A model generated the notes under the pieces. It made no database searches and was not told the DNA's origin. It was given only the letters and a program-made list of their open reading frames with translations. Shown piece after piece: positions 1 through 64,000 of a DNA stretch of 64,000 nucleotides; position 1 is the first letter of the stretch; each line of letters starts with the position of its first letter. Both the position numbers and the translations under genes were made by a program. The stretch is from an uncultured Pelagibacteraceae bacterium (lineage in GTDB: Bacteria > Pseudomonadota > Alphaproteobacteria > Pelagibacterales > Pelagibacteraceae), in assembly GCA_902628565.1 (NCBI GenBank), contig CACONR010000001.1, positions 1 through 64,000 of the forward strand. Reading direction: 5' to 3'.

Positions 1-551
1 TCTATGGTCTCAAAAATTTGTTGTTTTTCTGAAATAGTAGCAGTTATATGAGATGCAATGTTATCAGCAATTTGTGAAGGATCCTTTAATTGCTTAATAG
101 AATTGATTGTTTCATTAGAAATTTTTTTATTAATCGATGTTAATTTTTCTAATCTTCTGAGAGCCGTTGCTGCAAGAGGATATAAATCCTCATCTTTATT
201 TGAAATATCATTATAATGAGTAAATTCACAAGTAATAAATTTTTCGTTGTCTTTAAAATCTAAAATTTTTACCCTTTTTATTCCTTCTACTAAAACCTTA
301 ACTGTTCCATCTGGTAATTTTAAAAGCTGAAGAATACCACCCTCACAACCATACATAAAGATATCTGTCTTTTTTGGATCATCTATTTCTGAATTTTTTT
401 GAGTTACTAAAATAATTTTTTTATCTTTTTTCATTACCTCATTCAGAGCAGAGATAGACTTATCTCGTCCTACAAAAAGAGGAATCACCATACTTGGAAA
501 TACCACTATGTCTCTTAATGGCAACAGAGGTGCTGAAATTTTTACGTCCAT
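1..551 (-). CDS. lon: Lon protease, N-terminal substrate-binding domain (partial, runs off left edge)
   Basis: This is the first 183 codons of the ATP-dependent Lon protease, starting at the ATG at 551-549 and still open at base 1. The protein opens with the LUD-domain signature (PLLPLRDIVVFPSM) followed by the LFVGRDKSI segment typical of Lon residues 10-40, and ends at KQQIFETI, about 16 residues before the VEKRIR coiled-coil segment. The ATPase and protease parts are absent here but occur on the opposite strand at 6326-8107, so this gene and that one are two halves of one lon. It follows clpX on the same strand, the normal tig-clpP-clpX-lon order. Family identity is clear. The break at the window edge is probably a rearrangement or contig end, not a natural gene end. 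Confidence 0.9.
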   Translation of the reverse strand, partial: MDVKISAPLLPLRDIVVFPSMVIPLFVGRDKSISALNEVMKKDKKIILVTQKNSEIDDPKKTDIFMYGCEGGILQLLKLPDGTVKVLVEGIKRVKILDFKDNEKFITCEFTHYNDISNKDEDLYPLAATALRRLEKLTSINKKISNETINSIKQLKDPSQIADNIASHITATISEKQQIFETI

Positions 552-612
552 ATACACAAATATGGATATTATTAATTATATTGCAATACTTTTTTCCTAA
601 TTATTAAGGATA

Positions 613-1881
613 TTACGCCGCTGAGGTCTTGGTAGACTTAGATTTATCGTCCGTTTCTGAATGAACTATTATTGGTTGAGATTGTCCTTTTACTGACGCT
701 GCATCAACAATAACCTCTTTAATATTTTCTTGACTCGGTAAATCATACATCGTCTTAAGTAAAATATTTTCCAAAATTGATCTTAAGCCCCTTGCTCCTG
801 TTTTTTTTCTAATTGCTTTAAGGGCAATTTCTTTTAATGCACTTTCTTTAAAACTTAATTTTGCACCATCCAGTTTAAATAATTCTTGATATTGTTTTGT
901 TAGAGAATTTTTTGGTTCTTGTAATATCTTTATTAAAGATTTTTCGTCTAAATCATCTAAAGTAGCAATCATCGGTAATCGTCCAATAAATTCTGGGATA
1001 AGTCCGTATCTTAATAAGTCTTCTGGCTCTAAACCTTTCATCCACTCACCAGTCTTTTTGTCTTGTGTATTTTTGACATCAGCACCAAATCCTATTGAAG
1101 TTCCTTTATCTCGTTGTGATATAATTTTATCTAAACCTGCAAAGGCTCCACCACAAATAAATAAAATATTTGTAGTATCAACTTGTAAAAATTCCTGTTG
1201 TGGATGTTTTCTTCCACCTTGAGGAGGAACACTTGCAATCGTTCCTTCCATAATTTTTAATAGTGCTTGCTGAACACCTTCACCCGAAACATCTCTGGTA
1301 ATAGATGGGTTCTCAGATTTTCTACTTATTTTGTCTACCTCATCTATGTATACTATTCCACGTTGAGCCTTCTCAACATTATAGTCAGCTGCTTGTAATA
1401 ATTTTAAAATAATATTTTCAACATCCTCACCAACATAACCTGCCTCAGTTAATGTGGTTGCATCAGCCATTGTAAACGGGACATCTAAAATTCTTGCCAG
1501 TGTTTGTGCTAATAAAGTTTTTCCACATCCAGTTGGGCCAACTAATAAAATATTTGATTTTGCAAGCTCTACATTTTTACTTGTCTTATTTTCATAATTA
1601 AGTCTTTTATAATGATTATGAACTGCTACAGATAAAACTTTTTTAGCATGTGATTGTCCAATTACATAATCATCTAAAACTGAACAAATCTCTTTTGGTG
1701 AAGGTAGACCATCTTGATGTTTTACAAAAGTATCTTTACTCTCCTCTTTGATGATATCCATACAAAGTTCAACACACTCATCGCAGATAAAAACAGTTGG
1801 GCCTGCAATAAGTTTTCTAACTTCGTGTTGACTCTTTCCGCAGAAAGAACAATATAAAATATTTTTGTTATTTGTATTCAT
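613..1881 (-). CDS. clpX: ATP-dependent Clp protease ATP-binding subunit ClpX
   Basis: ClpX is the AAA+ unfoldase that recognises tagged substrates and feeds them to the ClpP chamber in the cytoplasm. The 422-residue protein has the N-terminal C4 zinc-binding domain (Cys11, Cys14, Cys33, Cys36), Walker A GPTGCGKT at about 115-122, pore loop GYVGEDVE near 147-154, Walker B VYIDEVDK near 180, and the IGF loop (SIGFGAD) that docks on ClpP. Length matches the family (about 420). It lies 89 bases downstream of clpP and 61 bases upstream of the lon fragment, all on the minus strand. A separate promoter may lie in the gap upstream. Nothing in the gene is unusual. Confidence 0.97.
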
Positions 1882-1970
1882 GGTTTTTATAACGAATCAA
1901 TTTTATTATTCTATTATAAGAGCCTTATGTTAATCAAGTTTCTAATAATTTGATGTCAATATCTTGTGTA
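1882..1970 (-). promoter_or_regulatory. Candidate clpX promoter in the clpP-clpX gap
   Basis: On the minus strand this 89-base gap holds a perfect -10 hexamer TATAAT (1913-1918) about 32 bases before the clpX ATG, with a CTTGAT box 14 bases further upstream (1933-1938) and a TTGACA at 1954-1959. The CTTG box and the CTTATAATAG -10 region resemble the alphaproteobacterial heat-shock sigma-32 pattern, but the spacer is shorter than usual, so either sigma-70 or sigma-32 use is possible. This is inference from motif positions only. Confidence 0.4.
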
Positions 1971-2582
1971 TTAAGATCTTTTTTCTACCACTTCATCTAT
2001 TAAGCCAAATGACTTTGCAGCATCAGCAGTCATGAAGTTATCTCTTTCTAGAGCAGATTTGATTTCGTCCACTGATTTACCTGTATGTTTTGAATAAATT
2101 TCATTCAATCTTTTTTTTAAAGATAAAACTTCATTAGCATGAATTTCAATATCTGTTGCTTGTCCTTGAAAACCAGCAGATGGTTGGTGAACCATTATTC
2201 TAGAATTTGGTAATGAAAATCTTTTACCTTTTTTTCCAGCTGAAAGTAAAAATGATCCCATCGATGCCGCTTGACCGATGCATAATGTGGAAATATCAGG
2301 CTTTACATATTGCATAGTATCGTAGATACCAAGACCCGCAGTTACTAACCCCCCAGGACTATTTATATACAAATAAATTTCTTTTTTTGGATCTTCTGCC
2401 TCCAAAAATAAAAGTTGAGCAGTAACTAGAGAAGCAACATTATCATTAATTTGTCCTGTTAAAAAAATTATTCTCTCTTTTAATAATCTTGAGTAAATAT
2501 CATATGCTCTTTCTCCCTTACTTGATTGTTCAACAACCATAGGTACTAACGTACTCATATATTCTGATATTTTATTTGTCAT
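1971..2582 (-). CDS. clpP: ATP-dependent Clp protease proteolytic subunit ClpP
   Basis: ClpP is the serine peptidase of the ClpXP complex. The 203-residue protein carries the full catalytic triad: Ser107 in GQAASMGS, His132 in MVHQPSAG and Asp181 in ERDNFM, plus the INSPGG oxyanion-hole segment near 73-78. It begins at the ATG at 2582-2580, 32 bases after the tig stop, and precedes clpX on the same strand. It is likely co-transcribed with tig. Length and motifs are ordinary for the family. Confidence 0.97.
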
Positions 2583-2614
2583 AAGTTGATTCGTTTTACT
2601 TATACAACTTGAGA

Positions 2615-4048
2615 TTACTTTTTGCTAACTTTTTTTATTTTTTTGGCAGGTGACTTTGTTTTTGAGGTTTTTGTTTTAGTTTTGTTCGTTGAAGTTTTTT
2701 GAGCCTCAACCTTATTTTCAGTTTTTTCTTTGCTCTCATTAGCGTGACTATACTCTTGCATTTGAGATTGTTTTAAAATTTTTTCCGCTTCTTCTTTTGA
2801 AACTTCTTTTTTGTTTGGTTTTGCTTTTTCTTTAATCAATTTTAAAATTTTTTCCTCGTAGACTGTGCCTCTCAAGCTAGATAATGCTGAAGGATTTTTT
2901 TGATAAAAATCCATTACCATTTTCTCTTGTCCAGGCATCATTCTTATTTGTTTTTGAACTTCAGCTTGTAATTCTTGTTCTGTAACTTTAATTTGATTTT
3001 GTTCACCGAATTCATTTAAAACTAATCCAACTTTAATTCTTTTTTTTGCGATTTCTTCAAAATTTTTTCTACTTTTTTTTGCATCCTCTTCTGACATTCC
3101 TTGTGAAAGAATTTTTACTTCATCATTAATCAAATTCTCAGGAATTTGGGTAATCTTAAATTTTTCTATCTCTTTTAAGATTTGATTTTTAGAAAAACGC
3201 TCAAGAGAATTTTTATATTCATCATTTATTTGTTTTGAAATTAAAGATTTAAGATCTTTTAAATCTTTCGCACCAAAATTTTTTGCAAATTCATCATCAA
3301 TTTTTACAGGTTCAGGATTTTTCAATGTAGTTATTTTGCATTTAAATTTTGCTTTTTTATTGATTAATTCTTTTTCAGGAAAGTTTTCAGGTAAAATAGC
3401 TTCAACAATCTTTTCATCACCTTCTTTGACACCTATTAGTTGTTTATCAAAACCTTTTAAAAATAAATCTTTACCCAAAGTTAATTGTGTATTTTTACCT
3501 TCACCACCTTTAAATGGCTTGTCATCAATAGTGGCATTATAATTAAATGCTACTAAATCACCTTCTTTTGCAATTGTATCTTTTGGAGCTTCTTTGAAGT
3601 TTGGTTGATTTTTTGCTATTTCTTTTATTCTTTTATCTGTTTCAGTGTCATCTATTTTTACTGAATACTCATCAAACTTAATATTTTCTATTGGCTTTAC
3701 TTCGACCTTTGGGAGCTCTGTTACAGAGATAATGTATTCAAGATCTTTATCTTCCCCGTATGTTTTGAGATCTAATTTTGGTTGACCTGCAGGTTTAATA
3801 TTGTTTTCTTGTAAGGCTTTAGTTGAAGAGTCTTTTATAACCCTATCTAAGACTTCACCAAAAACTGCTTTTCCAAATTGTCTTTTTAAAATTTCTTTTG
3901 GTACTTTTCCAGGTCTAAAACCTTTGAGGTTTACAGTTCCTTTAATTTCTTCATACTTTTGGTCCATATGAGTATTCATGGTTTTTTTATCTATGAATAC
4001 TTTTAAGTCTTTATTTAAACCTTTTTTGTTCTCTATTGTTACTTTCAT
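2615..4048 (-). CDS. tig: Trigger factor (ribosome-associated chaperone)
   Basis: Trigger factor binds the ribosomal exit tunnel and shields nascent chains. The 477-residue protein shows the ribosome-binding N-terminal domain with the [11 protein letters not shown] signature near 43-54, a central FKBP-like PPIase domain (about 155-240, with [10 protein letters not shown] and [16 protein letters not shown]), and the helical C-terminal domain. It ends in a strongly basic Lys/Ser/Thr-rich tail of about 50 residues, longer than in E. coli TF. Such tails are common in alphaproteobacterial trigger factors. It heads the tig-clpP-clpX-lon run, and tRNA-Leu lies just upstream on the same strand. Confidence 0.95.
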
Positions 4049-4058
4049 AATCTATTAA

Positions 4059-4143
4059 TGGTAGGGCGAAAAGGACTCGAACCTTCACAGATTGCTCTAT
4101 CGGTTCCTAAGACCGACGCGTCTACCAATTCCGCCATCGCCCC
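4059..4143 (-). tRNA. tRNA-Leu (UAG anticodon)
   Basis: An 85-base class II tRNA on the minus strand with acceptor stem GGGGCGA / TCGCCCT, discriminator A, encoded CCA, a long variable arm, and a T-arm with GGTTCGAGTCC. The anticodon loop CTTAGGA gives anticodon TAG, which reads CUA/CUN leucine codons. It sits between its own promoter and tig. Confidence 0.95.
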
Positions 4144-4157
4144 ACAAATCTGGGAGT

Positions 4158-4186
4158 TTTATATATTATTGAAACTATTTGTCCAA
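4158..4186 (-). promoter_or_regulatory. Sigma-70 promoter of tRNA-Leu
   Basis: On the minus strand, TTGGAC (4181-4186) and TATAAA (4158-4163) are separated by exactly 17 bases and placed 15 bases upstream of the mature tRNA 5' end. This is a good match to a housekeeping promoter and explains tRNA-Leu expression. It may also read into tig. Confidence 0.55.
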
Positions 4187-4226
4187 TGACAAATATTGAA
4201 AAATTATCTATTTATTTCATAAATTT

Positions 4227-4265
4227 TATAATATTTTTAAGATTAAGTAATTTAAAGGAAGCTTA
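4227..4265 (+). promoter_or_regulatory. Candidate -10 box and Shine-Dalgarno for the nitroreductase gene
   Basis: A perfect -10 hexamer TATAAT lies at 4227-4232, about 34 bases before the ATG at 4266, and an AAAGGAAG purine run (about 4254-4261) is at normal Shine-Dalgarno spacing. A clear SD is unusual in this window, where most genes overlap their neighbours. No convincing -35 is visible. Confidence 0.4.
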
Positions 4266-4835
4266 ATGGAAACAAATAATAATTTTTTTTTAAAAAGAAG
4301 ATCTGTTTTAGCAAAAAAAATACAAAATCATCCCATTAGTGAAGATGATTTAAATATAATTTTAAATGCTGGAATTAGAGTTCCAGATCATGGTGCTTTA
4401 AATCCATGGAAAATAAAAGTTATAAAAGGTAATAAATTGAAACAAGTAGATGAAGGAGTTATTTTTTCAGAATTTATTAAAGAAAATCCTGACGCAAGTC
4501 TAGAAAGTAAACTTTTAGAGTCAAAAAGACTTCAAAGAGCTTCGGTAGTTTTGGCAGTTTTATCAGTACCAGTTGAGCATTCTAGAATACCTAATTGGGA
4601 AATGATATTGTCCTCTGGTGCTGTATGTATGAATTTACTATCATGTGCTCAGTCGTTAGGTTATGCAGCGCAATGGTTAACAGAATGGTATTCTTATAAT
4701 AATAAAATGCTCGAATATTTAGGTGGTAGGTCAGGTATAGATCGAATTTCTGGTTTTATCTATATTGGTCATAAAGCAGAAGAGCCATTAGAGAGAAAAA
4801 GGCCTGATCCAGAAAAGGTAATTTCATATATATAA
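4266..4835 (+). CDS. Nitroreductase family protein (YdjA-like)
   Basis: This is a 189-residue FMN-dependent oxidoreductase of the nitroreductase fold, closest in pattern to E. coli YdjA: an RRSVLAKKI segment near residues 10-18 (FMN phosphate contact), AGIRVPDHGALNPW near 36-49 and the C-terminal GFIYIGHKAEEPLERKRPD segment. Such proteins use NAD(P)H to reduce nitro, quinone or similar acceptors; the real substrate cannot be read from the sequence. It has its own SD and is followed at once by a small membrane protein gene. Length is typical of the short YdjA subfamily. Confidence 0.85.
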   Translation: METNNNFFLKRRSVLAKKIQNHPISEDDLNIILNAGIRVPDHGALNPWKIKVIKGNKLKQVDEGVIFSEFIKENPDASLESKLLESKRLQRASVVLAVLSVPVEHSRIPNWEMILSSGAVCMNLLSCAQSLGYAAQWLTEWYSYNNKMLEYLGGRSGIDRISGFIYIGHKAEEPLERKRPDPEKVISYI

Positions 4836-4853
4836 TGATGGCAAGAAAGTATT

Positions 4854-5027
4854 ATGGCTAAAACAACTATTGTAATGATAATTTATATTTTAGGACTTAT
4901 TTTTGGAGCTTTGTTTCTTAAAATATGGAGTGCTGACACCAATGTATATAAAGGTCTTTTAGGGCTAGGCTGGACAGCTATATTTTTAATAAGTTTATTT
5001 TTAGCTGACAAACATGAAAAAAGTTAG
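4854..5027 (+). CDS. Small membrane protein, 57 residues
   Basis: An ATG at 4854 opens a 57-codon frame ending with TAG at 5025-5027. The peptide has two hydrophobic helices (about 6-23 and 35-51) separated by a short polar loop (WSADTNVYKG) and ends in a charged tail (ADKHEKS). The frame overlaps the next gene by 14 bases, the tight packing expected of real genes here, and it fills an otherwise empty 178-base gap. I do not recognise a family. A two-helix inner-membrane protein is the most that can be said. Confidence 0.6.
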   Translation: MAKTTIVMIIYILGLIFGALFLKIWSADTNVYKGLLGLGWTAIFLISLFLADKHEKS

Positions 5028-5436
5028 ATATTTTATCATTTTTTTATCCTTAATTTTACCCATCCAAAATTTAAAATCTGAGATCATCGTCATGAGTGCT
5101 TGTGACGACAAACAGGATGAGTTTTTAAAAAATGAATACATACTTAACTTGAATGAGTTGATCATGGTCAGAAATTATGTGTATAAAGAAAAAACTTACC
5201 AAAAATATAGATTGACAGATCTAAGTGTTAAAAAATCTAATTCATACGTAAGAAATATTTACGAAGAAAATGGAAAAATTTTAACCCACAAACATGGATA
5301 TCCACAATTTTACACTCAAATACTTTTTGAAAAAGGCAAACAAGAAGTTTATATGAAAACAGTTTTGAATGATGAGGAGGGAATTTCTAAGATTTCCACA
5401 TGTAAAAAAATAGAAAAATTTGATAGTGAAAGTTAA
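5014..5436 (+). CDS. Secreted or periplasmic protein of unknown function
   Basis: A 140-residue protein with an N-terminal signal peptide (basic MKKVRY, hydrophobic core to about residue 18, likely cleavage near residues 20-23). The mature part is hydrophilic with two cysteines (in SACDDKQ and STCKK) that could form a disulfide in the periplasm. It overlaps the small membrane protein gene upstream by 14 bases, so the two are likely co-expressed. I do not recognise a domain. The 3' end overlaps a possible small basic ORF on the other strand by 4 bases. Confidence 0.7.
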   Translation: MKKVRYFIIFLSLILPIQNLKSEIIVMSACDDKQDEFLKNEYILNLNELIMVRNYVYKEKTYQKYRLTDLSVKKSNSYVRNIYEENGKILTHKHGYPQFYTQILFEKGKQEVYMKTVLNDEEGISKISTCKKIEKFDSES

Positions 5437-5558
5437 TTTTTTTTACTTTTTTTTGTAAAGTTTCTTTTTTTTTGATTAAAGCGACTTTGAGTAATATTGC
5501 TTCTGTGTCTAGCGTAAGCTTGTTTTTGTGCTTGTTTCATTGCTCTCTTTGAGGACAT
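5433..5558 (-). CDS. Possible small basic protein, 41 residues
   Basis: The minus-strand frame from ATG at 5558-5556 to TAA at 5435-5433 encodes a 41-residue peptide very rich in Lys, Arg, Gln and Asn (about 15 basic residues), starting MSSKRAMKQAQKQAYARHRS. It fills the gap between the secreted protein gene and the histidine phosphatase gene. The composition would suit a nucleic-acid- or ribosome-binding peptide, but the A-rich DNA alone could also produce such a frame. No clear ribosome binding site is visible. Treat as a candidate only. Confidence 0.35.
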   Translation of the reverse strand: MSSKRAMKQAQKQAYARHRSNITQSRFNQKKRNFTKKSKKN

Positions 5559-5561
5559 ATC

Positions 5562-6119
5562 TTAATAATTTATCTCTAAGGTTCCTATAATATTTAAATT
5601 TCTATTAGAAACAACTATTTCACCAGATGATGGACCATAATTCAGGATCTCTGATATTAATACGTAGTGTGTTACTAAAACTAAATTTTTATCACTTTTA
5701 AATTTTTTAATATATTCTTTCAATGCTTTAACCTGTTTATCCTTATTTTTAGTAAATTTAGAGCTGTAAAAAGAATTTAAAAAACTATTGGTAGAAAAAT
5801 TTTTAAAAGCGATATTTGCTGTTTCTTTACATCTGCACCACTCACTCGATAAAACCTTATCTATTTTAACTTTGTTATTTCTAAAAAATTCTCCAATATA
5901 TTCTGCTTGTCTTTGTCCTTCTTTACTTAAATTTCTTTGAGTGGAACAATCGTTAAGATTGAAATTATCTGGATCTCCACTTCCAGGTGCATATGCATGA
6001 CGAATAAATATTAATTTTCCACCCTCTTCAAGTTGATTAATCAACTTTTTGTTTAAATCTGCTTTAACTGTTGACGTTAAAGATATAAATATAATTAAAA
6101 AGAATCTTAAAAGTTTCAT
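5562..6119 (-). CDS. Secreted histidine phosphatase family protein
   Basis: A 185-residue protein with a signal peptide ([20 protein letters not shown], cleavage likely after VKA) and a histidine phosphatase (phosphoglycerate mutase-like) core. The phosphohistidine motif is FIRHAYAPG near residues 38-46, the second Arg/Glu region is [11 protein letters not shown] near 92-102, and the late His is in LVTHYVLIS near 148-156. The RHA motif in place of RHG is seen in several periplasmic branch members. The substrate is unknown. It starts 2 bases from the divergent start of the next ORF, so both promoters must overlap the coding sequences. Confidence 0.8.
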
Positions 6120-6121
6120 TT

Positions 6122-8107
6122 ATGGACATTAGATTGAATAATTTAAACAAAACAATAGTTAATTGTAAAAAATGTCCAAGACTAGTTAAATTTGTACATA
6201 AAGTAAGTACACAGAAAAGAAAACAAAACATGAATGAGGTTTACTGGGGAAAGCCTGTTCCGGGTTTTGGAAATTTAAATTCAAAATTAGCGATTATTGG
6301 ACTTGCCCCCGCGGCTCATGGAGGAACAAGCATAATTGGTGTTGAAAAAAGAATTCGTGGCAGAGTTAAAACACAAATGGAAAAAACTCAAAGAGAATAT
6401 TATTTAAATGAACAACTAAAAGCTATTCAAAAAGAGTTAGGTGAAATTGAAGATGGAAAAGATGAAAATACCAGCCTTAATAAAGCAATAATTAAGGCGA
6501 GAATGCCCAAAGATGTCGAAAAAAAATGTTTACAGGAATTAAAAAAATTGAAAAATATGAGTCCAATGTCAGCTGAGGCAACAGTTGTTAGAAATTATTT
6601 AGATTGGATGACTGAACTTCCATGGCATAAAAAAAGTGCTGTAGACATTGATCTTAAAAAAGCTTTAGAAATTTTAGATAAAGATCACTTTGGTTTAGAG
6701 AAAGTAAAAGAAAGAATTATTGAATTTTTAGCTGTTCAAAAAAGAATGGAAAAAATAAAAGGACCTATTTTATGTTTGGTTGGTCCCCCTGGTGTTGGTA
6801 AAACATCTTTAGGAAAATCAATAGCAAAAGCTACAAACAGAGAATTTGTAAGAATGTCAGTTGGTGGTATGAGAGATGAAGCAGAAATAAGAGGACATAG
6901 AAGAACATACATAGGATCTTTACCAGGTAAGATAATCCAAATGATGAAAAAAGCTGGTACGAAAAATCCATTAATCCTTTTAGACGAGATTGATAAAATT
7001 GGTAATGACTATAGAGGTGACCCATCCTCAGCATTACTGGAGGCATTAGATCCCGAGCAAAACACAACTTTTAATGATCATTATCTTGAAGTTGATTATG
7101 ATTTATCTGATGTTATGTTTGTAACAACAGCTAACACTTTAAATATACTTCCACCACTTTTAGATAGAATGGAAGTGATAAGATTAGCAGGTTATACAGA
7201 AGATGAAAAAATAAATATTGCAAACAAATATTTATTACCAAAACAAATTAAAGATAATGGTGTTAAAGAAAAAGAGATGAATTTACAAAATGACATTATC
7301 CAGGAAATTATAAGAAGTTATACAAAAGAGTCTGGTGTTAGAAATTTAGAAAGAGAAATTTCTAAAGTTGCTAGAAAAGTAGTTAAGAAAGTTGTAGCTG
7401 GAGAGGAAAAAGAAGTTAAAATTAATAAAGAAAATTTGTCAGATTTTTTAGGTGTTCCCAAGTTTAAATCAGGTGAACTGGAAACTGAAAATAGAGTAGG
7501 AATAGTAACTGGATTGGCTTGGACTGAGTATGGTGGTGAAATTTTAAAAATTGAAACTGCAACAATGCCTGGTAAAGGCAGAATGCAAATAACAGGTAAG
7601 CTTGGAGATGTAATGCAAGAGTCAGTTAAAGCAGCAAAATCTTTTGTAAGATCTAAATGTTTAGAGTATGGAATAATACCTCCTTTGTTTGAGAAAAAAG
7701 ACTTTCATATTCATGTTCCAGAGGGAGCTACACCAAAAGATGGCCCATCTGCTGGAATTGGTATGGTTACATCTATAGTGTCTTCTATCACGAATATTCC
7801 AGTAAAAAGAGATGTTGCAATGACAGGTGAGGTTACTTTAACTGGACAGGTATTGCCCATTGGTGGTTTAAAAGAAAAGCTTATAGCAGCGCATAGAGCA
7901 GGAATAAAAGAGGTTTTAATACCAAAAGAAAATGAGAAAGATTTAGTTGATATGCCAAAAAAAATAATTGATGAAATTAAAATAACCCCCGTTGAATATG
8001 CTGATGAAGTTTTAAAAATTGCTTTAACTAAGGAACTCAAAAAAACAGAGTGGGTTGAAGTTGATATTTCTAAAAAAGATGACAAGTCTCAGGCAAGCAT
8101 TCAATAA
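6122..8107 (+). CDS. lon: Chimeric ORF: uracil-DNA glycosylase N-terminus joined to Lon ATPase-protease
   Basis: Residues 1-68 are the N-terminus of a family 4/5-type uracil-DNA glycosylase: CKKCPRL with Fe-S cysteines near 15-18, [10 protein letters not shown] and LAPAAHGG, the catalytic region. At about residue 69 the protein switches to Lon at [13 protein letters not shown] and continues normally: Walker A GPPGVGKT (about 221-228), Walker B LLLDEIDK (about 285-292), and the Ser-Lys protease domain with the PKDGPSAG catalytic Ser near 541 and the Lys in the GGLKEK segment near 581. The glycosylase lacks its C-terminal two thirds and Lon lacks about 200 N-terminal residues, which lie inverted at 1-551. 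The frame is open, so a protein could be made, but two unrelated families fused mid-domain points to an inversion or assembly chimera rather than an evolved fusion. Confidence 0.85.
6320..6340. other. Breakpoint joining the uracil-DNA glycosylase and lon sequences
   Basis: Up to about base 6325 the frame encodes glycosylase residues ending AHGG. From about 6329 it encodes Lon starting [10 protein letters not shown]. The family glycosylase motif would continue with an Asn-Arg-Thr-Gly type segment, which is absent. The other half of lon stops at base 1 of the window about 16 codons short of the same point, so roughly 50 bases of lon are missing between the two halves. This places the second breakpoint at or just beyond the window start. 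Confidence 0.75.
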
Positions 8108-8119
8108 AAAAATTTATTT

Positions 8120-8239
8120 ATGGAATTATACATAATTTTATTAATAATAGTTTTTGTAACTTATTATCTTACAAGACCGACATCAAAAATAGAGAAAGAA
8201 AATTTTAACTCCAAAAATAATTGGAGAGGCGGATTTTAA
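8120..8239 (+). CDS. Small single-helix membrane protein, 39 residues
   Basis: An ATG at 8120, 12 bases after the lon stop, opens a 39-codon frame ending at TAA 8237-8239. The peptide has one hydrophobic helix (about residues 3-17), then a polar, basic tail ending NWRGGF. The size and position directly after lon suggest translation from the same transcript. I recognise no family. The helix plus a conserved-looking aromatic/Gly end favours a real gene over chance. Confidence 0.5.
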   Translation: MELYIILLIIVFVTYYLTRPTSKIEKENFNSKNNWRGGF

Positions 8240-8298
8240 AAGAAGCCCTAAAATTATAGCAATTAATAAATTTTGACGTTTTTTAGTATTAATAGACC

Positions 8299-8326
8299 TT
8301 GACGAAGGTACTTTAAAAGATATAAA
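8299..8326 (+). promoter_or_regulatory. Sigma-70 promoter of the tRNA-Val/tRNA-Asp unit
   Basis: TTGACG (8299-8304) and TATAAA (8321-8326) are separated by 16 bases and lie 20 bases before the tRNA-Val 5' end. This is among the strongest promoter-like patterns in the window and fits a stable RNA promoter. The region 8240-8298 holds nothing else I can identify. Confidence 0.65.
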
Positions 8327-8346
8327 ACACTTTACTTTTTGTTTAA

Positions 8347-8422
8347 GGGCGGTTAGCTCAGTTGGTAGAGCATCTCGTTTACACCGAGGGGGTCAAAGGT
8401 TCGAGTCCTTTACTGCCCACCA
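8347..8422 (+). tRNA. tRNA-Val (UAC anticodon)
   Basis: A 76-base tRNA with acceptor GGGCGGT / ACTGCCC, encoded CCA, D-arm GCTCAGTTGGTAGAGC and T-arm AGGTTCGAGTCCT. The anticodon loop TTTACAC gives TAC, which reads GUA/GUN valine codons. It is followed 17 bases later by tRNA-Asp. Confidence 0.97.
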
Positions 8423-8439
8423 AATAAAAGGGTACAAGT

Positions 8440-8516
8440 GGGGGTGTAGCTCAGTTGGTTAGAGCGATCGCCTGTCACGCGATAGGTCGAGGGTTCGAGT
8501 CCCTTCACTCCCGCCA
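8440..8516 (+). tRNA. tRNA-Asp (GUC anticodon)
   Basis: A 77-base tRNA with acceptor GGGGGTG / CACTCCC, discriminator G, encoded CCA, D-arm GCTCAGTTGGTTAGAGC and T-arm GGGTTCGAGTCCC. The anticodon loop CTGTCAC gives GTC for Asp codons. The Val-Asp tRNA pair is shared with many alphaproteobacteria. Confidence 0.97.
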
Positions 8517-8549
8517 CTTTTAGTGATTCTTTATATTAAATACTAAACA

Positions 8550-8615
8550 ATTGATTTTGTTGATTTTTTTTTAAGTGTCGATGTAAATTATTGATTTTGT
8601 TGATTTTTTTTTTAA
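8550..8615 (+). repeat. Two near-identical 25-base direct repeats upstream of nuoA
   Basis: The segment at 8550-8574 (starting ATTGATTTTGTTGA followed by nine T and AA) recurs at 8590-8615 with ten T, so the units are 40 bases apart. They lie in the 139-base gap between tRNA-Asp and nuoA. Their TTGATT cores resemble -35 hexamers; the second unit is followed by an A/T-rich -10-like TAAAAT at 8617-8622. They may be a duplicated promoter element or just slippage-prone sequence. Confidence 0.6.
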
Positions 8616-8637
8616 ATAAAATGTGACTTAACATCAC
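8591..8637 (+). promoter_or_regulatory. Candidate nuo operon promoter with inverted repeat
   Basis: A TTGATT (8591-8596) and an A/T-rich -10-like stretch (8613-8622) lie upstream of nuoA. Just after it is the inverted repeat GTGA-N7-TCAC (8623-8626 and 8634-8637), ending 18 bases before the nuoA start at 8656. The half-sites resemble CRP/FNR-family sites but the spacing is one base longer than the CRP consensus. Promoter hexamer choice is ambiguous. Confidence 0.35.
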
Positions 8638-8655
8638 TTCTTCTTATAACAAAAG

Positions 8656-9042
8656 ATGGTATATATCCCACAAATGAATGCGGAATTTCTAAACAATTAT
8701 TTACCTATAATTTTGTTTCTAATTATAGCTTTAGGACTCAGCTGTGCCTTTATAATGATAAATTTTATCTTATCACCAAAAAACCCTGATCCAGAAAAGT
8801 TGTCAGCTTATGAATGTGGATTTGAACCTTTTCAAGACTCAAGAATGGAATTTGACGTGAGATTTTATTTAGTTGCAATTTTATTCATTATTTTTGACCT
8901 TGAAATTGCATTTTTATTTCCATGGGCAATTTCTTTGGGAAATATTGGTATCTTGGGTTTTACGTCAATGATGATTTTTTTATTCATACTTACAATTGGA
9001 TTTATTTATGAATGGAAAAAAGGTGCATTAGACTGGGAATAA
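8656..9042 (+). CDS. nuoA: NADH-quinone oxidoreductase subunit A
   Basis: NuoA is a small membrane subunit of complex I, located near the quinone site at the junction with the peripheral arm. The 128-residue protein has three transmembrane helices and the conserved loop [22 protein letters not shown] at about 46-67, plus acidic residues in helix 2 ([11 protein letters not shown]). An alternative in-frame start at 8674 (MNAEFLNNY) would trim six residues and is equally plausible. It is the first gene of the nuo operon and is followed 9 bases later by nuoB. Confidence 0.95.
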
Positions 9043-9051
9043 AATTTTTAA

Positions 9052-9567
9052 ATGAACAATAAATTAGATCAAATACCTAATGAATTTAAACAACTTGCAG
9101 AAGATTTTGGCAAGAATGGATTTATAACAACATCATTAGAAAATCTAGTAAATTGGTCTAGATCTGGATCTTTACATTGGATGACTTTTGGTCTTGCTTG
9201 CTGTGCTGTCGAAATGATGCAAACAGCTATGCCAAGATATGATCTTGAGAGGTTTGGTGCTGCTCCGAGAGGGTCACCTAGACAATCTGATGTTATGATT
9301 GTTGCAGGCACTTTAACAAATAAAATGGCACCAGCATTGAGAAAAGTTTATGACCAAATGCCCGAGCCAAGATATGTTATATCAATGGGAAGTTGTGCTA
9401 ATGGTGGAGGTTATTATCATTATTCATATTCTGTTGTAAGGGGTTGTGATCGTATAGTGCCCGTTGATGTTTATGTGCCAGGTTGTCCACCTTCAGCTGA
9501 GGCGTTGTTATATGGGATAATGCAATTGCAAAAAAAAATTAGAAATAAAGGATCTTTCAACAGGTAA
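9052..9567 (+). CDS. nuoB: NADH-quinone oxidoreductase subunit B
   Basis: NuoB carries the terminal N2 [4Fe-4S] cluster that passes electrons to quinone. All four ligands are visible in the 171-residue protein: tandem Cys50-Cys51 in GLACCAVEM, Cys115 in MGSCANGGG and Cys145 in [10 protein letters not shown]. It lies between nuoA and nuoC with spacers of 9 and 1 bases. Length and motifs are ordinary. Confidence 0.98.
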
Positions 9568-9568
9568 A

Positions 9569-10174
9569 ATGAATAATTTAATTGATTTAGAGAAAAAGAT
9601 AAATTCAGAACTTACGACAAAAATTAATAAGACTTCAATTAAACATAATCAAATTTATATTGAAATTGATAAAGGGGATCTAATTGACGTTGTTTTATTT
9701 TTAAAAACAAACAAAGATACTAAATTTAGACAACTTATTGATATTACAGTTGTAGATTATCCTGAGGAAACTCAAAGATTTAAAATAGTATATTTATTTC
9801 TTAGTCATGAGTTCAATCAAAGAATTGTTTTGAGTTATTTCATTAATGAAAATGAACTAATCTCATCTCTTACATCCGTATTTCCATCAGCTAATTGGAT
9901 GGAAAGAGAAGTTTTTGATATGTATGGGGTAAATTTTAAAGATCATCCTGATTTAAGAAGAATATTAACCGACTATGGTTTTGAAGGTCACCCATTAAGA
10001 AAAGACTTCCCTTTAACTGGTAATTCGGAAGTCAGATATAGTGAGGAGAAAAAAAAAGTTATCAATGAACCTGTAAAACTAGAACAAAATTATAGAAATT
10101 TTGATTATGAAAGTCCCTGGGAAGGAACAAAATATATAAAAGAAATATCAGAAACTAATGACAAAAAAAATTAA
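9569..10174 (+). CDS. nuoC: NADH-quinone oxidoreductase subunit C
   Basis: NuoC is the 30-kDa peripheral-arm subunit of complex I. The 201-residue protein has the family signature [40 protein letters not shown] in pieces between about 110 and 150. It is a stand-alone NuoC, not the NuoCD fusion of enterobacteria. The 3' end overlaps the start of nuoD by 17 bases, which suggests translational coupling. Confidence 0.97.
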
Positions 10175-11333
10175 AAATCTAAATTTGAATTTTGGTCCAC
10201 AACATCCTGCTGCCCATGGTGTGTTAAGACTAATTCTTGAGCTTGATGGTGAGGTTGTAGAAAAAGCAGATCCGCATATTGGTTTATTGCATCGAGGAAC
10301 AGAAAAATTAATTGAAAATAAAACATATATGCAAGCTGTTCCATATTTTGATCGACTTGATTATGTTGCTCCAATGAACCAAGAACATGCTTTTGCTTTA
10401 GCTATTGAAAAAATTTTAGACATCGATGTTCCAATTAGAGCTCAATATATAAGAGTTATGTTTTGTGAAATCGGAAGAATATTAAGTCATATATTAAATG
10501 TTACTACTCAAGCTTTAGATGTAGGTGCTTTAACACCATCATTATGGGGATTTGAAGAAAGAGAGACGTTAATGACTTTTTACGAACGAGCATCTGGATC
10601 AAGATTACACGCAAATTATTTCAGAGCTGGTGGAGTTCATCAGGATTTGCCAGCTGGTTTAGAAAATGATATAGCGAAATTTTGTGAAACTTTTCCAAGA
10701 ATAATAAATGATCTCGAGAACCTTTTAACTGATAATAGAATATTTAAGCAAAGAAATGTGGATATTGGAGTAGTAACTAAAGATGATGCGCTAGACTACT
10801 CTTTTAGCGGTGTAATGATTAGAGGCTCAGGGATTCCTTGGGATTTAAGAAAATCTCAACCCTACGATTGTTATGATCAATTAGAATTTAAAATTCCAGT
10901 AGGTAAAAATGGTGATTGTTACGATCGATATTTATGTAGAATTGAGGAAATGAAAGAAAGTGTATCAATCATAAAACAATGTTTAGCGAGGATGGAAAAA
11001 GGTCCAATTAAAACTTTTGATGGTAAAATATCTCCACCATCAAAAGCAGAAATAAAGCAATCTATGGAGGCGCTGATACATCACTTTAAATTATTCACTG
11101 AGGGGTATCGTGTGCCAAAAGATGAAATTTATACTGCTGTCGAAGCACCTAAAGGTGAATTTGGTGTTTATTTAATTTCAGATGGATCAAGTAAACCTTA
11201 CAAGTGTAAAATTAGAGCGCCAGGATTTTCACATTTACAATCAATGGATTATTTAATTAAGGGTCACATGCTAGCGGACGTGCCTGCTGTTCTTGGTTCA
11301 CTTGATATAGTTTTTGGGGAGGTTGATAGATGA
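10158..11333 (+). CDS. nuoD: NADH-quinone oxidoreductase subunit D
   Basis: NuoD is the 49-kDa subunit that forms the quinone cavity together with NuoB. The 391-residue protein shows the early [14 protein letters not shown] motif (about 12-25), which includes the quinone-site His, the [10 protein letters not shown] segment near 44-53, and the C-terminal [12 protein letters not shown] and DIVFGEVDR ends. It overlaps nuoC (17 bases) and nuoE (4 bases). Confidence 0.98.
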
Positions 11334-11938
11334 GTTTAAGAAGACCTGCAAAAAACCAACCTGAAAATTTTGAATTTAACCCCTCTTCGTTAGAGGCAGC
11401 AAAAAGTATTGTTGCCAAATATCCAGAAGGCAAACAACAAAGTGCTGTAATGGCATTATTATACATTGCTCAAAAACAAAATGATAACTGGATACCTTTA
11501 GCTGCAATGAAATACATCGCAAAATTTTTGAATATGCCATATATAAAAGTATATGAAGTTGCTACTTTCTATAGCATGTATAATTTATCACCTGTAGGTA
11601 AATATTTTGTTCAAGTGTGTACCACAACTCCATGTATGATAAGGGGTGCAAACAAACTAGTCGAAGCATGTAAAGAAAAAATTTCAGAGGATGAGTCAGT
11701 CCTATCAAACGATAAAAGTTGTTCATGGATGGAAGTTGAATGTCTAGGAGCATGTGTCAATGCTCCGATGATGCAAATTAATGATGATTACTATGAAGAT
11801 CTTGATAAAGAAAAAACTTTAAAAATTTTGGATAAAATTCTTAACGGAGAAAAACCAACACCTGGCTCATATAGAGGTAGAATAAATAATGAACCAGAAA
11901 ACAATAGAAAAACATTAATGGATTTAAAAAATGCTTAG
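11330..11938 (+). CDS. nuoE: NADH-quinone oxidoreductase subunit E
   Basis: NuoE is the 24-kDa subunit with the N1a [2Fe-2S] cluster, in the NADH-oxidising tip. The 202-residue protein has the thioredoxin-like ferredoxin motif: two cysteines in [12 protein letters not shown] (about 97-108) and two in [12 protein letters not shown] (about 138-149). It partners NuoF, whose gene starts within its last codons (8-base overlap). The tail after residue 165 is polar and variable. Confidence 0.97.
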
Positions 11939-13259
11939 GGATCAAGATAGAATTTTTCAAAACTTATACAATGATTTGGGACCTGATCTAACTTCATCTC
12001 AAAAAAGAGGTGATTGGGTGAATACTAAAGAAATAACGGATAAGGGTAGAGATTGGATTATAAATGAAATTAAAGACTCACAACTTAGAGGAAGAGGTGG
12101 TGCAGGTTTTCCAACAGGTTTAAAATGGTCTTTTGCACCTAAAGAGGTCGGCTCTAGACCTCATTATTTAGTGATTAACGGTGATGAGTCTGAGCCAGGT
12201 ACTTGTAAAGATAGAGATATTTTAAGATTTGAACCTCATAAATTAATCGAAGGTTGTTTGATTGCATCTTATGCAATTCAAGCACATGTTTGTTACATTT
12301 ATATTAGAGGAGAATACTTTGTAGACGGACAAAAGCTACAAGTAGCAATTGATGAAGCTTATGAAAAAAAACTACTAGGTAAAAACGCTGCAGGTACCGG
12401 GTGGGATCTAGATATTTATATTCACTATGGAGCTGGAGCATATATTTGTGGAGAAGAAACTGCATTACTCGAAAGTATTGAAGGAAAAAAAGGTCAACCA
12501 AGATTAAAGCCTCCTTTTCCAGCACTAATTGGACTTTATGGTTGCCCAACAATAATTAATAATGTGGAAACTATAGCTGTTGTACCAACTATATTAAGAA
12601 GAGGTGGGAAATGGTTTGCATCTTTAGGAAGAGAAAAAAATACGGGTACCAAAATTTTTTGTATATCTGGAAACGTAAATAATCCTTGCAATGTTGAGGA
12701 AGAAATGAACATTCCATTAAAAGAACTAATTGAAGTACATGCTGGTGGTGTCATAGGTGGCTGGGATAACTTACAAGCCGTCATACCTGGTGGATCATCA
12801 ATGCCATTAATACCAAAAGATAAATGTGAGACTTTAACTATGGACTTTGACTCATTAATGGCTGAAAAAAGTGGATTAGGAACAGCTGGTGTAGTTGTGA
12901 TTAACAAAGATCAAGACATCATAAAATGTATGGCTCGAATAGCGAGATTTTACAAACATGAAAGTTGCGGTCAATGCACACCTTGTAGAGAAGGTTCAGG
13001 CTGGATGTGGAGAATGCTTGAAAGAATGGCAAAAGGTGAGGCATCTAAAGATGAGATAGATATGTTGGGTGATGTTACAAAACAAATAGAAGGTCATACG
13101 ATCTGCGCATTTGGTGAAGGTTCATCTTGGCCAGTTCAAGGTTTATTAAGACATTTCAAAGATGAAATTAAAAAAAGAAATAAATTTGATCCAATTGTAA
13201 AAGAAAATAAAAATATTCCTTATTTGGTAGATCAACACTTATTGGATAAAAATGCTTAA
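11931..13259 (+). CDS. nuoF: NADH-quinone oxidoreductase subunit F
   Basis: NuoF binds NADH and FMN and carries cluster N3. The 442-residue protein contains the NADH/FMN glycine-rich motif [14 protein letters not shown] (about 53-66), the [16 protein letters not shown] segment (about 169-184) and the N3 ligands [12 protein letters not shown] (about 345-356) with the fourth Cys in TICAFGEG. It overlaps nuoE and nuoG by 8 bases each, indicating a coupled NuoEFG dehydrogenase module. Confidence 0.98.
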
Positions 13260-15285
13260 ATTAAAAGTTAACGATATTGAAGTAGAGGTTGAGGAAGGTT
13301 TGACTGTTCTTCAAGCTTGTGAAAAAGCAGGCGCAGAAATACCAAGGTTTTGTTATCACGAAAAATTATCAATAGCTGGTAACTGCAGAATGTGTTTAGT
13401 TGAAATGGAAAAATCTCCAAAACCAATAGCATCATGCGCAATGCCCGCTGCAGATGGAATGGTTATAAAAACTAATACTCCAAAAATAGAGAAATCAAGA
13501 AAAGGTGTGATGGAGTTTTTATTAGCAAATCATCCGTTGGATTGTCCAGTGTGTGATCAGGGTGGGGAATGTGATCTTCAAGATCAATCGATGTTTTATG
13601 GAATAGATAAGTCAAGATTTAAAGAAAACAAAAGAGCAGTGCCTGAGAAAAATATGGGTCCACTGATCAAAACTCAAATGACAAGATGTATTCATTGCAC
13701 AAGGTGTGTGCGGTTTGCAACTGAGATAGCTGGAGTTCCTGAGTTAGGTGCAATTGGAAGGGGTGAGGATATGCAAATTACTACATATTTAGAGCAATCA
13801 GTTCAATCAGAACTGTCAGGAAACGTAATTGATCTTTGTCCAGTAGGAGCTCTAACATCTAAGCCTTATGTTTTTGAAGCAAGACCATGGGAATTAAAGA
13901 AAACGCAGACAATTGATGTAATGGATGCAGTAGGTTCAAATATTCGAGTTGATACCTATGACTGGGAAGTGAAAAGAGTTTTGCCTGTTATAAATGAAGA
14001 TATAAATGAAGAGTGGATTTCAGATAAAACAAGGTATGCTTGTGATGGATTGTTAAATCAAAGATTAGATATTCCGTATATAAAGTATAATAATAAATTT
14101 GAAAAAGCCTCTTGGGATGAGGTTTACAAAATCATCAAATCAAAAATAGAAAATGCAAACAAAGATAAAATTTGTGGGTTTGTTGGTGATCTAACAAATA
14201 TGGAGACAAGTTTTATTTTCAAAGAATTTTTAGAAAGAACAATTGGTACGAAAAAATATGATTTTAGACCTACAAAAAGATTTATCGACTATTCTAAAAG
14301 AGAAAATTATTTATTCAATTCATCGATAAACGGAATTGAAGAAGCAGATTTAATTTTATTGATAGGCACAAATCCTAGATTTGAAGCAACAATGATTAAT
14401 GCGCGAATTCGAAAAGCATATTTAAGTAATAGCACCAAAGTTGTATCTTTAAACGATCTTGGAGACTTAACTTACAACTATCAAAGTTTAAATGGGAAGG
14501 TAAAAACTATCAAAGATATATTTGAAAATAATAATGAATTGTCAAAAGAAATTATTGAGTCAAAAAAACCAATGGTTGTATTTGGAGAGTCTTTTTTTAA
14601 AATAAAGTCAGCAAGTTATTTATTTAATTTATCCAAAAAATTTTTATTCAAGAATAATAAATTGAATGATGATTGGAACCCAGTTAACATATTATCAGTG
14701 GATGCAGCTACAGTAGGAAATTTAGATTTAGAAATCATTGATAAAAATGATAAAATTCTAGATGAACTTCATGAAAATAAATTTGAAATTATTTTTTTAC
14801 TTGGCCAAGATAATTTAGATTTTAAAAAGAAAGATGAATTTATTATCTATCAAGGAAGTCATGGAGATAGAGGTGCAGAAATTGCAGATATAATTTTACC
14901 AGGTGCTGCTTATACGGAACAATCTGGACATTACACTAACTTGGAAGGTAAATTACAAAAAGCTTATAAAGCATCTTACCCCCCAGGTGATGCAAAAGAG
15001 GACTGGCAAATTATAAATGATCTCGCTGAGGTTATGAATAATAGAAAACTTTTTAATGATAAAGATGAACTCGAAAGTAGTATGTTTAACTATTTAAAAA
15101 TGAATAAAGATCAGCAAACATCAGAATTAGATTATGAATTAAATGAGGGTGATTTTACTGATGAATTTTTAAAAGTTGATTATAAAGACTACTATTTTTC
15201 TAATGTAATCGCACGTTCATCAAAAACTATGCTTGAATGTAATAACGCAAAAATTGATTTAAAAAAAACAGGGACAGATGGTTAA
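13252..15285 (+). CDS. nuoG: NADH-quinone oxidoreductase subunit G
   Basis: NuoG is the largest peripheral-arm subunit and carries several Fe-S clusters. In the 677-residue protein the N-terminal ferredoxin domain has the N1b ligands ([15 protein letters not shown], about 34-48), a His-Cys3 type cluster site ([15 protein letters not shown], about 94-108) and a [4Fe-4S] site CIHCTRC (about 143-149) with Cys in LCPVGALTS. The rest is a molybdopterin-oxidoreductase-like domain without cofactor ligands, as usual for NuoG. It is of the shorter mitochondrial-like length, typical of alphaproteobacteria. Confidence 0.97.
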
Positions 15286-15288
15286 TTC

Positions 15289-16287
15289 ATGGAATATTTA
15301 AATATTATTTTTCAAGAAAGTTACAAAATTTTATTTTTATTAGTGCCTGTTTTAGTTTCAGTCGCTATGATCGTGTGGTTAGATCGAAGAGTTTGGGCTT
15401 TTGTTCAAAAAAGACAAGGTCCAAATGTTGTTGGTCCGTTTGGCTTACTACAATCTTTAGCAGACGCTCTAAAATATATTTTCAAGGAAATTATAATACC
15501 CGCCAGTTCAAACAAAGTAATTTTTATTCTTGCTCCAATAATTACAATGACTCTAGCTTTAATAGCTTGGGCTGTAATTCCTTTTGGACTTGAACAGGTA
15601 TTAGCAGATATAAATGTTGGAATTTTATATATTTTTGCTGTCTCATCATTGGGTGTGTATGGGATAATAATGGGTGGATGGGCATCGAATTCAAAATATC
15701 CTTTTTTAGGAGCAATTAGATCTGCTGCACAAATGGTATCTTATGAAGTATCAATCGGTATCATTATAATTAATGTCTTATTATGCGTCGGATCTCTAAA
15801 CTTGAATGATATTGTAATTGCTCAAAAAGAAATGTGGTTTGTAATACCATTATTTCCAATGTTTGTAATTTTTTTTATTTCAGCTTTAGCTGAAACGAAT
15901 AGACCACCATTTGATTTACCAGAAGCAGAGGCTGAATTAGTTGCAGGTTACCAAACAGAATATTCTGGGATGATGTATGCAATGTTTTGGTTGGGAGAGT
16001 ATGCAAATATTTTGTTAATGTGTGCACTTGGGTCAATTTTATTTTTAGGAGGCTGGTTATCTCCAATCGATCTTTATCCTTTTAATCTAATACCGGGTGC
16101 TCTTTGGTTAATTTTCAAAATTTTGTTTTTATTTATTCTTTTTGCATTGGTCAAAGCGATTGTTCCAAGATATAGATATGACCAACTAATGAGATTAGGT
16201 TGGAAAATATTTTTACCATTATCTTTAACCTATGTTGTTTTGACAGCAAGTTATCTTTTTTACTTTAATCTTCTACCTACAATATAA
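15289..16287 (+). CDS. nuoH: NADH-quinone oxidoreductase subunit H
   Basis: NuoH is the membrane subunit that, with NuoB and NuoD, forms the quinone entry tunnel. The 332-residue protein has about eight transmembrane helices and the conserved loops [23 protein letters not shown] (about 33-55) and [26 protein letters not shown] (about 203-228), which hold acidic residues needed for coupling. It begins 3 bases after nuoG and ends directly before nuoI. Confidence 0.98.
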
Positions 16288-16773
16288 ATGAAAATATCGA
16301 GATTTTTAAAAACAATATTAATGACCGATTTTATTAGTGGACTTTTTATTGCTGTTAAAGAACTTTTCAAACAAAAAAAAACAATAAATTATCCATTTGA
16401 AAAAGGCAAAATTAGTCCAAGATATAGAGGTGAACACGCCTTGAGAAGATATCCTAATGGAGAAGAAAGATGTATAGCTTGCAAATTGTGTGAAGCTGTT
16501 TGTCCTGCTCAAGCGATTACAATTGAATCTTCCGAAAGAGCTGATGGAAGTAGAAAAACTACTCGCTATGATATTGATATGATGAAATGTATTTATTGTG
16601 GATTATGTGAAGAGTCCTGTCCTGTAGATGCAATTGTCCAAGGACCAAATTTTGAATTTTCAACCGAAACTCGTGAAGAACTCTATTATACAAAAGAAAA
16701 ACTTCTAGATAACGGAGATAGATGGGAAAATGTTTTAGCGGCAAATATTAAATCAGACAATCCATACAGATAA
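16288..16773 (+). CDS. nuoI: NADH-quinone oxidoreductase subunit I
   Basis: NuoI carries clusters N6a and N6b that link NuoG to NuoB. The 161-residue protein has two ferredoxin motifs, [16 protein letters not shown] (about 52-67) and [16 protein letters not shown] (about 91-106), plus an amphipathic N-terminus that lies on the membrane. The ATG directly abuts the nuoH stop. Ordinary length for the family. Confidence 0.98.
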
Positions 16774-16776
16774 TTT

Positions 16777-17409
16777 ATGCTTGCACATGCAATATTTTTT
16801 TATGTCTTTTCTGTCATTGCAGTTGTTTCTGCCATAATGGTAACTGTTTCTAAAAACACAGTTCATTCAGTTTTTTTTTTAATTCTTGATTTTATAAGTA
16901 TATCTTGCCTTTTCATAATGATTGGTGCTGAATTTTTGGGGATGATTATGTTGATAGTTTATGTTGGGGCAGTTGCAGTGCTATTTTTGTTTGTTGTAAT
17001 GATGCTCAATGTTGCTCAACAAAAAAACCAGTGGTTTGTTTCAAAAAATAGCTCAAGACATATTCCTATAGGATTATTAATCAGTGTAATAATTTTTTTT
17101 GAATTGATCATTGTAATAGGTGGATGGAAATATAAGCCTGATTTATTTAATTCTGCAAAATCATCACTAGAAAACGGGGTTAGTAACACTCATTCATTAG
17201 GTCAGGTTTTATACACTGATTATATACATGTGTTTCAAATTAGTGGGATGATACTTTTGATTGCCATGATAGGTGCAATAGTCCTTACTTTTAGACAAAG
17301 AGAGGGTGTTAAAAAACAAAGTTATTTAAAACAAATATCTCGAGAAAGGACTGAAGGTGTGGAAGTACTTGAAGTTGCATCTAATAAAGGAGTAAAAATA
17401 GATGATTGA
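16777..17409 (+). CDS. nuoJ: NADH-quinone oxidoreductase subunit J
   Basis: NuoJ is a five-helix membrane subunit (ND6 type). The 210-residue protein has the conserved third helix with [28 protein letters not shown] (about 50-77), whose pi-bulge contributes to coupling. A cytoplasmic basic tail follows helix five ([19 protein letters not shown]). It overlaps nuoK by 8 bases. Confidence 0.96.
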
Positions 17410-17713
17410 TATAGGTTTAGGTCATTATTTAACTTTAGGTGCTGTTATTTTTAGTATTGGAATAATTGGTATATTTCTTAATAGAAAAAATATTATTGTA
17501 ATCTTGATGAGTATTGAACTTATCTTATTAGCTGTAAATATTAATTTAGTATCTTTTTCAATTTATTTAGGAGATCTTTCTGGTCAAGTGTTTACCCTCT
17601 TTATACTAACTGTTGCTGCAGCTGAGGCTGCAATTGGTCTTGCGATCATAGTTGTTTATTTTAGAAACTCTGGAACTATTCGAGTAGAAGAGATAGATAA
17701 ACTAAAAGGTTAA
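17402..17713 (+). CDS. nuoK: NADH-quinone oxidoreductase subunit K
   Basis: NuoK (ND4L type) has three transmembrane helices with two buried glutamates in the proton path: one in [11 protein letters not shown] (about 36-46) and one in [11 protein letters not shown] (about 71-81). The 103-residue length is standard. It overlaps nuoJ and precedes nuoL by 1 base. Confidence 0.97.
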
Positions 17714-17714
17714 A

Positions 17715-19628
17715 ATGGAAATTTCGATTATAGCATTACCATTAGTTGCTTCAATTATTTCAGGATTTTTTGGAAAATTAATAGGAGATAGAAGCTCAGA
17801 AATTATTACTAGCCTGTTGGTATCTATTTCAGCAATTTTTTCTGTCCTTGTTTTGTATGAGGTTGTTGTTAATCAATATCAAGAGAACATAATAATTGCA
17901 ACATGGATTAGCTCTGGATCGCTTGAAGTAAATTGGTCAATGAAGATTGACTCATTATCTGCTGTGATGTTAGTTGTTGTTACATCAGTTTCTGCCTTAG
18001 TTCATATTTATTCAATCGGTTATATGTCTCACGACCCGCACAAACCAAGATTTATGGCTTACTTATCCTTATTTACATTTGCAATGCTGATGTTAGTTAC
18101 TGCAGATAATTTCATTCAATTATTTTTTGGTTGGGAAGGTGTAGGCTTATGTTCGTATTTTTTAATAGGATTTTGGTTTAAAAAAGAGTCAGCAAACAAA
18201 GCTGCAATTAAAGCGTTTGTAGTGAATAGAGTGGGCGATTTCGGGTTTGCTCTAGGAATATTTTTAATTTTTTATTTATTTGGAACAGTAAATTATTCTG
18301 AGGTTTTTACTGAAATTCCAAACATTACAGATAAAGATTTGGTATTTTTAGGTATCACATTTAATGCTGTAGATTTAATTTGCTTACTTTTGTTCATTGG
18401 TGCTATGGGTAAATCAGCACAAATTTTACTTCATACCTGGTTACCAGACGCTATGGAAGGACCAACACCTGTTTCTGCCTTAATTCATGCCGCCACAATG
18501 GTAACAGCAGGAGTTTTTCTAGTTGTAAGGTGTTCACCAATTTATGAATACTCTGATCTAGCTTTAAATATCATTACAATCATTGGTATGAGTACTGCAT
18601 TCTTTGCTGCAACAGTAGCTCTAGTACAAAATGATATTAAAAAAATAATTGCGTATTCTACTTGTAGCCAATTAGGTTATATGTTTTTTGCTACTGGCGT
18701 GGGAGCATATAATGTTGCAATGTTTCATTTATTTACTCACGCGTTTTTTAAAGCTCTATTATTTTTAGGATCTGGTTCAGTTATTCATGCTTTTAAAGAC
18801 GAACAAAATATAAATAATATGGGTGGCGTGTGGAAAAAACTTCCATACACTTATTCACTAATGATTATAGGAACACTAGCTTTAACGGGGTTTCCATTTT
18901 TGTCAGGTTTTTATTCTAAAGATGCAATAATTGAATTTTCTTATTTGAGAGGAAATACAACAGGTTATTATGCTGCTGGTATAGGTATTTTTACAGCATT
19001 TCTTACATCAATTTATTCTTGGAGATTAATTTTTAAAACTTTTCATGGTGAGTATAATAATAAAGAGATAAAGATAGCGGAGACGCACGAGTCTCCTATT
19101 GTAATGTTGATACCACTAGTTTTATTATCAATTGGTGCAATATTTGCAGGATTTTTATTTAAAGAATTATTTATCGGTTATGAAGGTCTAAATAATTTTT
19201 GGCGTGACTCAATATTTTTTCTAAAACCATTAAGCACTGATCACCCACCACTATGGTTTTTGTTACTTACCCCAACTTTGGTTATATTGTCTATTCCACT
19301 AGCATATTATTTATTCGTTAAAAATAAAAATTTACCTGAACGATTAGCTAGTATAAATAAACCGCTCTATCAGTTTTTATTTAATAAGTGGTATTTTGAT
19401 GAACTTTATGATGTTTTATTTGTTAAACCATCAAAAAAATTAGGTTTATTTTTATGGAAGTTCTTTGATTTGAAAATTATCGATGGGTTTGGTCCAGACG
19501 GTATTTCGTCGATGATTAAAAAATTTTCAGTAAAAGCTAATAAATTTCAAAGTGGATACATATATCAATATGCTTTTGTAATGTTACTTGGTTTTTCTGC
19601 TTTATTAACATTCTTAATTGTAAAATAA
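17715..19628 (+). CDS. nuoL: NADH-quinone oxidoreductase subunit L
   Basis: NuoL is the distal antiporter-like proton pump of complex I with the long lateral helix. The 637-residue protein shows the ND5 signature GWEGVGLCSYFLIGFWF (about 139-155) with the key Glu, the Lys-bearing GAMGKSAQILLHTWLPDAMEGPTPVSALIHAATMV region (about 229-263), and the C-terminal amphipathic lateral helix near 550-600. Its last base overlaps the nuoM start. Normal length. Confidence 0.98.
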   Translation: MEISIIALPLVASIISGFFGKLIGDRSSEIITSLLVSISAIFSVLVLYEVVVNQYQENIIIATWISSGSLEVNWSMKIDSLSAVMLVVVTSVSALVHIYSIGYMSHDPHKPRFMAYLSLFTFAMLMLVTADNFIQLFFGWEGVGLCSYFLIGFWFKKESANKAAIKAFVVNRVGDFGFALGIFLIFYLFGTVNYSEVFTEIPNITDKDLVFLGITFNAVDLICLLLFIGAMGKSAQILLHTWLPDAMEGPTPVSALIHAATMVTAGVFLVVRCSPIYEYSDLALNIITIIGMSTAFFAATVALVQNDIKKIIAYSTCSQLGYMFFATGVGAYNVAMFHLFTHAFFKALLFLGSGSVIHAFKDEQNINNMGGVWKKLPYTYSLMIIGTLALTGFPFLSGFYSKDAIIEFSYLRGNTTGYYAAGIGIFTAFLTSIYSWRLIFKTFHGEYNNKEIKIAETHESPIVMLIPLVLLSIGAIFAGFLFKELFIGYEGLNNFWRDSIFFLKPLSTDHPPLWFLLLTPTLVILSIPLAYYLFVKNKNLPERLASINKPLYQFLFNKWYFDELYDVLFVKPSKKLGLFLWKFFDLKIIDGFGPDGISSMIKKFSVKANKFQSGYIYQYAFVMLLGFSALLTFLIVK

Positions 19629-21112
19629 TGAACTTTCCTATTCTTTCCTCTTTGATTTTATTACCATCAATTGGAGCTTTATTCTTATTTTTTACCAAAA
19701 GTGATAAAAAAGATAATTTTACAGGAAAATATGTCGCTTTATTTACTTCAGCAGTAAATTTTTTTTTATCAGTTTATCTATGGATATTATTTGACTCAAC
19801 AACTTCTGACTTTCAATTTGTTGAGGAAAGAATTTGGATTAAAGATTTAATAAATTACAAGGTAGGTGTTGATGGTATTTCAATTTTGTTTATTTTACTC
19901 ACAACTTTTATAACACCCCTTTGCATTATATCTGTAAATAATTCAATCAAAGATAGACTAAGTGAATTTTTGATAGCTGTACTTATCATGGAGTCTTTTA
20001 TGATCGGTGTATTCTGCTCTTTAGACCTTGTTATTTTTTATTTATTTTTTGAGGCAGGTTTAATTCCCATGTTTTTGATTATTGGTATCTGGGGTGGTGC
20101 CAGAAGAGTTTATTCAGCGTTTAAATTTTTTTTGTACACCTTACTTGGTTCAGTCCTAATGTTGGTAGCCATAATTACAATATATTGGTTGAATGGGACT
20201 ACTGATGTAGTTGAACTTTATAATTCTGGAATTGATATAAAGTACCAAAATCTTTTATGGTTAGCTTTTTTTAGTTCTTTTGCAGTTAAAACTCCTATGT
20301 GGCCAGTTCATACATGGTTACCAGATGCTCATGTTGAAGCACCAACAGCAGGATCTGTTTTATTAGCAGCTATATTATTAAAAATGGCAGGTTATGGTTT
20401 TATTAGATTTTCTCTTGGATTATTTCCTGTGGCATCAGAAGTCTTCACTCCACTAGTTTATACACTCAGTGTGATTGCGATAATTTTTACTTCTCTCATA
20501 GCTTTAATGCAGGAAGATATGAAAAAGTTAATTGCTTATTCATCAGTTGCACATATGGGTTATGTTACTTTAGGAATTTTTACTATTCAGCAACAAGGTA
20601 TTGAGGGAAGTATTATTCAGATGATCAGTCATGGACTAGTTTCTGCAGCGCTTTTTTTATGTGTAGGTGTTGTTTATGACAGAATGCATTCAAGACTTAT
20701 AAATACTTATGGTGGAATCGTGAGTATTATTCCAAAATATTCTATTTTATTTATGTTATTTACTTTAGCAGCTCTAGGATTACCTGGAACAAGTGGTTTT
20801 GTTGGTGAGTTTTTAATTTTGATGGGTGCATTTAAGGATAATTTTTTAGTAGCAGTGATTGCTAGCTTAGGGGTAATTATCGGTGCTGCATATATGCTTT
20901 GGTTATACAAAAGAGTAGTTTTTGGAAAATTGATAAATACAGATTTAAAACAGATGTTTGATTTAAATAGATCTGAGTTATTTATTTTATCTTGTTTAGC
21001 TGTGCCAACTCTATTTTTCGGATTTTATCCAGATCCTCTTATTAATACAATTGAGGTATCTATCTCAGATTTAATTGATCAATATAATTTTAAATTAGCA
21101 AGTAAAACATAA
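19628..21112 (+). CDS. nuoM: NADH-quinone oxidoreductase subunit M
   Basis: NuoM (ND4 type) is the second antiporter-like proton pump. The 494-residue protein has the conserved YLFFEAGLIPMFLIIGIWGG helix with the essential Glu (about 138-157), the KTPMWPVHTWLPDAHVEAPTAGSV segment (about 221-244) and the LIAYSSVAHMGYVTLGI helix (about 305-321). Stop and start codons overlap with nuoL and nuoN. Confidence 0.98.
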   Translation: MNFPILSSLILLPSIGALFLFFTKSDKKDNFTGKYVALFTSAVNFFLSVYLWILFDSTTSDFQFVEERIWIKDLINYKVGVDGISILFILLTTFITPLCIISVNNSIKDRLSEFLIAVLIMESFMIGVFCSLDLVIFYLFFEAGLIPMFLIIGIWGGARRVYSAFKFFLYTLLGSVLMLVAIITIYWLNGTTDVVELYNSGIDIKYQNLLWLAFFSSFAVKTPMWPVHTWLPDAHVEAPTAGSVLLAAILLKMAGYGFIRFSLGLFPVASEVFTPLVYTLSVIAIIFTSLIALMQEDMKKLIAYSSVAHMGYVTLGIFTIQQQGIEGSIIQMISHGLVSAALFLCVGVVYDRMHSRLINTYGGIVSIIPKYSILFMLFTLAALGLPGTSGFVGEFLILMGAFKDNFLVAVIASLGVIIGAAYMLWLYKRVVFGKLINTDLKQMFDLNRSELFILSCLAVPTLFFGFYPDPLINTIEVSISDLIDQYNFKLASKT

Positions 21113-22530
21113 TGGAAAATTTACAATTAGTATTACCTGAAATATTTTTATCATTATCGATAATGTTTTTATTAATATTAGGTGTTTTTAAAAAAAATAG
21201 CTCAAGACTTGTGCAGAGTCTTTCCTTAGCCGTTTTGATTGTAACCGCTGTTATTACTTTTAATGAAACAATTGGTATTAACGAAATAAAATTATTTAAT
21301 AATAGTATTGTCATCGATTATCTATCATCATTAATGAAGATAATTACTTTATTAGCTGCATTCTTAGTCTTAATCATTTCTTCAAATTATCTTAAAACTT
21401 TTCAAATTTTTAAGATTGAGTATCCAATATTAATTTTAAGTTCTGTATTAGGAATGATGGTTATGATTAGTTCTAATGACTTAATTGTATTTTACATGGG
21501 TCTTGAGCTTCAGTCGTTGGCATTATATGTTTTAGCTACGTTCAATAGAGATCAAATCAAATCTTCTGAAGCGGGACTTAAATATTTTGTTTTAAGTGCC
21601 TTATCCTCTGGTTTGTTGCTATATGGTTGCTCTTTAATATATGGATTTACTGGCTCCACCAATTTTAATGTAATAGCTGATCAATTAAATTCGAACGAGT
21701 ATGCTTTGACATTTGGTATCGTATTTATTTTAGTGGGACTGGCTTTCAAGATTTCTGCTGTTCCTTTTCATATGTGGGCTCCAGATGTTTATGAAGGTTC
21801 ACCAACTTCAGTGACATTATTTTTTACAATGGTTCCAAAAATAGCAGCACTGACAGTATTTATAAGATTTTTATATGTTCCATTTTTAAATCTGATTGAT
21901 CAGTGGCAAATGATTTTAATTTTTTTATCGATCGCATCAATGCTATTTGGTGCCATTGCAGCTATAGGACAAACAAATTTGAAAAGACTTGTTGCTTATA
22001 GCTCCATAGGCCATGTTGGTTACGCACTAGCCGGCGTAGCATCAGGCACTAATGATGGCATTCAAAGTTCAGTAATTTATATAACTATATATATACTCAT
22101 GAACTTAGGATTATTTTCATGCTTGTTAATGTTGAAACGAGATAATAACTATTATGAAAAAATAGATGATTTGTCAGGTTTGTCTAAAAATCATCCAATG
22201 CTAGCGTTATCATTACTTATAATTCTATTTTCATTAGCTGGGATTCCACCTTTAGCTGGTTTTTTTGCTAAGTTTTATGTTTTTAAAGCAGTCATTGAAC
22301 AATCAATGTATTTTTTAGCAATCGTAGGTTTATTATCAACAGTCGTTGCGGCTTTTTATTATTTAAGGTTAATTAAAATTATGTATTTTGATGAGCAAAA
22401 AGAAAAATATGATACTGATCATGGTTTTTGGTTAAAATTTTCTTTAACAGCATCTACATTGTTAATTCTGATATACTTCATATTTCCGAGCCAATTAATA
22501 GAGGTAGTATCTAGAATTAACATAATTTAA
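21112..22530 (+). CDS. nuoN: NADH-quinone oxidoreductase subunit N
   Basis: NuoN (ND2 type) is the third antiporter-like subunit. The 472-residue protein has MGLELQSLALYVLATFNRD with the key Glu (about 129-147), AFKISAVPFHMWAPDVYEGSPTSVTLFF (about 211-238) and KRLVAYSSIGHVGYALAG (about 289-306). It ends the 14-gene nuo operon, and its stop overlaps the start of the birA-coaX fusion, so transcription probably continues. Confidence 0.97.
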   Translation: MENLQLVLPEIFLSLSIMFLLILGVFKKNSSRLVQSLSLAVLIVTAVITFNETIGINEIKLFNNSIVIDYLSSLMKIITLLAAFLVLIISSNYLKTFQIFKIEYPILILSSVLGMMVMISSNDLIVFYMGLELQSLALYVLATFNRDQIKSSEAGLKYFVLSALSSGLLLYGCSLIYGFTGSTNFNVIADQLNSNEYALTFGIVFILVGLAFKISAVPFHMWAPDVYEGSPTSVTLFFTMVPKIAALTVFIRFLYVPFLNLIDQWQMILIFLSIASMLFGAIAAIGQTNLKRLVAYSSIGHVGYALAGVASGTNDGIQSSVIYITIYILMNLGLFSCLLMLKRDNNYYEKIDDLSGLSKNHPMLALSLLIILFSLAGIPPLAGFFAKFYVFKAVIEQSMYFLAIVGLLSTVVAAFYYLRLIKIMYFDEQKEKYDTDHGFWLKFSLTASTLLILIYFIFPSQLIEVVSRINII

Positions 22531-23825
22531 TGAAATTTAGAATTTTAAGATTTAAAAAATTGAAAAGCACGAATGATACTGCGATAAGAATGGTTAAAAG
22601 TTCCAATCTAAAGTATGGAATGATAATTGCTGATAGCCAAAGTAATGGACGTGGGCAGTACGGAAGAAAATGGATTTCACTTAAAGGAAACTTGTTTGTA
22701 AGTTTTTTCTATAATCTAGAAAATATGGATTTAAATTTAACTAAAATTACAAAACTAAATTGTATATTAGTAAAAAAACTAATTTCAAAATATTACAAAA
22801 AAAGAATTGTATATAAAAAACCAAATGATTTATTAATTAAAGGAAAAAAAATTTGTGGAATTCTCCAAGAGATAATAAACAAACAAAACCAAAAATTTTT
22901 AATACTTGGAATTGGTATTAATTTGATAAAAAATCCCATAATAAGCAACTATCCAACTATAAATTTAAATGATTTAATTAATAAAAAAATTTCAAAAAGA
23001 AATATTGAGATAGAATTGAAAAAAATTTTTGAAAAAAATTTAAAGATTTATAAACATGAAAAAAAGATAAATAGTTATATGTATATTTTGGGTGATATCG
23101 GAAATTCAGATACAAAGGTATTTTTAGTCAACAAAAAAGATAGAATTCTAAAAAGAACAAGTTTAATTTCAAAAAATATCAATAATAAAAATTTGGATAA
23201 AAAAATAAAATTTTTGATTAAAGATATTAAAAAAGTAGAGAAAATCCTTTTTTGTAGTGTAGTGCCAAAATCTTTTAATTTGATAAAGAGATATTTTCAT
23301 AAAAAAACTAAAATTAGATGTTATGAGATTAAAAATCTTAATTTGAGTTCATTAATTAAAATAAAAGTTAATTATGATCAGGCTGGTTCAGATCGTTTAG
23401 CTAATGCAATTAGTTTACAAAATGGTAAAGATAATTTTATAATTTTAGATTTTGGCACTGCCACCACATTTGATGTAGTTGAAAAAAAATATTATAGAGG
23501 TGGTATAATAGCCCCTGGAGTTAAAATATCGCTTGATACTTTGTCTGACAAAGCCTCATTGATACCTCAAATAAATTTAAAGAAGATAAGAAATATAGTT
23601 GGCAACAATACAATTTCGGCAGTGCGTTCAGGTTTTTTTTGGGGTTATATAGGACTAATTGACAATATTATTAATTTGATTAAGAAAGAAACCAGAAAAT
23701 CTTTCAAACTTGTAATTACTGGTGGTTACTCTGATTTGTTTAGAAAATCATTAAGGACTCGTGTAATACAAAATAAAGATATCACAATTAAAGGATTAAT
23801 TAAAATTGCTAAGTTAATAAAATAA
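22530..23825 (+). CDS. Fused biotin-protein ligase (BirA) and type III pantothenate kinase (CoaX)
   Basis: Residues 1-183 are a BirA catalytic domain: KLKSTNDTA (about 11-19), the biotin loop GRGQYGRKWIS (about 41-51) and KKPNDLLIKGKKICGILQE (about 91-109). No HTH domain precedes it, so it is not a repressor, and the usual C-terminal SH3-like domain is missing. From Met184 (23079) the rest is CoaX: DIGNSDTKVFLV (nucleotide P-loop), a GSDRLANAI motif near 287, and DFGTATTFDVV near 308-318. BirA biotinylates carboxyl carrier protein; CoaX makes 4'-phosphopantothenate for CoA. The two genes are neighbours in many alphaproteobacteria, and a BirA-CoaX fusion is known in Neisseria. An indel in the poly-A tracts near 23040-23070 could also have created this frame. 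Confidence 0.85.
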   Translation: MKFRILRFKKLKSTNDTAIRMVKSSNLKYGMIIADSQSNGRGQYGRKWISLKGNLFVSFFYNLENMDLNLTKITKLNCILVKKLISKYYKKRIVYKKPNDLLIKGKKICGILQEIINKQNQKFLILGIGINLIKNPIISNYPTINLNDLINKKISKRNIEIELKKIFEKNLKIYKHEKKINSYMYILGDIGNSDTKVFLVNKKDRILKRTSLISKNINNKNLDKKIKFLIKDIKKVEKILFCSVVPKSFNLIKRYFHKKTKIRCYEIKNLNLSSLIKIKVNYDQAGSDRLANAISLQNGKDNFIILDFGTATTFDVVEKKYYRGGIIAPGVKISLDTLSDKASLIPQINLKKIRNIVGNNTISAVRSGFFWGYIGLIDNIINLIKKETRKSFKLVITGGYSDLFRKSLRTRVIQNKDITIKGLIKIAKLIK

Positions 23826-25484
23826 ATGAAAAAAGAATTATTATTTTGTCCACTAGGAGGTTCAGGTGAAATTGGAATGAACATGAATCTTTTTGGTTAT
23901 GGTGAGCCCGGTAATCATAAATGGATAATGGTGGATATAGGAGTAACTTTTGCTGATGATACTATACCAGGTATTGATCTTATATATCCAGATCCTGGAT
24001 TTATTGTTGAAAGAAAAGATAATCTATTAGGAATAATATTAACACACGCACATGAAGATCATATTGGTGCAATTGCACACTTATGGCCTAAATTAAAATG
24101 TAAGATTTTTGCAACTCCGTTTACTGCTGTGCTAATTAAAGAAAAATTTAAAGAAAAACACATCGATATAACAAAAGATTTACAGATAGTTGAGTTAAAT
24201 GGAAAGGTCATTTTGGGAGATTTTGAAATTGAGTACATTACTTTAACCCATTCTATTTTAGAACCTAATGGGTTAAGAATTAAAACTCCAGCAGGTGTTG
24301 TTTTACATACTGGTGACTGGAAAGTTGACCCAAATCCCTTAATAGGTGAAGAAATAAATGCAAAAAGGTTAAAAGAAATAGGTGATGAAGGCGTTTTAGC
24401 AATGATTTGTGACTCTACTAATGTTTTTAGTGCTGGCAGATCAGGTTCAGAGTTAGATGTAAGAAAAAATTTATTAAATATAATGGGTCGATTAAAAAAA
24501 AGAATTATTGTGACATCTTTTGCTTCAAACGTTGCTAGAATGGAGACAGCTTTTTATTGCGCTGAACAAACAGGAAGACAAATTTCACTAGTTGGAAGAT
24601 CTATGCATAGAATTTATAAAGCAGCAAGACAATGCGGATATTTACAAAATACCATTGATCCAATTGATCCAAGAGAAGCTAAAAATTTTGCTAGAGAAAA
24701 AATAGTTTATTTGTGCACAGGAAGCCAAGGTGAGCCAATGGGTGCAATGATGAGGATATCAAATTACACACATCCTGATGTTTTTATTGAAAAAGGTGAT
24801 GCAGTAATCTTCTCATCAAAGATAATTCCAGGAAATGAAAAAAAACTCTATAAATTACACAATCAATTAGTTAAAGATGGAATTGAGGTTATCTCAGAAG
24901 AAACAGAATTTATACACGTATCTGGACATCCAAATCGTGAGGATCTTAAAGATATGTATCAATGGGTTAAACCAAAATGTGTGATCCCTGTTCATGGAGA
25001 ACACAGACACATGATAGAACACATAAATTTTGCTAAAGAAATGCAAGTACCTCATCCGGTTCAAGTTGAAAATGGTGATATAGTGAAGCTATACCCCGGT
25101 GAAGCACCCGAGGTATATGATAAAGCACCCAGTGGAAGATTGTATTTAGATGGAAATGTGAGTGTAGAAGAGGATTCTCAATCAATCAAAGATAGAAAAA
25201 ATTTAAGTAGCAATGGATATTTGGAAGTTACTATATTAATTACACCTAAAGGAAATATCCATAATAACCCTGTCACAACATTTAGAGGTTTGCCCATTTT
25301 TGAAAAAGATGAATTTGTTTATGGGTTAGAAGACGAAATTGAAAAAACAACAAGATCCTTTAAACTTGGAAGCAGACAGCAAGAAAGTAATTTAATAGAC
25401 GCTCTTAAAATTACTTGTAGAAAATTTACAAAAGAAAAAACAGGAAAAAGACCATATACTAATATCAATTTAGTAAGGATTTAA
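23826..25484 (+). CDS. rnj: Ribonuclease J
   Basis: RNase J is a metallo-beta-lactamase/beta-CASP endo- and 5'-exonuclease for RNA maturation and decay. The 552-residue protein has the zinc motif HAHEDH (His74, His76, Asp78, His79), a later THSI and HTGDWKVD motif (about 142-162), the beta-CASP Asp in DSTN (about 191-194) and HGEHRH near 396-401. The C-terminal domain is present. It directly abuts birA-coaX and overlaps the following small gene by 1 base, the usual alphaproteobacterial arrangement. Confidence 0.95.
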   Translation: MKKELLFCPLGGSGEIGMNMNLFGYGEPGNHKWIMVDIGVTFADDTIPGIDLIYPDPGFIVERKDNLLGIILTHAHEDHIGAIAHLWPKLKCKIFATPFTAVLIKEKFKEKHIDITKDLQIVELNGKVILGDFEIEYITLTHSILEPNGLRIKTPAGVVLHTGDWKVDPNPLIGEEINAKRLKEIGDEGVLAMICDSTNVFSAGRSGSELDVRKNLLNIMGRLKKRIIVTSFASNVARMETAFYCAEQTGRQISLVGRSMHRIYKAARQCGYLQNTIDPIDPREAKNFAREKIVYLCTGSQGEPMGAMMRISNYTHPDVFIEKGDAVIFSSKIIPGNEKKLYKLHNQLVKDGIEVISEETEFIHVSGHPNREDLKDMYQWVKPKCVIPVHGEHRHMIEHINFAKEMQVPHPVQVENGDIVKLYPGEAPEVYDKAPSGRLYLDGNVSVEEDSQSIKDRKNLSSNGYLEVTILITPKGNIHNNPVTTFRGLPIFEKDEFVYGLEDEIEKTTRSFKLGSRQQESNLIDALKITCRKFTKEKTGKRPYTNINLVRI

Positions 25485-25729
25485 TGAGCCCAACTGGCTT
25501 AGCTATAATCTACATTATTATCTGGTGGATTGTATTTTTTGCAATTTTACCAATAGATGTTGAAAGAAAAAAAATAGTTAAAGTAGACGGTGAAGATCCG
25601 GGTTCACCAGAAAATCCTAAAATGTTAAAAAAATTCCTTTATTGTACTGGAATAACAACAATTATATTCATTGCCATTTATTTATTAATGAAATTTGAAT
25701 ATTTAAATTTAAGAAATATAATCATTTAA
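25484..25729 (+). CDS. DUF1467-type small membrane protein
   Basis: An 81-residue protein with two transmembrane helices (about 4-22 and 54-72) flanking a charged loop containing ERKKIV, a Gly-Glu-Asp-Pro-Gly run and PENPKM. This layout matches the DUF1467 family found between rnj and proS across alphaproteobacteria. Function is unknown; its fixed place suggests a role linked to the proS-lolCD-dnaE operon. It overlaps rnj by 1 base and precedes proS by 1 base. Confidence 0.75.
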   Translation: MSPTGLAIIYIIIWWIVFFAILPIDVERKKIVKVDGEDPGSPENPKMLKKFLYCTGITTIIFIAIYLLMKFEYLNLRNIII

Positions 25730-25730
25730 C

Positions 25731-27065
25731 ATGCATATTTCTAAATCTTTTATTCCTATCTTAAAAAATAACCCCTCGGAAGCAAAAATAAAGTCTCACC
25801 AGCTAATGTTAAGAGTTGGAATGATAAAACAATCTTCAGCAGGCATATACTCTTGGTTACCCCTTGGTTTTAAAGTAATGAAAAAAATTGAAAGAATTGT
25901 AAGAGAAGAGCAAAATAAAATAGGTGCACAAGAAATACTAATGCCAACAATACAATCTAGCGAAATTTGGAGAGAGAGTGGACGTTATGAGGATTATGGT
26001 GAGGAAATGTTACGAATAAAAGATCGTCAAGATCGAGAAATGCTTTACGGACCAACAAACGAGGAATTAGTAACTGATATTTTTAGATCTTCTCTAAAAT
26101 CATATAAATCATTACCTCAACTTCTTTATCATATTCAATGGAAATTTAGAGATGAAATCAGACCAAGATTTGGAATTATGCGATGTCGGGAATTCTACAT
26201 GAAGGATGCATATTCTTTTGATGTTACAGATGAAGATGCATTGTTTTCTTATAATAAATTTTTCTTATCTTATTTAAAAACTTTTAAAAGATTAGATCTT
26301 ACAGCAATTCCAATGGCAGCTGACACAGGCCCGATCGGTGGAAATCTTTCTCATGAATTTATTATCCTAGCAGAAACTGGAGAGAGTAAAATTTATGCAG
26401 ATAAAAGAATATTTGACTTAAATTTTGAAGGAACAAAACTTGATGTTAAATCTCTACTAGAAATGAGAAGTCAATATGAAAAATTTTATTCTGTTACTGA
26501 TGATAAATTTAAGGAAGATGAGTTTAATGAAAAAGTTTCAGAGAAAAATAGATTGAAAACAAAAGGTATAGAGGTTGGTCATATTTTTTATTTCGGAGAT
26601 AAATATTCCAAACCAATGGAAGCAGCAGTCGATTTACCTGGGGGTAAAAAAGACTATGTAAAAATGGGTTCTTATGGAATAGGAGTCTCAAGATTAGTAG
26701 GAGCAATTATAGAGGCAAAATATGATGAAAAAAATGAAATCATGAAATGGCCAATTTCTGTTGCACCATATGATATTGCAATAATTCCTATGATTAATAA
26801 AAATGACACATCTGCACTCGATAAAGCAAACAATATAAGTCTTGAGTTAAATCAAAATAATATCGATGCTATTATTGATGATACTGATGAGAACTTATCA
26901 TCAAAAATAAAAAAAATGAATTTAATTGGAGCTCCATATCAAATAATTATTGGAAAACAAACCGAAGGTGATTTATTTGAATTTAAAGAAATAAACAAAG
27001 AAACTCAAAAAATTAATTTAAAAGAAATTATTAAGATTATTAATAAACAAAAAGCTCACAATTGA
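25731..27065 (+). CDS. proS: Prolyl-tRNA synthetase (short alphaproteobacterial form)
   Basis: Class II synthetase that charges tRNA-Pro in the cytoplasm. The 444-residue protein has motif 1 (KVMKKIERIVREEQNKIGAQEILMPT, about 48-73), motif 2 (FRDEIRPRFGIMRCREFYMKDAYSF, about 138-162) and motif 3 (GSYGIGVSRLVGAI, about 307-320), followed by the anticodon-binding domain. The Cys/Ala editing (INS) domain between motifs 2 and 3 is absent, as is normal for alphaproteobacterial ProRS of this length. It overlaps lolC by 4 bases. Confidence 0.95.
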   Translation: MHISKSFIPILKNNPSEAKIKSHQLMLRVGMIKQSSAGIYSWLPLGFKVMKKIERIVREEQNKIGAQEILMPTIQSSEIWRESGRYEDYGEEMLRIKDRQDREMLYGPTNEELVTDIFRSSLKSYKSLPQLLYHIQWKFRDEIRPRFGIMRCREFYMKDAYSFDVTDEDALFSYNKFFLSYLKTFKRLDLTAIPMAADTGPIGGNLSHEFIILAETGESKIYADKRIFDLNFEGTKLDVKSLLEMRSQYEKFYSVTDDKFKEDEFNEKVSEKNRLKTKGIEVGHIFYFGDKYSKPMEAAVDLPGGKKDYVKMGSYGIGVSRLVGAIIEAKYDEKNEIMKWPISVAPYDIAIIPMINKNDTSALDKANNISLELNQNNIDAIIDDTDENLSSKIKKMNLIGAPYQIIIGKQTEGDLFEFKEINKETQKINLKEIIKIINKQKAHN

Positions 27066-28294
27066 TTTCAACTTTAGAAAAAGAAATTACATTTAGATTT
27101 TTAAAAGCTAGAAAAAAAGATGGCTTTTTAAATGTTATATCTATCTTTTCATTTATTGGAATAAGCCTAGGTGTTGCAGTACTAATTATTGTTATGTCAG
27201 TAATGAATGGATTTAGATCAGAATTAATAAATAAGATAGTTGGTTTTAATGCCCATATAACTGTTGATACTTATGAAAATCAAATTCAGATTGATAAGTT
27301 AAAGAATACTAATCTCAATCTTATCGCGAGTGAAATGATATTAAGCAACTCAGGAGAAGCAATAATTATTAAAAAAGACACCTCTAAAGGTATTATTTTG
27401 AGAGGTTATTCAAGAAAAGATTTTCCTAAGCTAAAGATAATAAAAGATAAAACATTTGTTGGGAATAAAAGTAACTTAACAGGTAACTACATTTCTTTAG
27501 GAAAAGAGTTAAGTTTTACACTGAATCTTAAGCTTGGTGATGATGTATCAATAATGTCATCATCAGGTGTAAATACAATAGTTGGCAGTATCCCAAAGAA
27601 AAAGTCTTTTACTATTGTTTCATTGTTTGAAAGCGGCTTAGCAGATTTCGATAATAATGTAGCATTTATTAATATTGATACTCTTGATGAATTTTTGAAT
27701 CTCTCAAAAAATGATAGAAAATTAGAAGTTTATTTAAAGAATCCTCAAAATATTGAAAATCAAAAAGAGATTGTTCAAAAAATATTTCCTAATGATTTTG
27801 TATATAGTTGGGCTGATACTAATAGCTCTTTATTTTCAGCTTTAAAAGTAGAACGCAATGTTATGTTTATCATATTATCTCTTATAATTATTGTTGCAGC
27901 TTTTAATATTATTTCAGGCTTGACGATATTGGTAAAAAATAAAACTAGAGATATTGCTATTTTAAAAACTATTGGTGTATTAAATAAATCTATTATTAAG
28001 ATATTTTTTTTAGTGGGGGTTATAATAGGTACAACTGCTACATTGTTTGGAATAATATTAGGGGTTACATTTTCTATGTATGTTGAAAATGTTAGAAAAT
28101 TTCTAAGTGATGTTTTTAACATAAGTTTATTTCCTGAAGAAATATATTTCCTAAGCACAATGCCGTCTGAAATAAACCCATCATCTATTTTTATTATTTC
28201 ATTGTGTTCAATTTTTATAACGATAATTGTATCCATATTTCCAGCTATGAAGGCGGCCAAACTAGATCCAATAAAAGCATTAAAATATGAGTAA
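27062..28294 (+). CDS. lolC: Lipoprotein-releasing system permease LolC/E
   Basis: The permease subunit of the LolCDE transporter, which extracts lipoproteins from the inner membrane for transfer to LolA. The 410-residue protein has a first helix near 23-45 (GISLGVAVLIIVMSVMNGFR), a large periplasmic domain, and three C-terminal helices of the FtsX fold, ending in [13 protein letters not shown]. The start is TTG at 27062, overlapping the proS TGA; no ATG is suitably placed, and the FRFLKARKKDGF N-terminus is typical. A single LolC-type permease presumably forms a homodimer, as in other bacteria lacking LolE. It overlaps lolD by 8 bases. Confidence 0.92.
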   Translation: MISTLEKEITFRFLKARKKDGFLNVISIFSFIGISLGVAVLIIVMSVMNGFRSELINKIVGFNAHITVDTYENQIQIDKLKNTNLNLIASEMILSNSGEAIIIKKDTSKGIILRGYSRKDFPKLKIIKDKTFVGNKSNLTGNYISLGKELSFTLNLKLGDDVSIMSSSGVNTIVGSIPKKKSFTIVSLFESGLADFDNNVAFINIDTLDEFLNLSKNDRKLEVYLKNPQNIENQKEIVQKIFPNDFVYSWADTNSSLFSALKVERNVMFIILSLIIIVAAFNIISGLTILVKNKTRDIAILKTIGVLNKSIIKIFFLVGVIIGTTATLFGIILGVTFSMYVENVRKFLSDVFNISLFPEEIYFLSTMPSEINPSSIFIISLCSIFITIIVSIFPAMKAAKLDPIKALKYE

Positions 28295-28964
28295 TTTCAT
28301 TCAGCTATCAAATATTAATAAAAGCTTTTTAAGTTTAAAAAGGATTAATGTTTTAAAAAAAATTTCATATAAATTTAAGTCTGGAAAAATCTATTCTCTA
28401 ATGGGACCCTCAGGCTCAGGTAAATCAACTTTATTAAATTTATTGTCCTTAATAGATCGACCTAGTTCAGGATCTATAATTATTGATAATAAAAAGATTG
28501 ATCCAAGCAATTCTCAAAAAAATGATCTTTTAAGAGCTAATAAAATTGGAATAATTTATCAACAAGATAATCTTCTGTCTGATTTCACAGCAATAGAAAA
28601 CTTAACCTTAGCTAGTTTAGCAAGCGGTGAAAATAAAGAAGACGCTTCAAACAAATCAAAAATTTTGCTTAAAAAAGTTGGTCTAGCAAAAAGATTAAAT
28701 CACTACCCCTCACAATTATCTGGGGGTGAGAAGCAAAGGGTATCGATTGCAAGAGCTTTGATAAACAATCCACAAATTATTCTTGCAGATGAGCCAACTG
28801 GAAGTTTAGACATTGAGACTGCAAAAGGAATTTTTGAGCTTTTAAAAAAACAGATAAAGCCTGATAGAATAATAATATTTGCAACTCATAATAGATTTTT
28901 TGCTAATAAGTCGGATTGCTTATTGGAAATAGTTGATGGTAATATAAGAACCATTAATGGCTGA
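28287..28964 (+). CDS. lolD: Lipoprotein-releasing system ATP-binding protein LolD
   Basis: ABC ATPase that powers LolC. The 225-residue protein has Walker [10 protein letters not shown] (about 39-47), Q-loop YQQDN, signature LSGGEKQR (about 143-150), Walker [10 protein letters not shown] and the H-loop ATHNR. It overlaps lolC by 8 bases and dnaE by 8, marking one translationally coupled unit. Confidence 0.96.
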
Positions 28965-30159
28965 GTCTCAAATTCAAAACTTTAATCATTTAAAAATACA
29001 CACTCAATTTTCAATATGTGAAGGAGCAATTAAAATTGATGACTTAAAAGAAATATCTAAAGAAAAAAAAATTAGATCTCTCGCTTTATGTGATACATCG
29101 AATTTATGTGGTGCCCTAGAATTTGCCGAAAAAATATCTAAAGTTGGAACTCAACCAATTATTGGTACTCAGATCAATTTTAAACTAGATGATACTATTG
29201 GTTTATTGCCATTATTCGCATTGAATGAAATTGGATATAAAAGAATAATTGAACTATCTTCATTATCATATCTTAATAATGATGGAACCTCGGATCCACA
29301 TTTAAATTTTGAGGAATTGTTAAACAATAATGAGGGAGTTGCCGTTTTTTCAGGAACAATAAATGGGTTAGTCGGTCAATTATTCAATAAAGGAAAATTT
29401 TCAGAAATTGAAAAATTATACTCTAAACTCAAACAAAAATATGGTGATAAATTTTATATAGAAATACAACGTCATGGAGATCAAAATGAAATTTCATTTG
29501 AAAAGTTTAATCTCTCGCAGTCTTTAAATTTAGAAATATCAATAATAGCCACTAACGAAGTTTTTTACTCAACCAAAGACATGTATGAAGCTCATGATGC
29601 ATTAATATGTATTAAAAATAAAACTTATGTAAATGAGAAGAATAGAATTAAATATTCAAATCAACATTATTTAAAAGATAGCCCTGAAATGTCAGAATTA
29701 TTTTCTGATTTACCTGAAGCTTTAGAAAATAACTATAATTTCCCGTATCGTTGTAATTTTCGACCACATTTTTCAAAGCCCATATTACCTGACATTAGTT
29801 CAGATAAAGGTAGAAATGCCGATGAGATATTAAAAAAAAACTCTTTGGATGGATTAAAAGACAAATTTAAAAATATTTTTAAAATACAGGGTCAGAATCT
29901 TTCTAAAAATGAAAAATTTTTACTTTACAAAGATAGATTAGATCATGAACTAGATATTATTATGCAAATGAAATATTCCAGTTATTTCTTAATTGTTTCT
30001 GATTATATTATATGGGCAAAAAAGAATGATATTCCTGTAGGGCCTGGAAGGGGATCTGGTGCAGGTTCTTTAGTGGCATGGTGTCTTTTAATAACAGATG
30101 TTGACCCAATAAAATTTAATCTTATTTTTGAAAGATTTTTAAATCCCGATCGTATTTAA
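28957..30159 (+). CDS. dnaE: DNA polymerase III alpha subunit, N-terminal fragment (PHP domain and part of palm)
   Basis: The first 400 residues of the replicative polymerase. The PHP domain starts at [17 protein letters not shown] (about 8-24), and the fragment reaches the palm motif [14 protein letters not shown] near 362-375 before ending at FLNPDRI and TAA (30157-30159). In other DnaE proteins the next residue is a conserved Ser followed by MPDFDIDF; the following codon here is exactly that Met. One C-to-A change (TCA to TAA) explains the break. The fragment lacks all catalytic aspartates and cannot polymerise on its own. Confidence 0.92.
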
Positions 30160-32373
30160 ATGCCAGACTTTGATATAGATTTTTGTGAGGAAAAAAGAGA
30201 TCTAGTTTTTGAATATTTAACTGAAAAGTATAAGGATAGTGTCGCTCATATAATTACTTTTGGAAAATTAAAAGCCAGAATGGTTATTAGAGATGTTGGG
30301 AGAGTATTAGGGTTATCCTATGGTTTTGTTGATACTATATCCAAAATGATACCTTTTGATCCTTCAAGACCGCAAAATTTAACAGAATGTATTGCTGGGG
30401 AGCCAAGACTTCAAAAATTAATTAAAGATGATCCAAGAGTTAAAAAACTTACAGAACTCTCTTTAAAACTAGAGGGATTGAATAGAAATGTTGCAACTCA
30501 TGCAGCGGGTGTTGTAATAGCTGATAGAAAATTACAGGAAGTTGTTCCTTTATATAAAGATGCATCGACAGATCTATTACTTCCCTCAACTCAATTCGAT
30601 ATGTATTCAGCTGAGGATGCTGGATTGATTAAATTTGATTTTTTAGGATTAAAAACATTAACAGTAATTAATAACACTCAAAAATTAATAAATAAAAAAG
30701 AAAAAGATTTTAATATTGAAAATATTAATTACGAAGATAAAAAAGTTTTTGAAATGTTATCTTCGGGTAATACAGTTGGCTTATTTCAAATTGAAAGTTC
30801 TGGAATGAGAGAAGCGTTAACTCATATGAAGCCTAATCATATTGAAGATATTATTGCATTAGTTGCTTTATATAGACCAGGTCCTATGAGTAATATACCG
30901 ACTTATAATGATTGTAAGCATGGCAAACAAGAACCAGATTATTTACACCCTTTATTAGAAGATATTTTAAAACCAACCTACGGCGTAATCATATATCAAG
31001 AACAAGTAATGCAAATTGCACAAAAATTGTCAGGTTTTACTGCTGGTCAAGCGGATATTTTAAGAAGAGCAATGGGAAAGAAAAAAAGATCTGAGCTTGA
31101 AAAACAAAAACAAAATTTTATTACAGGGGCTGTTAGAAATGGAATTAGCAGAGATGTGGCAGCTGGAATTTTTTTGAAAATAGAACCATTTGCAGAATAT
31201 GGATTTAATAAAAGTCATGCTGCTGCATATGCTATTATATCTTATCAAACAGCATATTTGAAAACTTATTATCCAAAAGAATTTATTGCTGCCTCGATGA
31301 CTATGGATATATCTAATCAAAATAAACTTAGTGAATTTTATGAAGAGCTTAAAAGATTGAATATTGAAATTGTTAGACCAGATATAAACCAATGTTTCGC
31401 AGATTTTAGAACCGAAAATGGTAAATTCTACTATGCTTTAGGTGCTATTAAAGCTGTAGGATTTGAAGCTGTTTCTAATATAGTTCAAGAGAGAATGAGT
31501 AAAGGACCATTTAAATCAATTAAAGATTTCTTAAATCGTTTAAATCCAAAAGATATTAACAAATTACAACTAGAGGGACTTGTTAAAGCAGGCGCTTTCG
31601 ATAATTTAAATACTAATCGACAATCTTTGTTTAATTCTATTCCTAATTTTATTACAAAATCAAAAAATATTTTTGAAAATAAATCTGCTAATCAAATTGA
31701 TTTATTTGGTGAAAATGCTGATGAAGAAGATGATATTACTACTAATATTGATGATTGGAAGTTTGAGGAAAGATTATCTAAAGAGTTTGAAGCAGTTGGT
31801 TTTTTTATTTCAGATCATCCATTAAATCAGTTTAAAGATATTTTTGATGATTATAATATTTACGATTATCAAAAATTTAAGAGCCAAGATGATCTAAAGG
31901 AATCAAATGTAGCTGCAACATTACTCAAAATGCAAGAGAGAAAAACTGCAAAAGGCAACCCTTATGCAGTCTTAAAGCTCACTGATTTATCTAGTGTTTT
32001 TGAGTTGTTTGTTTTTTCAGACACATTGGAATTAAATCGAGAAATTTTAAAAGAAGGAAATTCTTTTATTTTGACTTTGTTTAAATCTTCATCAGACTCA
32101 GAAAATAGATTTAAAAGATTTAATGTTCAAAAAATTGTATCTTTAAAAGATTTGTTAAACAGACCAATACAAGAGGTAACATTTAATTTAAAATCCACAA
32201 AAGAACTAGATGAGATATCAAAATATTTGCCTAAACAAGGAAATACATTGATAAAGATTAATATTAGTGACAATAAAAATGATTTAAAGTTTCACTTAAA
32301 AAAAAAGAGAAATATTGACAGAAAAACAATAAATATTTTAAGAAATAAGGAAATTTCAGCATTAATTGGATAA
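30160..32373 (+). CDS. dnaE: DNA polymerase III alpha subunit, C-terminal fragment (catalytic palm, fingers, beta-binding)
   Basis: The remaining 737 residues of DnaE, starting with the ATG immediately after the stop at 30157-30159. It begins with the metal-binding MPDFDIDFCEEKRD motif that carries two catalytic Asp, then shows LSYGFVDTISKMIP, the third catalytic Asp in LIKFDFLGLKTL (about 165-176), LYRPGPM (about 242-248), YGVIIYQEQVMQIA and the EYGFNKSHAAAYA finger segment. A C-terminal OB-fold region follows near 575-670. Together the two fragments give about 1138 residues, the normal length. Without read-through, re-initiation at the adjacent ATG would be needed to make this part. Confidence 0.92.
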   Translation: MPDFDIDFCEEKRDLVFEYLTEKYKDSVAHIITFGKLKARMVIRDVGRVLGLSYGFVDTISKMIPFDPSRPQNLTECIAGEPRLQKLIKDDPRVKKLTELSLKLEGLNRNVATHAAGVVIADRKLQEVVPLYKDASTDLLLPSTQFDMYSAEDAGLIKFDFLGLKTLTVINNTQKLINKKEKDFNIENINYEDKKVFEMLSSGNTVGLFQIESSGMREALTHMKPNHIEDIIALVALYRPGPMSNIPTYNDCKHGKQEPDYLHPLLEDILKPTYGVIIYQEQVMQIAQKLSGFTAGQADILRRAMGKKKRSELEKQKQNFITGAVRNGISRDVAAGIFLKIEPFAEYGFNKSHAAAYAIISYQTAYLKTYYPKEFIAASMTMDISNQNKLSEFYEELKRLNIEIVRPDINQCFADFRTENGKFYYALGAIKAVGFEAVSNIVQERMSKGPFKSIKDFLNRLNPKDINKLQLEGLVKAGAFDNLNTNRQSLFNSIPNFITKSKNIFENKSANQIDLFGENADEEDDITTNIDDWKFEERLSKEFEAVGFFISDHPLNQFKDIFDDYNIYDYQKFKSQDDLKESNVAATLLKMQERKTAKGNPYAVLKLTDLSSVFELFVFSDTLELNREILKEGNSFILTLFKSSSDSENRFKRFNVQKIVSLKDLLNRPIQEVTFNLKSTKELDEISKYLPKQGNTLIKINISDNKNDLKFHLKKKRNIDRKTINILRNKEISALIG

Positions 32374-32432
32374 TTAAGACTTGTCTAATTCAAAATTTCT
32401 TTGTAAATAATCTTCAATTTTAAATTAACTCG

Positions 32433-32504
32433 CACACAGTTTGTTGGTTTTAAACCTCCGGTCCTTAATTGGAAATAACTGTGGTGGCTCAACCGGGAAA
32501 AAAT
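32433..32504 (+). ncRNA. Candidate structured (pseudoknot) leader of rpsB
   Basis: Upstream of the likely rpsB start I see a long stem between CACACAGTT (32433-32441) and AACTGTGGTG (32477-32486) with one bulged G, an inner GGTT-TTA-AACC hairpin (32446-32456), and a loop CCGGT (32458-32462) that can pair with ACCGG (32492-32496) just 3' of the stem. The last pairing would form a pseudoknot 8 bases before the ATG at 32505, over the ribosome-binding region. This G+C-richer patch stands out from its surroundings. Autoregulatory leaders of S2 mRNA are known in other bacteria, so feedback by S2 is a reasonable inference. 32374-32432 shows no clear feature. Confidence 0.55.
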
Positions 32505-33320
32505 ATGAAGATACCAAATGTTACTATTCAACAACTATTAGAGGCAGGAGTTCATCTTGGTCACAAGACTTTAAGATGGAATCCAAAAATGAAGAAATAT
32601 ATATTTGGAAAAAGAGATAGTATTCACATTATCGACCTTACCCAAACTTTAGAATTAACTAAAATCGCTTTAGAAAAAGTTTACGAAACTATTTCAAACA
32701 ATGGAAAAATCTTGTTTGTATCAACTAAAAAACAAGCTTCTGAGGCAATTGCAGAAGTAGCGAAAGAAACAGACCAATATTTCGTAAATTATAGATGGTT
32801 AGGTGGTATGCTCACAAATTGGGGTACCATTTCAAATTCTATTAAAAAACTTAAAAAATTAGAGATAGATTTAGTCGCTGAGAATAGAGGATTTACAAAA
32901 AAAGAGCTTTTAAAAATGAGTGTAAAAAAAGATAAATTGCAAAGATCACTTGGAGGAATTGCTGAGATGAAAAAAGTTCCTGATTTAGTATTTATTATAG
33001 ATACAAATTACGAGTCACTTGCAATTCAAGAGTCAGTAAAATTAGGAATTCCAATAATTGCAATATTAGATAGCAACTCAAATCCTGATGGAATTGATTT
33101 TCCAATACCCGGCAATGATGACGCTAGAAGATCAATAGATCTATATTGTAATCTTATTAAAGAAACAATCATAGGTGCTAAAAAAGCTGCACCAGCGATT
33201 GAAACAAAAAAAGATACTGAAAAAAAAGAAAAAGTTGAAAAATCTAAAACAGTTGCTGAAACAGATCGAGAAAAACTGGAAAAAAAATTCTCTAAAAAAA
33301 AGCCTGAAAAACTAAATTAA
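32505..33320 (+). CDS. rpsB: Small ribosomal subunit protein S2 (uS2)
   Basis: Ribosomal protein S2 of the 30S subunit. The protein begins [29 protein letters not shown], matching the normal S2 N-terminus, so I choose the ATG at 32505 over an upstream in-frame TTG at 32469, whose twelve extra codons overlap the structured leader. The 271-residue product has [25 protein letters not shown] and [14 protein letters not shown] motifs and a Lys/Glu-rich C-terminal extension of about 45 residues. It is followed directly by tsf. Confidence 0.95.
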
Positions 33321-34172
33321 ATGAGTGATATAGATAAAGTAAAAAAACTTAGAGAGGCAACAGGCGCAGGATTTAAAGATTGTAATTTAGCAATTAAAGA
33401 ATCTGGAGGTGATTTAGATAAAGCTGTTGAAATTCTAAGAGTAAAAGGAATTTCAAAAGCTTCTAAAAAAATGTCAAGAGATGCAAAAGAGGGAGTTGTT
33501 GCGGTTAGTGGAGATCAAAATAAGACATCAATTATTGAAGTAAATTGTGAAACAGATTTTGTTGCTAAAAATGATGATTTTATAAATTTTGTTAAAGAAT
33601 TAAGCGAACTAAACAATCAAAATAACTCAGATGTTGAAAAATTAAAAAAATCTAAAATGAGAAATGATATTAATGTTGAGGAAAATTTAGTTGCTTTAAT
33701 TGCTAAGATCGGAGAAAAAATTACAATTGGCAAAACAAAAACAATTTCAAACTCTTCTTCAGTAAATTATCAATATTTACATACTATAGTGAAAGATAAT
33801 TTAGCTAAATTAGCTGTGATTGTTTCATTAGAAACTAAAGATAATTCTGAGACTGTAAAAACATTTGGTAAACAGTTATCAATGCACATAGCAGCATCAA
33901 ACCCTTTAGCTTTAGAATCTAAATTAATTGATAAAGCCATCATAGACAAAGAACAGGAATTAGTTACTGAAGAACTTAAAAATTCAGGAAAACCAGAGGA
34001 GATTGCGAAAAAAATTAGTTTAGGTAAGATGAATAAATTTAAAGAGGAAAATGCTCTTTTAACACAAGCTTGGGTTATGGAACCTAAGAAAAAAGTTCAA
34101 GATGTTTTAAAAGAACTTGCTATTAATGATTTAAAGATCAAGGAGTTTAGCAGAATTAAAATAGGGGAATAA
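33321..34172 (+). CDS. tsf: Elongation factor Ts
   Basis: EF-Ts is the nucleotide exchange factor of EF-Tu. The 283-residue protein starts with the UBA-like domain [33 protein letters not shown] (about 7-39), then has the exchange core [14 protein letters not shown] (about 74-87). It abuts rpsB upstream and frr downstream with no spacer. In most relatives pyrH (UMP kinase) stands between tsf and frr; it is not here. Confidence 0.97.
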
Positions 34173-34724
34173 ATGTTTGATGAAAAATCACATAACCTCA
34201 AAATGGATAAATCTATCGAAGCTTTTACTAAAGAATTGTCATCACTAAGAACTGGTCGAGCAAACGCAGCAATGTTAGATATTGTAAGAGTAGATGTTTA
34301 TGGTCAACAAATGCCAATTAATCAAATTGGTAGTATAACAACACCAGAACCGAGAATGATAAATGTTCAAGTTTGGGATCAAAACAATGTTCCTTTAGTT
34401 GATGCAGCTATAAAAAAATCTGAATTAGGACTAAATCCACAAATTGACGGTCAATTAATTCGATTGCCAGTGCCTGAACTTAATGAGGAGAGAAGAAACG
34501 AGTTAAAAAAATTGATTAAATCAATTGGAGAAAAGTGCAAAGTATCAATTAGAAATATACGTAGAGATGCAAATGATGAATTAAAGAAACTTTTAAAATC
34601 AAAAGAGATTGGTGAAGATGAGGAAAAAACTTTTGAAAAAAATGTTCAAAATATTACTGACAAACACATAAAAATAGTTGACGAAAAAGTTTCTGCTAAA
34701 GAAAAAGAAATAATGACGATATGA
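34173..34724 (+). CDS. frr: Ribosome recycling factor
   Basis: RRF splits post-termination ribosomes together with EF-G. The 183-residue protein shows the three-helix bundle and the SSLRTGRANAAMLD motif (about 23-36) and PVPELNEERRNELKKLIK (about 99-116). It starts at the ATG directly after the tsf stop and overlaps uppS by 4 bases. Normal length. Confidence 0.97.
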   Translation: MFDEKSHNLKMDKSIEAFTKELSSLRTGRANAAMLDIVRVDVYGQQMPINQIGSITTPEPRMINVQVWDQNNVPLVDAAIKKSELGLNPQIDGQLIRLPVPELNEERRNELKKLIKSIGEKCKVSIRNIRRDANDELKKLLKSKEIGEDEEKTFEKNVQNITDKHIKIVDEKVSAKEKEIMTI

Positions 34725-35395
34725 ACCCTTTAAAACATGTGGCCATTATCATGGATGGTAATGGAAGATGGGGCATAAAATATAAAAATTCTCGTAACGC
34801 TGGTCATAAAGCTGGTTTAAATACTGTTGAAAAGATAATTAAAGAAACAATAAGAAATAAGATAAGCTATTTAACTTTATTTGCATTTTCCACCGAAAAT
34901 TGGAAAAGACCAAAAAAAGAAATAAACTATTTGTTTAATCTATTGGAAAATTTTTTATCTAATAGAATTTCAGATTTACATAAACAAAATATTAAACTTA
35001 AAATTTTAGGATCAAAAAAATTTTCACCTAAATTAAACAAACTTTTGATTAATTCTGAGAAAAAAACCTCAAAAAACACAAAACTACAAATTAACTTAGC
35101 TTTAAATTATGGGTCCAAATCAGAATTAATTGATGCTTTTAAAAAGATTAAGAAAAGCAAAAGTATTATTAATGAAAAAAATTTGAGTAAAAATCTTCAA
35201 ACTAAAAATATACCTGATCCAGACATTCTAATTAGAACAGGTAATACAAAAAGATTGAGCAATTTTTTATTATGGCAGTTGGCTTATTCTGAAATATTTT
35301 TTGAGAGAAAGTTATGGCCTGCTTTCAATGAAAATGACTATAATAAAATAATTAAAGATTACAAAAATATAAAAAGAAATTTTGGAAAAATATGA
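34721..35395 (+). CDS. uppS: Undecaprenyl diphosphate synthase
   Basis: Cis-prenyltransferase that makes the C55 lipid carrier for peptidoglycan and LPS. The 224-residue protein has the signature VAIIMDGNGRWG near residues 7-18 with the catalytic Asp, GHKAGLNTVEKII, FAFSTENWKRP (about 54-64) and the C-terminal PDPDILIRTGNTKRLSNFLLWQLAYSEIFF (about 166-195). It overlaps frr and cdsA by 4 bases each. Confidence 0.97.
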   Translation: MNPLKHVAIIMDGNGRWGIKYKNSRNAGHKAGLNTVEKIIKETIRNKISYLTLFAFSTENWKRPKKEINYLFNLLENFLSNRISDLHKQNIKLKILGSKKFSPKLNKLLINSEKKTSKNTKLQINLALNYGSKSELIDAFKKIKKSKSIINEKNLSKNLQTKNIPDPDILIRTGNTKRLSNFLLWQLAYSEIFFERKLWPAFNENDYNKIIKDYKNIKRNFGKI

Positions 35396-36027
35396 TTAAT
35401 AAAGAATTACAAAAAAGGATTTTAAGTTCATTCATCTTAATTCCATTATCATTTTTTTTCATAATTCAAGGACATATACTTTTCATATTTTTTTTAAGTA
35501 TTGTTTTTTTAGTTTCAAGTTATGAGTGGATTATAATGAGCAAAAAGAGCCTCTTGTTGAAAATTTTGGGAATAATTTTTTTATTTTTTTCATTTTATAC
35601 AGCATTCTATTTTAGAGAAAATGAAAATTATAAAGTTTTTTTATTCATTATAACAATCTGTATTTTTACTGATATTGGCGGTTATTCATTTGGAAAAATG
35701 TTTAAAGGACCTAAATTAACTAAGATTAGTCCAAAAAAAACATATGCAGGAGTCTTTGGTAGTTTTCTTTTGCCTTTAATAGTGGGTTTAGTCGTTTATG
35801 AGTATGAATATACTGATCAAATTTCTGATAAAGGATTATATTTTTTAATAATAATTTTATTTATCTCTTTTATAAGTCAAATAGGAGATTTGATAATTTC
35901 TTATTTCAAAAGAAATGCAAAACTAAAAGATACAGGAAAAATTTTACCAGGCCATGGAGGTTTACTCGATAGAATTGATGGTATAATTTTTGTGTTTCCA
36001 TTTTGTTATCTGATTACAATTTTATGA
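35392..36027 (+). CDS. cdsA: Phosphatidate cytidylyltransferase
   Basis: Makes CDP-diacylglycerol for phospholipid synthesis in the inner membrane. The 211-residue protein has about six transmembrane helices, the DIGGYSFGKMFKGPKLTKISPKKTYAG segment (about 94-120) and the CdsA signature QIGDLIISYFKRNAKLKDTGKILPGHGGLLDRIDG (about 163-197). Somewhat shorter than E. coli CdsA (285), with fewer N-terminal helices. The 3' end overlaps dxr by 4 bases. Confidence 0.95.
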   Translation: MINKELQKRILSSFILIPLSFFFIIQGHILFIFFLSIVFLVSSYEWIIMSKKSLLLKILGIIFLFFSFYTAFYFRENENYKVFLFIITICIFTDIGGYSFGKMFKGPKLTKISPKKTYAGVFGSFLLPLIVGLVVYEYEYTDQISDKGLYFLIIILFISFISQIGDLIISYFKRNAKLKDTGKILPGHGGLLDRIDGIIFVFPFCYLITIL

Positions 36028-37187
36028 AAAAAAAAATTGCTATTCTCGGTTCTACAGGCTCGATTGGGAAAACTTTAATTAATATAATCAAACAAGATAT
36101 TAAAAATTTTGAAGTAGTTTTATTATCTGCACATGAAAATTATAGAGAACTATTCAAGCAAGCTAAATTTTTTAAAGTTAAAAATTTAATTATCACAAAT
36201 AAGAAAAGCTATAATAAATTAAAAAAAAATAAATTTTCTAAAAACATGAATATTTATAATGATTTTAATAATTTTAAAAAAATTTTTAAAAATAAGATTG
36301 ATTACACGATGAGTTCTATTTCAGGGATACAAGGGCTTAAACCTACAATTGAAATCATCAAATATACAAAAAAAATAGCAATTGCTAATAAAGAGGCAAT
36401 TATATGCGGATGGGATTTAATTGAAAAAAGGTTAGATAAACATAAAACTGATTTTATACCTGTGGACTCAGAACATTTTTCAATTTGGTATGCATTACAG
36501 GGTATTGAAAAAAATCTTATAGAAAAAATATATTTAACAGCATCTGGTGGACCATTTCTAGAGAAGCCTTTAAAAAAATTAAAAAAAGTTAATATAAAGC
36601 AAGTTACAAATCATCCCAATTGGAAAATGGGAAAAAAGATATCAACGGACTCTGCAACTATGATTAATAAAGTTTTTGAAGTTATAGAGGCAAAGAAAAT
36701 ATTTAAAATTTCATATGATAAATTAGAGATTATAATTCATCCAAAATCATATGTACATGCCATAATTAAATTTAAAAATGGTTTGACTAAAATTATTGTC
36801 CACGACACTAATATGAGAATTCCGATTTTAAATTCTTTATATTCACCAAAAAAAATCATTAATTCAAAAAAATTAGATTTTAAAACTCTTAATGATTTAG
36901 ATTTTAGAGATGTAAATCCAAAAAAATTTCCACTAGTCAAAGTCCTTAAAATGTTACCTAATAATACATCTTTATTTGAAACTATTTTGGTATCTATTAA
37001 TGATAAATTTGTAGAACTATTTTTAAGGAACGAGATAAAATTTACTGATATTTCTCAAAAAATGAATAAAATGCTAAATCTATATAGCTTTAAAAAATAT
37101 AAAAAAATTAAACCAAAAAATATTGAAGAAATTATTGAAATGAATACAAAGATAAAAAATAATATTGGATACTTATTAAAAAAATAA
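36024..37187 (+). CDS. dxr: 1-deoxy-D-xylulose 5-phosphate reductoisomerase
   Basis: Second enzyme of the MEP isoprenoid pathway. The ATG at 36024 gives MKKKIAILGSTGSIGKTLINII, with the NADPH-binding GSTGSIG motif at the expected place; the frame extends upstream to a TTG at 36003, but the ATG overlaps the cdsA stop in the usual ATGA manner and is preferred. The 387-residue protein has IANKEAIICGW (about 120-130), PVDSEHFSIW (metal ligands, about 143-152) and the TASGGPF loop (about 172-178). In relatives rseP follows dxr; here bamA follows after 2 bases. Confidence 0.95.
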   Translation: MKKKIAILGSTGSIGKTLINIIKQDIKNFEVVLLSAHENYRELFKQAKFFKVKNLIITNKKSYNKLKKNKFSKNMNIYNDFNNFKKIFKNKIDYTMSSISGIQGLKPTIEIIKYTKKIAIANKEAIICGWDLIEKRLDKHKTDFIPVDSEHFSIWYALQGIEKNLIEKIYLTASGGPFLEKPLKKLKKVNIKQVTNHPNWKMGKKISTDSATMINKVFEVIEAKKIFKISYDKLEIIIHPKSYVHAIIKFKNGLTKIIVHDTNMRIPILNSLYSPKKIINSKKLDFKTLNDLDFRDVNPKKFPLVKVLKMLPNNTSLFETILVSINDKFVELFLRNEIKFTDISQKMNKMLNLYSFKKYKKIKPKNIEEIIEMNTKIKNNIGYLLKK

Positions 37188-37189
37188 AA

Positions 37190-39436
37190 ATGTTTAAATT
37201 ATTTTATAAAATAAATTTATTTTTTTTTATCTTTTTATTTTTATTAATCGCTGGATCTAAAGCAGAAATAATCGAAAAAATAGATGTAAGTGGAAACCAA
37301 CGTATTTCAATAGAAACTATAAAAATGTTTTCAGGAGTATCTGTAAATGACAATGTTTCAGAGAAAGATTTAAATGAAATTCTCAAAAAGCTGTATAATA
37401 CAAATTTTTTTGATTTAGTATCAGTCAAAATTGATAACAAAAAACTTTTTATAAAAGTCAAAGAAAATCCAATTATACAAAATATAATTTTTGAAGGTAT
37501 TAAATCATCTACAATATTAGAAGAATTAAAAAATAATATTTCTTTAAAATCTAGATCATCTTTCAATAATATCTTATTAGAAAAAGATAAAAAAAAAATT
37601 AAACTTTTTTTAAATGAAACAGGTTATTATTTTTCTAAAATAGATATATTTATCGAAGAACTAGAAGATAACAAAATCAACCTTACTTACAATATATCCC
37701 TCGGTGAAAAAGCAAAAATTCGTAAAATTTCTTTCATCGGTGACAAAATTTTTAAAGATAAAAAATTAAAAGGTGTAATTTTAAGTGAAGAATATAAACC
37801 ATGGAAATTTTTATCTGGTAAAAAATATCTAAATGAGTCAATGATAAAATATGACGAAAGATTACTTAAAAATTATTATTTAAATAAAGGATATTATAAT
37901 GTTGTCATTAATTCATCATTTGCAAAAATGACTGATAATGAGTCTTTTGAATTAATCTTCAATATAGACGCAAATTCAAAATTATTTTTTGGTAATCTTC
38001 AAATTGATCTACCTAATGATTTTTCTAAATCAAATTATGAGGAAGTTGAAAAATTTTTTAAAAAATTAGAGAATGAGCCATATTCTATTAATCGAATTGA
38101 AGATATAGTTGAAAAAATTGAAAAAATTACAATTAATGAACAGTATGAATCTATTAAAGCTAATGTAAATGAAAAAATAGTTTCCAATAAAATAAATATA
38201 AATTTTAAAATTGAAGAAACAGAAAAATTTTTTGTTGAAAGAGTAAATATTCTTGGAAACAATATTACGTTGGAATCAGTTATTAGAAATCAAATTGAGA
38301 TAGATGAGGGAGACCCTTTTAATCAAATATTATATGCGAAATCTTTAAATAATATTAAAGCTCTTAATTATTTTGAGAGTGTTAATGGTGAAATTTTAGA
38401 CGGAAAAGAATTTAACACTAAAATAATAAATATAAATATAACTGAAAAAGCTACAGGTGAAATTTTTGCGGGTGTCGGAACAGGTACAGATGGTTCTAAT
38501 TTTTCTTTCGGAATAAAAGAAAATAATTATTTGGGTAGAGGTGTAAAAGTTGATACTAATTTAAATGTTTCTGACGAAAGAATTAAGGGAAAATTCATCG
38601 TCTCTAACCCAAATTATAAAAATTCAGATAAAAATCTTGATTTAGCAATTGAAGCTACCTCTATTGATAGAGTGGCAACATCTGGTTATAAATCCAATGT
38701 TACTGGTTTTACAATTGGTACAGAATTCGAGTATTTAGATGATTTAAGATTTGGACTTTCAACTAAAAATAATTTTGAAAAAATTTCTGTGGATGCAAGT
38801 GGATCTGCTAAACAAAAAAAACAAGATGGAAATTACTTTGATAGCTTTATTGGATTAGATTTTATTTACGATAAAAGAAATCAAAGATATCAAACATCGA
38901 GTGGTTTTTTGAGTAATTATAGAGTGAATCTACCGATTTTAAGTGATACTAACACATTAACAAATATATATAATTACAAAATCTTTAAGGAGTTATATGA
39001 AAATAATATTTCTACTTTCTCACTTTCATTTAAAGGAGCAAGCTCACTGAGCGGGGATGATATAAAACTTTCTGAAAGATTGTATATTCCTGGAAGAAAA
39101 TTAAGAGGTTTTGAGTCTGGTAAAATTGGACCTAAAGATGGAAGTGATTACATCGGAGGAAATTATGTATCGGTTATAAATGCAACGACAACTATTCCAA
39201 AGATATTAGAAAATGTTCAAAATGTTGATATGGTTTTATTTGCGGATGCAGCAAATATTTGGGGCGTAGACTATGATAGTTCATTGGATAATGATGGTAT
39301 CAGAAGTTCTGTAGGATTGGGATTAGATTGGTTAACACCAGTCGGACCTTTAACTTTTTCATTGGCAACTCCAATTACGAAAGAACCAACTGATATTGAG
39401 GAAACATTTCGATTTAATATAGGTACCAGTTTTTAA
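37190..39436 (+). CDS. bamA: Outer membrane protein assembly factor BamA
   Basis: Omp85 protein that inserts beta-barrel proteins into the outer membrane. The 748-residue protein has a signal peptide (about 1-25), POTRA repeats over about 26-420 (first: EIIEKIDVSGNQRISIETI), and a C-terminal barrel with the GRGVKVDTNLNVS and RKLRGFESGKIGPKDGSDYIGGN (lid/VRGF-like) segments, ending in FNIGTSF with the terminal Phe barrel signal. It overlaps skp by 1 base and fits the lipid A and envelope cluster. Confidence 0.95.
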   Translation: MFKLFYKINLFFFIFLFLLIAGSKAEIIEKIDVSGNQRISIETIKMFSGVSVNDNVSEKDLNEILKKLYNTNFFDLVSVKIDNKKLFIKVKENPIIQNIIFEGIKSSTILEELKNNISLKSRSSFNNILLEKDKKKIKLFLNETGYYFSKIDIFIEELEDNKINLTYNISLGEKAKIRKISFIGDKIFKDKKLKGVILSEEYKPWKFLSGKKYLNESMIKYDERLLKNYYLNKGYYNVVINSSFAKMTDNESFELIFNIDANSKLFFGNLQIDLPNDFSKSNYEEVEKFFKKLENEPYSINRIEDIVEKIEKITINEQYESIKANVNEKIVSNKININFKIEETEKFFVERVNILGNNITLESVIRNQIEIDEGDPFNQILYAKSLNNIKALNYFESVNGEILDGKEFNTKIININITEKATGEIFAGVGTGTDGSNFSFGIKENNYLGRGVKVDTNLNVSDERIKGKFIVSNPNYKNSDKNLDLAIEATSIDRVATSGYKSNVTGFTIGTEFEYLDDLRFGLSTKNNFEKISVDASGSAKQKKQDGNYFDSFIGLDFIYDKRNQRYQTSSGFLSNYRVNLPILSDTNTLTNIYNYKIFKELYENNISTFSLSFKGASSLSGDDIKLSERLYIPGRKLRGFESGKIGPKDGSDYIGGNYVSVINATTTIPKILENVQNVDMVLFADAANIWGVDYDSSLDNDGIRSSVGLGLDWLTPVGPLTFSLATPITKEPTDIEETFRFNIGTSF

Positions 39437-39948
39437 TGATACTGATAAAAAAATTTTTCACTATTCTTATAGTGCTGTTTACTTTTATTTCTAATTCCAA
39501 CAGTCAGGATCTAATTGTTTATTTAGATTTAGATAATGTTGTCAGTAACTCAAAAGCTGGAAAATTAATCTTAGAAAAGTTGGATAAATCAAAAAAATCT
39601 GCACTATTAAAATTCGAAAAAAAAGAGAAGGAATTAAAAAAAATTGAGGAAGAAATTAAGAAACAAAAAAATATTATTTCTGAAGATGAGTTGAAAAAAA
39701 GATTAGTTGTTTTTAGAAAAGAGGTTTCAAATTTTCGTCAAGAAAGACAAAAAGTTATAAATGATTTTAATAATAAAAAAAAAGGTGAATTTGAGGAGTT
39801 TTTTAAAAAAATTACACCAATTATAGAAACATATGTGAACGAAAAAAAAATTGATATAGTCCTTGATAAAAAGAATATTTTTGTAGGGAGTAAGAAAAAA
39901 AATATTACCAAAGAAATAATTAAGATAATTGATAATAAAATAAAATGA
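39436..39948 (+). CDS. skp: Periplasmic chaperone Skp/OmpH family
   Basis: Skp holds unfolded outer membrane proteins in the periplasm and hands them to BamA. The 170-residue protein has a signal peptide (about 1-23, ending SNSNS), a short beta segment LIVYLDLDNVVSNSKAG, a long Lys/Glu-rich coiled coil (about 45-120) and a C-terminal beta segment (KKIDIVLDKKNIFVG), the typical Skp layout. The gene position between bamA and fabZ supports the call. Confidence 0.88.
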   Translation: MILIKKFFTILIVLFTFISNSNSQDLIVYLDLDNVVSNSKAGKLILEKLDKSKKSALLKFEKKEKELKKIEEEIKKQKNIISEDELKKRLVVFRKEVSNFRQERQKVINDFNNKKKGEFEEFFKKITPIIETYVNEKKIDIVLDKKNIFVGSKKKNITKEIIKIIDNKIK

Positions 39949-40394
39949 GCACATCTTTAAATAAAAAACAGATTACTGAATTATTACCGCATCGTGAACC
40001 AATGTTATTAATCGATGAACTTCATGAAATTAAAAAATTATCTTCAGCGACAGCAATCGTAAATGTTAAGAAAAATAGTTTTTTTGTTGATGGCCACTTC
40101 CCTGGACAACCAGTAATGCCAGGGGTTTTAATTGTAGAGTCTTTTGGTCAAGCCGCTGCTGCTTTAACTGCACATGGTTTGGATAAGTCTACATATGAAA
40201 ATAAGTTAGTATTTTTAATGGGAGTAGAAAAAGCAAGATTTAGAAATCCAGTAATACCTGATTGTAAATTAATTTTAAAGATAGAGGCAATTAGATCTCA
40301 TGGACGTGTCTGGAAATATAAAGGTGATGCATTTGTAGACGATAAAAAAATGGCAGATGCAATATGGTCAGCTACTATTGTTGATAAGAAATAA
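39945..40394 (+). CDS. fabZ: 3-hydroxyacyl-ACP dehydratase FabZ
   Basis: FabZ dehydrates beta-hydroxyacyl-ACP in fatty acid synthesis. The 149-residue hot-dog protein has LLPHREPMLLIDE (about 13-25), the catalytic His in FFVDGHFPGQPVMPGVLIVE (about 46-65) and the Glu in the VLIVESFGQAAA helix. It overlaps skp by 4 bases. Its product pool also supplies the 3-hydroxyacyl-ACP used by lpxA and lpxD next door. Confidence 0.96.
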   Translation: MSTSLNKKQITELLPHREPMLLIDELHEIKKLSSATAIVNVKKNSFFVDGHFPGQPVMPGVLIVESFGQAAAALTAHGLDKSTYENKLVFLMGVEKARFRNPVIPDCKLILKIEAIRSHGRVWKYKGDAFVDDKKMADAIWSATIVDKK

Positions 40395-40445
40395 TTAGCA
40401 ATAAATATTGATAACACAATAAATTATGCTTTGGTAAAAGCAGCT

Positions 40446-41423
40446 ATGCCCAATCCTTTTTTTATTAATAGTGGACCTTTCAATATTTTAGAAATTTTGA
40501 AAATTCTAAAAATCAACCTTAAAATTGAGGAAAACCAAATAGTAAAGGATATAAAAGATTTATTCAGTGCTGAAAAAGATTGTATTACTTTTTTTCACTC
40601 AAAAAAATATAATGAAATAGCAAAGAAAACTAAAGCTTCTTATTGTATTACAACCCAAAATTTAAAAGATCATCTTCCAAATAGTTGTACTGCTATTGTT
40701 GTTAATAACGTGTTAATTTCAACTTCACTGGTAACCCAAAAGTTTTATCCAAATTCAATTGAAGATGAATATGATAATTCAGTTAGTAATATAAATGATA
40801 CAAATTTTAAAGATAAAGTGATTGCAGGAAAGAATGTATTAATTGGAGAAAATGTAAAAATTGGAAAAAATTGTTTAATTGGACATAATACGATTATTGA
40901 ACGTAATGTTCAAATTGGTGATAATTGTAAAATTGGATCAAATACAATTTTAAGAAACTCTATAATAAAAAATCACGTAACTATTTTGGACAATTGTATA
41001 ATTGGAAAAAAAGGATTTGGTTTTTTTCCTTCTAAAAATAAAAATTTAAAATATCCACACATAGGAATTGTAATAATTAATGAAAATTGTGAAATTGGTT
41101 GCGGAGCTACAATTGATCGGGGGTCTCTATCTAATACAGAAATTGGAAAGAATACCTATTTGGATAATCAAATTCACATAGCTCATAATGTTAAAATTGG
41201 TGAAAATACAATTATAGCTGGACAAGTTGGAATTGCAGGTAGTTCGACTATAGGGAATAATGTAAAAATTGGTGGTCAAGCTGGAATATCTGGACATCTA
41301 AGGGTAGGAAATAATGTTGAAATTGGTGGAGGTAGTGGTGTTATAAAAGATATACCTGATAATGCAAAAGTTATGGGTTATCCGGCTAAAAGTATAAGAG
41401 AATTTTTGAAAGATAATAGATGA
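40446..41423 (+). CDS. lpxD: UDP-3-O-(3-hydroxyacyl)glucosamine N-acyltransferase LpxD
   Basis: Third step of lipid A synthesis. The 325-residue protein has the N-terminal uridine-binding domain and a left-handed beta helix with many isoleucine hexapeptides (about 120-310), including GFFPSKNKNLKYPHIG and the catalytic-His segment DNQIHIAHNVKIG. I choose the ATG at 40446 (MPNPFFINSGPF); the frame extends to a TTG at 40431 which would add five residues. The gap 40395-40445 shows no clear promoter. Confidence 0.93.
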   Translation: MPNPFFINSGPFNILEILKILKINLKIEENQIVKDIKDLFSAEKDCITFFHSKKYNEIAKKTKASYCITTQNLKDHLPNSCTAIVVNNVLISTSLVTQKFYPNSIEDEYDNSVSNINDTNFKDKVIAGKNVLIGENVKIGKNCLIGHNTIIERNVQIGDNCKIGSNTILRNSIIKNHVTILDNCIIGKKGFGFFPSKNKNLKYPHIGIVIINENCEIGCGATIDRGSLSNTEIGKNTYLDNQIHIAHNVKIGENTIIAGQVGIAGSSTIGNNVKIGGQAGISGHLRVGNNVEIGGGSGVIKDIPDNAKVMGYPAKSIREFLKDNR

Positions 41424-42202
41424 TACATAAAACTGCTATTGTTGATCCAAAATCTAAAATATCATCTAATGTAGAGGTGGGTCCCTTTTCAGTGATTGGA
41501 CCAAATGTTGAGGTAGGAGAAAACACTATTATCCAATCTCATGTTAGTATTGTGGGAAACACAAAGATCGGGAAGAAAAATAAGATATATCCGTTCGCTT
41601 CTATTGGAAATGATCCACAAGATCTTAAATTTAATGGTGAGAATACTAAATTAGAAATTGGAGATAACAATAAAATTAGAGAATATGTAACAATAAATCC
41701 AGGTACGGAAGGTGGAGGCGGTATAACTAAAATTGGTAATGGATGTTTATTTATGGTCTCATCACATATAGCTCACGATTGTTTAGTAGAGGATAATGTA
41801 ATACTTGCAAATAATGTGCCTCTTGGAGGACATGCACACATTGAGCAAAATGTAATAATCGGAGGCAATTCAGCTGTACAACAATTTACTAGAGTAGGTA
41901 AGTTTGCAATGATAGGTGGAATGTGTGGTGTTGTAAGAGATATCATCCCTTATGCTATGGTACATGGGAATCGAAGTGTTCTTCATGGTTTAAATTTAAT
42001 TGGTTTAAGAAGAAAAAATATACCTAATAAAGAAATCTTAGTTTTAAGTGAAGCATATAAAGAAATCTTTAAAAATGAAAATTTAACTGAAAATTTAAAA
42101 AATTTAAATTCTGAGATCAAAAAGAATGTTTTTGTAAAAGACGTTGTTGAATTTTTAGAAAAAGATAAAAAAAGACCAATATGTACACCTTTTTCAAAAT
42201 AA
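41420..42202 (+). CDS. lpxA: UDP-N-acetylglucosamine O-acyltransferase LpxA
   Basis: First step of lipid A synthesis. The 260-residue protein has the hexapeptide beta helix starting MIHKTAIVDPKSKISSNVEVGPFSVIGPNV, the ASIGNDPQDLKFNGE loop (about 66-80), the catalytic His in VSSHIAHDCLVED (about 112-124) and the C-terminal helical domain with HGNRSVLHGLNLIGLRR (about 182-198). It overlaps lpxD by 4 bases. Confidence 0.97.
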   Translation: MIHKTAIVDPKSKISSNVEVGPFSVIGPNVEVGENTIIQSHVSIVGNTKIGKKNKIYPFASIGNDPQDLKFNGENTKLEIGDNNKIREYVTINPGTEGGGGITKIGNGCLFMVSSHIAHDCLVEDNVILANNVPLGGHAHIEQNVIIGGNSAVQQFTRVGKFAMIGGMCGVVRDIIPYAMVHGNRSVLHGLNLIGLRRKNIPNKEILVLSEAYKEIFKNENLTENLKNLNSEIKKNVFVKDVVEFLEKDKKRPICTPFSK

Positions 42203-42203
42203 A

Positions 42204-42989
42204 ATGATAGGTTTATTTTTAGGTGATACAGATTTTTCAAAAATAGTTCTCAAAAAGTTGAAAAAACTAAAAAAGAAGTACTTCATAATTGATTTTTCTA
42301 AAAATAATGTATTTGCAAAAGAAAAAAACTCTTATCGAATAAGTATAGGAAAATTTGGCAAGATTATAGACTTAATTAAAAAGCAAAAGTCAAATAAAGT
42401 TCTTTTTGCTGGCAAAATCGCTAAACCAAAATTTTCTACATTAAGATTAGATTTAAAAGGTATTTATTATATGCCAAGCATAATAAAAGCTGCCAAAATA
42501 GGTGATGCAGCTATAATAAAAGCCATAATTAAGATTCTTAAAAATGAAAAAATTGAAGTTATAAGTTCAATTAATTTTAATCCCGAGTTAACCGGAAAAA
42601 AAGGTATACATACAAAGATAAAACCTTCTCGAAGAGATATTAAATCAATCAATCGAGGTATAAAATATTTAGCAAGAACTAATAGTTATGATCATATTCA
42701 GGCATTAATAGTAAAAGATAATAAGATAATAGCTAAAGAAGACAATAGAGGTACTAAAAAAATGATGTCTAGATTAAAGAATAATTCAGGCGGTATTTTA
42801 ATCAAATTTCCCAAAAAAAAACAAGACTTGAGAATGGATTTACCAACAATAGGGATCCAAACTATTAAAGACTGTAAAAAATATGAATTAAAAGGAATAG
42901 TTCTTAAATCTAAAAAAAATGTCTTTTTAGATAAAACTAAAAGTATTGAATTTGCAAATAAAAATAAAATTTTTATTTTGATAAAATGA
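42204..42989 (+). CDS. lpxI: UDP-2,3-diacylglucosamine pyrophosphatase LpxI
   Basis: LpxI (formerly DUF1009) hydrolyses UDP-2,3-diacylglucosamine to lipid X, replacing LpxH in alphaproteobacteria. The 261-residue protein has an N-terminal Rossmann-like domain and the family's KVLFAGKIAKPKF segment (about 66-79), GDAAIIKAI (about 103-111), and the C-terminal GGILIKFPKKKQDLRMDLPTIGIQTI (about 195-220) that carries the catalytic Asp. The position between lpxA and lpxB is diagnostic. Confidence 0.93.
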   Translation: MIGLFLGDTDFSKIVLKKLKKLKKKYFIIDFSKNNVFAKEKNSYRISIGKFGKIIDLIKKQKSNKVLFAGKIAKPKFSTLRLDLKGIYYMPSIIKAAKIGDAAIIKAIIKILKNEKIEVISSINFNPELTGKKGIHTKIKPSRRDIKSINRGIKYLARTNSYDHIQALIVKDNKIIAKEDNRGTKKMMSRLKNNSGGILIKFPKKKQDLRMDLPTIGIQTIKDCKKYELKGIVLKSKKNVFLDKTKSIEFANKNKIFILIK

Positions 42990-44122
42990 AAAAAATATTT
43001 GTGCTTACAGGAGAGCCCTCTGGAGATAAATTAGCTTCTACAGCAATTTCAAAACTTCAAAAAGATTCTACTGATATTGAATTTTTATCTGTAGGGGGCT
43101 CAAATTTAAAAAAAATTGGCATAGAGTCTATCTTTGATTTGAAAGAAATAACTTATTTGGGCTTTACGAGCGTTTTGTTAAATATTTTTAAGATTAAAAA
43201 AAGAATTAATCAAACTGTTAAAGAAATCTTAAAATTTAATCCAGATATTTTGTTCAGTGTTGATAGTCCAGATTTTACTTTAAGAGTTGCAGAAAAGGTA
43301 AAAAAAATTAATCCTCAAATAAAGACAATTCACTATGTAGCACCACAGGTTTGGATTTGGAGAAAAGGAAGGGTAAAAAAAATTAAAAAATTTATTGATC
43401 ATATTCTTTTATTATTCGATTTTGAAAAAAAATTTTTTGATGAAGAAAATATAAATAATACTTTTGTAGGTCATCCGTTAATAGAGAATAACAAAAATGA
43501 TAAAGTGGATATCAATAATTTTATTTCGAATAATAAAAAAATTATATCTATTTTTCCAGGTAGTCGAAAATCTGAAACAAATGTTTTATTACCAATATTG
43601 ATTGATTTCGTAAATATGATGAACAAAAGAAACTCAAATTATAATTTTATTTTTCATGCTACTCAAGAAAACAAAAATAAAATTATTGAGTATATAAAAG
43701 ATAAAAATTTAATTAATGTTGACGTAATTTCAGATGAAAATATGAAAAACGAAATACTCTCAAATTCAATTTTTGCTGTATGTAAGTCAGGAACGATATC
43801 TCTTCAAGTCTGTAATGCTAATGTTCCCTCAATAATTATTTATAAATTAAATTTTATAAATTTTATGATCTTTAAATTATTGGTAAATGTTAAATTTGCA
43901 AATATCATCAATATAATTAATAATAAAGAAGTCATTCCTGAATTGTTGCAAAGTGAGTGTAATGCAAAAGAAATTTATAACTCTGTTTTATATATGCTTA
44001 AAAATCCGGAGATTGGAAAAAAACAATTAGAACAATGTAGTCAAACTTTAAAAGGAATTAGATCGAATTCTTCATCATCAAATGAAGTAGCAACAATCTT
44101 AAGAAATAGTCTTGTTGGATAA
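42986..44122 (+). CDS. lpxB: Lipid-A-disaccharide synthase LpxB
   Basis: GT19 glycosyltransferase joining lipid X and UDP-diacylglucosamine. The 378-residue protein shows LTGEPSGDKLAS (about 6-17), GFTSVL near 59, the VDSPDFTLRVAEK segment (about 93-105), HYVAPQVWIWRKGRVKKIKKFIDHIL (about 119-144) and FPGSRKSE (about 190-197). It overlaps lpxI by 4 bases and overlaps the convergent gltX by 24 bases at the 3' end. Confidence 0.95.
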   Translation: MKKIFVLTGEPSGDKLASTAISKLQKDSTDIEFLSVGGSNLKKIGIESIFDLKEITYLGFTSVLLNIFKIKKRINQTVKEILKFNPDILFSVDSPDFTLRVAEKVKKINPQIKTIHYVAPQVWIWRKGRVKKIKKFIDHILLLFDFEKKFFDEENINNTFVGHPLIENNKNDKVDINNFISNNKKIISIFPGSRKSETNVLLPILIDFVNMMNKRNSNYNFIFHATQENKNKIIEYIKDKNLINVDVISDENMKNEILSNSIFAVCKSGTISLQVCNANVPSIIIYKLNFINFMIFKLLVNVKFANIINIINNKEVIPELLQSECNAKEIYNSVLYMLKNPEIGKKQLEQCSQTLKGIRSNSSSSNEVATILRNSLVG

Positions 44123-45499
44123 TCTTTTTTCAACTTCTTCTTTACCTAGAGATATTACTATATCATAAATACCAGGACCAAATTTTGAACCTGTTAAAGC
44201 TACTCTTAAGGGTTGACCAACACCTTTAAAATTAGTGTTATTAGATTTTATTAGTTCCTGAACTATAGGTTCTAAATTTTCTCTTGTAAATTTACTTATT
44301 TCTTTAATATTATCTTTAAATTCAGAGATAATTTTTTGTGCATTAGCATCAATTAATTTGAGATCTTCTTTGTTAAAATTAACTTCATCGTTAATTATAT
44401 ATTGGCTATTATTATATATATCCTCTAGTGTTTTAGCTTTATTCTTTAGAAAAGTAAGAGATTTTTTAATTTTATCTTTTTTTTCCCCAATAATCTTATT
44501 TTTAAAAATCTCACAATAACTAATTAGTTGATTAAACAACTCATTTTCATCAATGCTTTTTATATAATGTTCATTTATAGATAGAATTCTACTCAAATCT
44601 AATTTTGATGGTGATTTTCCAATACCTTCAAGATTAAAATACCTTACACTCTCATCTAAAGTAAAAATTTCTTTATCTTCATATGACCAACCTAATCTCA
44701 AAAGATAATTTCTCAAAGCATCTGGCATAATACCTATTTTAGAATAGTCCTCTAGAGTTGATGCTTTATCTCTTTTTGATAATTTTTTCCCCTCAATTGT
44801 ATGAATTAATGGTATATGTGCAAATGTTGGTAAAGCCCATTCCATTGCTTCATAAATTTGAATTTGTTTAAATGTATTGATTTTATGATCATCACCTCTA
44901 ATAATGTGTGTCATATTCATCTGATGGTCATCAACAGCAGCAGATAAATTATAAGTTGGTGTACCATCATTTCTTAAAATTACAAAATCTTCGATGGTAC
45001 TATTTTCAATTTCTACGTTTCCCTGAACTTTATCTTTTAATATTGATGTACCATCAATTTTACTTTTAAATCTAATTACCGGTTTAATATCTTTAGGCGC
45101 TTCACTTTCATTTCTGTCTCTCCATGTTCTATCATAAACGTATGGAATTTTTTTTTGCTTAGCTCTTTTTTTTTGTGCTTCAATTTCCTCAGTAGAGCAA
45201 TAACATCTATAAGCATTACCTTTTTTTAATAATTCATTTGCAACTTTTATATGATCATCAATTTTTTGAGATTGTATATATTCTGTTCCATCATGATTGA
45301 TACCGATCCATTGCAAAGATTTAATAATTTGATTTTTGTATTCCTCTTTTGATCTTTCTTTGTCTGTATCTTCTATTCTTAGATAAAAATTACCCTTTTG
45401 GTTTTTTGAATATAACCAATTAAATAAGGCTGTTCTCACTCCACCAATATGCAAAGGTCCAGTAGGTGACGGAGCAAATCTAGTTGCTACTTTTTTCAT
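44099..45499 (-). CDS. gltX: Glutamyl-tRNA synthetase
   Basis: Class I synthetase. The 466-residue protein has TRFAPSPTGPLHIGGVRTALFNWL (HIGH motif, about 6-29), the DGTPTYNLSAAVDDH segment (about 178-192) and GKKLSKRDKA (KMSKS-like motif, about 233-242). CYCSTEEIEAQKKRA near 98-112 follows the usual pattern without the full zinc site. It is convergent with lpxB and downstream of lexA; comEC, which sits between lexA and gltX in some relatives, is absent. Confidence 0.97.
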   Translation of the reverse strand: MKKVATRFAPSPTGPLHIGGVRTALFNWLYSKNQKGNFYLRIEDTDKERSKEEYKNQIIKSLQWIGINHDGTEYIQSQKIDDHIKVANELLKKGNAYRCYCSTEEIEAQKKRAKQKKIPYVYDRTWRDRNESEAPKDIKPVIRFKSKIDGTSILKDKVQGNVEIENSTIEDFVILRNDGTPTYNLSAAVDDHQMNMTHIIRGDDHKINTFKQIQIYEAMEWALPTFAHIPLIHTIEGKKLSKRDKASTLEDYSKIGIMPDALRNYLLRLGWSYEDKEIFTLDESVRYFNLEGIGKSPSKLDLSRILSINEHYIKSIDENELFNQLISYCEIFKNKIIGEKKDKIKKSLTFLKNKAKTLEDIYNNSQYIINDEVNFNKEDLKLIDANAQKIISEFKDNIKEISKFTRENLEPIVQELIKSNNTNFKGVGQPLRVALTGSKFGPGIYDIVISLGKEEVEKRLSNKTIS

Positions 45500-45522
45500 T
45501 AAAAATGGTTTAGACTATTTTA

Positions 45523-46200
45523 TTAGAAGTTTCTATATAAAGATACCAAAACACCTTGAACTTTTACTCTGTCAGGGCCAAAAATTTTGGTTTCATAGTT
45601 TTTATTAGCACTTTCTAATGCTACTACTTTACCTTTTTTTCTAATTCTTTTAAGCATAGCTTCGTGTTCATCAATTAAAGCTACCACTATTTTTCCATTA
45701 TCGGCTGTATCAGTTCTTTTGATGATGACTGTGTCACCCTCATGAATTCCAGCTTCAATCATTGAATCTCCTTGAACTTTAAGGCCAAAATAATCTCCAT
45801 TTTTTTCTAAGTTATTTGGTAATGGAATTCTAGAAACTTCATTTTGAATTGCTTCAACAGGTGTTCCAGCTGCTATTTTACCTAAAACTGGCACCTCTGC
45901 ATCGTCGGATAAAGGTTTTTCTTCATCCAAACCTCCTTTAATGACACTTGGGGAAAAATTATTGTAAATATCATTTGCAGAAGCAGTCTCTGGTAATTTT
46001 ATAACTTCCAAAGCTCTAGCTTTATGAGCAAGCCTTTTAATGAAACCTCTTTCCTCTAAAGCACTAATTAATCTGTGAATCCCAGATTTTGATTTAAGAT
46101 TTAGAGACTCCTTCATCTCTTCGTAAGAAGGAGATACACCAGAGCTTCTCAACTTCTTGTTGATAAATAAAAGCAGGTTTTTTTGTTTTTTTGTTAGCAT
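45523..46200 (-). CDS. lexA: LexA SOS repressor
   Basis: LexA represses DNA repair genes and self-cleaves when activated by RecA. The 225-residue protein has the N-terminal winged HTH (MLTKKQKNLLLFI, SPSYEEMKESLNLKSKSGIHRLISALEERGFI), the Ala111-Gly112 cleavage site in KIAAGTP, catalytic Ser146 in QGDSMIEAG and Lys184 in EAMLKRIRKKG. It starts at 46200, one base before the upstream gap that holds two LexA boxes, so autoregulation is expected. In relatives moaC and moeA sit between trpC and lexA; they are absent here. Confidence 0.97.
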   Translation of the reverse strand: MLTKKQKNLLLFINKKLRSSGVSPSYEEMKESLNLKSKSGIHRLISALEERGFIKRLAHKARALEVIKLPETASANDIYNNFSPSVIKGGLDEEKPLSDDAEVPVLGKIAAGTPVEAIQNEVSRIPLPNNLEKNGDYFGLKVQGDSMIEAGIHEGDTVIIKRTDTADNGKIVVALIDEHEAMLKRIRKKGKVVALESANKNYETKIFGPDRVKVQGVLVSLYRNF

Positions 46201-46202
46201 AA

Positions 46203-46253
46203 GAACAAATATCGTACAAACAATGTTCTATAAAAGTTCTTCATAATTAACAA
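46203..46253 (-). promoter_or_regulatory. LexA boxes and promoter upstream of lexA
   Basis: A perfect alphaproteobacterial LexA box, GTTC-N7-GTTC, occurs on the plus strand at 46225-46239. A second, one-mismatch site reading GTAC-N7-GTTC on the minus strand lies at 46203-46217, touching the lexA start. On the minus strand a -10-like TATAGA (46227-46232) lies inside the first box, with TTGTTA (46248-46253) 15 bases upstream. LexA binding would therefore cover the promoter, which explains autoregulation. Confidence 0.75.
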
Positions 46254-46288
46254 TAGTAAAAAAGTTATGAAAATACTTACTTTTTTGA

Positions 46289-47080
46289 CTATAAAACGGA
46301 AAAAATTGAATTATCGTTTAAATTTTTTAAAAGTGATTCACCAATTAAAAAGGTTTTAATAGATGTTTTATTTGATAGTTCCAATAGTTCTTCTTTAGTC
46401 TTTATTCCACTTTCAGAAATCAATGGGCTAGGGTGATTAACCAAAACATCGTGGATATCATAAGTTGTATTAATATCAGTTTTTAGTGTTTTTAAATTTC
46501 TGTTGTTAATACCTAATAAAGCATCTTTAAATCTAAGTGCTTGTTTAGCTTCATTAACAGTATGAACCTCTACAATAACTGACATATTTAATCTTAAAGC
46601 ATTTTCATATAACTCATCGGCCAATTTATCTGAAACTCCAGCTAAAATGATTAAGATAGCATCGGCACCATAACTTTTAGCTAAAGGAATTTGAAATTTA
46701 TCTATAAAAAAATCTTTACAAAGAATAGGTAAATTTACATTTTGTTTAATTTTACTAATATGTAGCAAATTTCCTAAAAAAAAATCCTCCTCAGTCAAAA
46801 CAGATAAGCAGGTTGCTTTATTCGATTTATATTTATTAGCTATTTTAATAGGATCGTAGTCTTTTATAATTACACCTGCAGAAGGACTTGCTTTTTTTAT
46901 TTCAGCAATTATTGAAAATTTTTTATTTTCAGCATTTTTTTTAATTGTATCTTTAAAATCTACGTATGTACTATTTTTCTTTATTAATTCTTCGAGTGAC
47001 TCAAGACTTATTTTTTTTTTAAGTTCTGAAATTTTTTCGCTTTTAATATTTATAATTTTTTCAAGAACATTTTCAGTCAT
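46289..47080 (-). CDS. trpC: Indole-3-glycerol phosphate synthase
   Basis: TrpC closes the indole ring in tryptophan synthesis. The 263-residue TIM-barrel protein has the FSIIAEIKKASPSAGVI motif (about 54-70, with catalytic Glu and Lys), CKDFFIDKFQI (about 121-131), LGINNRNLKTLK (about 188-199) and SESGIKTKEEL near 219. It is monofunctional (no TrpF). The start overlaps the trpD end by 8 bases. The gap downstream to lexA carries lexA's own promoter. Confidence 0.97.
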   Translation of the reverse strand: MTENVLEKIINIKSEKISELKKKISLESLEELIKKNSTYVDFKDTIKKNAENKKFSIIAEIKKASPSAGVIIKDYDPIKIANKYKSNKATCLSVLTEEDFFLGNLLHISKIKQNVNLPILCKDFFIDKFQIPLAKSYGADAILIILAGVSDKLADELYENALRLNMSVIVEVHTVNEAKQALRFKDALLGINNRNLKTLKTDINTTYDIHDVLVNHPSPLISESGIKTKEELLELSNKTSIKTFLIGESLLKNLNDNSIFSVL

Positions 47081-48065
47081 TTTGAATTTTCTCTAGTTGT
47101 TTAAAAGTTGTACCAGATAAAATATGTTTTCTAGCATCATCATAAGCTTTATCGAAATTCTGATGAGTTTCATTAACAACTAATCCTGCCGCAGCATTTA
47201 AACAAACTGCTTTAGAAAAATCATTATCCTCACCTTTAAATATATTAATTATTCTATCTGCATTAAAAGCTGCATCATTACCAATGAGATTTTCGAACTT
47301 TTCTGCATTTATATTTAACTTAGTTGGATCAATAATAATCTCAGAGATAACACCATCTTTTAATTGAATTACATTGGTTTTAGCATAAGGTGAAATTTCA
47401 TCTAATCCATCTTCACTATTAACTATCCAAGCAAATTTAATATCTAAATTTCTTAAAGCATTTGCAAATATTTTTAATAGTTTTTTATCAAAAACACCAA
47501 TAACTTGTCTTTTTACTAGAGCAGGGCTACTTAAAGGTCCGATCATATTGAATATAGTTCTTTTTCCAATTTTTTTTCTTGTGGGTCCAACAAATCTCAT
47601 TGCGCTGTGATAGTTGGGTGCAAACATGAATCCAAAATTATTATTATTAATCTGATTTTCAATATCTTTTGGCTCTAAATTTATTTTTATATTTAAAGCC
47701 TCTAAAACATCACCAGATCCACATTTTGAGGATACAGCTTTATTTCCATGTTTAGCTACTTTAACACCCATACTTGAAAGTAATAGTGCTGAGGCTGTTG
47801 ATATGTTTAGTGTATTCATACCATCTCCACCGGTTCCACAAGTATCAACACAGTTTTCTACATTTACCCTTTTAGACTTGTTTCTGAGAACAAAAACTCC
47901 ACCAGCTACCTCATCAGAAGATTCACCTTTTGCTGATAAAAGTGTCAAAAAATCAAATATTTCTTGGTCTTCTGCTTTACCCTCCATCAATAATTCAAAA
48001 GCAGATTTACTTTCATCAAAAGTTAAATTTTCTTTTTTTTTAATTTTTTCAATGAATTGTTTCAT
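47073..48065 (-). CDS. trpD: Anthranilate phosphoribosyltransferase
   Basis: TrpD transfers phosphoribose to anthranilate. The 330-residue protein has the PRPP-binding CGTGGDGMNTLNISTASALL (about 80-99), KHGNKAVSSKCGSGDVLEAL (about 107-126) and FNMIGPLSSPA (about 171-181). It is separate from trpG, as expected in alphaproteobacteria with separate genes. It is 5 bases downstream of trpG and overlaps trpC. Confidence 0.97.
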   Translation of the reverse strand: MKQFIEKIKKKENLTFDESKSAFELLMEGKAEDQEIFDFLTLLSAKGESSDEVAGGVFVLRNKSKRVNVENCVDTCGTGGDGMNTLNISTASALLLSSMGVKVAKHGNKAVSSKCGSGDVLEALNIKINLEPKDIENQINNNNFGFMFAPNYHSAMRFVGPTRKKIGKRTIFNMIGPLSSPALVKRQVIGVFDKKLLKIFANALRNLDIKFAWIVNSEDGLDEISPYAKTNVIQLKDGVISEIIIDPTKLNINAEKFENLIGNDAAFNADRIINIFKGEDNDFSKAVCLNAAAGLVVNETHQNFDKAYDDARKHILSGTTFKQLEKIQND

Positions 48066-48070
48066 TAATC

Positions 48071-48640
48071 CTAAATTCTTATAAAATTTTTTAAAATTTT
48101 AATTCCTAATTTAGTTTTAATACTTTCAGGGTGAAATTGCACTCCATGTATATGATATTTCTTATGTTGTACTCCCATTATTAATCCATCTTGAGTCTGA
48201 GCAGTAATTTCAAGATCCTTAGATAACGTTTTTTTATCAATAATTAAGCTGTGGTATCGAGTAGCTTCAAACATTTTAGGGAGATTTTTTAAAATACCCA
48301 CTTTTTTTGAAAAAATCTTACTAGTTTTTCCATGCATTAGCTTTCTAGCTTGAACAATTTTTGAGCCAAACACTTGACCTATAATTTGATGGCCTAAACA
48401 AACTCCGAGTATTGGTATTTTTTTATATAAAGATTTAACGATTTTAAGACAATTACCTGATTGATTTGGGTTACCAGGTCCAGGTGAAATTACGATCTTA
48501 TGATACCTTTTTTTTAAAATTTCATGAGATGTAATTTGATCATTTCTAATTACTTCAACATTCACTTTTAATGAAGACAAATAATGGTAGAGATTAAAAG
48601 TAAAACTATCGTAATTATCAATTAAAATTATTTTTTTCAT
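48071..48640 (-). CDS. trpG: Anthranilate synthase component II (glutamine amidotransferase)
   Basis: TrpG supplies ammonia from glutamine to TrpE. The 189-residue class I amidotransferase has IDNYDSFTFNLYHYL (about 7-21), oxyanion SPGPGNP (about 52-58), nucleophile Cys81 in LGVCLGHQ and the His-Glu pair in GVQFHPESI (about 170-178). It overlaps trpE by 4 bases. The same subunit could serve 4-amino-4-deoxychorismate synthesis; context favours Trp. Confidence 0.96.
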   Translation of the reverse strand: MKKIILIDNYDSFTFNLYHYLSSLKVNVEVIRNDQITSHEILKKRYHKIVISPGPGNPNQSGNCLKIVKSLYKKIPILGVCLGHQIIGQVFGSKIVQARKLMHGKTSKIFSKKVGILKNLPKMFEATRYHSLIIDKKTLSKDLEITAQTQDGLIMGVQHKKYHIHGVQFHPESIKTKLGIKILKNFIRI

Positions 48641-50097
48641 TTTAAAGCATTAATTAGAGCTTTTGCTTTATTTACAGTTTCTTCATATTCTTTTAATGGA
48701 TTGCTATCTGCAACAATCCCAGCTCCAGCTTGGACATAAAATCTGTTATTTTTTGAAACAGCTGTTCTTAAAGCAATACATGTATCAAATTCTCCATTAG
48801 CAGCGAAATATCCAATGCCACCGGCATAAACTTTTCTTCTTGTGGACTCCAGTTCATCAATAATTTCCATGGCTCTTATTTTGGGAGCTCCAGACACAGT
48901 TCCAGCTGGAAAACCCGCTAAAAGAGACTTAAATTTAGAAAATTTTTTATCATGTTTACCTATTACGTTTGAAACTATATGCATTACATGGGAATACCTT
49001 TCAATTATAAAACTTTCAGTTACTTTGATGGAATTAGTTTTAGATACCTTTCCAGCATCATTTCTTCCAAGATCTAATAACATTAGATGTTCAGAAAGCT
49101 CTTTTTTATCTCTAAGTAAATCTTTCTCATAAAAACGATCCTCTTTAACTGTTTTTCCTCGAGGTCTTGTTCCTGCAATGGGTCTAACAGTTATTTCACC
49201 ATCTCTTAACCTTACTAATATTTCGGGACTGGCACCTATTATTTGAAAATCAGTAAAATTAAAAAAAAACATAAATGGAGATGGATTAGTTATTCTCAAT
49301 TTTTTATAAATATCGATGGGTTTTTTTGTCAATTTAGTCTCAAAACGCTGACTTAAAACGACTTGAAATATATCTCCTAATTTAATGTATTTTTTTGCCT
49401 TATTAACTATAGATAAAAATTTATTTTTCGAAGTATTTGAATTAATTATAATTTTTTGTGACTTTCGATTTATCTCATTATCTATTTTTTGAATAGATGA
49501 TTGCAAAGAAAGCTTGAAAAGATCAGATTGGATATCTTTATATTTATCTTTATAATTCGTAATTTTTTCATCTTTAAAAATATTATTGATAAAGAATATT
49601 TCTTTTTTTAAATTGTCATGAATAATAAGTGTTCTTGGACGTAATAATCTAACATCAGGTAATTTTAGGTCATCTTTACAATTGTTTGGAATTTTTTCGA
49701 TATATCTAATTGCATCGTATGAAAAATATCCAGAAATTAAAGAACAAATTTTCGGTAATTTATTAGGTGTTTTAAACTTAAAATCTTCAATTATTTTTTC
49801 AATCAAATATTTAGGTTTATCCTTTAACTTAATTTTTTTATTTTTTTTTATTAAATAAGAATTACTGTTATTAAATTCCCAAATTTTGTCAGGATTTTTA
49901 CCAAATATAGTGTATCTGCCTCTAATCTTACCTTTTTCTACTGACTCAAAAATAAAGCTATTTTTTTCAATTAAAAAGTTATCTATTAAATTAATAATTT
50001 CTTTGTCAGTTTTTACTTTTTTTGATGTATAGATTATTTGATTTTCATTGTTTCTGTGTCGAAACTTGAATTCTTTGAAGCTTCGATTAATTTTCAT
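48637..50097 (-). CDS. trpE: Anthranilate synthase component I
   Basis: TrpE converts chorismate to anthranilate with TrpG. The 486-residue protein has a chorismate-binding core: GDIFQVVLSQRFE (about 240-252), GASPEILVRL (about 286-295), RPIAGTRPRG (about 302-311), ENIR-like LLDLGRNDAGKV (about 336-347) and GAPKIRAMEIIDELE (about 402-416). No leader peptide is visible upstream, so classical attenuation is not evident; it overlaps the upstream ppiD-like gene by 4 bases. Feedback inhibition by Trp is a family property. Confidence 0.95.
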   Translation of the reverse strand: MKINRSFKEFKFRHRNNENQIIYTSKKVKTDKEIINLIDNFLIEKNSFIFESVEKGKIRGRYTIFGKNPDKIWEFNNSNSYLIKKNKKIKLKDKPKYLIEKIIEDFKFKTPNKLPKICSLISGYFSYDAIRYIEKIPNNCKDDLKLPDVRLLRPRTLIIHDNLKKEIFFINNIFKDEKITNYKDKYKDIQSDLFKLSLQSSIQKIDNEINRKSQKIIINSNTSKNKFLSIVNKAKKYIKLGDIFQVVLSQRFETKLTKKPIDIYKKLRITNPSPFMFFFNFTDFQIIGASPEILVRLRDGEITVRPIAGTRPRGKTVKEDRFYEKDLLRDKKELSEHLMLLDLGRNDAGKVSKTNSIKVTESFIIERYSHVMHIVSNVIGKHDKKFSKFKSLLAGFPAGTVSGAPKIRAMEIIDELESTRRKVYAGGIGYFAANGEFDTCIALRTAVSKNNRFYVQAGAGIVADSNPLKEYEETVNKAKALINALK

Positions 50098-51512
50098 TTA
50101 AAATAGTTTTTAACTCGTTCAATAGTCTGTTGATTTAAAGAAACATCATATTTGTCATTTAAAAACCTATCATAAGATTTTAATAATGAATTTTTGTTGT
50201 TAGAATTTTGTTTTGCAATATATTGTTTAAATTCATCTTTATCTATATCGATGATTTGTTTTTCAAATTTTTTGACTTTTGCTAAGTAAATATTGTTATT
50301 TTCGTCATTTATTAAAGTAAATGATTTCTCAGGTAAGCTATATAAGACTTCAACAGCATTAATATCAAATTTTTTATTATCTCGCACAGAATTCAATTTA
50401 ATCATTTGGATTTTTTCTTTTCCAAACTCTAAAAAATTATTGTTATTAAATTTTTTATTAGTTATTTCATTTAACAATTTTTGGTTATAATCAAATTTAT
50501 TTTTTTGAAAAACTAATTCAAGTATTTCCTGTTTAATTTGGTTATCATTTAAGTCTGGTTCTCTTTTTGAAATACTTTTGACATGATAAAGAATATAATC
50601 ATTGCCAATTTCAAAAATATCAAACTTATTATTTCTTAGCTCAAAAATTTTTTTTTCAATTTCGTTACTATCTGGTGAAAGTTTAAAGTCTTTGATGTCA
50701 ATTGATGTTAAATCAAAATTAGATATTATTGTTTCAAAATTGAATTCATTTGAAATATCAATTTCTATTTGATCAATTTTGTCAAAGAATGTTTGATTAA
50801 AATCATCAATTCCAATCAGATTTTTAGGATTTATTATTGAGTAACTGAAATCAAGATATTCTACTTTTAATTGATCTTTATTTTCAATAATAAATTTATT
50901 TAATTCTTTTTCAGTAATGTTTTCTTTTTTCACATAGAAATCATTTAAATCAATAAATTCTATCTCAAGTTTCTGACTTTCTTCTTCATAAAGTTTATTT
51001 ATCAAAAATTGTGGAGATATTGTACCCGCACCGATATAATCAAAGAGATTTTTTTGTAGTTCTCTCATTTTTAATCTTTGCTCAAAACCTGGTGCAGACA
51101 AATTATTTTCTAGTAAAAATTTTTCATATTTTATTCTTTGAAAAACACCATTTTCATCTCGAAAATTTTTATTTTCTTTTATTTTCTTTAATAGGATAAG
51201 TTTAGAGATACTTAACTCAAAATCTTTAATTTCTAAATCAAGTAATGTTGTAGAAACTAAGCCAGAGAGAAGTTCCTCGATTATATTTTGGTCTAAGTTC
51301 TCTCTAATTGTTTTTTCAGGAATTCCAGAATTATTTAAGTAATCAATAAATTCTTCAGTAGAAATATTTTTTTCATTTATCTTCACTACATTGTTTGTAT
51401 TTCCACTGCTAAACATACCCCCCATTCCCCAAAAAACAAATGGTAAGATAATTATACCAACAAAAACACCAGCAAGTTTTGTTTTTGCAAAATTTCTTAG
51501 ACTACTAATCAT
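50094..51512 (-). CDS. SurA/PpiD-type periplasmic folding factor
   Basis: A 472-residue protein with a PpiD-like start: MISSLRNFAKTKLAGVFVGIIILPFVFWGMGGMF, a single membrane anchor (about 13-34), followed by a SurA_N-type helical chaperone region (VKINEKNISTEEFIDYL, about 43-59). The middle contains a weakly recognisable parvulin-like segment (about 225-330), shorter than PpiD of E. coli (623). PPIase activity is uncertain; a chaperone role for outer membrane proteins fits. Position between divergent tpiA and trpE is the normal alphaproteobacterial one. Confidence 0.8.
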   Translation of the reverse strand: MISSLRNFAKTKLAGVFVGIIILPFVFWGMGGMFSSGNTNNVVKINEKNISTEEFIDYLNNSGIPEKTIRENLDQNIIEELLSGLVSTTLLDLEIKDFELSISKLILLKKIKENKNFRDENGVFQRIKYEKFLLENNLSAPGFEQRLKMRELQKNLFDYIGAGTISPQFLINKLYEEESQKLEIEFIDLNDFYVKKENITEKELNKFIIENKDQLKVEYLDFSYSIINPKNLIGIDDFNQTFFDKIDQIEIDISNEFNFETIISNFDLTSIDIKDFKLSPDSNEIEKKIFELRNNKFDIFEIGNDYILYHVKSISKREPDLNDNQIKQEILELVFQKNKFDYNQKLLNEITNKKFNNNNFLEFGKEKIQMIKLNSVRDNKKFDINAVEVLYSLPEKSFTLINDENNNIYLAKVKKFEKQIIDIDKDEFKQYIAKQNSNNKNSLLKSYDRFLNDKYDVSLNQQTIERVKNYFK

Positions 51513-51566
51513 TACTATAAATTTATTGATCTATAAAAAGCAAACCTATAAATTAAAAAACGTCTC
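51513..51566 (+). promoter_or_regulatory. Divergent promoter region between the ppiD-like gene and tpiA
   Basis: This 54-base gap must drive both the trp operon (minus) and the tpiA-secG operon (plus). On the plus strand TATAAA (51547-51552) lies 14 bases before the tpiA ATG with a TTGATC (51526-51531) upstream at a short 15-base spacer. On the minus strand TATAGA (51530-51535) is a possible -10. Both leaders would be very short. Confidence 0.4.
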
Positions 51567-52304
51567 ATGACAAATAAATATATGTACTTTATCGCAAATT
51601 GGAAAATGTTTGGTGTTTTAAATTCTTTAAATTCACTGAATAAAGTCGTCAAATTTTTTAAGAACTTTAAAAAAAGAAAATCTTTGAGAATAATTTACTG
51701 CCCACCAAATACCTTGATAGGAGCAATGTCAAAAAAATTGAGAGGATCAAATATTGATGTTGGTGCCCAAAATTGTCATGAGCAGGATGTTTATGGTGCT
51801 TTTACAGGTTCAGTCAATTCTACAATGTTAAAAAACGTTGGTGCTAAATATATCATTATTGGCCACTCTGAAAATAGACAAGCTGGTGAAACTGATAAAT
51901 TAATAAATCTAAAAATAAAAAGTGCATTAAAGTCTGGATTGAAGGTAATTTTTTGTATCGGTGAGACACTTAAAGAAAAAAGAAAAAAAATTACCAAAAA
52001 TGTTTTGAACAAACAAATTAAGACAGGTTTAAAGAATATTAAACAAAATAAAAGAATTATTATTGCTTACGAGCCAGTTTGGTCAATTGGTACAGGAATT
52101 ATACCAAAATCTGATGACTTATTTAAAACAATCAGTTTTATTAAAAAAGAAAAAAAGAATTTTAAAGTTCTTTATGGTGGCTCAGTAAATCCAAAAAATA
52201 TAAATCAATTAAAATCTATAAATAATATCGATGGCTACTTAATAGGTGGGGCATCTCAAGACCACAAAAAATTTATTGATATAATTAAAAAAACATATAA
52301 TTAA
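51567..52304 (+). CDS. tpiA: Triosephosphate isomerase
   Basis: Interconverts glyceraldehyde-3-phosphate and dihydroxyacetone phosphate. The 245-residue protein has NWKMFG (about 10-15, with the catalytic Lys), IIGHSENRQ (about 96-104, catalytic His), IAYEPVWSIGTG (about 165-176, catalytic Glu in YEPVW) and GGSVNPKN / GGASQDHKKF phosphate loops. It is first in the plus-strand operon leading to lipA. Confidence 0.97.
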   Translation: MTNKYMYFIANWKMFGVLNSLNSLNKVVKFFKNFKKRKSLRIIYCPPNTLIGAMSKKLRGSNIDVGAQNCHEQDVYGAFTGSVNSTMLKNVGAKYIIIGHSENRQAGETDKLINLKIKSALKSGLKVIFCIGETLKEKRKKITKNVLNKQIKTGLKNIKQNKRIIIAYEPVWSIGTGIIPKSDDLFKTISFIKKEKKNFKVLYGGSVNPKNINQLKSINNIDGYLIGGASQDHKKFIDIIKKTYN

Positions 52305-52309
52305 CCCAC

Positions 52310-52612
52310 ATGGAAAATATATTGTTAATTCTAAACATCATATTTGGACTAATATTAGTTTTATTAGTTTTGATGCAGAAATCTGAAGGTGGTGCCTTGG
52401 GAATTGGAGTTTCTCAAGAAAGTTTCATGTTTTCAAGATCAGCAGGTAATTTTATGACAAAAGCAACAGCAGTTGTTGCGACTTTATTTATAATTTGTAG
52501 TTTAGCTCTTACAATTGTGTCTAGAGGAGAATTAACACCCACATCATCTGTTTTGGATACCATTGAGGAAAAAACAGAAGATACTCCCGCTATTCCAGAA
52601 AATAATAATTAA
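52310..52612 (+). CDS. secG: Preprotein translocase subunit SecG
   Basis: Small accessory subunit of the SecYEG channel. The 100-residue protein has two transmembrane helices (about 3-20 and 50-69) joined by LMQKSEGGALGIGVSQESFMFSRSAGNFMTKATA, the SecG hallmark, with an acidic tail. It follows tpiA by 5 bases. Confidence 0.93.
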   Translation: MENILLILNIIFGLILVLLVLMQKSEGGALGIGVSQESFMFSRSAGNFMTKATAVVATLFIICSLALTIVSRGELTPTSSVLDTIEEKTEDTPAIPENNN

Positions 52613-52638
52613 TACTTTTAATTTTCATTTTTATTCGC

Positions 52639-55090
<2,452 letters not shown>

Positions 55091-56347
55091 GTGAGTAAAA
55101 TTCTAAAAGTTAAAGCAAGACAAGTTTTTGATAGTAGAGGAAATCCAACTATTGAAGCAGAGGTTTATGTTAAAAACAAAAGCGCCAAAGCAATATGTCC
55201 CTCTGGGGCATCCACAGGTACTTTTGAGGCTTATGAAAAAAGAGATACGAACAATAAAAGATATTTAGGCAAAAGTGTATTTTCAGCAATAAATTTAATT
55301 AATTCTAAAATATCTAGAGCCTTAAGAAATAAAAACGTGCATGATCAAGAAAGAATAGATGAAATACTTATTAATTTAGATGGGACTAAGCAAAAGACAA
55401 AACTTGGAGCTAACGCAATGTTAGCGGTATCGATGGCTGCAAAAAAATTGTCAGCAAAAGTGAAAAAAATTCCACTTTATAAGTCATTTAATGTAACTAA
55501 AAATTTTCAATTACCTTATCCATTAATGAATATTATTAATGGTGGAGCTCATGCCAACAATGGTCTGAGAATTCAAGAATTTATGATTAGACCAGATAAA
55601 GCAAAATCTTTTTCTGAGGCGATGAGAATTTGCTATTTAGTAATAAAAAATCTAAGTAAATTAATTAAAGCAAGAGGTTTATCTACATCGGTTGGAGATG
55701 AAGGTGGATTTGCACCGATGATTAATAGCAACGATCAGGCCTTAGAATTGATTGTTTTATCAATTAAAAAATCAGGATTTAGAAACGGTAAAGATGTTTC
55801 AATTTGTTTGGATGTTGCAGCTAATGAATTATTCAAAAAAGGTAAATATTCTATTCACTCAAAAAAATTTGTTTCTGTTGATAAAACAATTTCAGAATAC
55901 AAAAAAATGATTGATAAATATAAAATTAAATCGATTGAAGATCCATTTTCTGAGAATGATTGGACGTCGTGGAGTAAATTAATGAGATCTACTAAAAAAG
56001 TGCAGATAGTTGGAGATGATCTCTATGTTACAAATTTGGAAAGGTTAAAAAAGGGATTTTTAAATGTTTCATCAAATTCAATTTTGATAAAACTAAATCA
56101 AATTGGTACAGTCACCGAAACACTTGATGTCATAAGATTTGCTCAAACTATTGGGTTTAGTACTATCATTTCACATCGATCAGGAGATAGCGAAGATACA
56201 TTTATTGCTGATTTGGCAGTGGGCACTAACTCCAACCAATTAAAAACAGGATCTTTAGCTAGATCTGAAAGAGTGGCTAAATATAATCAATTAATTCGTA
56301 TAGAAGAAGAACTTGGAAAAAAAGCTAGAATGAATAAGATTCATTAA
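55091..56347 (+). CDS. eno: Enolase
   Basis: Glycolytic 2-phosphoglycerate dehydratase. The 418-residue protein starts at GTG (55091), giving the expected KILKVKARQVFDSRGNPTIEAEV. It has PSGASTGTFEA (about 37-47), NGGAHANNGLRIQEFMI (about 147-163), the Glu in GDEGGFAP (about 199-206), metal ligands in SICLDVAANE, IEDPFSENDW and VGDDLYVTN, and the catalytic Lys in ILIKLNQIGT. Overlaps ftsB by 1 base. Slightly shorter than E. coli (432). Confidence 0.97.
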   Translation: MSKILKVKARQVFDSRGNPTIEAEVYVKNKSAKAICPSGASTGTFEAYEKRDTNNKRYLGKSVFSAINLINSKISRALRNKNVHDQERIDEILINLDGTKQKTKLGANAMLAVSMAAKKLSAKVKKIPLYKSFNVTKNFQLPYPLMNIINGGAHANNGLRIQEFMIRPDKAKSFSEAMRICYLVIKNLSKLIKARGLSTSVGDEGGFAPMINSNDQALELIVLSIKKSGFRNGKDVSICLDVAANELFKKGKYSIHSKKFVSVDKTISEYKKMIDKYKIKSIEDPFSENDWTSWSKLMRSTKKVQIVGDDLYVTNLERLKKGFLNVSSNSILIKLNQIGTVTETLDVIRFAQTIGFSTIISHRSGDSEDTFIADLAVGTNSNQLKTGSLARSERVAKYNQLIRIEEELGKKARMNKIH

Positions 56348-56655
56348 TGCTTCAAAGATTAAAAAAAAATTACCTTTTATTAGTTTCTACTTTTCTGATT
56401 CTTTATTTCTTTTTTAATCTCTTATCTGGTCAAAGAGGATTAATTTCATATTTTGAAAAAAAAGAGATTTTAAAAAACTTAAAACAACAAGAATCTTTTA
56501 TAATTAACCAAATAAGTGACTTGGAATTTAAGAATTCATTGTTAAGTGACAATCTAGATCTTGATTATATAGAATCTTTGATTAGAGAAAGGTTTATATT
56601 TGGAAAAAAAAATGAAAAAATTTATATTATAAAAAAAAATGACTCAAAAAATTAA
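56347..56655 (+). CDS. ftsB: Septum formation initiator FtsB-like protein
   Basis: A 102-residue bitopic protein with a transmembrane helix (about 9-26), a [21 protein letters not shown] segment and a coiled coil (about 33-70), then the [22 protein letters not shown] end typical of DivIC/FtsB. It works with FtsL and FtsQ at the division septum. The eno-ftsB pairing is conserved. It overlaps lipA by 17 bases. In most relatives pdhA-pdhB-pdhC follow here, but not in this window. Confidence 0.85.
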
Positions 56656-57571
56656 ACCAAGACATCCAGAAAAAGTTAAAAATCCAATCAACCCAATAAA
56701 AAAAAAACCAGAATGGATAAGATCGAAATTAATTAATAGTAAAGAATTTTTTACAACAAAAACAGTTGTTAATAGAAGTAATCTTGTAACTGTATGCCAA
56801 GAAGCTAATTGTCCAAATATAACTGAATGTTGGAGCAAACGACACGCCACATTTATGATAATGGGTGACACATGTACTAGAGCTTGTGCATTTTGTGACG
56901 TAAAAACTGGAAAACCAGAAAAATTAGATCCATTTGAGGATATTAAGATAGCAAATGCAGTTAAAAAATTGAACTTAAGACATGTAGTCATCACTTCAGT
57001 TGATAGAGATGATTTACCGGATGGTGGATCAAATCATTTTAAAAAAGTAGTTGAAACTATTAGAAGAAAAAATCCAGATACTACTATTGAAGTTTTAACA
57101 CCAGATTTTTTAAGGAAAGGAGATTCTTATAAAAAATTACTTGAGGCAGATTTAGATGTATTTAATCATAATATAGAGACTGTACCTAGACTTTATCTTA
57201 AAGTTAGACCAGGGGCTAGGTATTTTGCATCTCTAGAACTTCTTAAAAATGCAAAAAAAAATAATACTAAAGTATTTACTAAATCAGGAATAATGGTTGG
57301 TCTTGGAGAGGTGCATGATGAAATATTACAAGTTATGGATGATTTAAGATCTGCAAATGTAGATTTTATTACAATCGGTCAATATCTTCAGCCATCTGTT
57401 AAACATCATCCTCTTGAAAGATATTATCATCCAGATGAATTTAAAGAATTAGAACAAATAGCAAAATCAAAAGGTTTTCTTTTAGTTTCATCATCTCCTT
57501 TAACCAGATCTTCTTACCATGCTGATGAAGATTTTGCTAAACTTCAAAAAAATAGATTAAATTTAAATTAA
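56639..57571 (+). CDS. lipA: Lipoyl synthase
   Basis: Radical SAM enzyme that inserts two sulfurs into octanoyl groups on lipoyl domains. The 310-residue protein has the auxiliary cluster [12 protein letters not shown] (about 53-64), the SAM cluster [10 protein letters not shown] (about 79-88, CxxxCxxC), [16 protein letters not shown] (about 115-130) and the C-terminal [13 protein letters not shown] with the auxiliary-cluster Ser. It overlaps ftsB by 17 bases and coq10 by 1. Confidence 0.97.
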
Positions 57572-58029
57572 TGCCAAAAGCTTCTGTAAAGAGGTTAATT
57601 AAATGTAAGAAAAAAGATCTGATAAATCTTGTGCTTGATATTGAAAAATACCCTCAGTTTGTACCTTTTTGTTATGATGCTAAAATTTATGAAGATAAAA
57701 ATGAAGGTGACTTACAAAAAATAATTGCTGACCTTACAATTGGCAAAGGACCGTTTAAAGATACATACAAAAGTGATGTCGCCTTTGATAAAAAAAATGA
57801 TTCAATTTATGTTAAAAACATAGATGGACCATTAAATCATCTGACAAATAATTGGACATTTACTGATAAAAATAATGGTATTACTGAGGTCACCTTTGAT
57901 ATTGATTTTGAAATAAAAAATAAATTTTTAAATTCTTTGATGGTAGTATCTTTTCAATTTGGTTTAGAAAAAATAGCCGATGCATTTCAGAAAAGAGCTG
58001 AAGAATTATTTGGAAATTCTAAGAATTAA
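57571..58029 (+). CDS. Coq10/RatA-type START-domain protein (ubiquinone binding)
   Basis: A 152-residue polyketide cyclase/START family protein: an early DLVLDIEKYPQFVPFCYDAKIYE-like segment (about 18-41), a beta-rich centre with YKSDVAFDKKND, and a final helix LNSLMVVSFQFGLEKIADAFQKRAEELFG. In alphaproteobacteria this position after lipA holds the Coq10 homologue, which supports ubiquinone function in respiration; RatA (ribosome-associated) is the same family. Function is inferred from family and position. It overlaps the convergent cinA gene by 24 bases. Confidence 0.85.
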   Translation: MPKASVKRLIKCKKKDLINLVLDIEKYPQFVPFCYDAKIYEDKNEGDLQKIIADLTIGKGPFKDTYKSDVAFDKKNDSIYVKNIDGPLNHLTNNWTFTDKNNGITEVTFDIDFEIKNKFLNSLMVVSFQFGLEKIADAFQKRAEELFGNSKN

Positions 58030-58467
58030 ATCCAAGGTTTTTTTAACTGTTGCTTTTTGAATTGAAGATCTTTTTTTACTTTTAAATAAACACCTATTAA
58101 TCTGTACTTTTTTACCTTTTTTTATTCCAATATAAACTAGACCCACAGGTTTTTGTTTGGTGCCACCTTTTGGGCCAGCGATTCCAGTGATGGAAACGTT
58201 TACATGTGCTTTTGATATTTTAGATAAGTTATTTACCATTGCCAAACAACATTGATGACTAACTGCACCATATTTTTTGATAATATCTTTATTTACTTTA
58301 AGAATTCTAATTTTAGCTTGGTTAGAGTAGGTGATTAGTCCTAAATTGAAAACTTTTGAAGCACCACTTAGTGATGTGATTGAGCTTGCTAACAACCCAC
58401 CAGTGCAAGACTCAGCAACTGCTAATTTTAATTTTTTTCTTTTTAATATTAAAAATAATTTCTTCAT
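58006..58467 (-). CDS. CinA C-terminal domain protein (nicotinamide-nucleotide amidase)
   Basis: A CinA-C family protein that deamidates NMN to NaMN in pyridine nucleotide salvage. From the ATG at 58467 it has 153 residues: LKLAVAESCTGGLLASSITSLSGASKVF (about 14-41), with the catalytic Ser in AESCTGG, the GLITYSNQAKIRIL segment and VSITGIAGPKGGTKQKPVGLVYIG (about 90-113). The frame continues upstream to 58512, but 15 extra residues would overlap pgpA; the ATG at 58467 is 4 bases past the pgpA stop and fits the family start. Confidence 0.9.
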   Translation of the reverse strand: MKKLFLILKRKKLKLAVAESCTGGLLASSITSLSGASKVFNLGLITYSNQAKIRILKVNKDIIKKYGAVSHQCCLAMVNNLSKISKAHVNVSITGIAGPKGGTKQKPVGLVYIGIKKGKKVQINRCLFKSKKRSSIQKATVKKTLDLILRISK

Positions 58468-58471
58468 AGAT

Positions 58472-58972
58472 TTACTCAAAAGGCGGACCAAAAAAATGAC
58501 CAAATAAAGCAATTGTAATTATAACATAGACTCCAGCTAATAAATCATCAAAGACTACACCAAATCCATTCTTCATTTTTTTATCAACTAGATTGATTGG
58601 AAATGGTTTAAAAATATCAAAAAATCTAAATAGGATAAAACATGTTGTTAAATAAACTAATGCACCTCCAACAGAATCACCTTTTTGAAGAGGATGATAT
58701 AAAAGTAAAATTGGAAGAGATTGACCAAGATATTCGTCAATTACTATTTCTTTTGCATCAATTTCTCTAAAATTAGAGGAATACTTATTAATAAAAATTA
58801 TTGAAATAACCAAAATAATCGAAAAGGCTAACAATAAAAATTTTATATTAACATCAAAATTTATACATAAGAAATAAAACAGACAGGTTGCAAAAGATGC
58901 AATAGTGCCAGGTATCTTACTTATTCTACCAATACCAAACATTGTAATTAATTGAATAGGAAAATTATTCAT
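58472..58972 (-). CDS. pgpA: Phosphatidylglycerophosphatase A
   Basis: Dephosphorylates phosphatidylglycerophosphate in the inner membrane. The 166-residue protein starts with the family motif TMFGIGRISKIPGTIASFATCLFYF (about 10-34), then has the Asp-rich KEIVIDEYLGQSLP (about 74-87), FRFFDIFKPFPINLVDKKMKNGFGVVFDDLLAGVY (about 116-150), including the metal-binding DD. It overlaps ispDF by 8 bases. Confidence 0.94.
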   Translation of the reverse strand: MNNFPIQLITMFGIGRISKIPGTIASFATCLFYFLCINFDVNIKFLLLAFSIILVISIIFINKYSSNFREIDAKEIVIDEYLGQSLPILLLYHPLQKGDSVGGALVYLTTCFILFRFFDIFKPFPINLVDKKMKNGFGVVFDDLLAGVYVIITIALFGHFFGPPFE

Positions 58973-60071
58973 AGTTTGATATTGAAATTATTGTTTCACA
59001 AGCGATTGCTTTCTCTTTTCCTATTAAACCTAATTTTTCTACTGTTTTACCCTTTAAGTTAATTTGATTTTCATTAAGACCTGTTAGTTTTGAGACTGAG
59101 TTAATTATCTTTTTTCTATATTTTGAAACTCTTGGTTTCTGACAAATTAAGTTTATATCTAAATTATTTATAACTAAATTAGATTTATTAAGGTCAATTA
59201 TAATTGGCTTTAACATTTTTGGCGATCTGATATTTTTAAATTTCTTTGTATTTGGAAAATAGGTTCCAATATCTTTTTTTCTCATAGCCCCTAAAATAGA
59301 GTCAATAATTGCATGTAAGATTACATCTCCATCAGAATGACCTTCAAGTCCTGAATGAAAAGGAATTTTTATTCCGCCAAGATAAAGCTTTTTATTTTTT
59401 ACTAATTTGTGGATATCAAAACCTATACCATAAAAAGTCTTTGGAGTTTTTATGTCATCGATAAATGTAATTTTATTATTTCCTTTTTCACCAGGTATAA
59501 ATTTTATTTTAAAATCTTTATTTATAAATAAAGTTGCTTCATCAGTAACTTTATCTTTTTGATCTTTTGCAACTTCGTATAGTTTCTTAAATCTAAACGC
59601 TTGAGGAGTTTGTGTTAACAATAAATTATTCCTATTAAGATTAAATATTTGATTTTGTATTTTGTATTTTATAGTGTCTTTTGAATTAATAATTGGAACT
59701 ACGGCCTCATTGTTTTTTAAATTTTTGGCTATATTTTTTAGTAATTTAATTGAAAAATTAGGCCTAGCAGCATCATGTATAAATACATTTTTTGGCTTAA
59801 ATCTTTTTAAATATTTTAAAGCTTTTAATGATGAATCTGATCTTTCCTTTCCTCCTTTAATAATACTTATAGATTTATGGTACTTTTTCTTTTTTAATTG
59901 TTTGATACTATTTGTAACAATCAAAATTTTCTTAAATAAATTTGAATTTAAGGATTTTTCAATTGAATGATCAATTATTTCTTTATTTTTGTATTTAAAG
60001 AATTGTTTAGGTATTTTTTTACTGAATCTCTTACTTTTTCCAGCAGCTAATATTACAAAATAGTTGTTCAT
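58965..60071 (-). CDS. ispDF: Bifunctional IspD/IspF (MEP cytidylyltransferase and MECDP synthase)
   Basis: Two MEP pathway enzymes in one chain, a common alphaproteobacterial fusion. Residues 1 to about 210 are IspD: VILAAGKSKRFSKKIPKQF (about 6-24), FIHDAARPNFS (about 96-106) and LTQTPQAFRF. Residues about 212-368 are IspF: GIGFDIHKLVKNKKLYLGGIKIPFHSGLEGHSDGDVILHAIIDSILGA, with metal ligands in DIH and HSDGD, and the C-terminal VEKLGLIGKEKAIACE. With dxr at 36024 it covers three MEP steps in the window. Confidence 0.96.
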   Translation of the reverse strand: MNNYFVILAAGKSKRFSKKIPKQFFKYKNKEIIDHSIEKSLNSNLFKKILIVTNSIKQLKKKKYHKSISIIKGGKERSDSSLKALKYLKRFKPKNVFIHDAARPNFSIKLLKNIAKNLKNNEAVVPIINSKDTIKYKIQNQIFNLNRNNLLLTQTPQAFRFKKLYEVAKDQKDKVTDEATLFINKDFKIKFIPGEKGNNKITFIDDIKTPKTFYGIGFDIHKLVKNKKLYLGGIKIPFHSGLEGHSDGDVILHAIIDSILGAMRKKDIGTYFPNTKKFKNIRSPKMLKPIIIDLNKSNLVINNLDINLICQKPRVSKYRKKIINSVSKLTGLNENQINLKGKTVEKLGLIGKEKAIACETIISISNYE

Positions 60072-60080
60072 TTGTTTTAA

Positions 60081-60089
60081 TGTTATAAT
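60081..60089 (+). promoter_or_regulatory. Extended -10 promoter of ntrY-ntrX
   Basis: TGTTATAAT (60081-60089) is a perfect extended -10 element (TG-N-TATAAT). Transcription would start near 60096, and ntrY begins at 60098, so the mRNA would be essentially leaderless. The 26-base gap also lies upstream of the divergent ispDF. A -35 (TAGTTG at 60061, 17-base spacer) is weak, as allowed for extended -10 promoters. Confidence 0.55.
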
Positions 60090-60097
60090 TCTAAATT

Positions 60098-61894
60098 ATG
60101 TTAGAATTTTTGAAAAAAAATATATTCATTATTATTCTATCTACTATCACACTATTCATAGGTTTTTTAACTTTTTTAACATTCATTGATAGAAGTTTTG
60201 TTGAATTAAATCAAAAGAATTTACAATATTTATTAATTTTAAATATTTTTTTACTTGTTTTATTATTTATATTTATTTTTACTGAAGTTAAAAATTCTAT
60301 TAAGAACGACATTGATAAGGATGGTTTAAATTCTAATAAAAAATATATAACTTATTTTTCGTTATTTACTCTTATACCATCAATTTTAATTTCAATCTTT
60401 TCTTTATTTCTTTTTTCTTTTGCTTTAGAAAAGTATTTCGATAAAAAAGTCACTACAGTTGTTAATAATTCTTATGAACTCGCAAAAAATTATGTTGAAG
60501 AAGTAAGAAATAAAATTCAGTCAGATATCATTTTGATTGCATTTGATACAAATAAAAGTGCTAATTTTTTGAATGAAAATGCAAACGAATATCTTAGGTT
60601 TTTGAAAACACAAAAAATAATCAGAAATGTTGATGAGATCCATATAATCGATAAAAATAAAAAGCTTTTATATTCAACTGAAAAAAAGGAAAAATATATA
60701 CCACCAGTAGATAAAGCATTAAATTTAGTGCTTGAGGATGATAGGCCATTAAAAATAATCAATACCAAAGCTAACATTTCAGCTGCCATAATGCGATTAC
60801 AATCATCTGAAAATCGTTTTTTATATGTTGTAAAATTTTTAGATAAAAATATCTCTAATTATTTATCCGAGTCTCAAGAGGCCATAAATTTCTATTATAC
60901 TGTTGAAGAGAGAAGTACAGGTATAAAAATTTCTTTTTTTATAATTTATATAATAATTGTTTCATTATTATTGTTTATATCCATTACAATTGCAATTAGG
61001 TTTTCATCAAGATTTTTTAGATCCATAAATAATCTTATTTTCGCATCAACAGAAATAGGTCATGGAAATCTTAATACAAAAGTACCAGAAATTAAAACTG
61101 ATAAAGATATGGAAGTTTTAAATAAAAACTTTAATTTTATGATTAGTAGACTTAAAAATCAGCAAGAAAAATTAATAATAAATGAGAGATATAAAGCATG
61201 GGGTAATTTATCAAGAAAACTAGCTCATGAAATTAAAAATCCTCTTACACCGATACAATTAACAATAGATCGAATTAGAAATAAATACTCTAAACAAATA
61301 ACCAATGAAGACCAAGAATCATTTAAAGAAAATTTGAAAATTATAAATGCTCAAATTAAACAAATAGAAAATTTAGTAAATGAATTTTCTGATTTTGCAA
61401 GAATGCCAAAACCAATTTTAAAAAAAAATAATTTAGTAAAGTTATTAAATGAAAATATCAAATTATTATCAGAGATTAATAAATCCATTGAAATAGATTT
61501 TAAGAATAGAAATGAGGAGATTTTACTCGAATGTGACAAAGAGCAGATTTCAAGAGTTTTCATTAATTTGATAAAAAATTCTATTGAGAGTATTGAGCAA
61601 AAAGTTGAAAAAAACCCTGATTTTAAGAAGAAAATTTCAATTGATATTTCATCAAATAATGACCATATTTTAATATCAATAGAGGACAATGGTATTGGTT
61701 TTGATAAAAATAATATAGAGGAAATTTTAAACCCATATTATACAACAAAAAAAAATGGAACTGGACTAGGCTTATCTATAGTTAATAAAATTATAAATGA
61801 TCACAAAGGTGAACTTGAATTTATTCCAATAATCAATGGTGCAAAAATACAAATAAGATTTTATTTAAATGACAACAGAGATATTAATAGTTGA
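60098..61894 (+). CDS. ntrY: Sensor histidine kinase NtrY
   Basis: Membrane sensor kinase partner of NtrX, tied in alphaproteobacteria to nitrogen, redox and envelope signalling. The 598-residue protein has three N-terminal transmembrane helices (about 8-30, 43-62, 83-110), a periplasmic sensor region (about 111-274), a fourth helix (about 275-300), HAMP (about 300-352), HisKA with His377 in LAHEIKNPLTPIQL, and an ATPase domain with NLIKNSIESIE, EDNGIGF and GTGLGLSI. The cytoplasmic PAS domain between HAMP and HisKA seen in longer homologues (about 750 residues) is missing. It overlaps ntrX by 26 bases. Confidence 0.93.
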   Translation: MLEFLKKNIFIIILSTITLFIGFLTFLTFIDRSFVELNQKNLQYLLILNIFLLVLLFIFIFTEVKNSIKNDIDKDGLNSNKKYITYFSLFTLIPSILISIFSLFLFSFALEKYFDKKVTTVVNNSYELAKNYVEEVRNKIQSDIILIAFDTNKSANFLNENANEYLRFLKTQKIIRNVDEIHIIDKNKKLLYSTEKKEKYIPPVDKALNLVLEDDRPLKIINTKANISAAIMRLQSSENRFLYVVKFLDKNISNYLSESQEAINFYYTVEERSTGIKISFFIIYIIIVSLLLFISITIAIRFSSRFFRSINNLIFASTEIGHGNLNTKVPEIKTDKDMEVLNKNFNFMISRLKNQQEKLIINERYKAWGNLSRKLAHEIKNPLTPIQLTIDRIRNKYSKQITNEDQESFKENLKIINAQIKQIENLVNEFSDFARMPKPILKKNNLVKLLNENIKLLSEINKSIEIDFKNRNEEILLECDKEQISRVFINLIKNSIESIEQKVEKNPDFKKKISIDISSNNDHILISIEDNGIGFDKNNIEEILNPYYTTKKNGTGLGLSIVNKIINDHKGELEFIPIINGAKIQIRFYLNDNRDINS

Positions 61895-63224
61895 TGATAA
61901 CGTGGATATAAGAAATATCCTCAATGAATTGATTATAGACGCTGGTTACAAAACTAGAGTAGCTGCAAATTACAACCAGGCTTTAAAAGAAATAGACAAA
62001 AAAATGCCTGACGTAGCTATTTTAGATGTCAAATTGGATAAAGGTGATAACGATGGAATAGAGTTATTATCTCATATCAAATCAAAAAATAAAGATGTGC
62101 CAGTAATTATTATTACAGGTCATGCTAACATTGAAATGGCTGTCAATTCCTTAAAGCATGGTGCGTTCGAATTTGTGGAAAAGCCTTTTGACCAAGCTAG
62201 ATTATTAAATTTTATAAGCAGAGCTGTTGAAAATCTCCAATTAAAAAATCAAAATAAAGATTATGAAAATAAGTTATTCTCTTCATATGATTTAATAGGT
62301 GAAAGTAAAAATATATCTACAATTAGAGAGCAAATTAAAAAGATATCACTTACAGAGAGTAGGATACTTATTAATGGACCATCGGGTTCAGGAAAAGAAC
62401 TTATTGCAAGAAAAATTCATAAAAATTCAAAGAGAGAAAAAAATCCATTTATTATTTTAAATGGAGCACTTCTTGATTCAGAAAAATATGAACAAGAATT
62501 GTTTGGAGAGGAAAAGATCGATGGTTCCATTTCATATGGTGCTTTAGAGAAAGCTAATAAAGGAACTTTGTTGATTGACCAGGTTTCTGAAATCCCTCTT
62601 GTCATTCAATCAAAAATATTAAGAGTTCTCATTGATCAAAAATTTAAAAGACTAAATGGTAATAATGATATCAATGTTGACGTTAGATTGATTTGTTCAT
62701 CAAGTAAGGATTTAAAAGATGAAATTAAAATAGGAAATTTTAGAGAAGACCTCTATCACAGACTAAACGTTTTTGAGATCAATATTAAATCTTTAAATGA
62801 GCGAATATCAGATATACCATTGCTAATAAAATATTTTTCAAAGATGATTTCTACAAACTATAATATTAAAGAATTAGATATTGATGAAAATGACTCATAT
62901 ATTTTGAATCATAATTGGAAAGGAAATGTAAGGGAGCTAAGAAATTTGATTGAAAGAATTGCAATTTTACAACCTGAAACAAAAGATAAAATTTCCAATA
63001 TTGTAAAAGAGTCCTTAAAAAGCGACAATTATGATGATAAAATTGGTGAAAACAGCTTATCTGTACCATTAAAAGAAGCTAGAGAAAATTTTGAAAAAGA
63101 GTATTTAACTATTCAGCTAAAAAAATTTAATGGGAATATATCTAAAACAGCTAACTTTGTTGGTATGGAAAGAAGTGCTCTTCATAGAAAGCTGAAAGGC
63201 TTAGGAATTAAAGAATTTAACTAA
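61869..63224 (+). CDS. ntrX: Response regulator NtrX
   Basis: NtrC-family regulator, 451 residues: receiver domain with Asp9-Asp10 and phospho-acceptor Asp53 (AILDVKLD), AAA+ domain with Walker A GPSGSGKE (170-177), and a C-terminal Fis-type HTH (GNISKTANFVGMERSALHRKLKGLGIKEF). The GAFTGA sigma-54 contact loop is absent (ISYGALEKANKG instead), as in other alphaproteobacterial NtrX, and the Walker B catalytic Glu is Gln (LLIDQV, Gln238). Together these suggest DNA binding without sigma-54 activation. The start overlaps ntrY by 26 bases. Confidence 0.93.
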   Translation: MTTEILIVDDNVDIRNILNELIIDAGYKTRVAANYNQALKEIDKKMPDVAILDVKLDKGDNDGIELLSHIKSKNKDVPVIIITGHANIEMAVNSLKHGAFEFVEKPFDQARLLNFISRAVENLQLKNQNKDYENKLFSSYDLIGESKNISTIREQIKKISLTESRILINGPSGSGKELIARKIHKNSKREKNPFIILNGALLDSEKYEQELFGEEKIDGSISYGALEKANKGTLLIDQVSEIPLVIQSKILRVLIDQKFKRLNGNNDINVDVRLICSSSKDLKDEIKIGNFREDLYHRLNVFEINIKSLNERISDIPLLIKYFSKMISTNYNIKELDIDENDSYILNHNWKGNVRELRNLIERIAILQPETKDKISNIVKESLKSDNYDDKIGENSLSVPLKEARENFEKEYLTIQLKKFNGNISKTANFVGMERSALHRKLKGLGIKEFN

Positions 63225-63225
63225 A

Positions 63226-63849
63226 ATGAATATAATCATCTGTGGCGCTGGTAGAGTGGGTTTTACTATTGCTAAATTATTGAGTGACCAAGGTCATTCG
63301 ATAACAGTTATTGACCAATCAAGTGAGGATATTCAAAAAATCAATGATAGTTTAGATGTTAAGGCAATTGTTGGTAAAGCTACATATCCGTCAATTCTTG
63401 AAAAAGCTAATGCCGCCGAAACAGATATGATTATTGCAGTTACAAGAAATGATGAAATAAATATGCTAATATGTCAAATAGCATTTTCAATATTTAATAT
63501 TCAAAAAAAAATAGCAAGAATTAGATCGCAGGATTATCTAAACCCAAGATTTACAAGAGTTTATAATAAAGAAAACTTACCAATTGATGTGATTATTTCC
63601 CCTGAGATTGAAATTTCTAAATCAATTCAAAGAAAATTAGAGGCGCCAGGTGCTTTAGATAGTGTGCCATTTGCTGATAACAAAATAAGATTACTGGAAA
63701 TATTCATTAAAGAAGATTGTAAATCTATAGGTATTAATTTTAATGAACTTACAAATAAATACTCAAAATTAGAGGCGAATATTATAGGAATTAATAGAGA
63801 TAATAAATTCTTTATCCCAAAAAAGACAGACTCTGTAAAAAAAAGATGA
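63226..63849 (+). pseudogene. trkA: Trk potassium uptake regulator TrkA, N-terminal part before a frameshift
   Basis: TrkA is the cytoplasmic NAD-binding regulator of the TrkH potassium channel, normally about 458 residues with two RCK_N/RCK_C pairs. This frame encodes 207 residues: the Rossmann motif IIICGAGRVGFTIAKLLSDQGHSITVID (about 2-29), LDVKAIVGKATYPSILEKANAAETDMIIAVTRNDEINM, and most of the first RCK_C. It is cut after DSVKKR by a TGA. The cause is an A8 run (63837-63844); with seven A the frame would continue as DSVKKDDKIYVII. Either a true frameshift or a homopolymer sequencing error. Confidence 0.88.
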
Positions 63850-64000
63850 TAAAATTTATGTAATCATTAATTCATCACAAATGTCAGAAACTCTTGAAGC
63901 ATTTGGACATGAAGAAAAAATTTCAAAAAAGATTTTAATTATTGGTGGAGGAAATATTGGTTTTAATTTAGCTAAGAACATCGAAGAGACCTTAGAAACT
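63845..64000 (+). pseudogene. trkA: TrkA continuation in the shifted frame (runs off right edge)
   Basis: From 63845 another frame reads DDKIYVIINSSQMSETLEAFGHEEK and then KILIIGGGNIGFNLAKNIEETLET, which is the end of the first RCK_C domain and the start of the second Rossmann domain of TrkA (GGGNIG nucleotide loop). It is open through base 64000. It has no start codon of its own at the proper place and so depends on repair of the shift upstream. Confidence 0.88.

Follow-up and report, generated by a model that had tools for sequence, protein, structure and literature searches.

Ribosomal protein S2 of E. coli represses its own operon through the mRNA leader, and the repression requires S1, according to a review (PMC10931766) whose account also places the ribosome-binding site outside the S2 operator and calls the mechanism of repression unclear. 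The text of Meyer et al. 2009 (PMC2704228) describes an rpsB motif as present in most Alphaproteobacteria and Gammaproteobacteria and reports it in the dnaE-rpsB gap of Candidatus Pelagibacter ubique, where it has a three-pair P2, a two-pair P3, and a five-pair pseudoknot between J2-3 and a 3′ extension of P1. In Rfam, the motif is modelled as RF01815, and the E. coli leader is matched by t44 (RF00127) with 83.5 bits.

The window (the whole 64,000-nt stretch of DNA analysed here) contains a leader of this kind in a genome of the Pelagibacteraceae. A sequence-only reading had proposed a pseudoknot leader controlling rpsB and had asked whether it belonged to a class already described. It does: this element is what Meyer et al. 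2009 described as the rpsB motif and Rfam lists as RF01815. The leader structure is real and was correctly seen in substance, and an autoregulatory role is probable. Beyond the known motif, comparison of leader sequences points to an unusually short distance between pseudoknot and start codon in SAR11.

Anatomy and class of the leader

The gap between dnaE and rpsB covers 32374-32504 (131 nt), and the pseudoknot leader fills its final 74 nt. The whole fold spans 32431-32496, with the rpsB ATG 8 nt beyond it at 32505. The features are as follows.

32381-32405, + strand: promoter-like boxes, TTGT (32381-32384) and TTGTA (32401-32405) with a 16-nt spacer, 25 nt before P1
32431-32441, + strand: P1 5′ strand, CGCACACAGUU, A32434 being bulged in the Rfam register
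32446-32456, + strand: P2 hairpin, GGTT/AACC, 32446-32449 with 32453-32456
32458-32462, + strand: pseudoknot 5′ arm CCGGU, in the P2/P3 junction
32463-32472, + strand: P3, a two-pair hairpin, CC 32463-32464 with GG 32471-32472
32477-32486, + strand: P1 3′ strand, AACUGUGGUG
32492-32496, + strand: pseudoknot 3′ arm ACCGG, at -13 to -9 relative to the ATG
32497-32504, + strand: linker between pseudoknot and start codon, 8 nt, GAAAAAAU, with no Shine-Dalgarno 4-mer
32505-33320, + strand: rpsB, ribosomal protein S2, 271 aa (TIGR01011, 315.4 bits, cut-off 76.3)
33321-34172, + strand: tsf, elongation factor Ts, directly after rpsB (TIGR00116, 248.2 bits, cut-off 104.05)

Direct reading of the DNA confirmed the outer stem with one bulge, the inner hairpin, and the CCGGT/ACCGG pairing ahead of the ATG, with P1 formed by 32433-32441 (CACACAGTT) and 32477-32486 (AACTGTGGTG). 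The single bulge stands, but the fixed side originally drawn for it does not, as it can be placed on either strand; the Rfam register bulges A32434 instead and has the pairs 32431-32486, 32432-32485, and 32433-32484. Each register has one variable pair (32-85 or 34-85), which is broken in 8 of the 65 distinct Pelagibacteraceae rows of the alignment described below (A1); that of the Rfam register, 32-85, is also broken in 92 of 96 rows from other Alphaproteobacteria. Covariation does not settle the side of the bulge, because A1 shows no variation at positions 31, 33, 84, and 86, and the P1 foot is best regarded as an asymmetric internal loop that has been conserved. As read from the aligned leaders, the fold is a three-way junction in which a pseudoknot starts from the strand between P2 and P3. 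The H-type pseudoknot first proposed was wrong, since in an H-type fold a hairpin loop pairs beside its own stem, with no inner stems, whereas the 5′ arm here is the strand between P2 and P3. The leader had also been described as a G+C-rich island, and this held: the G+C content is 0.478 at 32431-32497 vs 0.283 across the window, and only 0.7% of the 67-nt stretches of the window are equally rich.

RF01815 matches the window over all 132 model positions with 34.2 bits (E = 3.5e-5 in a 401-nt search). The Rfam check suggested for the leader was answered by a full-length match at the same place, but with a score under the gathering score of 40 bits, which is a curated threshold and no biological feature; for this reason, a default Rfam scan of the window reports only three tRNAs. 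P2 and P3 of the window are far shorter than those of the model, which fits the statement of Meyer et al. that both are very short in P. ubique (PMC2704228). Set beside the description in that paper's text (PMC2704228), the window shows the same taxonomic group, the same gap (129 nt in HTCC1062, 131 nt in the window), P1, short P2 and P3, and the five-pair knot, and no structural difference was found. The element also stands directly upstream of rpsB, its knot ending at 32496 ahead of the ATG of the TIGR01011 gene.

A search of 61 genomes (the genome of the window and its relatives) with stricter filters gave RF01815 matches at E ≤ 1 in 24, none above the cut-off, and 2 of the 25 listed places lie away from rpsB (G013:C4 and G053:C7). 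Among 14 named control genomes only Caulobacter is matched, below the cut-off, and 12 of 14 alphaproteobacterial loci are matched at E ≤ 1, 5 of them above it. Scores above the cut-off are reached by the Pelagibacteraceae relative L097 (40.5 bits) and, elsewhere in Alphaproteobacteria, for example by L140 (49.3 bits), L237 (45.9 bits), and L178 (45.5 bits), and there is no match at E ≤ 1 in L107 and L112, which belong to a second family within the SAR11 order. The t44 model has no match in 32250-32650 at E ≤ 10.

The genes run in the order rpsB, tsf, and frr (ribosome recycling factor), and tsf is expected, by analogy with E. coli, to be co-regulated with rpsB. The boxes at 32381-32405 look like the promoter of this operon, judging from their recurrence: the pattern TTG[TC]-N13..20-T[TA]GTA precedes P1 at 69 of 79 Pelagibacteraceae loci (L071 and L032 being omitted) vs 33 of 1580 mononucleotide shuffles, with a spacer of 15 or 16 nt in 66 of the 79. 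Transcription would then start near 32414-32416. A scan for the strict sigma-70 consensus upstream of rpsB gave nothing. On the other side of the gap, dnaE (DNA polymerase III alpha) has an in-frame TAA at 30157-30159, where a serine codon is found in all 6 relatives examined, and intact copies occur in relatives; our guess is a sequencing or amplification error of the draft genome.

Covariation in SAR11 and across Alphaproteobacteria

SAR11 leaders were gathered by an S2 protein scan, from which the best 80 of 572 loci were taken, in records labelled Pelagibacteraceae, Pelagibacter, or Pelagibacterales. The 79 with upstream DNA (L071 has none) and the window form alignment A1, with 80 rows, 65 of them distinct. 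In A1, 92.0% of the cells are paired and 41 cells are changed on both sides vs 11.6 ± 2.4 in shuffles, a number reached by 0 of 500; the count of further pair types does not exceed the shuffles (393 of 500 reach it). Both-side changes occur at 4 of the 9 counted pairs of P1, the weak pair 32-85 being one of the four, and amid these covarying pairs C32431 and C32433-A32436 at the foot of P1 are invariant across the 80 leaders. The first three pairs of P2 are firm and the fourth is kept in 16 of the 65 distinct rows; the third pair of P3 is weak, being paired in 22 of 65. In the pseudoknot, which joins J2-3 to the 3′ extension of P1 as in the described motif, 99.4% of the cells are paired, and a single pair shows compensation, from G-C to U-A, which occurs in L051 and L070. 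In the second family of the order (L106-L137), all 32 leaders match covariance model R1, the weakest with an E value of 0.011. The alignment of SAR11 rpsB leaders had been proposed as the comparison that could overturn the structure; the helices covary, and relatives seldom break them.

A sample of 144 genomes from the class, that of the window included, yielded S2 in 143. Upstream DNA was taken for 108 of the 142 other genomes with an rpsB match, 34 being left out, and as one of the 108 loci (L138) belongs to the family of the window, 107 leaders represent other Alphaproteobacteria. Model R2, built from 71 rows of which 37 are among these 107, matches 101 of them (96 of 100 and 5 of 7); for loci in no model-building alignment (L201-L245), the figure is 39 of 45. 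There is no R2 match in L217, L225, L226, L228, L243, and L245, and in L226, L228, and L243 complementary arms are still visible by eye.

In the alignment of 96 rows from other Alphaproteobacteria (A3), 91.9% of the cells are paired and 17 of 21 pairs show both-side changes, with 300 such cells (not independent events, because the rows partly share ancestry) vs 86.5 ± 8.0 in shuffles, reached by 0 of 500. Six of the 9 P1 pairs are changed on both sides, and P2 and P3 also covary. The pseudoknot is 99.6% paired, although A3 keeps three rows in which it is misaligned or gapped (L188, L196, and L236), and it has 10 both-side cells vs 0.5, with such changes at 4 of its 5 pairs. Its variants are CCAGU/ACUGG in 4 rows, CUGGU/ACCAG in 2, CCGAU/AUCGG and UCGGU/ACCGA in 1 each, and CUGGU/ACUAG, with a wobble pair, in one. 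A possible sixth pair, 57-97, has letters in both columns in only 9 rows, 7 of them paired. Three of the 96 rows score below 20 bits, no better than the stray hits of R2 within the window, which are located at 54098-54182 on the - strand (19.5 bits), 53676-53748 on the + strand (18.4 bits), and 42567-42609 on the + strand (14.8 bits). These three hits are taken as chance, and the first two read like coding region.

The E. coli leader shows no match to R1 at E ≤ 1 and a weak match to R2 (14.2 bits). By eye, however, its GGGGU/ACCCC pairing corresponds to this knot built from other bases, with P1 present and the whole placed upstream of rpsB-tsf.

Distance between pseudoknot and start codon

Spacing was measured from the end of the pseudoknot 3′ arm to the start codon, and Shine-Dalgarno 4-mers were counted either wholly after the arm (TAAG, AAGG, AGGA, GGAG, GAGG, and AGGT) or with the arm included (AAGG, AGGA, GGAG, and GAGG). 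All 80 Pelagibacteraceae leaders could be parsed, with a median of 8 nt and a range of 6-10 nt, and 78 of them have no 4-mer in or after the arm, the exceptions being L100 and L101 with AAGGA. L138, from a different genus of the family, has 10 nt and AAGGA. In the second family, 31 of 32 leaders were parsed (L114 was not), and the median is 9 nt (range 7-10 nt); none of the 31 has a 4-mer wholly after the arm, and all 31 have GGAG overlapping it, as CCGGAG. The other Alphaproteobacteria, of which 96 of 107 were parsed, show a median of 17 nt and a range of 2-31 nt; a 4-mer lies entirely beyond the arm in 84, only overlaps the arm in 9, and is absent in 3. Spacing of 10 nt or less occurs in 6 of these 96. 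E. coli and the 11 unparsed loci stand outside the count; in two of the latter (L158 and L227), the element lies some 60-80 nt farther upstream. By eye, E. coli has 24 nt including AGAGG between knot and AUG, whereas the window has 8 nt without such a core. A short distance between knot and AUG is thus the rule among the SAR11 leaders compared and occasional elsewhere. A literature search, judged by titles and the beginnings of abstracts, returned no treatment of this spacing in SAR11; in the text of Meyer et al., apart from its figure and alignments (PMC2704228), the word Shine-Dalgarno is absent, 'start codon' appears twice, and no discussion of spacing was seen.

The leader had been supposed to mask the ribosome-binding region. 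The knot does occupy the place of a Shine-Dalgarno sequence, but no actual Shine-Dalgarno lies there, since rpsB of the window has no 4-mer at -18 to -5. Among long open reading frames of the window, a core at these positions is found in 4 of 56 vs 30 of 299 internal in-frame ATGs, a rough count in which the leftmost ATG is assumed to be the start; the rarity of cores indicates that the missing core is general here and not peculiar to rpsB. The best duplex of the rpsB leader with the anti-Shine-Dalgarno is formed by GGUGG at 32483-32487 (-22 to -18), with -4.9 kcal/mol and a mismatch, compared with a median of -0.8 for the 56 reading frames, and this segment may contribute to 30S contact. A GGAGG in the P1 foot of many Alphaproteobacteria was considered as a decoy and dropped, the middle base being A, C, or T, so that exact Shine-Dalgarno pairing is not conserved.

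Mode of control and alternative readings

The data can be arranged in the following scheme. The rpsB-tsf mRNA would begin slightly upstream of P1, and its leader folds, as the covariation shows, into P1 capped with a three-way junction whose P2/P3 strand pairs just after P1. Free S2, probably together with S1, would bind and stabilise this fold as in E. coli, upon which translation of rpsB would stop and EF-Ts would also be lowered. As the 3′ arm of the knot at -13 to -9 should lie within the stretch that a 30S subunit covers during initiation, direct competition would be the simplest mechanism: no initiation with the knot formed, and with the knot open, initiation on an AUG that has no Shine-Dalgarno core. 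On this view, the knot and an initiating 30S subunit would exclude each other on a SAR11 leader. The blocking step may nevertheless be something other than simple occlusion, because the E. coli ribosome-binding site lies outside the operator and the mechanism there is described as unclear (PMC10931766).

We consider it very probable that the element represents the known rpsB (S2) leader in its SAR11 form and operates in S2 autorepression by this scheme; homology with E. coli makes S2 autoregulation in SAR11 probable. As to S1, 18 of 21 genomes from the order have long rpsA-like matches, all below the curated 577 bits (the best has 538), and the rpsA-type family also matches all 14 control genomes, archaea included, and is thus not specific for S1. 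A full-length match is absent in the assembly of the window, which is 73.6% complete, and in two others of the 21.

A further proposal, which falls just short of being probable in our view, is that the SAR11 S2 operator lies inside the ribosome-binding site. With 8-9 nt vs about 17 nt and no separate Shine-Dalgarno, the 3′ strand of the knot would overlap that sequence (as GGAG in the second family) or replace it (in Pelagibacteraceae), and control would be direct 30S competition, unlike in E. coli. The spacing may have shrunk in SAR11, and a few other Alphaproteobacteria also show overlap.

Two other modes of switching were discarded. Transcription attenuation was rejected as 32300-32560 contains no terminator-like site. 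In the second family, TGCTGT is common to the 3′ strands of P1 and P2 and suggested an alternative switch of mutually exclusive pairing, which was dropped by eye because L107 and L108 have P1 changed on both sides (CGTAAC/GTTACG) while P2 stays as GATAGC/GCTGTC.

SAR11 genomes have lost much regulation, and the fold might have been inherited while its regulation was lost on streamlining, leaving a fixed structural feature for mRNA stability or a standby or S1 landing site without S2 feedback. The position of the fold next to an AUG with no Shine-Dalgarno 4-mer, where it could itself serve initiation, agrees with this explanation. Nevertheless, the invariance of C32431 and C32433-A32436 over 80 leaders amid a covarying P1 is what would be expected of a protein site, and all 32 leaders of the second family keep the fold, so that we regard a purely structural role as improbable.

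A stand-alone small RNA with only a secondary link to rpsB is very unlikely. Rfam does type RF01815 and t44 as 'Gene; sRNA', and the E. coli annotation has tff, putative small RNA T44, before rpsB and overlapping the leader. However, the lack of a terminator-like site also speaks against a small RNA, and, as the 3′ arm stops 8 nt short of the ATG, any independent transcript would need to terminate where rpsB begins. The only strong copy in the incomplete genome of the window is moreover the one at rpsB (104.7 bits, the runner-up having 18.1); the leader sets themselves were chosen through the rpsB gene and cannot show absence of the element elsewhere.

Folding energy alone is insufficient to reject chance structure, as the minimum free energy is unremarkable (z = -0.45, with 64 of 200 shuffles folding as well). 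A mechanical test required an outer stem with 9 bp or more (one bulge allowed) together with a 5-bp pseudoknot rich in G+C. The real gap passes it, as do 5 of 500 dinucleotide shuffles made from the gap and 3 of 976 131-nt tiles of the window. Since energy cannot separate the fold from shuffles and some shuffles pass this test, the case rests on comparison. That the leader consists of chance inverted repeats within A+T-rich DNA is rejected by covariation and has a negligible probability, given that P1, P2, P3, and the pseudoknot show compensatory changes across many families and that sliding the pair partners by 1-3 columns destroys most of the pairing.

Collectively, about 220 leader sequences indicate that SAR11, among the most streamlined of free-living groups, has retained a ribosomal-protein operator. 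Should its compact spacing reflect direct occlusion, SAR11 leaders would offer a simple system for the unclear S2 mechanism, because knot and initiation site coincide in them; otherwise, the rpsB leader of SAR11 would be an ordinary, previously described element.
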